DNA of 38,931 nucleotides, from positions 1-38,931 of the IMG/VR virus record IMGVR_UViG_3300007734_000670. The stretch is one strand, 5' to 3'. The notes under the pieces were generated by a model, which did no database searches, was not told where the DNA came from, and saw only the letters and a program-made list of their open reading frames with translations. Shown here piece after piece: positions 1 to 38,931 of the stretch. How positions within the stretch are numbered: the stretch's first letter is position 1; every line of letters starts with the position of its first letter. This DNA is from a virus. A program made the position numbers and the translations under genes.

Positions 1-291
1 GCCGTCATGGGGACCGAGAGCGGCCGGGCCGTGATGCGCGGCGTGATCGGCATCGGCGACCTCATGAGCGATGGCTATGTGCAGGGCGGCCCCGAGTCCG
101 CGCGCCACCAGGACTACCTGGCCGGCAAGCGCGCCGTGTCCGTGCAGGTCCTCGAGCAGATCAACACCGTCTGCCCCGCGCTGGGCGAACTGATGCTGCG
201 CGAAGGCCACGAGGCCGAGAAGCGCGAACGCGAGGAGGCGGACGCCGCCGACCTCGCTCCCACCACCGAACCGGAGAACACCGATGGCTGA
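1..291 (+). CDS. Bbp19-like phage head protein (5' end cut off)
   Basis: The frame is open from the first base, so the gene starts outside the window; an internal ATG at 7 is unlikely to be the true start. The visible part has the pattern of the Bbp19-like phage domain: an EsGRaVmr segment near the start, then aGKRAVSVQVLEQIN and a CPALGELMLREG end. That family usually starts a little upstream with a short helical segment. The tail after about residue 72 is Glu/Asp/Ala-rich. The gene overlaps the scaffold gene by 8 bases. In related podoviruses it sits between portal and scaffold, which implies that the portal gene lies just left of the window. Its role is presumed to be head assembly or structure, not proven. 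Confidence 0.7.
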   Translation, partial: AVMGTESGRAVMRGVIGIGDLMSDGYVQGGPESARHQDYLAGKRAVSVQVLEQINTVCPALGELMLREGHEAEKREREEADAADLAPTTEPENTDG

Positions 292-943
292 GCAAGCCGA
301 TCTCGCCCTGGGCGATGCCCCGAAAGCCGACGCGCCGGTTGCCGATGCCCCGAAGGTGGAGGCACCTGCGGCCGACGTGAAGGCCGATGCGCCCAAGGCA
401 GACGCCCCCAAGGCGGACGCGCCGGCGCTCGACAAGGACGGCAAGGAGATCAAGGCCGACGCCCCGAAGGCCGACGACGCGCCCGCCGACTACACCGCCC
501 TGAAGCTGCCCGAGGGCTACAAGACCGACGACCCGGCGTTCGCCGAGGCGGTCAAGCTGTTCGGCACCGAGAAGATCGCGCCCGAGGTTGCCCAGAAGCT
601 CCTCGACTTCACCGTCGAGCGCGACAAGGCGCTGGGCAAGGCCATCGCCGACAACAACGCCGCCGCCTTCGCCAAGACCCGCAGCGAGTGGAAGGCCGAG
701 GCCGCCAAGACCCATTCCGCCGAAGACCTCGGCGTCGCCAAGACGGCGCTCGCCAACATCTACGACGCAAAGACCCTCGCGTTCCTCGAATCGTGGGGGC
801 TCACCGATCATCCCGGCTTCATCGCCGGGGCCGTGAAAATCGGCAAGGCGATCAAGGACGACACGTTCGTGGGCGGCAATGCCGCACTCGGGAACGGCGG
901 ACGCGACGCGAAGTCCCTCTACCCGAACAGCAACATGAACTGA
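284..943 (+). CDS. Probable capsid scaffolding protein
   Basis: This 219-residue protein lies directly before the major capsid gene, the usual scaffold position. Residues 10-66 are a low-complexity charged segment in which KADAP-type units recur. The rest is predicted mostly helical and charged, with a compact C-terminus ending in a YPNSN-like motif. That ending is shared with the head protein at 2782-3102 (MYPNSK), perhaps because both touch the same capsid surface. It has no protease motif, so it is more likely a scaffold without a maturation protease. The start at 284 overlaps the previous stop. Length, composition and location support the call; no catalytic signature exists to prove it. 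Confidence 0.75.
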   Translation: MAEQADLALGDAPKADAPVADAPKVEAPAADVKADAPKADAPKADAPALDKDGKEIKADAPKADDAPADYTALKLPEGYKTDDPAFAEAVKLFGTEKIAPEVAQKLLDFTVERDKALGKAIADNNAAAFAKTRSEWKAEAAKTHSAEDLGVAKTALANIYDAKTLAFLESWGLTDHPGFIAGAVKIGKAIKDDTFVGGNAALGNGGRDAKSLYPNSNMN

Positions 944-956
944 AGGATCAACGACA

Positions 957-1979
957 ATGGCAACCCTTACGTCCACCAACCCGACCCTGGCCGATTGGGC
1001 CAAGGTCCTCGATCCCGACGGCAGCACCGCCCAGGTGATCGAGCTTCTCAACCAGATGAACGAGATCACCGAGGACATGACCTGGGTCGAGGGCAATCTG
1101 CCCACCGGCCACCGGTCCAGCGTTCGGACCTCGCTGCCGCAGGGCACCTGGCGCCGCTTCAACGAAGGCGTCGCGCCGACCAAGAGCACCAGCACGCAGA
1201 TCACCGACGCCTGCGGCATGCTGGAGACCTACTCCGAGATCGACAAGGCGCTGGCCGACCTCAACGGCAACACGGCGGCTTACCGGCTCCAGGAGGATCG
1301 CGCCTTCCTCGAAGGCCTGACGCAGCAGCTCGCGGGCACGCTGTTCTACGGCAACACCTCGACCAACCCCGAGCGCTTCATGGGCCTGGCGGCACGCTAC
1401 AACACGACCAGCACGGCCACGTCGCAGACGGCGAACAACGTCCTCGTGGGCGGCGGCGCCGGCTCGGACAACACCTCGATCTGGCTGGTGGGCTGGGGCG
1501 ACCTCTCCTGCCACGGCATCTTCCCCAAGGGCAGCAAGGCTGGCCTGACGATGCAGGATCTCGGCGAGCAGACCATCCTCGACGCGCTCGGCACCCGCTA
1601 CCAGGGCTATCGTACGCGCTACAAGTGGGACGCGGGCCTGACCGTGCGCGACTGGCGCTATGTCGTGCGCATCCCGAACATCGACGTGTCGGACCTCGCG
1701 GGCGCCAGCCCGGCCGACCTGCCCAAGCTGATGATGCGCGCCATGGCCCGCATCCCGAACCTCAAGATGTGCCGGCCCGCCTGGTACATGAACCGCACCA
1801 CCAAGCAGTGGCTGGACATCCAGCGCAGCATGGGCCCGGGCACCAGCACCACCCAGACGACGAACTCGAACGTCCGCCGCACGCTCGACCAGAGCGACGG
1901 CCGCTTCTTCTCCGACTTCGGCGGTATCCCCATCCGCATTTGCGACCAGATCACGCTGGCCGAAACGCTCGTCTCGTAA
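957..1979 (+). CDS. Major capsid protein (Bbp17/GP7-like)
   Basis: At 340 residues this has the size of an HK97-fold major capsid protein of BPP-1-like podoviruses. The N-terminus (TNPTLADWAKVLDPDG) and the segment around residues 30-65 (MNEITEDMTWVEGNLPTGHR) are characteristic of that family. The middle (LFYGNTSTNPERFMGLAARY) matches the conserved region where these proteins describe a small-number-of-subunits loop. It follows the scaffold by 13 bases and precedes a Bbp16-like cement protein, the usual head-gene order. An AAGGATC ribosome-binding site precedes ATG 957. The family call is from memory of sequence patterns, without an alignment. Confidence 0.9.
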   Translation: MATLTSTNPTLADWAKVLDPDGSTAQVIELLNQMNEITEDMTWVEGNLPTGHRSSVRTSLPQGTWRRFNEGVAPTKSTSTQITDACGMLETYSEIDKALADLNGNTAAYRLQEDRAFLEGLTQQLAGTLFYGNTSTNPERFMGLAARYNTTSTATSQTANNVLVGGGAGSDNTSIWLVGWGDLSCHGIFPKGSKAGLTMQDLGEQTILDALGTRYQGYRTRYKWDAGLTVRDWRYVVRIPNIDVSDLAGASPADLPKLMMRAMARIPNLKMCRPAWYMNRTTKQWLDIQRSMGPGTSTTQTTNSNVRRTLDQSDGRFFSDFGGIPIRICDQITLAETLVS

Positions 1980-2010
1980 CGGCAACAGCACAGGAAAGGA
2001 ACTCAACGCC

Positions 2011-2439
2011 ATGATGTACGACAAGAACAACACCTTCGGCACCGGCCAGGCCGTCACGGCCACGGCGGCCTCCACCGACGTGATCGACACCGATGTGGCG
2101 GGCCGCCGCATCGGCGACGGCGAGCCGCTGTTCGTCATTGTGTCCGTGACCGAGGCGGCAACGTCCGCCGGCTCGACCACGGTCGATTTCGCGCTTCAGG
2201 ACTCGGCCGACAACAGCACGTTCGCCGACACCGCCGTGAAGGTCTCGGCGGTGCCGAAGGCCACGCTGGTCGTTGGGTACGAGGTCATGAAGACCGCGAT
2301 CCCGTTCGGCCTGCGCCGCTATCTGCGCATGAACTACACCGTGAACACGGCCAACCTGACGGCCGGCAAGTTCACGGCGTTCGTCGCCGACGACGTGCAG
2401 GCGAACAACGCCTTCGCGCCTGGCTACACCGTCAGCTAA
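2011..2439 (+). CDS. Bbp16-like capsid cement (decoration) protein
   Basis: This 142-residue protein begins MMYDKNNTFGTGQAVTATA, followed by STDVIDTD, a pattern I recognise from the Bbp16 family that decorates the BPP-1 capsid at local symmetry axes. The body is rich in Thr, Val and Ala and predicted to be beta-sandwich, with an FGLRRYLRMNYTV strand near residue 107. It lies 31 bases after the major capsid gene with AGGAAAGGAA upstream. Two adjacent ATG codons (2011 and 2014) could each serve as start. Expected role: bind the outer capsid surface and stabilise it after expansion. Confidence 0.85.
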   Translation: MMYDKNNTFGTGQAVTATAASTDVIDTDVAGRRIGDGEPLFVIVSVTEAATSAGSTTVDFALQDSADNSTFADTAVKVSAVPKATLVVGYEVMKTAIPFGLRRYLRMNYTVNTANLTAGKFTAFVADDVQANNAFAPGYTVS

Positions 2440-2453
2440 CGGAGACTGCGATC

Positions 2454-2723
2454 ATGGCAAAAGCACAAGCACGAGAGATGTGCGACGGCGGACTCTACGA
2501 AGTCGTCGACCATCCGTTCTACGACGGGGTGCAGCTTCATCCCGTCGGCACGCAGATCAATTGGGCCGGTCCGCCCAGCCTCGCGCTGGTCAAGGTCGGT
2601 TCCGCCGATATGCGCAAGAGCGTGACCGAGGCCCCGATCTTCCCCGACCCGCTCGCGGGCCGCGGCGACAAGGCCAAGGTCGTCCCGGGCAAGGCGCTCG
2701 AGCCGGTCGTTCTCGTCCAGTGA
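2454..2723 (+). CDS. Small head-region protein of unknown function
   Basis: An 89-residue protein placed 14 bases after the cement gene, with GGAGACTGCG upstream of ATG 2454. It contains a short motif, YEVVDHPFYDGVQLHPVGT, near residues 16-34, and ends in a basic, Pro/Val-rich tail. There is no membrane segment or signal peptide. Position among head genes suggests a structural or assembly role. I do not recognise a named family. Strong third-position GC bias in this frame supports it being a real gene. Confidence 0.65.
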   Translation: MAKAQAREMCDGGLYEVVDHPFYDGVQLHPVGTQINWAGPPSLALVKVGSADMRKSVTEAPIFPDPLAGRGDKAKVVPGKALEPVVLVQ

Positions 2724-2781
2724 CCGTTACCGGGGCCGGTTCTTCGGGATCGGCCCCGGCACTCTTTTCAGGGAGCGCCGA

Positions 2782-3102
2782 ATGGCAAGCATGGAATTGA
2801 CGGCCGAGCACGCGGACGAAGAGGGCGCCGAGATGCCCGAATACCGCTCGCGCTGGGCGGTGTCGCAGCTCTACCTCGGCGACGAGGCCCTGACGGCGCT
2901 CGGCATCAAGGAGCCGCTGAAGCCCGGCACGATGGTGGCCATCAACTGCGTCGCCAAAGTCGTCTCGGCCGAGCTGCGCGAAGACCATGAAGGCGAGAGC
3001 GAGAACTGCATGTCGGTCCAGATCACGGACATGGACCTCGCCCCGCAGGCCCGGACGGTCGACGCGAAGGCCATGTATCCGAACTCGAAGATGGAGGGCT
3101 GA
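2782..3102 (+). CDS. Small acidic head-region protein of unknown function
   Basis: A 106-residue acidic protein, with GGGAGCGCCG before ATG 2782. It has no membrane segment. Features visible are an acidic N-terminus, a central strand-rich part (GTMVAINCVAKVVSAEL) and an ending DAKAMYPNSKMEG that echoes the C-terminus of the scaffold-like protein (LYPNSNMN). The shared YPNS ending is seen in the sequence; a shared capsid contact is inference. It sits between head decoration-type genes and is probably a virion or capsid-stabilising component. No family recognised with confidence. Confidence 0.65.
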   Translation: MASMELTAEHADEEGAEMPEYRSRWAVSQLYLGDEALTALGIKEPLKPGTMVAINCVAKVVSAELREDHEGESENCMSVQITDMDLAPQARTVDAKAMYPNSKMEG

Positions 3103-3104
3103 GC

Positions 3105-3530
3105 ATGGATATCAGCTATCAGAATTCCGACGCGAACCGCACCGGCATCCCGGTCTCGCTCGCCCGGCCGCTGCCGGTGGTTGTGGCGCCGCTGACCTCC
3201 GGCGGCCCGACGGGCATTCGCGTCCAGTCCGCCGCGAGCACGAACGCCACCAGCGTCAAGGCCAGCGCCGGCCAGATCTACACCATCGCGCTCACCAACA
3301 ACTCCACGATCGCGTTCCTGAAGCTCTACAACAAGGCCTCGGCGCCGACCGTCGGTACGGACACGCCGATCGCCACCTACGCCATTCCCGCCAACGGCGT
3401 GCTGGCGCTGAGCTTCAACGGCAAGAGCTTCGCGCTGGGCATCGCCTACGCCATCACCAACCTGGTGGCCGACGCCGACACGACGGCGGTTGCCGCGAAC
3501 CAGATCACCGGGTCGATCGAGTACGCATAA
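3105..3530 (+). CDS. Virion surface beta-sandwich protein
   Basis: This 141-residue protein resembles a common small phage protein whose core reads as strands separated by turns, including FLKLYNKASAPTVGTDTP and a YAITNLVADADTTAV segment. Such proteins appear in head-gene clusters of many phages and are usually annotated hypothetical or capsid-associated. It starts three bases after the preceding stop, with GGAGGG as ribosome-binding site. There are no cysteines or transmembrane helices. I infer an exposed beta-sandwich on the capsid; receptor binding or decoration are both possible. Confidence 0.65.
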   Translation: MDISYQNSDANRTGIPVSLARPLPVVVAPLTSGGPTGIRVQSAASTNATSVKASAGQIYTIALTNNSTIAFLKLYNKASAPTVGTDTPIATYAIPANGVLALSFNGKSFALGIAYAITNLVADADTTAVAANQITGSIEYA

Positions 3531-3572
3531 GAGGCCCGCTTTCAAAAGCGTGGAAATGAACAGGGTGCACGG

Positions 3573-3845
3573 ATGATCTCTTTGATGCTGGCCATCGTCT
3601 ACCTGGGCTGCGGCGTCGTGTATCTGACGCCGGGTGTCCTGCCCACGGCAGCCGTGCCGGCGGTCAAGTGGTCTCGCCATGCCGTGGGGGCCGGGATGCT
3701 CATGGTGGGCGTTGCCATGGCCGAGGCGTGGTGGGGCCAGCACGCGGCGCAACCGCTGCTTCATCTGGGCCTGGCGGTGATTGGGATCGGCCTTGCGGCA
3801 ACGCTGGTCACGATCTTGAGGCAGCCATGTCCGCCGAAAGCGTAG
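3573..3845 (+). CDS. Small membrane protein with three predicted helices (holin candidate)
   Basis: A 90-residue protein almost entirely hydrophobic, with predicted membrane helices near residues 1-24, 35-53 and 61-82 and a short cytoplasmic-type tail (RQPCPPKA). It opens the lysis cassette: three further small membrane or helical proteins, an endolysin and a 3TM holin follow. Size and topology fit a class I holin, but several neighbours fit as well, so which one makes the lethal hole cannot be told from sequence. Start ATG 3573 is chosen because it gives a full first helix. Confidence 0.6.
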   Translation: MISLMLAIVYLGCGVVYLTPGVLPTAAVPAVKWSRHAVGAGMLMVGVAMAEAWWGQHAAQPLLHLGLAVIGIGLAATLVTILRQPCPPKA

Positions 3846-3848
3846 GCC

Positions 3849-4058
3849 GTGGACGGCTTCAAGCTGGCGATCGAGGCGCTTTCGGGCTTGGGAGCAGCCG
3901 GGCCGATCGTGGGGCTGCTGGTGTGGTTGTTCTGGCAGGAGAGGGTGGAGCGCAAGGAGCTGACTGGGAAGCTCATCGAGCAGACGGCGAAGGGCATCGA
4001 GGCGGAGAACGAGATGTCCAAGGCGCTGAACGCACTGGCCGGGAAGCTGGAGAAATGA
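3849..4058 (+). CDS. Small single-helix membrane protein (holin or spanin candidate)
   Basis: A 69-residue protein starting at GTG 3849, three bases after the preceding stop. One membrane helix (about residues 12-28, LGAAGPIVGLLVWLFW) is followed by a charged amphipathic helix rich in Glu and Lys. This one-helix-plus-coiled-coil plan is seen in inner-membrane spanin subunits and in small holin-like or holin-regulator proteins. No lipobox partner was found nearby, so a classical i-spanin/o-spanin pair is not supported. It overlaps the next gene by four bases (ATGA). Confidence 0.55.
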   Translation: MDGFKLAIEALSGLGAAGPIVGLLVWLFWQERVERKELTGKLIEQTAKGIEAENEMSKALNALAGKLEK

Positions 4059-4249
4059 ATTGGTGGAAGCGTAAGCCGAGCCCCGAGAAACAGGCCGTGG
4101 ATGCGGAATCGCAGAAGCTGGACGTCGCCCGCTACGAGCGCCAGGGCGCACTGCAGCGGCTCATGCGAGCCATCGAGGAGTCCCCGCTGGAGAGGGCGCT
4201 GCTGGGCCTGACGGACGACCTGTCGAACCACAAGAAGAACGGTCACTGA
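4055..4249 (+). CDS. Small charged helical protein in lysis cassette
   Basis: A 64-residue soluble, charged and helical protein, beginning MNWWKRKPSPEKQ. The start overlaps the preceding stop (ATGA) and the stop overlaps the next start at 4249, which strongly suggests coupled translation within the lysis cassette. It has a tryptophan pair at residues 3-4 and a Leu-rich helix near 30-52 (ALQRLMRAIEESPLERALLG). No family recognised. It could be a partner or regulator of the adjoining membrane proteins. Confidence 0.5.
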   Translation: MNWWKRKPSPEKQAVDAESQKLDVARYERQGALQRLMRAIEESPLERALLGLTDDLSNHKKNGH

Positions 4250-4647
4250 TGCTGCACTTCATCGCCCTTCACCTGTCCGCCATCCTCGGGTTTCTCAGCG
4301 TCGAGGCGGTGCTGGTGGCCGTGTTCCGGCTGGCCTCGCTGGGCCGCAACGGAGACGGCAACGGAAACGGCAGCGAGGCTCCGCTGCCGCTGGGAAATGT
4401 CCGGGCGGGGGTGCTGCTGGCCTTTGCCGTGTATCTGACCGGCGCTTCGATTCGCGAGGCGGTGGTCCTGATGTCGGGCATTGGCGTATGGGGCGACCAG
4501 TCGATCATGTGGTCGGCCGGAGCGCGGGTGCTTCAGATCATCGGGGCCTGCCTGTTTGTCGGTGCGGCGACCTATCGTCAGTGCGGGCACTGGGTGTGGG
4601 GCACCGTCCTGGTGGCGGCGGTCCTGTTCTCGACGGTGGCGGCATGA
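4249..4647 (+). CDS. Membrane protein with about four helices, lysis cassette
   Basis: A 132-residue protein with predicted membrane helices near residues 4-27, 50-72, 92-107 and 113-131, and a Gly/Asn-rich loop (GRNGDGNGNGSE) between the first two. It directly precedes and overlaps the endolysin gene by four bases. Placement suggests a holin-like, antiholin or membrane-perturbing role. No named family recognised. With the 3573 and 5306 genes it makes three multi-helix candidates for hole formation in one cassette. Confidence 0.55.
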   Translation: MLHFIALHLSAILGFLSVEAVLVAVFRLASLGRNGDGNGNGSEAPLPLGNVRAGVLLAFAVYLTGASIREAVVLMSGIGVWGDQSIMWSAGARVLQIIGACLFVGAATYRQCGHWVWGTVLVAAVLFSTVAA

Positions 4648-5306
4648 TCACCGAGACGCAGTTACGCCAAATGATGCCGAATGCCGGCGCCCGCCTCGAT
4701 GCGCACTGGCCGTTCATCGTGCCGGCGCTGAAGGCGGACAAGATCGACACGCCTGCCCGGATTGCGGCCTTCCTCGCCCAGCTCGCGCACGAGTCGGGCG
4801 AGTATCGCGACATGGAGGAAATCTGGGGGCCGACCGAGGCGCAGCTTGGCTACGAGGGCCGCGCCGACCTCGGCAACACCGAGCCCGGCGACGGCCGAAA
4901 GTTTGCAGGCGTCGGCCCAATCCAGAACACCGGCCGCCACAACATCACCGCCTGCGGCCTGTACCTCGGCATCGACACTGCTGCCGACCCTAAGAAGCTG
5001 ACGCTCCCGCAGTACGCCACGGCGTCAGCCTGCTGGTTCTGGACGATCGGCAACAAGAAGATCGACCTGAACATTCTGGCCGACCGCGACTGGTTCAAGG
5101 CCATCACCCGCATCATCAATGGTGGCCTGAACGGCCTCAGCGACCGCCGCATGTACTGGGACCGCAACCGCGCGCTGCTCGGCTTGCCGTTCGTCGACCT
5201 CGACGGCGAGACCGACAGGATCGCCACCTTCCAGCGCGAGCACGGCCTGTTTGCCGACGGCATTGTCGGCCCCCGCACGTTGGCCAAGCTGAAGGAGACA
5301 ACCTGA
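4644..5306 (+). CDS. Endolysin, GH19 chitinase-like domain plus peptidoglycan-binding domain
   Basis: A 220-residue lysis enzyme. Residues 1-175 resemble phage glycoside hydrolase 19 endolysins, which cleave the glycan strands of peptidoglycan: AFLAQLAHESGEYRDMEE carries the expected acidic pair (E50 and E58/E59), followed by a GRKFAGVGPIQNTGR segment and a WFKAITRIINGGLNG segment, both typical. Residues about 190-218 (FQREHGLFADGIVGPRTLAKL) form a peptidoglycan-binding repeat of the PG_binding_1 type. There is no signal peptide or membrane anchor, so export depends on a holin. ATG 4644 overlaps the previous stop (ATGA). Confidence 0.93.
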   Translation: MITETQLRQMMPNAGARLDAHWPFIVPALKADKIDTPARIAAFLAQLAHESGEYRDMEEIWGPTEAQLGYEGRADLGNTEPGDGRKFAGVGPIQNTGRHNITACGLYLGIDTAADPKKLTLPQYATASACWFWTIGNKKIDLNILADRDWFKAITRIINGGLNGLSDRRMYWDRNRALLGLPFVDLDGETDRIATFQREHGLFADGIVGPRTLAKLKETT

Positions 5307-5842
5307 TGCCGTTCCTTCCCCTCATTCTCGGCCTCGCGCCCACCGTCGCCTCTTGGATCATGGGCGACAAGACCGGCGCCGCCATTTCCAAGGTGACAGG
5401 GATTGCGAGAGAGATCCTCGGCACCGACGACGCCAACGGGATCGAGAAGGCTATCGCGGCCGATCCGAACCTCGCGCTTCAATTTAAGATGGCCGTCATC
5501 CAGGCGGAAGCCGATGCCCGCCGGCAGGAATTCGAGACCATGCGCGCCCAGCTCGCCGACGTGCAGAGCGCCCGCGACCAGACCGTGAAGCTGGCGCAGG
5601 CCGGCAGCGCGATCGCCTGGGCGGCGCCCATCGTGTCCATCCTGTCCGTCGGGGTCTTCGGCGGCATGATCTACATGCTGTTCACCGGCACGGTCCCGAC
5701 CGAGCTTCGGGACGCGCTGATGATCCTCGTCGGCACGTCGGGCAGCGGCTACACCGCCGTGCTCGGCTACTGGCTCGGCAGCTCGAGCGGCTCGGCACAG
5801 AAGACGGCGGCGCTGGAGAAGGCCGCCATGGTGGGCCGCTGA
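5306..5842 (+). CDS. 3TM holin, gene-transfer-agent type
   Basis: A 178-residue protein resembling the GTA_holin_3TM family known from alphaproteobacterial gene transfer agents and phages. It has a short hydrophobic N-terminus, a region with DDANGIEKAIAADPNLALQF typical of the family, a charged helix (about 58-95), and hydrophobic helices near 101-127 and 136-158. Such proteins permit endolysin access to the cell wall. It follows the endolysin with a TGATG overlap. The position after, not before, the endolysin is common in this family. Other membrane proteins upstream may cooperate. Confidence 0.8.
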   Translation: MPFLPLILGLAPTVASWIMGDKTGAAISKVTGIAREILGTDDANGIEKAIAADPNLALQFKMAVIQAEADARRQEFETMRAQLADVQSARDQTVKLAQAGSAIAWAAPIVSILSVGVFGGMIYMLFTGTVPTELRDALMILVGTSGSGYTAVLGYWLGSSSGSAQKTAALEKAAMVGR

Positions 5843-5843
5843 C

Positions 5844-6479
5844 ATGCCCACCGACGCCGACATCGGCAACATGGCGCTCAGCCGGCTGGGCACCCGCGCC
5901 ACCATCACGTCTCTCACCGAGAACTCGACCGAGGCCCGGGTGCTCAACACCTGGTATTCCACGGTCCGCGACGACCTGCTGGGCATGATCGACTGGAACT
6001 TCGCCCGCGTGCGCCAGTTGCTGGCCGCCTCGGGCACGCCGCCCGCCCGCTGGGCCTACAGCTACGCCTACCCGTCCGACGCGCTGAAGGTCTGGCAGAT
6101 CGATCTCGGCACGACGATCTGGTACGCGGGCGAGCCGATGGCGTTGTTCGAGATCGCCTCGGATGGCACGAACCAGCTCCTCTACACCAACGAAAGCACG
6201 GTCACGGCCGTGTTCTCGCAGCGCGTCACCGATCCCAACCGCTTCAGCGCCGCCTTCGTGCTGGCCTTCGCCGACCAGCTCGCCGCCCGCGTGGTCTATC
6301 CCATCACCCAGAAGTCCGATCTCGCATCGGCGCTGCAACGTGTCGCCCGGGACGGACTCGAGCAGGCGATGTGCGACGCGGCCAACGAGCAGGTCACCAA
6401 CGACCGCGAGCGCAACGCCGAGAGCATCACCGTGCGCGGCTTCGACTACACCCTCGACGACTACAGGCGGTCCATCTGA
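5844..6479 (+). CDS. Tail adaptor protein (T7 gp11-like, tail tubular protein A)
   Basis: A 211-residue protein starting MPTDADIGNMALSRLGTR, the typical opening of gp11-like head-to-tail adaptors of podoviruses, followed by TSLTENSTEARVLNTWYST and a DWNFARVRQ segment. These form a twelve-subunit ring below the portal onto which the nozzle attaches. The next gene is the nozzle, so the pair is in the expected order. The stop TGA shares one base with the ATG at 6479, indicating coupled translation. The absence of tail tube or sheath genes agrees with a short tail. Confidence 0.88.
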   Translation: MPTDADIGNMALSRLGTRATITSLTENSTEARVLNTWYSTVRDDLLGMIDWNFARVRQLLAASGTPPARWAYSYAYPSDALKVWQIDLGTTIWYAGEPMALFEIASDGTNQLLYTNESTVTAVFSQRVTDPNRFSAAFVLAFADQLAARVVYPITQKSDLASALQRVARDGLEQAMCDAANEQVTNDRERNAESITVRGFDYTLDDYRRSI

Positions 6480-8965
6480 TGCCGACGCCGGTCGTCCTGC
6501 CGAGCTTCGCCGCCGGGGAAATCTCTCCCGCGCTGCACGGAAGAGTCGATCTGGCCAAGTACCAGGTGGGCCTCGCCACCTGCCTCAACTGGTTCATTCA
6601 TCCGTTCGGCGGCGCCAGCACCCGGGCCGGGACCGCCTTCGTGGGCGAGGTCTTCGACTCGACGGCCCGCTCGCGCCTGATCCCGTTCGCCTTCTCGACC
6701 ACGCAGACCTACGTGCTGGAATTCGCCAACCTCAAGATGCGGGTCATCAAGGACGGCGGCTACGTGCTCGAGGCCGCCTCGACCATCACCGGCATCACGC
6801 TGGCCAATCCCGGCGTGGTCACGACCGCGGCGCCGCACGGCTACACCACCGGAGACCACATCTGGCTGGAGGGCATCTCCGGCACGACGCAGCTCAACCG
6901 CCGGCGCGTCACCATCACCTCGACGGGCGCCAACACCTTCTCGATCGGCATCGACACCACCGCCTATTCCTCGTGGACCTCCGGCGGCACGTCGGCGCGC
7001 TTCTACACCGTCACCACGCCCTACGTGACCGCCGACCTCGCGCTGCTGAAGTACGTGCAGAGCGCCGACACCATGACGCTGACGCACCCGAGCTACGCGC
7101 CGCGCAACCTGACCCGCACCGGCCACACGGCCTGGACGCTGACCTCGATCACCTACGCCCCGACGCAGGCCGCCCCGACGGCGCTCGTCTCGTCTTCGCC
7201 GGGTGCCGGCTTCTCCTATGTCGTGTCCGCCGTCAGCGACGAGACTGGCGAGGAGAGCGTCGCATCGTCGGCCGTCGTGGCCACGACCCAGACCTCGACC
7301 ATCACCTGGACCGACGCGGCGGGGGCCACCACGGCCAACGTCTACAAGCTGAAGAACGGTATCTACGGCTTCATCGGCCGGGCCGGTCTGGGCGCCACCG
7401 GCTTCACCGACGCCACGATCGCGCCCGACACGTCCGACACGCCGCCGCAGAGCAACAACCCGTTCAACGCGGCCACCAAGTATCCGGGCTGCGCCACCTA
7501 TCACGACGGCCGCCAGTGGTATGCCCGCACCGATGCCAAACCGCAGACCCTGTTTGCGTCGGTCTCGGCCTCGTTCAACAACCTGAACACGTCGAGCCCG
7601 ACCAAGGATTCGGACGCCATCACCCGCACCATCGCCAGCCGCGAGGTCAACGAAATCCGCTTCCTGCTCAGCCTCAACTTCCTGCTGGTGTTCACCTCCG
7701 GCGCCGTCTGGAAGGCGTGGGCGGGGTCGCAGGCCGACGTGATGACGCCTGCCAACACCAACGTGAAGCCGCAGAGCTACGAGGGCATCGCCCAGATCCC
7801 GCCGATCGGCACCGAAAGCTCGGCCCTCTACGTCACGGCCTCGGGCAAGAAGGTCCGCGACGTGGCCTACGACTATGCCTCCGACAGCATCCAGGGCCGC
7901 AACCTCTCGATCCTCGCCAGCCACCTGTTCGAGGGCAAGACGATCGAGGAATGGGCCTATGCGCGCGATCCCGACGGCGTGGTCTGGTGCGTGCGCTCCG
8001 ATGGCGTGGGCCTTGCTTTCACCTACCTGAAGGAACACGACGTCTATGCCTGGGCGCGGATGACGACCTCCGGCACGCTGGAGAGCGTCGCCGCCATCCA
8101 GGAGGGCAGCGAGACCATCCTCTATCTCTCGATCGCGCGCACGGTCGGCGGCACGACCAGGCGCTACGTCGAGCGCATGGCCTCCCGCTACTTCAGCGAC
8201 GTCTATGCCTCGTGGTGCGTCGACAGCGGCTACAGCTACAACGGCTGGAACACCACCACGACCAGCTTCCTCGCGATCACCGGCGCCACCTACAACCAGG
8301 GCGACACGGTCACGCTGGCAGCGACGGGCCATACCCCGTTCACCGCGGCATCGGTCGGCAACAAGTACATCCTGCGCAACGGCCAGAACCAGGTCACGGT
8401 CACGGTCACGGCCTATTCGACCACCTCCAGCGTCTCGGCCACCCTCGACACCGCGCCGCATACCAGCCTGCAGGCCACGGCGGTCTCCGACTGGGCGCTG
8501 GCCACCACCACGCTCTCCGGCCTCTGGCACCTCGAAGGCCGCACCGTGGCGATCCTGGCCGACGGCTCGGTCCAGCCCACCGCTACCGTTGCCAACGGCA
8601 CGATCACGATCCCCCGCGCCTCGGGCCGCATCCTGGCGGGCCTCGCCTACACCTGCGACCTCGAAACGCTGAACATCGAGAAGGGCGAGCCGACGCTGCA
8701 GGGCCGCTACAAGCGGATTTCCGAGGTCGTGCTGCGGGTCAAGGACACCCGGGGCCTCGCCGTGGGGCCGACCAGCGACCGCGTCGTCGACATCAAGGAA
8801 CGCACGACCGAGCAGCAGGGCTTTCCGACCACGCTCGGCACCGGCGACGAGCGCGTGCTGCTGGATCCGCTGTGGGACAGCAACGGCCGCGTCTTCATCC
8901 GGCAGTCGAACCCGCTCCCCGCCACTGTCGTGGCCATCATTCCCCGTCTTGAAGTGGGCGCATAA
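6479..8965 (+). CDS. Tail nozzle protein (T7 gp12-like, tail tubular protein B)
   Basis: An 828-residue protein. The N-terminus PSFAAGEISPALHGRVDL, followed by a CLNWFIHPFGGASTRAGT segment, is the hallmark of large podovirus nozzle or stub proteins such as those of BcepC6B and BPP-1 relatives. Length fits the family. The body contains beta-rich repeats with Thr/Ser-rich stretches, as expected for a propeller or nozzle domain with a central channel. The true start is ATG 6479, overlapping the adaptor's stop by one base. Function: makes the tip of the tail through which DNA leaves. Confidence 0.88.
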   Translation: MPTPVVLPSFAAGEISPALHGRVDLAKYQVGLATCLNWFIHPFGGASTRAGTAFVGEVFDSTARSRLIPFAFSTTQTYVLEFANLKMRVIKDGGYVLEAASTITGITLANPGVVTTAAPHGYTTGDHIWLEGISGTTQLNRRRVTITSTGANTFSIGIDTTAYSSWTSGGTSARFYTVTTPYVTADLALLKYVQSADTMTLTHPSYAPRNLTRTGHTAWTLTSITYAPTQAAPTALVSSSPGAGFSYVVSAVSDETGEESVASSAVVATTQTSTITWTDAAGATTANVYKLKNGIYGFIGRAGLGATGFTDATIAPDTSDTPPQSNNPFNAATKYPGCATYHDGRQWYARTDAKPQTLFASVSASFNNLNTSSPTKDSDAITRTIASREVNEIRFLLSLNFLLVFTSGAVWKAWAGSQADVMTPANTNVKPQSYEGIAQIPPIGTESSALYVTASGKKVRDVAYDYASDSIQGRNLSILASHLFEGKTIEEWAYARDPDGVVWCVRSDGVGLAFTYLKEHDVYAWARMTTSGTLESVAAIQEGSETILYLSIARTVGGTTRRYVERMASRYFSDVYASWCVDSGYSYNGWNTTTTSFLAITGATYNQGDTVTLAATGHTPFTAASVGNKYILRNGQNQVTVTVTAYSTTSSVSATLDTAPHTSLQATAVSDWALATTTLSGLWHLEGRTVAILADGSVQPTATVANGTITIPRASGRILAGLAYTCDLETLNIEKGEPTLQGRYKRISEVVLRVKDTRGLAVGPTSDRVVDIKERTTEQQGFPTTLGTGDERVLLDPLWDSNGRVFIRQSNPLPATVVAIIPRLEVGA

Positions 8966-8968
8966 ACC

Positions 8969-10306
8969 ATGGCTCTCAGCACCACGGCCAACAAGGTCAT
9001 CCACAACGGCAACGCCAGCGCGACGGTGTTCCCGTTCACCTTCCCGATCCCGAGCGCCAGCTACCTGTCGGTGATCTACACCAGCGCGCTCGGGGTCGAG
9101 ACGACCCTGTCGTCCAGCCTCTACAGCGTGACCGGCATCGGCAGCCTGTCCGGCGGCAGCGTGACCTATCCGCTGTCCGGCAGCCCGATCGCCACCGGCA
9201 CCAAGCTGACCATCGTGCGCACCGTTCCCTACACGCAGGGCACCGTGCTTTCCAACCAGGGCGGCTACTACCCCGAGGTCGTCGAGGCGCGGCTGGACCT
9301 GATCTACATGGCCATGCAGCAGCTCGCCGAGATCGTGGGCCGCTACACCACCTCCAGCATCAGCGACCCGGCGACGGAGCAGAGCAATTATGCCCTGATT
9401 CAGACGCTGCAGACGTTCCAGACCGGCATCGACAAGCTGACCACAGCCGGCGACTCGCTGACGCACAACGGCAGCGCGTATGTCCGGCTGGCGAGGGGCG
9501 GGGCGTCGCAGTTCCTTGGTGTCTCGGGAACGGCGCTGGCCTGGCGCGACATCATCCTGCCGAAGATGCACATCTACGGGCTCACCTATGCCAACAATGC
9601 GGGCGATGCGACCAACGACCTAGATATCGCAGCCGGCGGCTGCATGGACGCGACGAGCGCGCAATGGATACAGGTCGCCGCCCTCACCAAGCAGAGCGAC
9701 GCCGCCTGGGCGGTCGGCAACGCGGCCGGCGGCCTCGACACCGGCGCGGTGGGCAATAACGACTATTACATCTGGGCGATCCTGCGCAGCGATACCGGCG
9801 TCACCGACATCCTCTATTCGCTGTCATCGTCGGCGCCGTCGATGCCGACAAACTACGACTTCAAGCGCCTGATCGGCTGGTTCAAGCGCAGCGGCGGCAC
9901 CATCGTGGCGTTCAAAACCTACGAGACGGCGGGCGGCGGGATCGGGTTTCGCTGGACCGCGCCGACGCTCGACGTGAACCTCGTCAACACGCTGGACAAC
10001 AACCGCCGCACCGATGCGATCAAGGTGCCGCTGAATTTTGCGGTGCTGGCAAACTTCACCGCCTCCGCCTTTGACGCGACGACCGGCAGCACTGCGCGCA
10101 TAACCTGCCCGGACGAAACCAACGCGGCCCCATCCTACAACACCGCCACCATGTCGAACCTCAACTGGACGACAACCTATGTCGGCTTGCGTGATTTCTG
10201 GATGCGGACCAGCGCGACGGGGACTATCGCGGCTCGCGTCGAGGCAGCCCTAAACGTCGATTTTTACGGCATCTCGACCATCGGCTTCGAGTGGTCACGG
10301 AGGTAG
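8969..10306 (+). CDS. Tail fibre protein with T7-type N-terminal anchor
   Basis: A 445-residue protein. Residues 1 to about 115 resemble the virion-anchoring domain of T7-like tail fibres (ATVFPFTFPIPSASYLSVIY and SLYSVTGIG). A helical linker with heptad-like Leu/Gln residues follows (about 100-165). The remainder is Ser/Thr/Gly/Asp-rich and probably beta-structured, serving as receptor-binding part. No endosialidase or depolymerase motif was recognised. It is followed by a fibre-associated small gene. Expected to attach to the adaptor-nozzle junction and bind the host surface. The C-terminal half is the part most likely to vary between relatives. Confidence 0.85.
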   Translation: MALSTTANKVIHNGNASATVFPFTFPIPSASYLSVIYTSALGVETTLSSSLYSVTGIGSLSGGSVTYPLSGSPIATGTKLTIVRTVPYTQGTVLSNQGGYYPEVVEARLDLIYMAMQQLAEIVGRYTTSSISDPATEQSNYALIQTLQTFQTGIDKLTTAGDSLTHNGSAYVRLARGGASQFLGVSGTALAWRDIILPKMHIYGLTYANNAGDATNDLDIAAGGCMDATSAQWIQVAALTKQSDAAWAVGNAAGGLDTGAVGNNDYYIWAILRSDTGVTDILYSLSSSAPSMPTNYDFKRLIGWFKRSGGTIVAFKTYETAGGGIGFRWTAPTLDVNLVNTLDNNRRTDAIKVPLNFAVLANFTASAFDATTGSTARITCPDETNAAPSYNTATMSNLNWTTTYVGLRDFWMRTSATGTIAARVEAALNVDFYGISTIGFEWSRR

Positions 10307-10308
10307 GT

Positions 10309-10698
10309 ATGTTTGTTGCTCGCAAGTCCGACGGAAGCATATCTGGCGCATGGGCGGTGCCCCAGACCGCCCAGCAGCGTGCCGACGGCGAGGACAACAG
10401 CCCCGACTGGGTGGCCGACGACGATGCCGAGCTGGTGGCGTTTCTGACCCCAGCGGCAAGCGCCGAAACGCCGCTTGAAACATCCAAGCTCCGCTTCGCC
10501 CTGGAACTGAAGGCGCGCGGCATGTGGCCGGCGGTCAATGCCGCCATCGCCGCGAACGAGGACGCCTCCATGTATTGGGACTTCACCGACATCGTGCGGT
10601 CCGACAACCAGATGCTTCTGGCGATGGCCAGCCAGTTGAATATCAGCGCGGCCGAGGTGCGCGCCATCATCACCGCCGCCATCGCGCGGCAAGTGTGA
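10309..10698 (+). CDS. Tail fibre-associated small protein (possible assembly chaperone)
   Basis: The start is ATG 10309, preceded by GGAGG at 10299-10303; an upstream in-frame GTG at 10291 would bury that site inside the gene. The 129-residue product has an extended N-terminus and a helical C-terminal part (about 60-129). That part resembles the small domain found in genes after tail fibres in many phages: hydrophobic helices, then an SDNQMLLAMASQLNISAAE segment. Chaperone or fibre-associated roles are inferred from location. It overlaps the next ATG at 10698 by one base (TGATG). Confidence 0.7.
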   Translation: MFVARKSDGSISGAWAVPQTAQQRADGEDNSPDWVADDDAELVAFLTPAASAETPLETSKLRFALELKARGMWPAVNAAIAANEDASMYWDFTDIVRSDNQMLLAMASQLNISAAEVRAIITAAIARQV

Positions 10699-11156
10699 TG
10701 GCGCGCTACAGCCTCCTCCCCGCAACCGAGGCCGACGCCCGCGAACTGGCGCCGCTGCTGCGCGCGCCCGATCGTGCCGAGGTGCTGGCGCTGGGCGTCG
10801 AGCCGGTCGAGGGCCTGCTGTCGAGCCTGCGTTCGTCTAAGGAGGCATGGACCGCCCGCGCCGCCGACGGCCGGATCATCTGCATGGCCGGCGTCTGCCC
10901 CGCATCGCTGGTCGGCCAGACCGGCGTGCCGTGGCTGCTGGGCTCCGACCTGGTGCCGGTCTACCGCCGGCCGTTCATGGTTGAGACCCGGGCGATGATC
11001 GCGCGCTGGCTCACGCTGTTCCCGGTGCTGCGCAACCTGGTGGACGCCCGCTACGAGGCCGCGATCCGCTGGCTGCGCTGGCTGGATTTCACCATCGGCG
11101 AGCCCATGCCGGTCGGGCGCGGCCTGTTCCGCGTGGCCCGCAAGGAGGCGGCATGA
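10698..11156 (+). CDS. T7 gp13-like virion morphogenesis protein (GNAT-like fold)
   Basis: A 152-residue protein, starting MARYSLLPATEADARELAP. The pattern of ADAREL, then a WTARAADGRIICMAGV segment, then GVPWLLGSDLVPVYRRPF, is that of the gp13-like family (formerly a domain of unknown function) found in T7-like phages, where it is needed for internal core assembly. The overall fold is acetyltransferase-like, but the acetyl-CoA loop is poorly preserved. The real start is ATG 10698 on the preceding stop; the open frame continues further upstream only as an out-of-frame shadow of its neighbour. Confidence 0.82.
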   Translation: MARYSLLPATEADARELAPLLRAPDRAEVLALGVEPVEGLLSSLRSSKEAWTARAADGRIICMAGVCPASLVGQTGVPWLLGSDLVPVYRRPFMVETRAMIARWLTLFPVLRNLVDARYEAAIRWLRWLDFTIGEPMPVGRGLFRVARKEAA

Positions 11157-11605
11157 ACGTCCAGCCCAGCACCGTGGCCGAGATCGAAGCGGCGCCCGAG
11201 TTCGTGGCGCTCGCTCTTGAGCATGCGCGGGAACATCAGGTTGAGGGCATGCCGCCATCGGTGCCGGTTTGGCCGAGCTACCGTCTCCTCGAGCAAGCCG
11301 GTCTGCTTTATTCCTGGAGCGCCACCCTGGACGGCAGCATGATCGGCTACATCAGCATTTTCATCTCGGTGCATCCACGGTGCGCCGCGCCGCTCGCCAC
11401 GACAGAGGGCTGGTTCGTGGTCAAGGAACACCGCAAGACCGGCGCCGGGCTGAAGCTGCTGAGGGCCGCCGAGATCAAGGCGATGGAACTGACCGGCGGC
11501 CGCCTGCTGGCAAGCGCACCGATGGACAGCGAGCTTGCGCGGGGGCTGGCCCACCTCGGATACCGCGAGATCAGCCGCGTCTTCTTCAAGCAGGTGGCGG
11601 CATGA
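11153..11605 (+). CDS. GNAT-family acetyltransferase-like protein
   Basis: A 150-residue protein. The segment WFVVKEHRKTGAGLKLLRAA (about residues 84-103) matches the GNAT acetyl-CoA loop (Q/R-x-x-G-x-G/A with the following helix). It is paired with a beta strand run around 55-80 and a C-terminal LGYREISRVFFKQV strand, also typical. Substrate unknown; modification of a virion or host protein is possible. ATG 11153 overlaps the previous stop (ATGA), and the next gene overlaps its stop (ATGA). It lies beside another protein with the same general fold, which is unusual enough to note. Confidence 0.75.
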   Translation: MNVQPSTVAEIEAAPEFVALALEHAREHQVEGMPPSVPVWPSYRLLEQAGLLYSWSATLDGSMIGYISIFISVHPRCAAPLATTEGWFVVKEHRKTGAGLKLLRAAEIKAMELTGGRLLASAPMDSELARGLAHLGYREISRVFFKQVAA

Positions 11606-12045
11606 CCGAACTCGCCCTTCGTCCCACAATCGCGCCCATGAGCCAGGCGGCGATTGACCGCGTGCGCCAGATCGAAGCTGTCAATCTAACCCGGCCACAG
11701 ACCGAGCTGCAGTTCGAGCACGACCTGCATGCAGGCATGTACGCCCGCACCATGATTGTGCCCGAACTGTCGGCCAATGAGGTCTGCGTGATTACCGCCG
11801 TCTTGATAAAGGTCCCCACGCTGGTGATCGCCTGCGGCGATGCCTTGGTCTACGTCGGTGAAGACGAGCCGCTTCGTCTCACGGGTTACAGCGTCATTCA
11901 GGCGGCGGCGGGTCGCCGCCAAGCCTTCATCGCGCAATCCAGATTCCGGCTCACCATGATCTTTCCGACCACTGCCGAGACCGTCGAGGAAGCCGAAAAC
12001 GAGTTCACCGACGAGGCGGAAATGCTTCAGTCCAGGAGGATCTGA
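11602..12045 (+). CDS. Conserved phage protein with cupin-like beta region
   Basis: Start ATG 11602 overlaps the preceding stop (ATGA). The 147-residue product resembles a widespread podovirus protein of unknown function: LHAGMYARTMIVP near residue 45, then VITAVLIKVPTLVIACGDAL and a LTGYSVIQAAAGRRQAFIAQ-type strand series, ending in a Glu-rich EEAENEFTDEAEML tail. The strand pattern suggests a small cupin-like barrel. It lies between the acetyltransferase-like gene and internal virion genes. The start upstream of this ATG is an out-of-frame shadow. Function unknown; virion association likely. Confidence 0.7.
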   Translation: MTELALRPTIAPMSQAAIDRVRQIEAVNLTRPQTELQFEHDLHAGMYARTMIVPELSANEVCVITAVLIKVPTLVIACGDALVYVGEDEPLRLTGYSVIQAAAGRRQAFIAQSRFRLTMIFPTTAETVEEAENEFTDEAEMLQSRRI

Positions 12046-12701
12046 TGGCCGGCTCTGTCAGCGCCTCAACCATCCTCGCCGGCGCTTCGCTCGCTGCGGG
12101 CGTCGCCGGCACCGGCCTCTCGGTCATGGGCCAGGTCCAGCAGCAGCAGGCCCAGCAGCAGGCCATGGCGCAGCAGGCCGCGCAGGCCCGCTACCAGCAG
12201 CAGGTGGCGCAGCAGAACCAGGCCTATGCCCAGCAGCAGGGCGAGCGGCAGGCGGCCGATGCCAAGCAGCGCGGCGCAATCGCCGAGGCCAACCGCCGCC
12301 AGCTCCTGGGCCAGCAGCTCGGCGAGCAGACGGCGCGGCTGGCCGGGCAGGGTACGGATCTCGACGGCAGCCCGACGGACATTCTGGGCGACACGGCGGC
12401 GGCGGGCGAATTCGATGCGCTCACCATCCGCAGCAACGCCGCCCGCGAGGCCTATGGCTACAAGCTGCAGGGCGAGATGGCCGGGGCCGGCTACGGCAAC
12501 GAGGCCACGATGGCGGGCTACAAGGCGGCGAACTCCAGCTACACGCCGTCCTACCTGGGGGCGGGGGCATCGCTGCTCGCGGGGGCGTCGAACGTGGGCG
12601 AGAAGTGGTGGCGGTTCCAGCAGAACAACCCGTCCGGGTACGCCCTCGGCTCCGACACCCTGCGAACCGCCGGAGACCGTGATCTGGCGGGGTACGGCTG
12701 A
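12045..12701 (+). CDS. Internal virion protein (T7 gp14-like)
   Basis: A 218-residue protein with a hydrophobic Gly/Ala N-terminal helix (about 6-28, ASTILAGASLAAGVAGTGLS), a long Gln/Ala-rich coiled-coil region (about 30-110) and a Tyr/Gly-rich end. This plan is typical of the smallest internal virion protein of T7-like and BPP-1-like podoviruses, which is ejected and inserts in the host outer membrane. It is translationally coupled on both sides by TGATG overlaps and is followed by a transglycosylase-bearing internal protein, as expected. The DNA (12140-12250) has a run of CAGCAG-rich codons that could be slippage-prone. Confidence 0.82.
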   Translation: MAGSVSASTILAGASLAAGVAGTGLSVMGQVQQQQAQQQAMAQQAAQARYQQQVAQQNQAYAQQQGERQAADAKQRGAIAEANRRQLLGQQLGEQTARLAGQGTDLDGSPTDILGDTAAAGEFDALTIRSNAAREAYGYKLQGEMAGAGYGNEATMAGYKAANSSYTPSYLGAGASLLAGASNVGEKWWRFQQNNPSGYALGSDTLRTAGDRDLAGYG

Positions 12702-15700
12702 TGGCCGTCATTCGCTCTTTCAGCCAGCCCACGGTCGAATCGCGGCCGATGCCGGGCACGGGTCTGCCCAATCGTGCCGCACCCGTCGAGGCCTTCGGCA
12801 ACGCCGCCCAGACGGCGGGGCAGGCGCGCGACATGCAGGTGGCCGGCCAGTTCGTCGACAAGGCGGCCGACAGCCTGGAGCGCGTCGCCCTGACCGAAAT
12901 GCGCGACATGAACGAGACCCGCGTGCAGGAGCTGGCAAACGGCTTCATCTCGGGCCAGCAGTTCACGCTCTACACCGACAAGGACGCTTTCTACCGGAAG
13001 AAGGGCCAGGACGCGATCAACGGCGCCCAGGGCGCGACCGACAAGCTGCTGGAGCTCAAGAAGGAGACGATCGGGCTGGCGGCCAACGACTACCAGCGCC
13101 GCCGCCTGGCCACGATGCTCGACGCGCAGGTCAATGAAGCCACCAACGGCATCAGCCGGCACGTCGCCGTGCAAAGCCAGGAGTGGCAGAAGTCCGTCGC
13201 CGAGGGCCGGCAGGCGTTGCTGCGCAACCAAGCCGCCCTCGATCACAACGACGTCGACAAGGTCGAGGGGCTTGCCGCGGCGGCTGAGGGCACGGCCCGC
13301 GAGCAGGCCAAGCAGGCGGGTGTTCCCGGCACAGACGCCGAAACCGCCATGGTCGTGAAGGCCCGATCCGACATCCTCACCACGGCTATCACCCAGCGGC
13401 TGCAGAGCGGCGACAATCGCTCGGCGCTGGCGCTCTACGACAAGGTCAAGCACCGCCTCGACGAGCGCGACAGCATCAAGCTCGCCTCGGTGATGAAGTC
13501 GACGGCCACCGATGTGGCGGCAGAGGACTGGATCGGCCGGAACGCGCCGAGCAATCTGCCGGCGGCGGTGAAGCAGTACATCCCGCAGGTGCAGCAGGCG
13601 GCAGCGGCCGAGGGTGTGCCACCCGAGCTTGCCATCGGCGTGCTGACGCAGGAGAGCGGGGGCAACAAGGGCGCCGTGTCGAAAGCCGGCGCCCGCGGGC
13701 TGATGCAGTTGATGCCGGGCACGGCCAGGGATCTGGGCGTCACCGATCCGCACGACGAGAAGCAGTCGATTCCGGGCGGCGTGAAGTATCTCGGGCAGCA
13801 GCTCGCGAAATACAACGGCGACCGCACGCTGGCGCTGATGGCCTACAACTGGGGCCCGGGCAGCGTCGACAACTGGATCAAGACCGGCAAGGACCCGGCG
13901 AAGGTGCCGGAGGAAACCCGCAACTACGTCCAGGCGGTGAACGGCTTCGCGGCGGCCTATGGGGGCGTGGGTTTCGAGAAGGCCAACGTGCAGGGCCTCG
14001 TGCAGACGGCCCTCGGCGACTCGAGCCTGAACATTCAGGAGAGGACGGCGGTTGTCGGCAAGCTGCAGAAGGCGAGCGCCACTACCGAAGCCGCGCGCAC
14101 GGCGACGATCAAGGGACTGGACGACACCCTTGAGGCCACCACCCAGTTGCTGATTCTCGCGCCAGACAAGGTGCCGAAGGGCGCGCTGGCCAACATCGCG
14201 GCGGGCTACAAAGCGGCGGGCGATCAGTCCAAGGCCGTGAGCGCCGACCTTATCGCCTCGTTGGAGGACACGCTGAGGGATTTTAGCGCGGCTCCGAAGT
14301 CGGCACAGGATGAAGTCTTGCGGCAGGTTGCTGCGTCGCAGTTGACCGGCAAGTCCAAGGCGCTGGCGGACAGCCTGATCTCCGCTGGCAACAAGGACAA
14401 AGCCGAGACCGTGAAGGCGACCGGGGAGGACTTTGCGGCATTGAAGGTGGCTGCTGCCTCCGGCGTCCGCATGGAGACGATGGAGGGCAAGGCAAAAAGC
14501 ATTGTCGACGGCTATGTGAAGGCCGGCGACTTCACCAAGGCCCGCGAGGCCGCCGATTTCTACGATGCGCAGGTGAGGGCACAGGCGGTCAACCAGGCGC
14601 CGCCGACTCAGGTCGCCGCCGCGATCGGCGACATGCGGACAAAGATCGAAGCCGGCGAGCAGACCAACACCGCCATCAAGCAGCTCGACACCATGCAGGA
14701 TGTGCAGCGCAAGCAGGCCGCGGCCTTCGACAAGGATGCGCTGGCCACCGGCGCGTCGGTCTACAGCGGCCAGCTCGGCCCGCTGCCGCCGATGACCGAC
14801 CTCCCGGCCCGCGCGGCCTATGCCACGCAGGTGAGCAGGATGCAGGGCGGACGGCCGGTGCTGCCGTTCACCGATCCCGAGATCGAGAACCTGCGGACCA
14901 GGATCGACCAGGCCCCGCCCGAGCAGCAGGCCAAGACCATGCAGGCGCTGTCGGCTCTGCCGGCCGACATGATTCCGGGTGTCGCGGCTGCGCTGGCCGG
15001 CAAGAAGGACGCAGGCGACCCGCTCAGCCGTTCCTATGCCGCCGCGCTGTCGTTCTACGCCGACAAGGACCCAGCCTCCCGGCAGATCGCCGATCAGATC
15101 CTGGGCGGCGCGGAAATCCAGAAGAGGATGGGCGAGGCCGGGAAGAAGGCGCCGACCTCGAGCCCGGCCTGGCAGAGTGCGCTGCAGGACCGCATGGGCA
15201 ACGTGTTCTTCGACATGAAGGGCATGCCGGCCGTCGTCGCCGATGCCGTGGCCTCGGTCTACACCTGGCAGATGCACCGCGCCGGCCGGCAGGGCGAGAC
15301 CATCGACCCCGACGTGCTCGACAAGGCGATCACGACTGTGATGGGCAACACAGTGACCCGCCACGGTCAGACGTTCCTGCCGCCGGTCAAGGGCATGGAC
15401 ACCTACGAGGTCGACCGCGCCATCCGCTCGATCCGCGATGCCGACCTGACAGGCCTGCGCACGACCGAGGGCGATCCGATCACCGCCGATGTGCTGATCC
15501 GCAAAGGCGTGCTGACCAACGCGGGCAGGGACGGCATTTACTTCGTGCGGATCCCCGATCCCCGCGCCGGCATGGACCTGCGTCCGGTGACCGATGCCGA
15601 CGGCCGCGCGTGGCGACTCGATCTTCGGCCCTATGTGGAGCGCGCCCGGCAGAACCCGGCCAGCGTTGCGCCGTTCGAGGGCAGCGGAACCCCCGCCGCA

Positions 15701-15760
15701 GTCGCCCGGCGCCGCGCGCCCGCCTCGCCGACGGCAAACGTCTCACCAGGGGGCGAATGA
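12701..15760 (+). CDS. Internal virion protein with lytic transglycosylase domain
   Basis: A 1019-residue protein. Residues about 285-410 form a soluble lytic transglycosylase (SLT) domain: LTQESGGNKG with the catalytic E318, GLMQLMPGTA, and MAYNWGPG around residues 380-387. This enzyme opens peptidoglycan during DNA ejection. It is flanked by long helical regions (1-280 and 440-800) and a C-terminal domain of unknown fold. T7 gp16 carries its transglycosylase at the N-terminus, whereas here it lies internally, about one-third along. Its neighbours, gp14-like before and large helical proteins after, complete an ejectosome set. Confidence 0.9.
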   Translation: MAVIRSFSQPTVESRPMPGTGLPNRAAPVEAFGNAAQTAGQARDMQVAGQFVDKAADSLERVALTEMRDMNETRVQELANGFISGQQFTLYTDKDAFYRKKGQDAINGAQGATDKLLELKKETIGLAANDYQRRRLATMLDAQVNEATNGISRHVAVQSQEWQKSVAEGRQALLRNQAALDHNDVDKVEGLAAAAEGTAREQAKQAGVPGTDAETAMVVKARSDILTTAITQRLQSGDNRSALALYDKVKHRLDERDSIKLASVMKSTATDVAAEDWIGRNAPSNLPAAVKQYIPQVQQAAAAEGVPPELAIGVLTQESGGNKGAVSKAGARGLMQLMPGTARDLGVTDPHDEKQSIPGGVKYLGQQLAKYNGDRTLALMAYNWGPGSVDNWIKTGKDPAKVPEETRNYVQAVNGFAAAYGGVGFEKANVQGLVQTALGDSSLNIQERTAVVGKLQKASATTEAARTATIKGLDDTLEATTQLLILAPDKVPKGALANIAAGYKAAGDQSKAVSADLIASLEDTLRDFSAAPKSAQDEVLRQVAASQLTGKSKALADSLISAGNKDKAETVKATGEDFAALKVAAASGVRMETMEGKAKSIVDGYVKAGDFTKAREAADFYDAQVRAQAVNQAPPTQVAAAIGDMRTKIEAGEQTNTAIKQLDTMQDVQRKQAAAFDKDALATGASVYSGQLGPLPPMTDLPARAAYATQVSRMQGGRPVLPFTDPEIENLRTRIDQAPPEQQAKTMQALSALPADMIPGVAAALAGKKDAGDPLSRSYAAALSFYADKDPASRQIADQILGGAEIQKRMGEAGKKAPTSSPAWQSALQDRMGNVFFDMKGMPAVVADAVASVYTWQMHRAGRQGETIDPDVLDKAITTVMGNTVTRHGQTFLPPVKGMDTYEVDRAIRSIRDADLTGLRTTEGDPITADVLIRKGVLTNAGRDGIYFVRIPDPRAGMDLRPVTDADGRAWRLDLRPYVERARQNPASVAPFEGSGTPAAVARRRAPASPTANVSPGGE

Positions 15761-16110
15761 TGGAAACGCGCTGGCAGACCGCCTTCGAGGGTTCCAGGCT
15801 TTTCGATGCCCTGGTCAAGGAAGAGACGGCAAGCCGCACCCATGCCCGCGCGGATGCGCTGGCTGACCATCTCAACGCCATGGCGGCTGCCATCGCCGAC
15901 CAGGCCAAGGTCTCAGCCGAACAGGCGGCAGTGATCGCCGACCTCACGGCAAAGCTGGCCGCGCAGGGCGAGGCGCTGGCCGTCCTGTCCAAAACCCAGG
16001 CCGCAGCGATGGCCGCCGGCTTCGATGGCCTGAAGGCGGTGCTGATGGCGCCGGTGGAACTCTCGATCGACAAGAACGGCACGAAGCGCGCCCGCCGGGT
16101 GGTGAAGTAG
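15757..16110 (+). CDS. Small helical virion-region protein
   Basis: A 117-residue protein starting with two consecutive ATG codons (15757 and 15760); the first overlaps the previous stop. Residues about 30-85 are Ala/Gln/Leu-rich and predicted to form a long coiled coil (SAEQAAVIADLTAKLAAQGE). The C-terminus is strongly basic (KNGTKRARRVVK). No known domain. The combination of coiled coil and basic tail could bind DNA or an acidic virion surface, which is inference only. It starts a run of small virion-type genes inserted between internal virion genes. Confidence 0.6.
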   Translation: MMETRWQTAFEGSRLFDALVKEETASRTHARADALADHLNAMAAAIADQAKVSAEQAAVIADLTAKLAAQGEALAVLSKTQAAAMAAGFDGLKAVLMAPVELSIDKNGTKRARRVVK

Positions 16111-16521
16111 ATGGCCGTCCAGTATTCCGTCGCCGTCCGGAACGCCCGCCTTGACGTGATCGAGACGACCGTAGGCGCGTCGCCGATCCTGACCATTCGT
16201 TCTGGCGCCCCGCCGGCCAATTGTGCGGCGGCCAACAGCGGCACCGTGATTGCAACCCTGACCCTGCCTGCTGACTGGATGGCGGCTGCGGCTGCCGGCG
16301 TCGCCAGCAAGAGCGGCACATGGTCGGATGCGAGCGCGGACAACACCGGCACGCCGGGCCACTACCGCATCCACGACTCGACGGGCACGACCTGCCATGA
16401 GCAGGGCACCGTTACCTTCACCGCAGGAGGCGGCGACATGACCGTGGATGTCTCCGGCTCGATCACCGCCGGGCAGAGCTTCACCGTCAACACCTACACC
16501 AAAACCGCAGGAAACGCATAA
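16111..16521 (+). CDS. Conserved small phage virion protein
   Basis: A 136-residue protein beginning MAVQYSVAVRNARLDVIETT, with an ILTIRSGAPP stretch and an LTLPADWMAAAAAG stretch. I recall this pattern as a conserved hypothetical in many podovirus and siphovirus late clusters. It is rich in Thr, Ser and Gly, with predicted beta strands and a single cysteine pair (about 31 and 92). The start follows TAG directly (TAGATG). A minor capsid or tail decoration role is likely but unproven. Confidence 0.6.
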   Translation: MAVQYSVAVRNARLDVIETTVGASPILTIRSGAPPANCAAANSGTVIATLTLPADWMAAAAAGVASKSGTWSDASADNTGTPGHYRIHDSTGTTCHEQGTVTFTAGGGDMTVDVSGSITAGQSFTVNTYTKTAGNA

Positions 16522-17096
16522 TGGCTGTTCAATTCTATCGCGCCCCGCTCGTTGTCGGAGCAACCGACGGCCCGACGCTTTCCGCCGCTGCCGCCGCGTC
16601 CTGTATCCCCACGGCAAGCCGCCTCATCCTCCCAAACAATTACTGGTATGTCGGCAAGACAATCCAGATCACGATGGGCGGTCGCATTTCGTGCGCGGTC
16701 ACCACGCCGGGCACGGCCCGCCTGGACTTCCGCACCGGGCCGTCCGGCACCATCGTCGCCTACGATACCGGCGCCATGAACCTCAACATCGTCGCCAAGA
16801 CGACGGTGCCGTGGTGGTTCGACCTGGTCCTGACGTGCCGCGCGGTAGGCACCGGCACCACGACCACGCTGTTCGGGTTCGGCCGGTTTACCTCGGAAGC
16901 CGTGATCGCCTCGCCGCTTCCGACCGTTGGCGGTGTCGGCGTCCTGCTGTCGTCGGGCGGCGCGGTCGGTGGCCCGCCGGCTGTGGGCACCGGCTTCGAC
17001 AACACGGCAGCCAACGCGATTGACATGTTCTTCACCCAGACCGTCGCGACCGGCCAGTTCATCGTCCACAACTACATCGTCGAGGAACTGAACTAA
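16521..17096 (+). CDS. Beta-rich virion protein of unknown function
   Basis: A 191-residue protein with Gly/Thr-rich strands (LPNNYWYVGKTIQITMGGRI, and VGTGTTTTLFGFGRFTSEA) and no predicted helix of note. The pattern, a jelly-roll-like run with an aromatic FFTQTVATGQFIVHNYIVEE end, is one I recall from small phage proteins usually labelled hypothetical. Its start overlaps the previous stop (TAATG). It probably lies on the virion surface. I cannot assign a specific function. Confidence 0.6.
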   Translation: MAVQFYRAPLVVGATDGPTLSAAAAASCIPTASRLILPNNYWYVGKTIQITMGGRISCAVTTPGTARLDFRTGPSGTIVAYDTGAMNLNIVAKTTVPWWFDLVLTCRAVGTGTTTTLFGFGRFTSEAVIASPLPTVGGVGVLLSSGGAVGGPPAVGTGFDNTAANAIDMFFTQTVATGQFIVHNYIVEELN

Positions 17097-17434
17097 TGCC
17101 GATTGCCGCCAATGCTCTCGGGCGTGCGGCGACAAAGGCGACGCCTTTTGTGCGGAGCATCACAAACGGCCTGTCGTTCCGGCGCACGGTCTTCAGCACC
17201 AAGAACGAGCAGATCGTTGGCGTCTCGCGGGACAGTGCCGGCGCGGCCCTAGGTTCGTGCGTGGTCAAGCTATTCCGCACTACCAACGACGCCTTGGCCG
17301 CACAGGTGACGAGCGACGCCAGCGGCAACTTCACATTCAACAACCCCGGCAGCGGGCCGTTCTACATCGTCTGCTACAAGGCCGGCTCGCCTGACGTATC
17401 GGGGACGGGCCTTAACACCATCGTGGCCGTCTGA
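17096..17434 (+). CDS. Small protein with carboxypeptidase-regulatory-like (Ig-like) domain
   Basis: A 112-residue protein. The N-terminal 40 residues are basic and the rest resembles a CarboxypepD_reg-like beta sandwich: GVSRDSAGAALGSCVVKLFR, then VTSDASGNFTF, then GPFYIVCYKAGSPDVSGTG. Such single Ig-like modules occur on phage capsids and tails and may bind carbohydrate weakly. The gene is coupled at both ends (TAATG before, TGATG after). A role in adhesion is inference from the fold. Confidence 0.7.
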   Translation: MPIAANALGRAATKATPFVRSITNGLSFRRTVFSTKNEQIVGVSRDSAGAALGSCVVKLFRTTNDALAAQVTSDASGNFTFNNPGSGPFYIVCYKAGSPDVSGTGLNTIVAV

Positions 17435-18033
17435 TGGCCGGGAACGACGTCAACCTCTTTTCAGTCCCGAGCGATCCCGACCGTGACGATGTACGGCTGG
17501 GGCAAACGGTTTCGGGCGGCGCCGTCGTTGGCACGCTGACCGTCACCGAGGCGGACGACACCCTCTCCAGTGCGGCAACCGTGCCGATTGTGGCGGTGGC
17601 CTCGATCACCGAAGCCGACGATACGCTCGCCAGCACGTCCAGCGTCGCCGTGCAGGCGGTGGCGACCAGCACCGAGGCCGACGACACGCTGGCAAGCAAT
17701 GCCACCGTCATCGACCCGGCCGCGGCTGCGGCTGCGGACAGTGCCGGAGCGGGCACGCCCCGCAAGAGTCGCAAGCCACGCAACGGCCGGCGGAATGCTC
17801 CCAGGGTCGCGCCGACGCGCGCGCCATGGGTCGAGCCTCTGGTCTACGATCCCAAGGCGGCCAGGGCGGCGCAGGATCGCATGGGCAGGGCGATGGGCAA
17901 GCTGGCCGAAACCGGGTTCCCGTCGATGGCCAAGCCCGCACCGGCGCGCACGGCACAGGTTGTGGCGATGGTGCCCAAGGTCGCCGCGCCCACATGGAAC
18001 GACGAAGACATTCTGCTGCTGCTGGCGGCGTAG
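17434..18033 (+). CDS. Virion-region protein with three TEADDTL repeats and basic patch
   Basis: A 199-residue protein. Residues about 38-92 contain three imperfect repeats, each with the core TEADDTL followed by a Ser/Ala/Thr/Val-rich stretch. A basic patch rich in Arg, Lys and Pro (about 108-130, RKSRKPRNGRRNAPR) follows. The C-terminal part ends in a Leu-rich helix (EDILLLLAA). This repeat-linker-basic plan suggests an extended, Ca-like acidic repeat plus nucleic-acid or membrane-binding tail, but this is speculation. I recognise TEADDTL repeats as common in phage and bacterial hypothetical proteins. Function unknown. Confidence 0.6.
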   Translation: MAGNDVNLFSVPSDPDRDDVRLGQTVSGGAVVGTLTVTEADDTLSSAATVPIVAVASITEADDTLASTSSVAVQAVATSTEADDTLASNATVIDPAAAAAADSAGAGTPRKSRKPRNGRRNAPRVAPTRAPWVEPLVYDPKAARAAQDRMGRAMGKLAETGFPSMAKPAPARTAQVVAMVPKVAAPTWNDEDILLLLAA

Positions 18034-18042
18034 GAGAGAACG

Positions 18043-19908
18043 ATGGGCCTTCTCGACCTTCACGCGGCCCAGGCCGGCATCAACGAGCCGCCGCTGCAGA
18101 CACTGCCGCGCACCGTGGGCGAGCGGGTCGAGGCAACCTTCGGCGAGACCTTCGCGCCGGATCGGTATTTCACCATCAACCGCACCCGCCGCGAGATGTG
18201 GCAGCGGGCGGTCGACGAGCTGCATGGCGCGACGGGCGAAGCGCTGCCGAATCCCTACGGGGCCGTCACCCCCGCCGAGATGATGCGGCTCGGCAACCAG
18301 CCGGCCATCGAGACAGAGCGCCGCAACGCCATTATCGAGAAGGCGAGGGCCGCCCGCGAGACCAATCCAGACCTGTTCGATCCCGAGAACATCGACCGCT
18401 ACATCGGCGAGGAAGCAAACCGGCGCAGGGGCAGGGCCGCGAGCTACGAGGGCACTGGCAACGGCATCGTGAACTTTCTGGCCGCGGCCGGCCTGGAGAC
18501 CTTCACGCCACATGGCGTGGCGGGTCTGGTATTGCCGGCCACGCGGCTGCCGGGCGCCGCGGCTTCCGCCGTCGGCCGCACCTTCCTCGGCAACGTCGGT
18601 CGCGAGGCAGTATTCCAGGCCGGAGCCAATGCCGCGCTGCAGGCCGGCGCCGAAGGTCTCGACTATCTCAGCCGCAGCGAGACCGGCACGGCGCAGAGCC
18701 TGGGCGAGGTTGTGACCAACATTGCCGGGGCGGCCGTCATTGGCGGCGCCATCGGTGGCGGCGTCCGCGCGCTTCACCTGAAATGGCTGGGCCTGCCGGA
18801 GAAGATCCGGGCCGATGCCCCGATCGAGGTCCGCGACGCCTTCCGGGTGATCGAGGCGGAAACGCTCTACAGCGGACAGAACCGGCTGGGCGTCGATCCG
18901 CTGCTGCATGAGCGCTACCAGGGCAACGCCATGGATGCCGTGATGCGCGGCCGGCCGGTGGAACTGGCCGACCTCGGGCGCACCGCCGACACGCCGATGA
19001 CGGCGCTGGGCCGCGTGCTGCAGATGACGCCGGACGAGATCAGGGTGCAGGGTCTGGAAGGTCTCGGCAATGCCATGGATCGGGTGCGGGCCCTACCCGA
19101 CCGGGAACTGGAAAGCGTTGCCCGCGAGATCGCGCCACGACCCTTCGAGCGCCTGGACAAGATCGAAGCCGACCTGTCGGCCGCCCGCGCCCGCATTGCC
19201 GAGCTTGAGAGCGGCCGGCAGTCGGTGGCAGACCTGCTTGATCCCGAGACGGCGATGCGCCTGCAGGACATCGAGCAGGATCTGGCGGCCCCGGCGCTTA
19301 CCCGCAAGCAGCGGACGGCGCTGGAGCAGGAACGCGACATGATCATGCAGTCGGTCGACCCCAAGGACCGGCTGCCGAAAGAACTGGAAAAGAAGACCCG
19401 CGCCGAACGCACGGAAGTCGAGAAGCAGATCGTCAAGCTGGAGGCCGCCCGCGAGGAGGCCGCAGCCAGGGGGCAGGAGGCCGTGTACGACCTTCGCCGC
19501 AAGCTCGACCGCTATGCCTATGCCCCGGGCTTTGAATGGGCGGGAGCGCCGGGCCAGAAAATGGGCGCCGAGCCGATCGCCAAGGACCTTGGCTTCAAGG
19601 CGCCGGCCGATCTCGGGCTGGCTATCGCCAAGGCCGACGTTCTGCGCCAGGCCCGCATGCTGCGCGAATTCGGAATCGGTGAGGCGCCACGCGCGCCCAC
19701 GGCAGACACCGCAGCGCCCGCCGCCGCCCTGACACCGGAGCAGACCGCTGCGCTGAAGACCGAGACCGCCCGGCTGGTCGAGGCCAATCCCCAGCTCGAG
19801 GTCGAGATCAACGGCAGGATCATGTCGGCCTCCAAGGCGATGGAAGAAGCCGACCGCCTGGATCGCGACGCGACCGCCGCCATCAAGTGTGCCGTGGGGA
19901 GCCTGTAA
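18043..19908 (+). CDS. Large internal virion protein
   Basis: A 621-residue protein. It contains a Gly/Ala-rich hydrophobic region (about 145-240, including AVIGGAIGGGVRALHLKW) that could insert in a membrane, long charged helices (about 360-500), and an Ala/Pro-rich C-terminus. The layout resembles the mid-sized ejection proteins of T7-like podoviruses. It follows AGGAGA at 18032 and precedes another large internal protein. No enzyme motif seen; the transglycosylase lies in the 12701 gene. Names such as gp15-like are tentative because these proteins diverge strongly. Confidence 0.7.
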   Translation: MGLLDLHAAQAGINEPPLQTLPRTVGERVEATFGETFAPDRYFTINRTRREMWQRAVDELHGATGEALPNPYGAVTPAEMMRLGNQPAIETERRNAIIEKARAARETNPDLFDPENIDRYIGEEANRRRGRAASYEGTGNGIVNFLAAAGLETFTPHGVAGLVLPATRLPGAAASAVGRTFLGNVGREAVFQAGANAALQAGAEGLDYLSRSETGTAQSLGEVVTNIAGAAVIGGAIGGGVRALHLKWLGLPEKIRADAPIEVRDAFRVIEAETLYSGQNRLGVDPLLHERYQGNAMDAVMRGRPVELADLGRTADTPMTALGRVLQMTPDEIRVQGLEGLGNAMDRVRALPDRELESVAREIAPRPFERLDKIEADLSAARARIAELESGRQSVADLLDPETAMRLQDIEQDLAAPALTRKQRTALEQERDMIMQSVDPKDRLPKELEKKTRAERTEVEKQIVKLEAAREEAAARGQEAVYDLRRKLDRYAYAPGFEWAGAPGQKMGAEPIAKDLGFKAPADLGLAIAKADVLRQARMLREFGIGEAPRAPTADTAAPAAALTPEQTAALKTETARLVEANPQLEVEINGRIMSASKAMEEADRLDRDATAAIKCAVGSL

Positions 19909-22403
19909 TGAGCATTGAAGACTGCCTGGCAGCCGCGGTGAAAGCCGGGACTCTTTCCAAGGACGGGGCCGAGGAATACGCCCGCAGGATGGGCGATGCC
20001 GAAAAGCTGGCGGCCGAGCGCGGCATGGACGGCCCCTCGGCCTATATTTTTGCCGTCAGTGAGGCGGCCAAGCGGATGGAAGCCCGGGCAACGGCAACCC
20101 GCACCCAGGTGGCCATGAGCATTCTCGCCATCGACCGTGTCTGGGCCGACGCGAACCAGCACGGCAACGGCCTGTTCAGGGGGCTGGAAACCGTTTTCGG
20201 CCAGAACGTGCGGGGTGGCGGTACGGGCTCGTCGATCGAGGCCCGGCGCTTCGCCCTGTTGGGCGCGATGCAAAGCCAGCTCAGCGACTTCCTCGACGAT
20301 ATCCGCAGCCGCAAGGTCGGCCTCGACCAGAACACGATCCTGCCGCGCCACACCGTGAGCGCACTCTACGGCCGGAACGTCAGCGACCCTGCTGCGGCGG
20401 ACGCCGCCAGGGCCTGGACCAAGACCATCGACTGGTGGGTCGGGCGCATGCGCGAGGCCGGCGTGCCGATCGGCAAGCTGGAGGACTGGAGGCTGCCCCA
20501 GCATTTCGACTCGCTGGCGGTGAAGGCCTTGGGCGAGGACGGCTTTGTCGGCCAGATGGAAAGCTGGTGGCGCGAAGGCAAGCTCGGCATGCGCGACTGG
20601 GCGGCCGACGGCGAGGCGATGATGCGGCCCGGTGTCGACGACGACCGCGTGCGGGACATCCTGCGCGGGGCCTACAACAACATCACCACGAACGGTGCCG
20701 CCTCTATCGAGCCCGGCGCCGTGCGCACCACCACGATGGCCGACCGATACGGCCGGCGCCGCGCCTTCGAGTGGACCTCCGACGAGGCGTGGCTGGAATT
20801 CAACAAGACGCTGGGCGTCGGCGACGATGCGATCGGCGAACTGATGATCCGGCATCTCGACCGCATGGCGCGGGATCTCTCCCTGGCGCAGACCTTGGGG
20901 CCGGACCCCGACCGGGCCGCCCAGACGCTGATCCAGATGGGACGCAAGGCCGGTCTCAGCGACCGCCGCCTCGGCAACCTGGAAGACATCTACTTCCACA
21001 GCTCCGGCAAGGCCGCGACGCCGGTATCCGAGGCCTTTGCGCTGGCAGGGCAGGGCATCCGCTCCGGCCTCGCCTCGGTGCAGCTTGGCGGCGCGGTTCT
21101 TTCCGCCCCGACCGACTTCGCCTTTACCAACGCGACGGCCGCGTGGAACGGCCTCGACATGACCAAGATCATGTCGGGCTACGTGGCCGGCCTCAATCCG
21201 TCGAACAAGGCCGACCGGCTGACGGCGATGCGCCGCGGCCTGATCCTCGAAAACGGCCTGCGCGGTCTGCACGATGCGGCCCGCGACGCGATCTCCGACA
21301 CTTTGGCACGTTCGGGCACCGGGGCCTCGCTCGAGACGGCGCTTTCGGGGGCGGCCCGAATCGCCGGGCGGGCGGCCGAGGTCGTGATGCGGGCTCAGGG
21401 CCTCGCGCATCATACCCAGAACCTGCGCAACGTGTTCGGCCTGGAATTCCAGGCGCACTGGTTCGACATGGCCGGCAAGGACATGGCCGGACTGAAGGGC
21501 GTCGACCGGCGCACGCTGAAGCGCTACGGCATCACCGCCGACGAATGGGACATCCTGCGCACCAAGGCCAAGGATCGCGGCTTTCTCGATCCGGCCCGCC
21601 TGGTCAACGAGGGCACAGCCGCCGAACGAGAGGCCGGCCTGAAGATGCTGGGCGCCATCGCAATCGAGCAGCGCATCGCCGTTCCCGAGGCCAACGTGGT
21701 TACGCGGGCCTTCTGGATGGGCCAGACGCGGCCCGGCACGGTGACCGGCGAGTTCATGCGCGGTGCCCTGCAATACAAGGGCTTCGCGATGTCGGCCGGC
21801 CTGATGCACGGCTGGCGCATGGTCGAATCGCTGATGGACAAGGAAGGCCAGATGTTCCGGGGGCAGTACATGGCCTCGCTCGTTATCCAGGCCACAGTGA
21901 TGGGGGCACTCGCGCTGCAGCTCAAGAACATCGCCAACGGCAAGGACCCGGAGCCGATGTTCTCCGACAAGAATCCGCTGTTCTGGGCCAAAGCCGCGGC
22001 GCAGGGGGGCGCAGGCGGCATCATTGGCGACCAGATCAAGGCGATGTTCCAGACCAAGAGCACCGGCGATGCGGCGCGCTTGCTGTCGCCGACCGGGGCG
22101 CTGGGCCTCGATCTCGCGGCGTTCCTGGGCGGCAACGTCAGCCAGAGCCTGGCCGGCGAGAAATCCAACACCGGCCGCGAGGCGGTGAACCTGCTGCGCA
22201 AGTACACGCCCGAGGTCTTCTACATGCGGCTGGCGACCGACCGGCTGGTCTGGGACACGCTGCAGAAGTGGTCCGACCCCGAAGCCGCCAGCACCTTCAG
22301 CCGGATGGAGGAGCGCGCCCGCAAGGAGCAGGGGACGCGCTTTTGGTGGCGGCCTGGCACCGCCGACCCGCGCGCGCCGGACTTGGGTCGCGCCCTGCAA
22401 TAG
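19908..22403 (+). CDS. Large internal virion protein (gp16-like C-terminal region)
   Basis: An 831-residue, mainly helical protein. ATG 19908 shares a base with the previous TAA and has GGGGAG upstream, so it is preferred over an upstream in-frame codon at 19887. Segments such as FWMGQTRPGTVTGEFMRGAL and YKGFAMSAGLMHGWRMVES, near residues 600-650, resemble the C-terminal half of large podovirus internal proteins ejected across the cell envelope. There is a hydrophobic Ala/Leu stretch around 660-680. It ends the late rightward gene block, before an intergenic change of gene type. No catalytic motif recognised. Confidence 0.75.
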   Translation: MSIEDCLAAAVKAGTLSKDGAEEYARRMGDAEKLAAERGMDGPSAYIFAVSEAAKRMEARATATRTQVAMSILAIDRVWADANQHGNGLFRGLETVFGQNVRGGGTGSSIEARRFALLGAMQSQLSDFLDDIRSRKVGLDQNTILPRHTVSALYGRNVSDPAAADAARAWTKTIDWWVGRMREAGVPIGKLEDWRLPQHFDSLAVKALGEDGFVGQMESWWREGKLGMRDWAADGEAMMRPGVDDDRVRDILRGAYNNITTNGAASIEPGAVRTTTMADRYGRRRAFEWTSDEAWLEFNKTLGVGDDAIGELMIRHLDRMARDLSLAQTLGPDPDRAAQTLIQMGRKAGLSDRRLGNLEDIYFHSSGKAATPVSEAFALAGQGIRSGLASVQLGGAVLSAPTDFAFTNATAAWNGLDMTKIMSGYVAGLNPSNKADRLTAMRRGLILENGLRGLHDAARDAISDTLARSGTGASLETALSGAARIAGRAAEVVMRAQGLAHHTQNLRNVFGLEFQAHWFDMAGKDMAGLKGVDRRTLKRYGITADEWDILRTKAKDRGFLDPARLVNEGTAAEREAGLKMLGAIAIEQRIAVPEANVVTRAFWMGQTRPGTVTGEFMRGALQYKGFAMSAGLMHGWRMVESLMDKEGQMFRGQYMASLVIQATVMGALALQLKNIANGKDPEPMFSDKNPLFWAKAAAQGGAGGIIGDQIKAMFQTKSTGDAARLLSPTGALGLDLAAFLGGNVSQSLAGEKSNTGREAVNLLRKYTPEVFYMRLATDRLVWDTLQKWSDPEAASTFSRMEERARKEQGTRFWWRPGTADPRAPDLGRALQ

Positions 22404-22411
22404 GGTAGGAC

Positions 22412-22431
22412 TCCTCCGGGGCACGGGAGGA
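22412..22431 (+). promoter_or_regulatory. Inverted repeat pairing with the ribosome-binding site of the secreted Rap1a-like gene
   Basis: TCCTCC at 22412-22417 is the exact complement of GGAGGA at 22426-22431, with an 8-base loop. GGAGG here is the ribosome-binding site of the gene starting at 22435. Seen in the sequence: exact six-base complementarity. Inferred: folding of the RNA would hide the site and lower translation. No run of T follows, so it is not a typical terminator. Confidence 0.5.
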
Positions 22432-22434
22432 ACG

Positions 22435-22812
22435 ATGAAGCGACTTCTGGTCGCGATGCTGCTGCTGGCCACGCCGGCACAAGGACAAGACAACAGCGGG
22501 CTGCTGACGGGCAACGGCTATCTGGCCGCGTGCACCGCCGACGACCCGATCAGCCCCGCGATCTGCATGCAATACACACTCGGCATGGATAACATGCTGT
22601 TGAGGCTGCAGCTCGGTGGTTACACAAAGGCGCTGGAATGTTCGCCCGACCAGACGACCGGTCGGCAGAAGAAGGATGTTTTTGTCGCCTGGCTCAAGGA
22701 GCACCCGGCGCTTCGGCACCTTATGTCGGCTGGCCTCTATCTGATGGCCTTACAGGCGGCCTGGCCGTGTCCGCCCGATCGTGCGCTGCCACCCGTCGAC
22801 AAGAAGATGTAG
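22435..22812 (+). CDS. Secreted Rap1a/Tai-like protein
   Basis: A 125-residue protein with a signal peptide (residues 1-17, basic start, Leu-rich core, AQG end). The mature part resembles the Rap1a/Tai immunity fold: GNGYLAAC near residue 28, CSPDQTTGRQKKDVFVAWLKE near 69, HPALRH, and a final AWPCPP. Four cysteines (33, 44, 69, 112) would form two disulfides in the periplasm. In bacteria such proteins neutralise type VI amidase toxins. On this phage it lies between the late block and the integrase, typical of an added (moron) gene. It may alter the lysogen's envelope or protect against wall hydrolases. It has a strong GGAGG site hidden in an inverted repeat. Confidence 0.7.
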   Translation: MKRLLVAMLLLATPAQGQDNSGLLTGNGYLAACTADDPISPAICMQYTLGMDNMLLRLQLGGYTKALECSPDQTTGRQKKDVFVAWLKEHPALRHLMSAGLYLMALQAAWPCPPDRALPPVDKKM

Positions 22813-23237
22813 GCGCCAGATCGCGCCGCTGATCCCGCGCGGGGCGACCATCCAGTAGCACAACCCGCGAGCGCCTAGTCTGGGGGGCGGCGCGGTAGGC
22901 AAATCCGGCCGCCTGTGAGGCATGGCAAGGGCGGCTGGCACACTCGGCCATCCGGAGCGGATCACGCCACGCGGGCAGATTTCCGGCCTTGGCTGTGCCC
23001 GGTGTGTGCCACGAGTCAATCCGACCCAAGCCCGCCCGCCATTTCCATCCCGACGGCTACCGGTTGGAGGCTTACACCAAGTCTTCCCGGTAGCGCCCAA
23101 ACCTCCATAAACTGGCCTGATCTGGCCTTGCCGTTTGCCCGGTTCTTCCCGCACCATCCCGCCGCGGCATGCCGGCACTGCGACGCCAGTGTGCCGAAAG
23201 GGAGGACTGTGACACGGGCACAGTGCCGGGAGGGGGA
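22813..23237. other. Intergenic region upstream of integrase, probable attP location
   Basis: About 425 bases without a supported gene. The attP site normally lies beside the integrase, so it is expected here or just upstream. Visible structure: an inverted repeat GCTACCGG (23056-23063) and CCGGTAGC (23087-23094), flanked in part by TGGAGG (23065-23070) and CCTCCA (23102-23107); and GGCACTG (23173-23179) with CAGTGCC (23221-23227) around the integrase leader. No complete tRNA and no clear tRNA 3' half was recognised. The exact core cannot be set without a host junction. Confidence 0.5.
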
Positions 23238-24269
23238 ATGGCGACGTTTCGACAGCGCGGGAGCCGCTGGCAGGCGATCATACGCCGGGTGGACCTGAAG
23301 GCCAGCAAGAGCTTCGATCGGCTGGTGGACGCCAGATCCTGGGCCAGGGCGCTGGAGCGGGAGGCGGACCTTGGCGGCACGATGCCGGGCAAGATGGCCG
23401 GCACGCTGAAGTCGGTGATCGAGCGCTACGAGCGGGAGTTGTGGCCGACCAAACGGTGGGGCGACTCCAAGGCGCACGAGCTGGTGGTGTTGAATCGCGA
23501 CCTCGGCAGCCGGCTTCTGTCCGACCTCACCAGGGCCACGGTGGTCAACTACGTCCGGGGGCTCTCAATTTCCCCCGCCGGCGTCTCGACCAGGCTATCC
23601 TACCTGCGCGAGGTCCTGAAGACGGCGCGCGACCTGTGGTCGATGCGGGTGCCGCTGGCCGAGGTCGATGACGCGATCGCCGTCGCCTACCGCCAGAAGA
23701 TCGCCGGACGCTCCCAGGCGCGGACGCGTCGGCCGACGGAGGACGAATTAAGGAAGATCATCGCCCATGCCGAGCGCCGGCAAGGCGCCACGATCGACCT
23801 GGCACCCGTCGTCCGCATCCTGTCCGTGCTGCCGCTGCGCATGGGCGAGCTGATCGGCATCCAGTGGGACGATCTCGACGAGAAGCGGCGGACAGTCATC
23901 CTGCGGGGGCGGAAGCATCCCGACCGGCGCATCAAGGAGGCGAGCGTCGAGGAGGTGCCGCTGATTGCGTTTGGCGACATCGACACGTTCGCGCTGATCT
24001 CCGGCCGGCCGCGCTACCTGCCGAGCCCGTTCCCCTACAAGGCGGCGAGCGTGACGGCGGCATTCGCCATGGCGGCCCTGCGGTGCGGCGTCGTCGATCT
24101 TCATCTGCACGATCTGCGGGCGCACGCGCTGTCGTCACTGCTCGAGGCGGGCGTGCCGATCCCGCAGGTGGCGTTGATCAGCGGGCACCGGAACTGGAAG
24201 GTCCTGCAAAGAAATTATGCACGGCTCGATCCGGCCTCGGTGCACGACGCGATCAAGCGGCTGTCCTGA
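23238..24269 (+). CDS. int: Tyrosine integrase
   Basis: A 343-residue site-specific recombinase that inserts and, with an excision factor, removes the phage from the host chromosome. Residues 1-45 form a small arm-binding-type N-terminal domain (MATFRQRGSRWQAIIRRVDL), residues 55-140 a core-binding domain, and 165-340 the catalytic domain. Catalytic residues visible are R201 (LPLRMGEL), H291-x-x-R294 (HDLR), H317 (SGHRNW) and the nucleophile Y327 (RNYARL). ATG 23238 with GGGAGGGG upstream is preferred over 23169, because the protein then starts as family members do. It converges with and overlaps the excisionase-like gene by 17 bases. Confidence 0.93.
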   Translation: MATFRQRGSRWQAIIRRVDLKASKSFDRLVDARSWARALEREADLGGTMPGKMAGTLKSVIERYERELWPTKRWGDSKAHELVVLNRDLGSRLLSDLTRATVVNYVRGLSISPAGVSTRLSYLREVLKTARDLWSMRVPLAEVDDAIAVAYRQKIAGRSQARTRRPTEDELRKIIAHAERRQGATIDLAPVVRILSVLPLRMGELIGIQWDDLDEKRRTVILRGRKHPDRRIKEASVEEVPLIAFGDIDTFALISGRPRYLPSPFPYKAASVTAAFAMAALRCGVVDLHLHDLRAHALSSLLEAGVPIPQVALISGHRNWKVLQRNYARLDPASVHDAIKRLS

Positions 24270-24480
24270 CGGTGTGCCGCGCGAAATACTCGCGCACGCT
24301 GTCGGCCTTGAACAGGCGGCGATGGCCGACCTTGGTGAATTCTGGCAACTGGCTGTGCGGGCGGTTCTTCAGCGTCTTCACCGTGACCCCGAGCATGGCG
24401 GCGAAATCCTCCTCGGGGACATAGCCGAACTCCTTCAGCCATTCGATGCCGCGCGGATTCCTGGGTCGCGGTGCGGTCAT
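24253..24480 (-). CDS. Excisionase-like small HTH protein
   Basis: A 75-residue basic protein with a MerR/AlpA-type winged-helix pattern: YVPEEDFAAMLGVTVKTLKNR followed by FTKVGHRRLFKADSVREYFA. Such proteins bind DNA next to the integrase site and direct excision. It is the last gene of the leftward operon and its 3' end overlaps the integrase 3' end by 17 bases, so the two transcripts are antisense there. The start overlaps the small gene upstream (ATGA). An alternative role is a transcription regulator of integrase. Confidence 0.8.
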   Translation of the reverse strand: MTAPRPRNPRGIEWLKEFGYVPEEDFAAMLGVTVKTLKNRPHSQLPEFTKVGHRRLFKADSVREYFARHTVRTAA

Positions 24481-24560
24481 GCTGCCTCGCTCTGCTTGCG
24501 CACCGTCCCGCCACCCTCGACCGGGATGGCGGGCTGCTGGCGATGGTGGAGACGGCTCAT
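24477..24560 (-). CDS. Very small coupled ORF (27 residues)
   Basis: A 27-residue frame, MSRLHHRQQPAIPVEGGGTV and a short basic/acidic end, lies exactly between two genes. Its ATG overlaps the preceding stop as TGATG (24560) and its stop overlaps the next ATG (24480). All other junctions in this operon show the same overlaps. The perfect fit of both ends supports translation, though a peptide so short may only serve to carry ribosomes to the excisionase-like gene. No family recognised. Confidence 0.45.
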   Translation of the reverse strand: MSRLHHRQQPAIPVEGGGTVRKQSEAA

Positions 24561-24898
24561 CAGTCCTCGACGCGCCGGAAGCCTTCGGGCACGTACTCGC
24601 GCTGCCGGCGGACGTGGTAGACGCCCGGCTCGAACATGATCGCCTCGTGCGTGTCGTGCGGGCGCAGATGCTCCAGCGGCGTCGGCGCGTCGACCACCAG
24701 GAACAGGTCCATGATGCTGTCGGGGATGCGGTACTGCTTCACCCGCTCGGCCAGCATCACATGCGAATGCCCGGTTTCGCTGTGGGCGACGATGACACGA
24801 CCATCCTCGGGCGCCACGATCTCGGCGTTCTTCGGCAACGCGTCGATCCGCTTGAAGTAGACATCGCCCTGGGCCGCCACGTTCTTGAAAGTCCTCAT
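24560..24898 (-). CDS. Conserved phage protein with GHSHVM motif
   Basis: The start is ATG 24898, overlapping the HNH stop (ATGA) and preceded by AGAGGAC. The 112-residue product has the pattern NVAAQGDVYFKRIDALPKNA near residue 5, RVIVAHSETGHSHVML near 34, and a C-terminal VYHVRRQREYVPEGFRRVED. I recall this as a conserved phage family of unknown function, with the His-containing motif perhaps binding a metal. It lies in the recombination operon, so involvement in early phage functions is likely. An upstream in-frame extension in the open frame is a shadow of the HNH gene. Confidence 0.7.
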   Translation of the reverse strand: MRTFKNVAAQGDVYFKRIDALPKNAEIVAPEDGRVIVAHSETGHSHVMLAERVKQYRIPDSIMDLFLVVDAPTPLEHLRPHDTHEAIMFEPGVYHVRRQREYVPEGFRRVED

Positions 24899-25377
24899 TG
24901 AACTGTCCTCTCTTGCTCTGGAAACCGAACACCATGCTCGGCCTCCCATCTCGCTCGTGCTGCCACCGCCTTCTCCAGCGATGGCCCGGTGTAAAGATTG
25001 CTCTTCTTGCCGTTCAAATATCCCTGAGCCGTCCAGTAGCCCCGGCTGCGGTCGACGCCGATGCCGCGACGGCCGGTCACGCCGACCGGGAAAGCGCCCG
25101 ACGAGCTGGCGTGGCGTTGGTTCCTTGAGTTGCTGCCGGCCTCCAGGTGGGCGGGATTGCAGCAGATGCGGTTGTTGCAGCGATGCATCACCAGCAGGCC
25201 AAGCGGCACGATCCCGCCGGAAACCTCGAACACGACGACATGGGCGCATCGAGATGTGCAGTCGATGCAGAACCGGGCGTAGCCGTTGGGGAAGGTCGCC
25301 CCGCGCCACGGCCAGCACTCATCCGGCGCGCCCTTGTCGATGCGTGCCCAAACGTCCTCTGGTTTGTTGGCGCGCAT
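24895..25377 (-). CDS. HNH endonuclease
   Basis: A 160-residue nuclease. ATG 25377 overlaps the stop of the preceding gene (TGATG) and is preferred to the longer open frame reaching 25500. The HNH core is clear: CAHVVVFEV with H46, then VMHRCNNRICCNPAHLEAG with H65, N74 and H77, and cysteine pairs that suggest a zinc-stabilised form. C-terminal residues 95-150 have a GIGVDRSRGYWTAQGYLNGK segment that may bind DNA. The gene fits the operon by four-base and one-base overlaps. It could be a free-standing homing endonuclease or serve phage DNA cutting; its gapless fit argues for a long residence. Confidence 0.85.
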   Translation of the reverse strand: MRANKPEDVWARIDKGAPDECWPWRGATFPNGYARFCIDCTSRCAHVVVFEVSGGIVPLGLLVMHRCNNRICCNPAHLEAGSNSRNQRHASSSGAFPVGVTGRRGIGVDRSRGYWTAQGYLNGKKSNLYTGPSLEKAVAARARWEAEHGVRFPEQERTVQ

Positions 25378-26627
25378 CAGGTTCTCACCTCCGGCTTTCC
25401 GAACGTCTTGTCGTCGAGGCCCCAAGTCCACGCCTGCGCTTGCAAGGCAGTTTTCATGTCGGGCGGCACAGGCAACGCAAAGCTGCGCCCCGTCCCGCAA
25501 ACCACCCTGAGGAACCGCTCCTTGCCGACGTCGGGGATGGTGACCTCGACCAGCTCGCCGATCTCAGGTTCGGCGTCCTTGTCGATCGTCTTGGCCTTGA
25601 GTTCGGTCAGCACCGCGTTCCAGCCCAGGATCTCGCAGGCCGACCGGCGCTGCTCGATGTTCTTCCAGGTGAGTGCAGTCTTGGCCGTGAGCGAGGCCTT
25701 GTCCTCGATCCACTCGGCCGGGATGCGCGTGCCGTGCCAGGCGTGGACGCCCCAGCCGTCGGAGAAGGCGATGGCGGCGCCGGTCTCGGAGTGCAGGCGG
25801 CGTTCAGCATCGAAGGACAGCGTCCGCGGCCGGTCGCTGATGATGCAGAGCCCGTCATAGGCCATCCACCACGAGCAGCTTTCGCCGAGCGTGGCCCATG
25901 CCTGGAAAAACTTCCAGACTTCGGGCTCGTACTTCACGCCGATCTTGGCCGCGAAGGTGTGGAAGGCGACCCACGACACGGTGGACTGTCCGCTGAGCAT
26001 CCAGGAGCGGTAGAAGCTGCCCCAGGCGTCGCGCAAATTTTTGCTTACGAGCTGGCTGTCGAGCTGGCTTACGAGCTGGCTGTCGAGCTGGCTGTAGAGC
26101 TGGCTGTCGATCTGGCTGTAGAGCTGGCTGTAGAGCTGTCTTACGAGCTGGCTGTAGAGCTGGCTGTCGAGCTGGCTGTAGAGCTGGCTGTAGAGCTGTC
26201 TTACGAGCTGGCTGTAGAGCTGGCTGTCGATCTGGCTGTCGAGCTGGCTGTCGAGCTGGCTGGAGAGCTGGCTGTAGAGCTGGCTGGAGAGCTGGCTGTA
26301 GAGCTGGCTGTCGATCTGGCTGGAGAGCTGTCTTACGAGCTGGCTGGAGAGCTGGCTGGAGAGATCGATCTTGCTCAGCGGGCCCTTGCGGGCCCCCTTC
26401 GCAAGCTGCCGGATGGCCGCGATCGCCAGCACGCACATCATGGGCGAGCTGAAGCACAGGAACATCGGCGCGGGCTTGCCGAGCTTGTTCTCGTAGATCC
26501 AGGTGATGGCTTCCTTCGCCTTGTCGAAGTCGGCCGGCTGGGTGCTGAGGCCGATTTCACGCCAGTGTTCGCGATGGACGGATAGGTCGGCCTGCTGCTC
26601 GGCCGTGAGCTTGGTGATGCGGGCCAT
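25377..26627 (-). CDS. DUF6745-like protein with 26-unit four-residue tandem repeat
   Basis: A 416-residue protein from ATG 26627 (a GTG at 26630 is also possible), overlapping the RecT stop. Residues 1-88 are a helical lead-in. Residues about 90-193 are 26 units of xSQL, x being Ser, Asp, Tyr or Val, with VRQL and xSQI variants. Residues 195-416 resemble DUF6745: WMLSGQSTVSW, SFDAERRLHSETGAA, FSDGWGVHAWHGTRIPAEWI, then FLRVVCGTGR and FALPVPPDMKTAL. I recall the same kind of short xxQL or xxQV repeats in other members, so repeats may be a family habit. No catalytic residues recognised. Its place beside RecT suggests an early or recombination-linked function, as inference. Confidence 0.8.
   Translation of the reverse strand: MARITKLTAEQQADLSVHREHWREIGLSTQPADFDKAKEAITWIYENKLGKPAPMFLCFSSPMMCVLAIAAIRQLAKGARKGPLSKIDLSSQLSSQLVRQLSSQIDSQLYSQLSSQLYSQLSSQLDSQLDSQIDSQLYSQLVRQLYSQLYSQLDSQLYSQLVRQLYSQLYSQIDSQLYSQLDSQLVSQLDSQLVSKNLRDAWGSFYRSWMLSGQSTVSWVAFHTFAAKIGVKYEPEVWKFFQAWATLGESCSWWMAYDGLCIISDRPRTLSFDAERRLHSETGAAIAFSDGWGVHAWHGTRIPAEWIEDKASLTAKTALTWKNIEQRRSACEILGWNAVLTELKAKTIDKDAEPEIGELVEVTIPDVGKERFLRVVCGTGRSFALPVPPDMKTALQAQAWTWGLDDKTFGKPEVRT
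26049..26360 (-). repeat. Tandem array of 26 twelve-base units
   Basis: The array encodes the xSQL repeats of the DUF6745-like protein. On the minus strand each unit is NNN-AGC-CAG-CTC, with NNN being TCC, GAC, TAC or GTA; a few units end ATC or have AGA as second codon. It includes a higher-order 60-base duplication: bases 26101-26160 and 26161-26220 differ at one position. All units keep frame because 12 is divisible by three. The opposite strand is also free of stops over the array. Confidence 0.95.
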
Positions 26628-27598
26628 CACGCAGCCTCCCTCAGCGCCGCGTGCCGCTCGTCCGCCAGCTTCTCGATCTCCGCGCGCTTCATCGCGCTCA
26701 GCTTCTCGATGCGGTCGGCGTTCTGCTTCAGCACGGCCTCGACATCGACAGGGCGCGGCGCGATCTCAAGCAGGTCCTTGATGCCCTTGATGATCGCCTC
26801 CTGGCCGACGGCCTCGACGCGCCAGTTGACGGCGGTTTCGGCGGCCGGATTCTCGGGCGGCAGGATCTCGCCTTCGGCCGCCGGCGCATCGACAGCCGGG
26901 GTCGCTTCCGGCGCGGGCGCGCCGAGGATGGCCCCGACCTGGCTCGCCGTGGTCGCGCTGCCCTCGCTGGTCACGTCGCGGAAATTGGCGGCGTACTTCG
27001 TGTCGGTAAGCTCGTCCTCGGTCGGCATGCCCATCATCACCTCGGGGCAGTACAGCCGGATCAGCATCGTGGCCGAACGCCAGCGCAGCATGTGCTCGGC
27101 CATGGTCGCGTACTTCGGGTTTTTCAGCCAACCCTCAGCCTTGGCCATCTTCATCGAGACGGAGACCTCGACGTCCTCGCCCTCGATCTCGGCCAGGCGG
27201 CCGCGCGCGGTGACGACCATGGCCTCGCCCTCGCCGGCCGTCTTCCACCGGATCGGCCCCTTGAAGACGCCGCTGCGGTTGGCGCGGGCGATCATGTAGG
27301 ACGCCGACCAGCCGGCCTTGCCCGACACGAAGTAGATGTTTTGCATCACGCTGACAGGGTCCTCGTTCATCCGCTTGGCGATCTGAAGCGCCAGCAGCGC
27401 GTCGGCCCCGTTGTTCTTCTTCAGGTGCGCCGGAATCAGGTCGGACGTGCAGAACACCTTGGCGACGCGCTGCATGTGCTCGAAGCTGTCGCGCGAGGCG
27501 AGAATGTCGACGCTGCCGCCGACGGTGGGCAGGCCGGGCGACGAGCGCAGCGGCGTGACGGTGGCGGTGGGCTTGGTGGATTCGGCTGTGTCGGTCAT
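26627..27598 (-). CDS. recT: RecT-family single-strand annealing recombinase
   Basis: A 323-residue protein that anneals complementary single strands for phage recombination. Residues about 30-215 match the RecT pattern: ADALLALQIAKRMNEDPVSV, FVSGKAGWSASYMIARANRS, and the conserved KNPKYATMAEHMLRWRSATM segment. The remainder is an Ala/Pro/Glu-rich linker and a small C-terminal helix, common in members from alphaproteobacterial phages. Start ATG 27598 overlaps the exonuclease-like stop (ATGA), consistent with a RecE/RecT-type pair. The longer open frame to 27979 is a shadow of the exonuclease gene. Confidence 0.93.
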   Translation of the reverse strand: MTDTAESTKPTATVTPLRSSPGLPTVGGSVDILASRDSFEHMQRVAKVFCTSDLIPAHLKKNNGADALLALQIAKRMNEDPVSVMQNIYFVSGKAGWSASYMIARANRSGVFKGPIRWKTAGEGEAMVVTARGRLAEIEGEDVEVSVSMKMAKAEGWLKNPKYATMAEHMLRWRSATMLIRLYCPEVMMGMPTEDELTDTKYAANFRDVTSEGSATTASQVGAILGAPAPEATPAVDAPAAEGEILPPENPAAETAVNWRVEAVGQEAIIKGIKDLLEIAPRPVDVEAVLKQNADRIEKLSAMKRAEIEKLADERHAALREAA

Positions 27599-28446
27599 AG
27601 CGGGCTCTCCATGTTGGCCAGTGTTCGATCCGCCCATGCGGGCAGCGGGATCGTCTCGACGCCGTCGGCGTATCCCGGCCACCTGTCGGCCGCGATGCAG
27701 TCGGCGAACTTGCGAAGGGCGCGGCGGTAGATCATCCGGCCGCCCTCGAGGAAGTCGTCGGCGAGGACGCGGACGGCGCAGAGGTAGGGCGCGGTCTTCT
27801 CCTGGGTGACAAAGGCGTAGTGCGCGGGCTCGCCCAGCGCCTTCAGGATGTCGACGCAGAGGGCGGCGCTGACGTGGTAACCGAGGTTCCATGCCTGCCG
27901 CTTCCACGGCTCGGCGGCGGCGTCCTTGGTCGTCTTGTAGTTGAGCGCGAGGGCCGGGCGCAGGTAATCTGGCCGGCATTTCAGCCAGATGCCCGTCTCC
28001 GGGTCCTGCCAGATCGCGGTCATCTCAGCGGCGCCCTCGGTGAATGCGTCCATCGCGCCCGGGTTGCTCGCCAGCCCGATCGCCATGCCGGTGATCTTCT
28101 CGAACTCGCGGAAGGTCACGATCTCGCGGCCCTCGTTCTCGGCCTTCCACGCCTTACCCTCCTTGGTGGCGAAGCTCATGTCCTCCGGCTTGACGGCGAA
28201 GCGCTCGACAAATGCCTGCTTGCCTTCGACCAGATAGCAGTGCGCCGCAGTGCCGAACGACTTGGCCTCGGTGTCGTCGTCCTCCTGCGGCCACGGGCTG
28301 AGGTAGTGCCGCGACAGGGCCTTGGCCGGGCAGCTCTCGTGCAGCGTGTAGAGGACGCTGCCGCTGACCGACGGGCCGGGGCAGCAGTTGCCATGATAGT
28401 TCTCCATCGGCACGTTCGCGTGGATGCCGGCGCCGAGCGTGATCAT
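27595..28446 (-). CDS. PD-(D/E)xK exonuclease-like protein (RecE/DUF3799 type)
   Basis: A 283-residue protein, starting at ATG 28446 with GGGAGGGT upstream. The pattern is that of RecE-like nucleases which digest one strand for RecT: a SGSVLYTLHESCPAKA lead, FGTAAHCYLVEGKQAF, then WLKCRPDYLRPALALNYKTT, and RQAWNLGYHVSAALCVD. In active relatives the third region has D-x10-(D/E)xK. Here D160 and K171 are present but position 169 is Asn (codon AAC at 27942-27940), so the (D/E)xK acid is missing. Activity may be reduced or lost, or the acid may be supplied from elsewhere. It pairs with the RecT gene by an ATGA overlap. Confidence 0.85.
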   Translation of the reverse strand: MITLGAGIHANVPMENYHGNCCPGPSVSGSVLYTLHESCPAKALSRHYLSPWPQEDDDTEAKSFGTAAHCYLVEGKQAFVERFAVKPEDMSFATKEGKAWKAENEGREIVTFREFEKITGMAIGLASNPGAMDAFTEGAAEMTAIWQDPETGIWLKCRPDYLRPALALNYKTTKDAAAEPWKRQAWNLGYHVSAALCVDILKALGEPAHYAFVTQEKTAPYLCAVRVLADDFLEGGRMIYRRALRKFADCIAADRWPGYADGVETIPLPAWADRTLANMESPL

Positions 28447-28814
28447 CGTACCCTCCCGCCCACCGCCAACGTGCACTGCAACCGCGCCCCGCTGACGTGA
28501 ACCTTGACCCGCGTGATCATCACCAGGCATTCCTCGCGGGTGTCGTAGGTGGCGAGGACGCGGTGGGTGGCGGAGACCAGGTCGTAATCCTTGCCGACGT
28601 GGAACAGCGTCATGTCCCAGCGGGCGGGCGTTTCGGCGGCGCGGGCGATGGCGATGCCGGCCACGATCAGCAGCGCCGCGGCGACGACAATCCACACGCC
28701 TCGGGGGATGCTGCGGTCGGGCTTGGCGTGCAGGAGCATCAGCGCTTCCGGGTGAATATGGGTGCCGGTGCGCGGATCGTTGGCGCTCTCGGCCTCGGTG
28801 CGTAGTTCGCTCAT
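28443..28814 (-). CDS. Small membrane protein in recombination operon
   Basis: A 123-residue protein with a hydrophilic N-terminus, one membrane helix (about residues 40-58, GVWIVVAAALLIVAGIAIA) and a C-terminal soluble part containing two cysteines (about 96 and 114). Residues 20-35 (HIHPEALMLLHAKPDRSIP) precede the helix. Topology from the charges: N-terminus probably inside, C-terminal domain outside. Both ends overlap neighbours (ATGA). No known family; a membrane-exposed early protein could act in superinfection exclusion or in host takeover, which is inference. Confidence 0.6.
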   Translation of the reverse strand: MSELRTEAESANDPRTGTHIHPEALMLLHAKPDRSIPRGVWIVVAAALLIVAGIAIARAAETPARWDMTLFHVGKDYDLVSATHRVLATYDTREECLVMITRVKVHVSGARLQCTLAVGGRVR

Positions 28815-29026
28815 GCTGCATCGCCTCCTCTGTTCTGCCGGCAGGCCCAGTCGATCGCCGCGGCCTGGTGGGCCAGCAGGACGGCATGCTCGCGGATCGG
28901 CCGCCGGTCGGACTGCACGAGCTGGCGCAGCGTCTCAACGAAGGTCCGGTTGAAGGTGGCCGTGGCGACGGCGCGGCGGGCGGCGAAGATCGCGACCTCT
29001 TCGGCTTGGGCGAGGGTGACGGTCAT
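28811..29026 (-). CDS. Small helical early protein
   Basis: A 71-residue helical protein with ATG 29026, preceded by GGGAGG; it overlaps the upstream stop (TGATG) and the downstream start (ATGA). It contains ATFNRTFVETLRQLVQSDRR in the middle and a C-terminal HQAAAIDWACRQNRGG. No domain recognised. Like its neighbours it belongs to the early leftward operon, and may modulate host or phage proteins. Confidence 0.6.
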   Translation of the reverse strand: MTVTLAQAEEVAIFAARRAVATATFNRTFVETLRQLVQSDRRPIREHAVLLAHQAAAIDWACRQNRGGDAA

Positions 29027-29415
29027 CACCAGCCTCCCCTTCGATCTTCCGCGCGTTGCTCTGCCCGGCACTCTGCCGCGTACTCGCGGGCATCTTCGTC
29101 GTCGCTGGCGGCCACTTCGCAGGCATCGGCAAAGCCGTCCTCCAGCAACCAATCCTCGGCTAGATTGTCGAGCGACTGCTGCTCCAAATCGGCAAACGCG
29201 CCGTAGTAGGGTGACGGCTTGCCGTTGCAGAGCGGGGTGGCGCTGATGAACTCGATCTCGTCAGGATCGGCGGGCTGGCCGCCGCTGGCGTAGGACGGCC
29301 CTTGCTCGGGCGCGCCCTTGAGGAACGAGAACTTGATCTCGCACTCGACCTCCGCGCCGATGTCCGGGTCGCCGTGCGGGATCACCGCGACGAGCTTGTG
29401 TGTGGTGCTCCTCAT
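29026..29415 (-). CDS. Acidic early protein of unknown function
   Basis: A 129-residue protein with start ATG 29415. The N-terminal half is strand-rich (HKLVAVIPHGDPDIGAEVEC, IKFSFLKGAPEQGP) and the C-terminal half is acidic and helical (LAEDWLLEDGFADACEVAAS, then DDEDAREYAAECR). Acidity could mean a DNA-mimic or inhibitor role, but nothing proves it. It overlaps the next gene by one base (TGATG). The larger open frame reaching 29823 is an overlapping shadow. Confidence 0.6.
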   Translation of the reverse strand: MRSTTHKLVAVIPHGDPDIGAEVECEIKFSFLKGAPEQGPSYASGGQPADPDEIEFISATPLCNGKPSPYYGAFADLEQQSLDNLAEDWLLEDGFADACEVAASDDEDAREYAAECRAEQRAEDRRGGW

Positions 29416-29765
29416 TGCCGTGCCTCCGCGCGCTTGGTCCATGTATCGAACTCGCCCCGCAGGATTCCGTCGTCGTAGGTGATCGAGTCCGGGTCGATGC
29501 CTTCCTCGTCGAGGCGCTTCTGGAACGCGCCGATCATGTCGGAGAGGAGATCGAGCGCGCGGCCGGCGAAGTCGCTGGCGTGGTCGTCGATCTGCTTCAC
29601 GGCGGCGGCGTTGTAGGAGGAGCGGCGGCGCACATCGAGCGCGTCCAGATAGGCCAGCGCGGCGGTCTCGATGGCGTGGAATTCGTCGCGGGCGTCTTCC
29701 CAACAATCCAAAAGGTGGCGGCGACGCCATGTATTGGCGGGGCGGGTGGCGGCTGCGGTCTGCAT
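29412..29765 (-). CDS. First gene of the leftward operon, unknown helical protein
   Basis: A 117-residue protein starting at ATG 29765, the first gene after the leftward promoter. AAGGAG lies just upstream, inside an inverted repeat. The sequence has an Arg/Trp-rich start (NTWRRRHLLDCWEDARDEFH), an aromatic/Ala helix, and a charged end (GILRGEFDTWTKRAEARQ). No family recognised. Early position suggests it is among the first proteins made after infection. It overlaps the next gene by four bases. Confidence 0.6.
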   Translation of the reverse strand: MQTAAATRPANTWRRRHLLDCWEDARDEFHAIETAALAYLDALDVRRRSSYNAAAVKQIDDHASDFAGRALDLLSDMIGAFQKRLDEEGIDPDSITYDDGILRGEFDTWTKRAEARQ

Positions 29766-29766
29766 A

Positions 29767-29793
29767 ATCGGCTCCTTGTTGTCTGGAGCCGAT
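29767..29793 (-). promoter_or_regulatory. Inverted repeat spanning the leftward start region and ribosome-binding site
   Basis: ATCGGCTCC (29767-29775) and GGAGCCGAT (29785-29793) are perfect 9-base complements with a 9-base loop. In the leftward direction the arm nearer the gene contains the GGAG ribosome-binding site of the gene starting at 29765. But the predicted leftward transcript would start around 29784, which leaves the distal arm outside the RNA. So an RNA hairpin would form only in longer transcripts; otherwise the repeat may act as DNA, for example as a protein-binding site. Confidence 0.6.
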
Positions 29794-29819
29794 AATACCC
29801 ATTAATGGGTAGCAGTCAA
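29792..29819 (-). promoter_or_regulatory. Leftward early promoter (PL)
   Basis: On the minus strand, TTGACT (bases 29819-29814) and TATTAT (29797-29792) are separated by 16 bases, close to a sigma-70 promoter. The 14-base operator ACCCATTAATGGGT fills most of the spacer and touches the -10 element, so repressor binding should block RNA polymerase. It drives the ten-gene leftward operon. The likely start is near 29784. Confidence 0.75.
29797..29810. promoter_or_regulatory. Left operator, perfect palindrome
   Basis: ACCCATTAATGGGT is a perfect 14-base palindrome; flanking T and A extend it to 16. The same sequence occurs at 30597-30610. A weaker match, AACCAATTATGGGT (29818-29831, 11 of 14 positions), lies beside it and covers part of the -35 element. 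This is a repressor or Cro site by position and symmetry. Confidence 0.85.
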
Positions 29820-29858
29820 CCAATTATGGGTAGGGTAACCCAAAATAATTCGGGCGGC

Positions 29859-30548
29859 CTAGACCCCCATCAGCTCCGTCCAGTCGATGACCCGGTAAAG
29901 CTGGTGCCGCTTCTTCATCCGATCGAGCTCGATCACGCGCGGCGGGTTGTACTGTTGCAGCTTGATCTTGGTCGGGGTGAGGGCGGCCAGCTTTTTAATC
30001 AGTGCCGGCCGCACGTTGTGGGCATCGGCCTGGAACTCGACCACGACATAGTCGCCGGTGCGGGGAGGGCGGTTGCGCTCGACGTAGGCCAGCTCGCCGG
30101 GCTCGCGCCATGGGCTCATGCTGGCGCCCTGCACGTAGATGGCAAACACATCAGTCCGGCCGTCCAGCCGCGGCGGCCGGCGCACATAGTCGACGATCTG
30201 GCCGTTGAACTCGAAATCCCCCGTCCCGTCGCCGCCCATGCTGGTGCCGAAGACCGGCACGTCCTTGGGCATGTCCTGACGCGCGGGCAGAAATGCAGTC
30301 TGACCCTCGGCAAAACGCGCATTGGTTGCCGGGGCCTGTTCTTGCCCCGTGCGCAGCCATTCCTCGGCCACACCTAGGGCGGCGGCTATCTCGGGCAGCG
30401 CCTTGGGCCGGTCGACGGTGCCCCCCTCGATGTTGCCTACATTTTGCTGCGAAAGTTTTCCACCGAGGCGACGCACTTCCTCGGCTAACCGGCTTTGTGA
30501 CCAGCCCTTCGCCTCGCGGCTTTGGCGCACTCTTTCAGCAATAGACAT
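29859..30548 (-). CDS. CI-like repressor with S24 peptidase domain
   Basis: A 229-residue lysogeny repressor. ATG 30548 starts at the HTH domain (MSIAERVRQSREAKGWSQSR); the frame upstream of it is the intergenic region read through. Residues 1-65 are an XRE-type HTH. Residues about 125-229 are a LexA/CI S24 domain: VQGASMSP with catalytic S143, and ALIKKLAAL with the general base near K185. The linker (about 70-115) lacks the Ala-Gly pair usually cut in such repressors; the corresponding position reads GTSMGG. Thus induction by RecA may be altered. It is divergent from cro and lies between two identical operators. Confidence 0.88.
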   Translation of the reverse strand: MSIAERVRQSREAKGWSQSRLAEEVRRLGGKLSQQNVGNIEGGTVDRPKALPEIAAALGVAEEWLRTGQEQAPATNARFAEGQTAFLPARQDMPKDVPVFGTSMGGDGTGDFEFNGQIVDYVRRPPRLDGRTDVFAIYVQGASMSPWREPGELAYVERNRPPRTGDYVVVEFQADAHNVRPALIKKLAALTPTKIKLQQYNPPRVIELDRMKKRHQLYRVIDWTELMGV

Positions 30549-30586
30549 GCGCGGAAGGGTAGGCGGATCGGCAACCCAAAACTTAG

Positions 30587-30616
30587 TTGACTGAATACCC
30601 ATTAATGGGTTAACGT
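30587..30616 (+). promoter_or_regulatory. Rightward early promoter (PR), weak -10
   Basis: TTGACT at 30587-30592 is the same -35 hexamer as in PL. The operator palindrome lies right after it. A -10 hexamer is less clear: TTAACG (30610-30615, spacer 17) or TAACGT (30611-30616, spacer 18). The start would be near 30622-30625, at the cro ATG. The mirrored layout with PL supports the call. Confidence 0.6.
30597..30610. promoter_or_regulatory. Right operator, perfect palindrome
   Basis: ACCCATTAATGGGT is identical to the left operator, with a common 17-base block AATACCCATTAATGGGT (30594-30610 and 29794-29810). It lies between the -35 and -10 elements of the rightward promoter. A CI-like repressor or Cro would switch both early promoters from these sites. 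Confidence 0.85.
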
Positions 30617-30624
30617 CGCTTCCC

Positions 30625-30861
30625 ATGGACACAAACGCACTTCAAAAAGCCTGCGACCTTGTTGGTGGTCAGGCCGCCCTTGGGCGAAAGATTGGCCGCA
30701 AGCAAAGCACGGTGTGGAACTGGCTGAAGCGCGGCATTCCATCGGACGAGTGCCCAGCCATCGAGGCCGCCACCGAGGGCAAAGTCACCCGCTACGAACT
30801 TCGGCCGGACATCTTCGGGCAGCCTCCCAGTCCCACCCCCGCCCACCAGGATGCAGCCTGA
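30625..30861 (+). CDS. Cro-like / YdaS-type HTH protein
   Basis: A 78-residue protein. Residues 15-40 contain a YdaS/Cro-like HTH (QAALGRKIGRKQSTVWNWLK), then a SDECPAIEAATEGKVTRYEL segment typical of such Cro proteins, in which the HTH is used to repress early transcription. It is divergent from the CI-like repressor and follows the right operator by 14 bases. No ribosome-binding site precedes ATG 30625, and the predicted transcript starts there or nearby, so the message may be leaderless. The stop overlaps the next start (TGATG). Confidence 0.88.
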   Translation: MDTNALQKACDLVGGQAALGRKIGRKQSTVWNWLKRGIPSDECPAIEAATEGKVTRYELRPDIFGQPPSPTPAHQDAA

Positions 30862-31331
30862 TGAACGGCTCCCACGACATCGGCATCTACGCCGAGTTGC
30901 AGGAGCGCCGGGCCAGCATCGCCCGCGCCAATCCGCATCTGGCCGAAAAGCTGACCGGCCAGAAGGCGCCGCCGATCAAGGTGGCGCTCGGCCCGGTCAT
31001 CGTGCGCCCGTTTCCCGAGCGGGGCCGCTACATCCCGAGGACGCTCAACGGGCTGGTGGCCTTCATCGGCCGGCAGACGGATCTTCACCCCGACGCCATC
31101 TACGGCAACGGCCGCACGCGCCGCTTGGTCGACGCGCGGTCCTGCATCGCCGTGCTGGCGCAGGTCTACGCGCCCAGGCTGAGCGCCGCTGCGATCGACG
31201 ACGGCATGTGTCGCGGCAGCGGCACCTGCATCTGGTATCGCGCCCGGCACCGCGACCGGATGAAGCTCTACCCCGAGTACGCGGCCATGTTCGTGCGCTG
31301 CGAGTTCGAGCTGGCGAGGGGGCGGTCTTGA
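30861..31331 (+). CDS. DnaA domain IV-like DNA-binding protein
   Basis: A 156-residue protein. The C-terminal half (about 68-150) resembles the DnaA C-terminal DNA-binding domain: LVAFIGRQTDLHPDAIYG, then GRTRRLVDARSCIAVLAQVY, then a CRGSGTCIWYRARHRDRM helix corresponding to the HST motif region. The N-terminus is a short charged helix and an extended basic linker (IVRPFPERGRYIP). Phages use such domains for origin binding or as regulators. It follows cro and precedes a 360-base gap with a strong hairpin. No AAA+ part is present, so it is not a complete DnaA. Confidence 0.72.
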   Translation: MNGSHDIGIYAELQERRASIARANPHLAEKLTGQKAPPIKVALGPVIVRPFPERGRYIPRTLNGLVAFIGRQTDLHPDAIYGNGRTRRLVDARSCIAVLAQVYAPRLSAAAIDDGMCRGSGTCIWYRARHRDRMKLYPEYAAMFVRCEFELARGRS

Positions 31332-31691
31332 CCGCATCACCGCACAAGGGGCCGGCGGTTGCATCGGGCGTGGGGGCCAAGGGATGCAACCGCCGCGTGC
31401 CAGCGGGGCGCCGGCACGATTCCGAATTCAACCAACCCGCGCGGGCTCTTCCTCCCGGAGATCACCAGCGCGGCGGGCCGGCGGCACTTTTCCCCCGCCG
31501 TCGGCCCAACCTTTCCCCCGGCGGTCATAGCGTCCGTTTCCTCCCTTGCCGGGGTACTTCCGGCGGCGTCTCGCTCCACGCGGGCGTCGCCGGCTTTTTC
31601 CTGAATTTCCTCGCGACGCGCCGTCAGCCTGCAAGCGATGCGCGCCGCGATGTTGCCGAGTCTCTCCATGCACTCAACCATGGAGCGAACC
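31332..31691. other. 360-base gap without supported gene, possible origin or regulatory region
   Basis: This is the longest gap in the rightward early block. It holds a 13-base-arm hairpin (31353-31395), two pyrimidine-rich stretches with TTTCCCCC (around 31489-31495 and 31512-31519), and an inverted pair CCGCCG (31495-31500) and CGGCGG (31519-31524). A minus-strand open frame (31337-31681) exists but lacks a ribosome-binding site and opposes the operon. Candidates are a replication origin, an antitermination site or a small RNA. Confidence 0.5.
31353..31395 (+). promoter_or_regulatory. Strong hairpin next to the DnaA-like gene
   Basis: CGGCGGTTGCATC (31353-31365) is the exact reverse complement of GATGCAACCGCCG (31383-31395), with a 17-base loop. 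No run of T follows, so it is not a classical intrinsic terminator. It lies 22 bases after the DnaA-domain-like gene, as expected for an origin element or an RNA regulatory stem. Confidence 0.8.
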
Positions 31692-32138
31692 GTGTCCGAG
31701 TTTCAGCACAAGCCTGCCGCGTTCAAGGAAAGACCGTCCGCCATGCCGGCAATTGTCAGGGCGAATGAAATGTTTCGCGAGGTCTGCGGGCCTCGGGGAT
31801 GGAACGACACCCGCGAGAGCTGGATCGCGCGAGGAGCACGTCGCGTCGGGATCACGCTGCGGCGCGCAAGAGCAATCGTCTACCAAGAACCAATAAGGCT
31901 AACCGCCGATGAATACGTGGCAATCCAAAACGCCTTTGATCAATTCAACGACCGTCTGGCGACTGCCGATGCGGCTGTGGCGCGGATTTCAGGTCTGGCG
32001 GGGCAACCGAAAGCTGGCGGAGGCGAACCGGCTGCTCGAGGCGGGGATGCACCTGATCGACGTTTCGGTGACGGTGAGGAACGACGCGGCGCGGCTGATC
32101 GGGCGCAACGCCCAGGCGCCGAGCGATCTGTTCGATAG
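31692..32138 (+). CDS. Conserved small phage HTH-like protein, C-terminus uncertain
   Basis: The start is GTG 31692, with GGAG 10-7 bases upstream; earlier in-frame ATGs (31638, 31668, 31680) lack such a site. The first part (SEFQHKPAAFKERPSAMPAI, then NDTRESWIARGARRVGITLR, RRARAIVYQEPIRLTADEY) resembles a known class of small phage proteins with an HTH-like helix pair and a later coiled coil. The frame continues to 32138, but from about 31970 the third codon positions lose their GC bias, and a different frame (31909-32151) takes over. Either the genes overlap deeply or a frameshift has separated one gene. Confidence 0.55.
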   Translation: MSEFQHKPAAFKERPSAMPAIVRANEMFREVCGPRGWNDTRESWIARGARRVGITLRRARAIVYQEPIRLTADEYVAIQNAFDQFNDRLATADAAVARISGLAGQPKAGGGEPAARGGDAPDRRFGDGEERRGAADRAQRPGAERSVR

Positions 32139-32151
32139 GGGCCGCCCATGA
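31909..32151 (+). CDS. Overlapping small ORF, likely coding over its last two-thirds
   Basis: An 80-residue frame from ATG 31909 (or 60 residues from ATG 31969), overlapping the 31692 gene in another frame (+1). From about 31969 it shows strong third-position GC and a plausible helix (RKLAEANRLLEAGMHLIDVS). Its stop overlaps the next ATG at 32148 (ATGA), as other genes here do. No good ribosome-binding site precedes either ATG. The residues before 31969 do not look protein-like. It may be the 3' portion of the 31692 gene if a frameshift exists. Confidence 0.5.
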   Translation: MNTWQSKTPLINSTTVWRLPMRLWRGFQVWRGNRKLAEANRLLEAGMHLIDVSVTVRNDAARLIGRNAQAPSDLFDRGRP

Positions 32152-32327
32152 AGCCCGCGCTCTACAACGAGGCCGGCGACGTCGAGGGCGAATGGAAGCC
32201 CGTCGATCTGCTGGGCGGCCATCCCACCGGCAAGCTCGTGCTGCGCGAGACGTCCCGCCACTACCCGGGCGTGTTTCTGGCCGAGCGGCACCAGGTTGCG
32301 ATGCCGCTGGCGACGAAGGGCCGATAG
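32148..32327 (+). CDS. Small phage protein (59 residues)
   Basis: The frame starts with ATG 32148 on the preceding stop (ATGA) and ends with TAG just before the next ATG (32328). The product starts MKPALYNEAGDVEGEWKPVD and has a GKLVLRETSRHYPGVFLAE stretch. It has strong third-position GC bias. No domain recognised. The junctions at both ends support a real gene. Confidence 0.6.
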   Translation: MKPALYNEAGDVEGEWKPVDLLGGHPTGKLVLRETSRHYPGVFLAERHQVAMPLATKGR

Positions 32328-32513
32328 ATGCCGAAAGCCTACGACTGGCCCAAGGCCCAGGACGAGCTCGCCCGCGGCGTCGCGCCCGTCGTGGTCGCGC
32401 TGCGGCTGGGCGTGTCGGAGGAGGCCGTGCTCGAGCAGGCCGACAATCTCGGATGGCCGGTTGTCTACAACCGGAATCGCACGGCGGACACTGTGGAGAG
32501 GTTGGACACATGA
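32328..32513 (+). CDS. Small HTH-like protein
   Basis: A 61-residue protein from ATG 32328, with GAAGGGC upstream of the preceding stop. It reads MPKAYDWPKAQDELARGVAP, then VVALRLGVSEEAVLEQADNL, a short HTH-like helix pair. It overlaps the GapR-like gene by four bases (ATGA). Possibly a small DNA-binding or adaptor protein; no named family recognised. Confidence 0.6.
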   Translation: MPKAYDWPKAQDELARGVAPVVVALRLGVSEEAVLEQADNLGWPVVYNRNRTADTVERLDT

Positions 32514-33112
32514 GCAAGCAAGGTCACAACACAGGGCCCGTCGTTGCCGATCGGCTGAAGTTGTTCATCGAGCGGATAGAGAAGCTGATCGAGGAACGAA
32601 TTGCCATCCAGGGTGACATTAAGGACGTGTTCAGCGAGGCCAAGGCCATCGGCTACGACGTCGGCACCATGCGCAAGGTCATCCGCCTTCGCGGCATGGA
32701 TGCGGCCGACAGGGCGGAGCAGGAGGCGTTGCTGGACGTATACCTGCACGCGCTCGGCATGATCGACCGCGTCGAGACCCGCCTGTCGGCCGGCGAATCC
32801 ACCCGGCAGGCAGCAGAGGCCGAGGGCGTTTCCAAATCAACGGCGCATCGGGTGTCCCAAAAACAGAACGCGAGCCCGGATCGCAAAAATGGGACAGGCA
32901 AACTGGACGTGATCTCACCGCCCGAGGTTGCCGTCTTGTCCACCCACGACCCCGAGACGGGAGAGATCACAGAAACGCCGGACCTAGACACCCCGGCGGG
33001 TGACGGTGCGGGGACGGGCGACGTAACGAGCGCCCCAGCCCCGGCCGTTGCCAACTATTCAGGCGACGACATGCCGCCGATCCCCGACTTCCTGCGGAGG
33101 GTGGCGGCATGA
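32510..33112 (+). CDS. GapR-family (DUF2312) protein with C-terminal HTH
   Basis: A 200-residue protein. Residues about 9-84 match GapR, a coiled-coil protein that binds overtwisted AT-rich DNA in Caulobacter and relatives: GPVVADRLKLFIERIEKLIE, then EAKAIGYDVGTMRKVIRLR, then LDVYLHALGM. Cellular GapR ends near residue 85-90. Here a further 110 residues follow, with an HTH-like helix pair (about 96-116, STRQAAEAEGVSKSTAHRVS) and a Pro/Asp-rich tail. Expected to bind DNA ahead of replication or transcription; the HTH may add sequence specificity. It is a gene shared between phage and host lineages of this class. ATG 32510 overlaps the preceding stop. Confidence 0.88.
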   Translation: MSKQGHNTGPVVADRLKLFIERIEKLIEERIAIQGDIKDVFSEAKAIGYDVGTMRKVIRLRGMDAADRAEQEALLDVYLHALGMIDRVETRLSAGESTRQAAEAEGVSKSTAHRVSQKQNASPDRKNGTGKLDVISPPEVAVLSTHDPETGEITETPDLDTPAGDGAGTGDVTSAPAPAVANYSGDDMPPIPDFLRRVAA

Positions 33113-33600
33113 CTTTGGAATATTTCCTGCCGTGCGGACGGAAGGCCATCTGCGATGAGGCCGCAGCACAACTTGTGGCTGGGATTGCATGGCACTCCCA
33201 TCGCGCGAAACAAGCGGCGGAACGGTTTTACGTCAGCGGCAGAAGGAACGGACGGACTGTTTACATGCATCGCCTGATCATGGAAGCGCCCGCTTCTTTG
33301 ACCGTTGATCACGTAAATGGAGACGGGCTGGATAATCGACGCATCAACCTGCGCGTCGCGACACGGGGCCAAAATAACGCCAACAGAACGATCAAAAATT
33401 CCAGTGGCTTTCGTGGTGTATCTATCACGCCGTATGGCTTCCGAGCTCATATCTCGGCGCCTGCTGGTGAGCGCAGGAAATGCATTCATCTTGGGTACTT
33501 CCAGAGCGCTTCGGATGCGGCCCGCGTATATGACTTAGCGGCATCGGCGCGGTGGGGTGAGTTTGCTCGCCTCAACTTCCCCCCAATGGTGCCCGCATGA
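33109..33600 (+). CDS. HNH endonuclease with AP2 DNA-binding domain
   Basis: A 163-residue protein. The HNH region covers about 52-86 (YMHRLIMEAPASLTVDHVNG and NRRINLRVAT), with H54, D67-H68 and N76/N80 as likely active or structural residues. Residues about 98-158 match an AP2 domain: SSGFRGVSITPYGFRAHISA, LGYFQSASDAARVYDLAA, then FARLNF. This domain order is typical of HNH-AP2 homing nucleases. The DNA is visibly less GC-rich in third positions than its neighbours, suggesting transfer. Yet the start and stop overlap its neighbours (ATGA each), so it fits the operon exactly. Confidence 0.9.
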   Translation: MTLEYFLPCGRKAICDEAAAQLVAGIAWHSHRAKQAAERFYVSGRRNGRTVYMHRLIMEAPASLTVDHVNGDGLDNRRINLRVATRGQNNANRTIKNSSGFRGVSITPYGFRAHISAPAGERRKCIHLGYFQSASDAARVYDLAASARWGEFARLNFPPMVPA

Positions 33601-33749
33601 TCCTCAGACGGCGCAAGCCCTGTCCGGCTGCCCGGAAGATCCTCGCCGAGCTGGCCGTCGATCTCGCACAGGCCCGGTACGACCGCACCAGGTCCCACGC
33701 CGCGCTGATCCGGCTACGCGATGCGCGCCGGGAGGCGCTGGCGGTATGA
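33597..33749 (+). CDS. Very small basic protein
   Basis: A 50-residue, strongly basic frame from ATG 33597: MILRRRKPCPAARKILAELA, then a helix with Arg, Ala and Leu. Both ends overlap neighbours (ATGA), and third positions are GC-rich. It may be a small DNA-binding or charge-neutralising peptide. No family recognised. Confidence 0.55.
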   Translation: MILRRRKPCPAARKILAELAVDLAQARYDRTRSHAALIRLRDARREALAV

Positions 33750-34120
33750 CGTTTCACGTGGAACTGCCCACGCCGGTCTCGGCCAACAACCTGTTTTTCA
33801 ACGTGCCGGGCCGTGGCCGCGTCAAGACCAAGGCCTACGAGAACTGGCAGCAGGCGGCGACGCTGACCATCATGGCCCAGGTGCGCGCTGACCGCCGCAT
33901 CGGCGGCCGTGTGTCGGTGCTGATCGAACTGCCGGGCAAGTGCCGCCTCGACATCGACAATGCCGTGAAGCCGATCCTCGACGCGCTGGTGCGCAGCCGC
34001 CGGATCGACGATGACCGCAACGTCGCGCGCCTCGAGGTGACGAAGGGCGGGCCGGGCGAAACGGCAGTTGTGACTGTGGCGGCGTTCGTGGGGACTTGGC
34101 CGGCGAAGGTGGCGGCGTGA
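33746..34120 (+). CDS. rusA: RusA-family Holliday junction resolvase
   Basis: A 124-residue nuclease that resolves four-way DNA junctions made in recombination or replication. ATG 33746 gives the normal family start (ELPTPVSANNLFFNVPGRG). The catalytic region reads CRLDIDNAVKPILDAL with D69, D71, N72 and K75, followed by DDDRNVARLEV. Those acids and the lysine are the expected catalytic ligands. It overlaps its neighbours by four bases on each side. It pairs functionally with the RecT/exonuclease genes on the opposite strand. Confidence 0.93.
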   Translation: MTFHVELPTPVSANNLFFNVPGRGRVKTKAYENWQQAATLTIMAQVRADRRIGGRVSVLIELPGKCRLDIDNAVKPILDALVRSRRIDDDRNVARLEVTKGGPGETAVVTVAAFVGTWPAKVAA

Positions 34121-34746
34121 GGGGCCTGATCGGCTGCGAGAAGTCCGGGGTCGTGCGGCGCGCCTTTGCTGCCCGTGGCCACGATGTCTGGTCCTGCGAC
34201 CTGGAGCCGGCAGAGGACGGCAGCAACCGGCATATTCGCGGCGATGTCCGCGAGCTGCTGAACGATGGCTGGGATTTTCTGTTCGTCGCCCATCCGCCGT
34301 GTACCAGGCTCTGCAATTCTGGCGTCCGCTGGCTGTCGGGGCCGCCACCGGGCCGCACGGTCGACGACATGCAGGCCGAGCTGCTCGCCGGCGCCGCGCT
34401 GTTCTCCGACTGCTGGAACGCGCCGATCGACATGATCGCCGTCGAAAACCCGGTGATGCACAAGCACGCCAAGGCGCTGATCCGCAACTTCGCGCCGCAC
34501 GCCCAGTCGGTTCAGCCGTGGCAGTTCGGAGATCCCGAGACCAAGCGGACGTGCTTCTGGCTGAAGGGCCTTCCGGCGTTGACCCCGACGCACGCCAGGC
34601 CGGCGACGATCGCGCACCGCGTCCACCGCATGCCGCCCGGACCGAACCGCCAGGCTGAACGCAGCCGCTTCTTCCCGGGCATTGCTCAAGCGATGGCAAC
34701 CCAATGGGGCGACCACGCCTACACCCGCACAAAGGCGGCTGCCTGA
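34117..34746 (+). CDS. Methyltransferase-like phage protein (function uncertain)
   Basis: The start is GTG 34117, overlapping the preceding stop (GTGA) and giving the family's normal start (RGLIGCEKSGVVRRAFAARG). The 209-residue protein has a Rossmann-like order: the N-terminal G-x-C-E motif, WSCDLEP, FLFVAHPPCTRLCNSGVRWL, and AVENPVMHKH, then WQFGDPETKRTCFWLKGLP. It resembles proteins often labelled cytosine methyltransferase in prophages, but the PPCQxxS pattern of those enzymes is PPCTRLCNS here and no target-recognition domain follows. It might modify bases, bind S-adenosylmethionine for another reaction, or do neither. Confidence 0.7.
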   Translation: MRGLIGCEKSGVVRRAFAARGHDVWSCDLEPAEDGSNRHIRGDVRELLNDGWDFLFVAHPPCTRLCNSGVRWLSGPPPGRTVDDMQAELLAGAALFSDCWNAPIDMIAVENPVMHKHAKALIRNFAPHAQSVQPWQFGDPETKRTCFWLKGLPALTPTHARPATIAHRVHRMPPGPNRQAERSRFFPGIAQAMATQWGDHAYTRTKAAA

Positions 34747-35297
34747 TGCGCCACTTCGCCCACAACATCGGCGACTACGCCGCGGCGACGCGGCATCTCT
34801 CATTCGTTGAGGACGCGGCCTATCGCCGGCTGCTCGACCGATACTACCAGGACGAGAAGCCGCTGCCGGCCGATCTGGTGGCCGTCTCCCGGCTGGCTGG
34901 CGCCCGCACCAAAGAGGAACGCCAAGCCGTCGCCAACGTGCTGGCCGAGTTCTTCAAATTGCAAGATGACGGCTATCACCAGAGCAGGGCCGACCGGGAG
35001 ATTGAGACCTACCGAGTGAAGGCCCAGCTCGCCCGCGACAACGGAACCAAAGGGGGCCGTCCAGTTAACCGGGAAAAAACCAAGACGGTTTCCGCGCGGG
35101 TTCGGAGCGAAAAGCTAACCACTAACCACTCCCCACTCCCCAATGATAGGGGCGCCCCTTTAGGGCGCACCCCCGATGAAAGATCACAAACACCCCCACC
35201 CATTGCCGCGCGCGAGCAGCCCCAAGGGGCCGCGCACGACAGCACCAGAACAAGCCAAGTCGTTGAAAACCTTGCTGGAAAGCTGAGGGCGATATGA
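34746..35297 (+). CDS. DUF1376 protein, probable replication accessory
   Basis: A 183-residue protein. ATG 34746 overlaps the preceding stop (TGATG); an upstream in-frame ATG at 34704 lies inside the previous gene. It begins HNIGDYAAATRHLSFVEDAA and YRRLLDRYYQDEKPLP, the DUF1376 pattern, a winged-helix-like domain found next to phage replication genes. Residues after 95 are Lys/Arg/Pro/Thr-rich and low complexity. The DNA in that tail (about 35060-35290) is noticeably less GC-biased. It lies directly before DnaB and overlaps it by four bases, so it may act as initiator or loader. Confidence 0.82.
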   Translation: MRHFAHNIGDYAAATRHLSFVEDAAYRRLLDRYYQDEKPLPADLVAVSRLAGARTKEERQAVANVLAEFFKLQDDGYHQSRADREIETYRVKAQLARDNGTKGGRPVNREKTKTVSARVRSEKLTTNHSPLPNDRGAPLGRTPDERSQTPPPIAAREQPQGAAHDSTRTSQVVENLAGKLRAI

Positions 35298-36706
35298 GGG
35301 AAACACCGCAATCGTTTGAAGCAGAACAGGCCCTTTTGGGCGCCATTCTCGCCAACAACGCGGCCTATCACCACGTCTCGGAAATCCTTCTGTCATCGCA
35401 TTTCAGCGATCCGCTGCATGGCAAGTTCTACGACAGCATCGGTCGCCTGATCGAGCGCGGGCAGGTCGTGAACCTGTTCACCCTGAAGGCCTATTTCGAG
35501 CAGGACCCGGACTTGAAAGCTGCCGGCGGACCGGCCTATCTCGCCCGGGTCATGGCCTCGTCCGTCCACGCCCAGGACGCGCCAACCTTCGGCCGGATGA
35601 TCCGCGACACAGCCCTTCGCCGTCGCATGATCGCGCTTGCCGACGACGCCCTGGCCGCAGCCTACGCGCCCAAGCCGGAAGACACGGCCGGCGAGCAGAT
35701 CGAGCGCTTTGAGAAGGGCCTGTACGAGCTGGCCGAGGGCGCGAGCGATGGTGGATTTGCACCGTTCCGGTCCGGCCTCGGCAAGGCCGTCACGATGGCC
35801 GAAGCCGCTCACAAGCGCGACGGCAAGCTGACCGGCATCGCCACTGGCATCGCCAGCCTGGACGACATCCTGGGCGGCCTGCACAAGTCCGACCTGGTGA
35901 TCCTCGCCGGCCGTCCCTCGATGGGCAAGACGGCACTCGCCACCAACATCGCCGTCCATGCCGCCGCAGCGCACCGGACGGAGGAGGGACCGGACGGCAA
36001 GCGCCGCACGATCGACGGCGCCTCGGTCGGGTTCTTCTCGCTCGAAATGTCCTGCGAGCAACTGGCGACCCGCATCCTCTCCGACAAGGCCGGCGTGTCG
36101 TCCTCGCGCGTCCGCAAGGGCCACCTGTCGTCGGCCGAGTTCGATCGCGTGATCGATGCCTCGGCGGCCATCGAGAACCTTCCAATCCACATCGACGACA
36201 CGCCGGCGCTGACCATCACGGGCCTGCGCACGCGAGCCCGTCGCCTCAAGCGGCAGCATGGCCTCGACCTGATCGTGGTGGACTACCTCCAGCTCGTCGA
36301 CGCCACCAACCGCAAGGACGGCCGGGTTCAGGAAGTCTCCGAAATCACCCGGGGCCTCAAGACGCTGGCGAAGGAACTCGACGTGCCGGTGATCGCCCTG
36401 TCGCAGTTGAGCCGCGCCGTCGAGCAGCGCCAGGACAAACGGCCCCAGCTCTCCGATCTCCGCGACAGCGGATCTATCGAACAGGATGCGGACGTGGTGA
36501 TGTTCGTCTACCGCGAGGAATACTACCTCGAGCGCGCCCCCGACGCCGACCAGAACCGCCTTGCCGCCGTCGCCGGAAAGGCCGAGATCGGCATCGCCAA
36601 GCAGCGCCACGGACCCACCGGCACCGCACATCTGTTGTTCGACGGCGGCCTCACGCGGTTCACCGACGATCCGAGGGCCAACCGGAACGAGAGAGCCGCG
36701 GCATGA
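35294..36706 (+). CDS. dnaB: DnaB-family replicative helicase
   Basis: A 470-residue hexameric helicase. Residues 1-105 form the DnaB N-terminal domain (PQSFEAEQALLGAILANNAA, then FSDPLHGKFYDSIGRL). The RecA-like ATPase begins near 190: GRPSMGKTAL with K212 as Walker A lysine, GFFSLEMS, LDLIVVDYLQLVDA with the Walker B acid, and SQLSRAVEQRQDKRPQLSDL with the arginine-finger region. It is full length for a DnaB-type phage helicase. It overlaps the DUF1376 gene by four bases and the next small gene by four. Confidence 0.95.
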   Translation: MRETPQSFEAEQALLGAILANNAAYHHVSEILLSSHFSDPLHGKFYDSIGRLIERGQVVNLFTLKAYFEQDPDLKAAGGPAYLARVMASSVHAQDAPTFGRMIRDTALRRRMIALADDALAAAYAPKPEDTAGEQIERFEKGLYELAEGASDGGFAPFRSGLGKAVTMAEAAHKRDGKLTGIATGIASLDDILGGLHKSDLVILAGRPSMGKTALATNIAVHAAAAHRTEEGPDGKRRTIDGASVGFFSLEMSCEQLATRILSDKAGVSSSRVRKGHLSSAEFDRVIDASAAIENLPIHIDDTPALTITGLRTRARRLKRQHGLDLIVVDYLQLVDATNRKDGRVQEVSEITRGLKTLAKELDVPVIALSQLSRAVEQRQDKRPQLSDLRDSGSIEQDADVVMFVYREEYYLERAPDADQNRLAAVAGKAEIGIAKQRHGPTGTAHLLFDGGLTRFTDDPRANRNERAAA

Positions 36707-36918
36707 GCAACGGGCGGCCCTGGACGCCAGACGACGACGCCAAGCTGCGGCGGCTGAACGCTGCCGGCTGGACAGACGTGCGCATCGGCGAGGACATGGA
36801 CCGGCACCCGGATTTCATCCGCGCCAAGCGCAAGGACGCGAGCCTGGAGCCCGGCCAGTCCCGGGTCTTCACGGCGATGATGTCGAGGATCAACTACCGA
36901 CGGATGGCGAGGGCGTGA
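36703..36918 (+). CDS. Small Myb/HTH-like protein
   Basis: A 71-residue protein from ATG 36703 with a helix pattern RPWTPDDDAKLRRLNAAGWT followed by DVRIGEDMDRHPDFIRAKRK. This resembles a single Myb/SANT-type or GcrA-like DNA-binding unit. It sits between the helicase and terminase genes with overlaps on both sides (ATGA, TGATG). It may be a terminase small-subunit partner or late transcription regulator; position cannot decide. Confidence 0.65.
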   Translation: MSNGRPWTPDDDAKLRRLNAAGWTDVRIGEDMDRHPDFIRAKRKDASLEPGQSRVFTAMMSRINYRRMARA

Positions 36919-37229
36919 TGCCTCCTGAGAACAGGGCTAAAACTGGACGCAAGCCAGGCACATTCGAGCCCGGCAAGAGCGGCAACCCCGGCGGCAGGCC
37001 CAAGGCCGACGTCCAGATCAAGGCGCTGGCCCGCGAGCATACCGAGGCGGCCATGCTGACGCTGGTCAAGTCGCTGAAGGCGAAGGGCGAGCGCACGCGC
37101 GTTGCCGCCGCCGAGGCGCTGCTCGATCGCGGCTGGGGCAAGCCCACGCAGCACCACGAGGTCGACGCGGGCGACGAGCTGGCGCAGGCGATCGACAGGG
37201 CGTGGAAGAGGGCCAGTGGCACAGGCTGA
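36918..37229 (+). CDS. Probable terminase small subunit / DUF5681 protein
   Basis: A 103-residue protein from ATG 36918. The N-terminus, KTGRKPGTFEPGKSGNPGGR, is the DUF5681 signature common in genes immediately before large terminase. The remainder is helical (IKALAREHTEAAMLTLVKSL, then RTRVAAAEALLDRGWGKPT). It overlaps the large-subunit start by 14 bases. Binding of the packaging start site is expected. An earlier open frame start at 36561 is a shadow of the helicase and small HTH gene. Confidence 0.82.
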   Translation: MPPENRAKTGRKPGTFEPGKSGNPGGRPKADVQIKALAREHTEAAMLTLVKSLKAKGERTRVAAAEALLDRGWGKPTQHHEVDAGDELAQAIDRAWKRASGTG

Positions 37230-38739
37230 GCGCCGCGACCCGGAGCAGGAACTTCGCGACGCCATCGCCACGTTCCGGCACGACCCGCTGGGCTTCGTGC
37301 GCTTTGCCTTTCCGTGGGGTGTGGAGGGCACGGAACTGGCCGGGGAGGCGGGGCCGCGCGACTGGCAGGCCGAGACGCTCACCAGAATTGCCGAGGCCCT
37401 GACGGCGGGGGATCTGGGCGGCGCAATCCGCATCGCCATCGCCTCCGGCCACGGCGTCGGCAAATCGGCGCTCGTCTCGTGGATCATCCTGTGGGGCCTG
37501 GCCACGTTCCCGATGACGAAGGTTGTCATCACGGCCAACACCGGCGACCAGCTCCGCACCAAGACATGGCCGGAGGTCGCCAAGTGGTTCAACCTCCTGA
37601 TCTGCCGGCACTGGTTCCGCTTCGAGGCCACCAGCATCAGCGCCCGCGGGACCAACGCCAAGACCTGGCGCGTCGATGCCACGACCTGGTCGGAGAACAA
37701 CACCACGGCGTTCCAGGGCCTGCACAACAAGGGCAAGCGCATCATCCTGCTGTTCGACGAGGCGTCCGAGATCGCCGACAAGGTCTGGGAGGTGTCCGAC
37801 GGCGCCATGACCGACGAGGACACCGAGATCATCTGGGCGGTGTTCGGCAATCCCACGGTCAACACCGGCCGGTTCCGCGAGTGCTTCGCCGGCGGCCGGT
37901 TCGCCCATCGCTGGATTCCCCGCCAGATCGACGCACGCGACGTGCAGGGCACCAACAAGATCGAGATCGAGAACGCGATCAAGGATTGGGGCGAGGATCA
38001 CGACGTCGTCCGCGTTCGCTACAAAGGCCAATTCCCGAGAGGTGGCGCCATGCAGTTCATCGACAACGAGACGCTGGAAGGCGCGATCACCCGCGAGGCC
38101 GTCTGCCACCTCAGCCAGCCCATGATCATGGGCGTGGACTGCGCGCGCGGCGGCGACGACCAGAGCGTGATCTACTTCCGTCGCGGCCTCGATGCCCGGA
38201 CCGTCCCGCCGATCAAGCTGCGCGTGCGCGACCTGATGGTACTGGCCGGCAAGGTGGCCGAGCAGGCCATGCTGCAGGGCGCCAGGGCGGTGTTCATCGA
38301 CGAGGGCGGCATCGGTGCCGGTGTCGTCGATCGCGTGCGGCAGCTCCTGCCCGGCTACCTGGTGCTCGGCATCAACAACGGCGGCAAGTCCGACCGCTAC
38401 ACGCTGGGCGACGGCATGCCGCTCACGGCCAACAAGGGCGCCGAGCTGTGGGCCTCGATGCGGCACTGGCTGAAGACCGGCGCGGTGCCCGACGATCCCG
38501 AGCTGAAGGCCGAACTGACGGGCCGCGAGTACGGCTTCGACGCGCTCAACGCCATCCGCCTCGAAAAGAAGGAGGACATGAAAAAGCGCGGCCTGTCGTC
38601 GCCCGACAATGCCGACGCGCTCAGCCTCACCTTCGCCTATCCGGTGGCCGATCTGCCGTCGGGGACCGCCTTCAACGACCAGGGCGGCATGGCGGTGCCG
38701 ATCATGCAGGACGACTACAACCCACACGCCGATCTGTAG
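37216..38739 (+). CDS. terL: Terminase large subunit
   Basis: A 507-residue packaging motor and nuclease. The start is GTG 37216, with GGAAGAGG upstream; the longer open frame to 37102 would overlap most of the small subunit. ATPase: SGHGVGKS with K83, LLFDEASE with D181-E182, then AVFGNPTVNTGRF as coupling motif. RNase-H-like nuclease: MGVDCARGGDD with D308, FIDEGGIG with D362, and NADAL with D467. The late-gene order small subunit, large subunit, small connector-type protein follows. Type cannot be told from sequence alone; both cohesive-end and headful packaging are possible. Confidence 0.95.
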   Translation: MAQAERRDPEQELRDAIATFRHDPLGFVRFAFPWGVEGTELAGEAGPRDWQAETLTRIAEALTAGDLGGAIRIAIASGHGVGKSALVSWIILWGLATFPMTKVVITANTGDQLRTKTWPEVAKWFNLLICRHWFRFEATSISARGTNAKTWRVDATTWSENNTTAFQGLHNKGKRIILLFDEASEIADKVWEVSDGAMTDEDTEIIWAVFGNPTVNTGRFRECFAGGRFAHRWIPRQIDARDVQGTNKIEIENAIKDWGEDHDVVRVRYKGQFPRGGAMQFIDNETLEGAITREAVCHLSQPMIMGVDCARGGDDQSVIYFRRGLDARTVPPIKLRVRDLMVLAGKVAEQAMLQGARAVFIDEGGIGAGVVDRVRQLLPGYLVLGINNGGKSDRYTLGDGMPLTANKGAELWASMRHWLKTGAVPDDPELKAELTGREYGFDALNAIRLEKKEDMKKRGLSSPDNADALSLTFAYPVADLPSGTAFNDQGGMAVPIMQDDYNPHADL

Positions 38740-38780
38740 TTCGGGCTTTACAAACGAAAATCCGGTTCATCACAAGGCCT

Positions 38781-38809
38781 AGCTAGTCCTCCTTCAGGAG
38801 ATACTAGCT
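38781..38809 (+). promoter_or_regulatory. Hairpin containing the ribosome-binding site of the TTG-start gene
   Basis: AGCTAGT (38781-38787) pairs with ACTAGCT (38803-38809), and CTCC (38789-38792) pairs with GGAG (38797-38800) around a TTCA loop, making about 11 pairs with a small internal loop. GGAG is the ribosome-binding site for the TTG at 38810, which lies right at the stem's 3' end. It should limit translation of the gene if the RNA folds. No T-run follows, so it is not a classical terminator. Confidence 0.65.
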
Positions 38810-38931
38810 TTGGGCATCTTCGGCGGTTCATCTGGTGGCTCGATGGCCATGCCCGCGCCACCGCCTCTCCCGGTGGTGCCCGAGCCTGCGCCCGCCCCGA
38901 CGCTTGTCGATCCCGAGGTCCAGCGCGCGCG
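38810..38931 (+). CDS. Small Pro-rich head-region protein (3' end cut off)
   Basis: The frame runs from TTG 38810 to the window's end. AGGAG at 38796-38800 sets the start. The visible part reads GIFGGSSGGSMAMPAPPPLP followed by further Pro residues and DPEVQRA. I recall such short Gly-then-Pro proteins, ending in an Arg-rich helix and TLLTG, as the usual gene between terminase and portal in podoviruses. The portal gene should come next, outside the window. Whether this partial gene is itself expressed from the hairpin-covered site is uncertain. Confidence 0.7.
   Translation, partial: MGIFGGSSGGSMAMPAPPPLPVVPEPAPAPTLVDPEVQRA

Follow-up and report, generated by a model that had tools for sequence, protein, structure and literature searches.

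Gp54 of mycobacteriophage Tweety contains 48 tetrapeptide repeats in which the first two residues are Ala and the third bases are invariant (PMC2884959). Two reviews (PMC9262239, PMC8549241) report that the array tunes counter-defence and that the number of repeats is raised or lowered in Tweety mutants escaping prophage defence (Phrann gp29/gp30, MichelleMyBell); this is the one studied phage protein known to use a tetrapeptide array in this way. As read here, the Tweety array comprises 48 units with a constant GCCGCA, the variable residue x being encoded by GGG in 34, TGG in 11 and CAG in 3 units, and the residue y that follows it by AGC in 38 and TAC in 10. When one pattern is applied and the degenerate end unit is counted, Tweety, DeadP, Taj, KristaRAM and Wee have 49, 39, 31, 17 and 14 units, respectively. 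WillSterrel has 12 units with x = CGG, GAG, TGG and GGG, which is the palette of the NNG arrays of DUF6745 proteins described below. Variable region 2 of bbp36 in Bordetella phage BMP-1 is likewise an in-frame repeat of varying copy number within a phage gene (9–20 copies between isolates) and is dispensable for growth; its 24 bp element, a repeat plus spacer, nevertheless sets it apart by description from a 12 bp tetrapeptide unit (PMC2884959).

The window analysed here is an entire IMG/VR virus record of 38,931 bases, in which one gene encodes a tetrapeptide array joined to a DUF6745 domain. The DNA signature and palettes of Tweety gp54 are found in the DUF6745 proteins, a large, unrelated phage family from many environments. 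Several features are common to the arrays of the Tweety gp54 family (phrog_3416) and of DUF6745 proteins. Both consist of 12 bp tetrapeptide units between conserved N- and C-terminal parts, both keep the third bases constant and draw x from a restricted palette (in the window with GTA as the single exception codon), and in both the number of units varies, between isolates or relatives. Additionally, Tweety gp54, like the DUF6745 repeat gene, is non-structural and lies in the early half of the genome. However, the flanking domains are unrelated and the Tweety backbone is x-y-Ala-Ala. The window protein had no match to phrog_3416 and Tweety gp54 had no Pfam match. Direct homology was rejected, as hhalign of the DUF6745 profile against the Tweety flanks gave probabilities of 0.1–0.3 %. 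Judged by its sequence, the window protein resembles Tweety gp54 in its array but is not a member of phrog_3416. Counter-defence, reported for Tweety gp54 in the same reviews (PMC9262239, PMC8549241), is extended to DUF6745 proteins purely by analogy, since no homology links the two sets of flanks.

The repeat gene and its array

The repeat-protein gene is located at 25377–26630 on the minus strand, stop codon included, as delimited by its ORF and its DUF6745 match. Translation is likely to start at the ATG at 26627, giving 416 aa, whereas a GTG at 26630 would give 417 aa. A Shine–Dalgarno-like GGAGG seen in the sequence (26635–26639, minus strand) lies 7 nt ahead of the ATG, which shares TGATG with the stop of an upstream RecT-like ORF. 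All parts of the protein are encoded on the minus strand. The conserved N-terminal domain spans approximately residues 2–88 (26367–26627), is modelled with pLDDT 85–98 over residues 1–80 and aligns with both array-bearing and array-less homologues. The array occupies residues 91–194 (26049–26360) and is followed by VSKN, a degenerate 27th unit at residues 195–198 (26037–26048). Residues 241–410 (25401–25910) form the DUF6745 domain, with pLDDT 92–97 over most of its length. The match to PF20530 (E=1.9e-28; 99.6 bits against a curated Pfam cut-off of 27) places this part within the family that it had originally been said to resemble.

Tandem Repeats Finder reported positions 26049–26363 with period 12, 26.2 copies and a score of 433, the sole strong array in the window. 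Unit reading gave 26 exact 12 bp units, in agreement with the original prediction of a 312-base tract of xSQL units with x = Ser, Asp, Tyr or Val. Tyr occurs at x in 9 units, Asp in 8, Ser in 5 and Val in 4. Of the two residues claimed to be invariant, Gln is (26/26), but Leu is found in only 23 of 26 units, with Ile in the other 3; Ser also varies, being replaced by Arg in three VRQL units (23/26 and 3/26). Codon usage is nearly constant, with AGC, CAG and CTC in the backbone and TAC, GAC, TCC or GTA at x. The bases at x vary among T, G, C and A, a variation that does not suggest the adenine-only change seen in targets of diversity-generating retroelements. The longest repeated block within the array is 4 units, which is not significant against shuffled order (p=0.18). 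A pentapeptide-repeat or TALE/PPR-type solenoid was discarded on period, which in the window is exactly 4 residues (12 bases); pentapeptide repeats have a period of 5 residues, and TALE and PPR repeats of about 33–35. Two long ORFs in other frames also span the array, at 24885–26585 on the plus strand (566 codons) and 25855–26457 on the minus strand, because the 12 bp unit has no stop codons in those frames. Short tandem repeats of 30 bp and 15 bp, in two to three copies, are present at 294–420 in a different gene.

The upstream ORF, overlapping the repeat gene (26627–27979, minus strand), matches phrog_561 over residues 125–376 (E=2e-55), and the recombinase mentioned originally beside the array is a RecT-like single-strand annealing protein; its match to Pfam RecT (E=0.001) is under that model's cut-off. 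An exonuclease VIII-like ORF lies at 27595–28938 on the minus strand (phrog_412, E=4.9e-73; Pfam DUF3799 PDDEXK, E=2.9e-21). With an integrase gene, a CI-like repressor gene and an HNH gene also nearby, the surroundings resemble a temperate phage's early region. Likewise, several relatives have recombination or replication genes near the DUF6745 gene.

The AlphaFold2 model of the window protein, built on an alignment of 39 sequences, is confident for the N- and C-terminal domains, while most of residues 93–209 are drawn helical with pLDDT of about 40–58. In a Gly-rich relative (L005), whose array is the least helix-friendly, the array is again a helix (pLDDT 42–78). The helix is therefore a weak prediction. 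It nevertheless agrees with the helix face proposed originally, whereas a solenoid-like stalk is not predicted; at low confidence, neither array is modelled as disordered throughout. In an alpha-helix one unit corresponds to 4 x 1.5 = 6 Angstrom and 40 degrees, so that units, if helical, would move the two domains in small steps. A fold search with the whole-protein model gave no PDB match with E<0.001 (best E=0.44), and VIA-align gave no informative similarity to a solved structure (best Z 3.8). Among viral structures, all significant matches were DUF6745 or unnamed proteins.

Variation of the array among relatives

About 90 homologues were collected by IMG/VR scans with the protein and with its alignment, and by searches of phages, plasmids and genomes. 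About half or more carry a four-residue array at the same junction between N-terminal and DUF6745 parts, ranging from 9 to 70 units, where single counts are uncertain because most come from (short-read) metagenome assemblies, those of isolate genomes (the Tweety group) being firmer. The wording of the unit differs by lineage and includes xSQL, xSQV, x[AD]QV, x[GD]QL, xAAT, xSAT, xNAV, xSAV, x[GD]AV, xSSL, x[AD]NL and x[AD]SV. In 21 of the 67 non-redundant rows of the tree there is no array, and the two parts are joined directly. Two such proteins (L034 and L041) fall inside the supported group of eight that contains the window protein (SH-aLRT 95), and L034 is 65 % identical to it. Across the 67 rows, the tree requires at least 19 changes of motif identity and at least 10 of array presence; both counts are rough, since many inner branches are weakly supported.

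The C-terminal domain of the window protein recurs in DUF6745 (PF20530) proteins from bacteria and cyanophages. The members examined, from Deinococcus, Streptomyces, Mycolicibacterium, Nostoc and Microcystis phage MaMV-DC, carry no array. The domain was found in 2 of 385 genomes of the class that contains a Mesorhizobium genome (G001), that genome itself included. In both plasmids examined, from Deinococcus (L227) and Streptomyces (L228), the array-less DUF6745 gene adjoins an STM4011–STM4015 cluster comprising radical SAM proteins, a hydrolase, STM4014 and STM4015. Nothing relevant came from literature searches on DUF6745 or on the repeat strings.

Gain and loss of whole units is evident between near-identical phages. 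Two phages from different metagenome samples (L028 and L030) align over 9,215 bases with 0 mismatches and one 12-base gap, which is within the array. In a second pair (L102/L105), 900 upstream bases are identical and the difference is a perfect five-unit tandem copy that includes a rare DRQL unit. Near-identical flanks surround differing arrays in L002/L003 and L036/L046, and in L107/L110 the flanks are 93–99 % alike by stretch while the arrays are reordered and of unequal length. Two further pairs (L047/L067 and L142/L151) have no array difference over the readable part. Long block duplications are significant in some relatives only (L003, L004, L008, L026 and L047). These differences in unit number come from DUF6745 relatives, the window having no near-identical relative among the sequences compared. 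Neither the number nor the order of units is fixed among homologues; the fixed arrays that would have spoken against the original prediction were thus not found.

Differences between units are concentrated at few bases. Averaged over 41 arrays, the fraction of units off the array consensus is 0.494 at the first and 0.264 at the second base of x, 0.172 at the second base of y, and at most 0.033 at each of the other nine bases. Variation is therefore limited almost entirely to x, about half of the arrays also varying at y; most unit differences alter an amino acid and third bases are almost constant. Bases outside x are homogenized within an array and differ between lineages. Counted as distinct alleles per site, non-synonymous exceeds synonymous change only twofold (0.493 versus 0.265), the strong contrast being in the number of differing units.

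Two x palettes are apparent. Nineteen arrays use x = NNG (Trp/Gly/Arg/Glu), with TGG in 19, GGG in 18, AGG in 13 or CGG in 5, and GAG in 9. Another 19 use x = NNC (Asp/Tyr/Arg/Gly/Ser), with GAC in 19, TAC in 18, CGC in 15, GGC in 8 and AGC in 4. Of 40 arrays, 39 have aromatic residues at x and 36 have Arg/Lys there, whereas Val makes up 6 of 1010 x residues. Homogenization alone could explain the constant third bases. However, the recurrence of the same classes (aromatic, Arg, acidic, Gly/Ser) over differing backbones, together with the near-absence of Val and Ala, one base from Gly, argues for selection on x. Unit order is near random, with no enrichment of identical neighbours (270 observed versus 295 expected), and opposite charges at x are only slightly enriched at i,i+4 (z 1.5 and 2.3).

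An array at a fixed place is also present in another phage family (L188:5335–6141, plus strand; L185:3203–4012, plus strand; an L156 ORF at 2138, minus strand; and probably L193). Its units read xAQV/xDQV, its flanks are YNPYQATK-like on the N-terminal side and YWAVK...GKxGKxLGEYD on the C-terminal side, and no convincing Pfam match was found for it. The family matches the DUF6745 profile through the array only, as the alignment of L188 shows.

Possible roles of the array

The reading favoured here, held tentatively and at a little under even confidence, is that the array, placed in an early phage protein between two folded domains that are conserved, is a fast-evolving tuner of length and surface and most likely serves counter-defence. 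The array would form an extended helix-like rod, adding ~6 Angstrom and ~40 degrees per unit if alpha-helical. Gain, loss and shuffling of units would then alter the distance and orientation of the N-terminal domain relative to the DUF6745 domain, as well as the side-chain pattern along the rod. In this way the protein would probably adjust its binding to a partner that itself changes quickly, most likely a defence complex of the host or of a prophage, as has been reported for Tweety gp54. Unequal recombination or slippage is the probable source of unit turnover; that the phage's own annealing recombinase helps in this is speculation.

Tuning is suggested by the whole units gained or lost in two pairs of relatives (L028/L030 and L102/L105) and the array differences in three more (L002/L003, L036/L046 and L107/L110), by off-consensus bases almost confined to x and the second base of y with recurring palettes, and by array-less homologues that join the two parts directly, a helix being drawn in both models. 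It is also suggested by recombination or replication genes that neighbour the repeat gene, both in the window and in several relatives, and by Tweety gp54, which has the same array signature and whose repeat number is reported to tune counter-defence (PMC9262239, PMC8549241). Against tuning, no defence partner was found and DUF6745 is a domain without known function; confidence in the helix is low and counts from short-read assemblies are uncertain. Additionally, the array-less homologues are two-domain proteins that exist without tuning.

The original prediction was of a recognition surface that changes by unit choice, in which the row of x residues would read a ligand, be it protein, nucleic acid or glycan, with specificity set by the order and choice of units and not by length. 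The variable number and order of units agree with this, as do the near-random order, in which identical neighbours are not enriched, and the restriction of x to aromatic, Arg, acidic and Gly/Ser residues in successive lineages over different backbones. However, there is no visible code and no known ligand, and exposure of x on one face of a helix is only predicted. The Tweety precedent points at least equally to length, as its escape mutants are reported with altered repeat number (PMC9262239). The original prediction is partly supported, in that variability is strong, but a recognition surface is considered unlikely to be the main role.

It is likewise improbable that the array is a neutral low-complexity linker, expanding and shrinking by slippage or recombination, with units of no specific function. 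Whole-unit gain and loss, array-less relatives, the low model confidence of the array and the capacity of recent homogenization alone to yield constant third bases would all fit such a linker. A period of exactly four residues, an x palette that recurs over independently worded arrays and the scarcity of Val would not, and single-unit slippage should enrich identical neighbours, an enrichment that is not seen. Least likely is an oligomerization or scaffold rod, in which helices pack zipper-like and the DUF6745 domain does the work: the exact period of four, the small residue that many arrays have at every fourth position, the helix in both models and weak matches of the Tweety array to models of FliH (which carries GxxxG repeats), far below curated cut-offs, are in its favour, but roughly half of the y residues in [AD]QV arrays are Asp, which breaks the small-residue face, and hypervariability is hard to reconcile with a fixed scaffold.

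With the signature in common with Tweety gp54, the DUF6745 family gains a concrete, testable hypothesis, and the DNA signature could be used to find other fast-tuning phage proteins. The array also raises the structural question of the role of a period-four helix with a row of Gly/Arg/Trp/Glu or Asp/Tyr/Arg/Gly/Ser. A broader proposal, possible although rather doubtful, is that at least three unrelated families of phage proteins (DUF6745, Tweety gp54 and L188/L185) have acquired a portable x-y-z-w tetrapeptide module. The module would act against bacterial immunity as a binding surface and an evolvable ruler, with recombination of 12 bp units shifting its specificity much faster than point mutation could.

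Arrays in genome assemblies

The array regions of two relatives (L076 and L018) are each one long ORF in which the 12 bp unit is read in successive different frames (GSSR..., LKSG..., then xAQV; GPGV..., then xDQV). This suggests frameshifting indels within the arrays, or assembly errors. Many contigs terminate inside an array, as expected where reads fail to bridge the array or disagree. Two IMG/VR contigs, 3300003665_000008 (L130/L142) and 3300030606_000009 (L132/L143), have both ends inside an array, as if circular or permuted genomes had been opened at that point during assembly. Arrays of this kind may systematically break up phage genomes.
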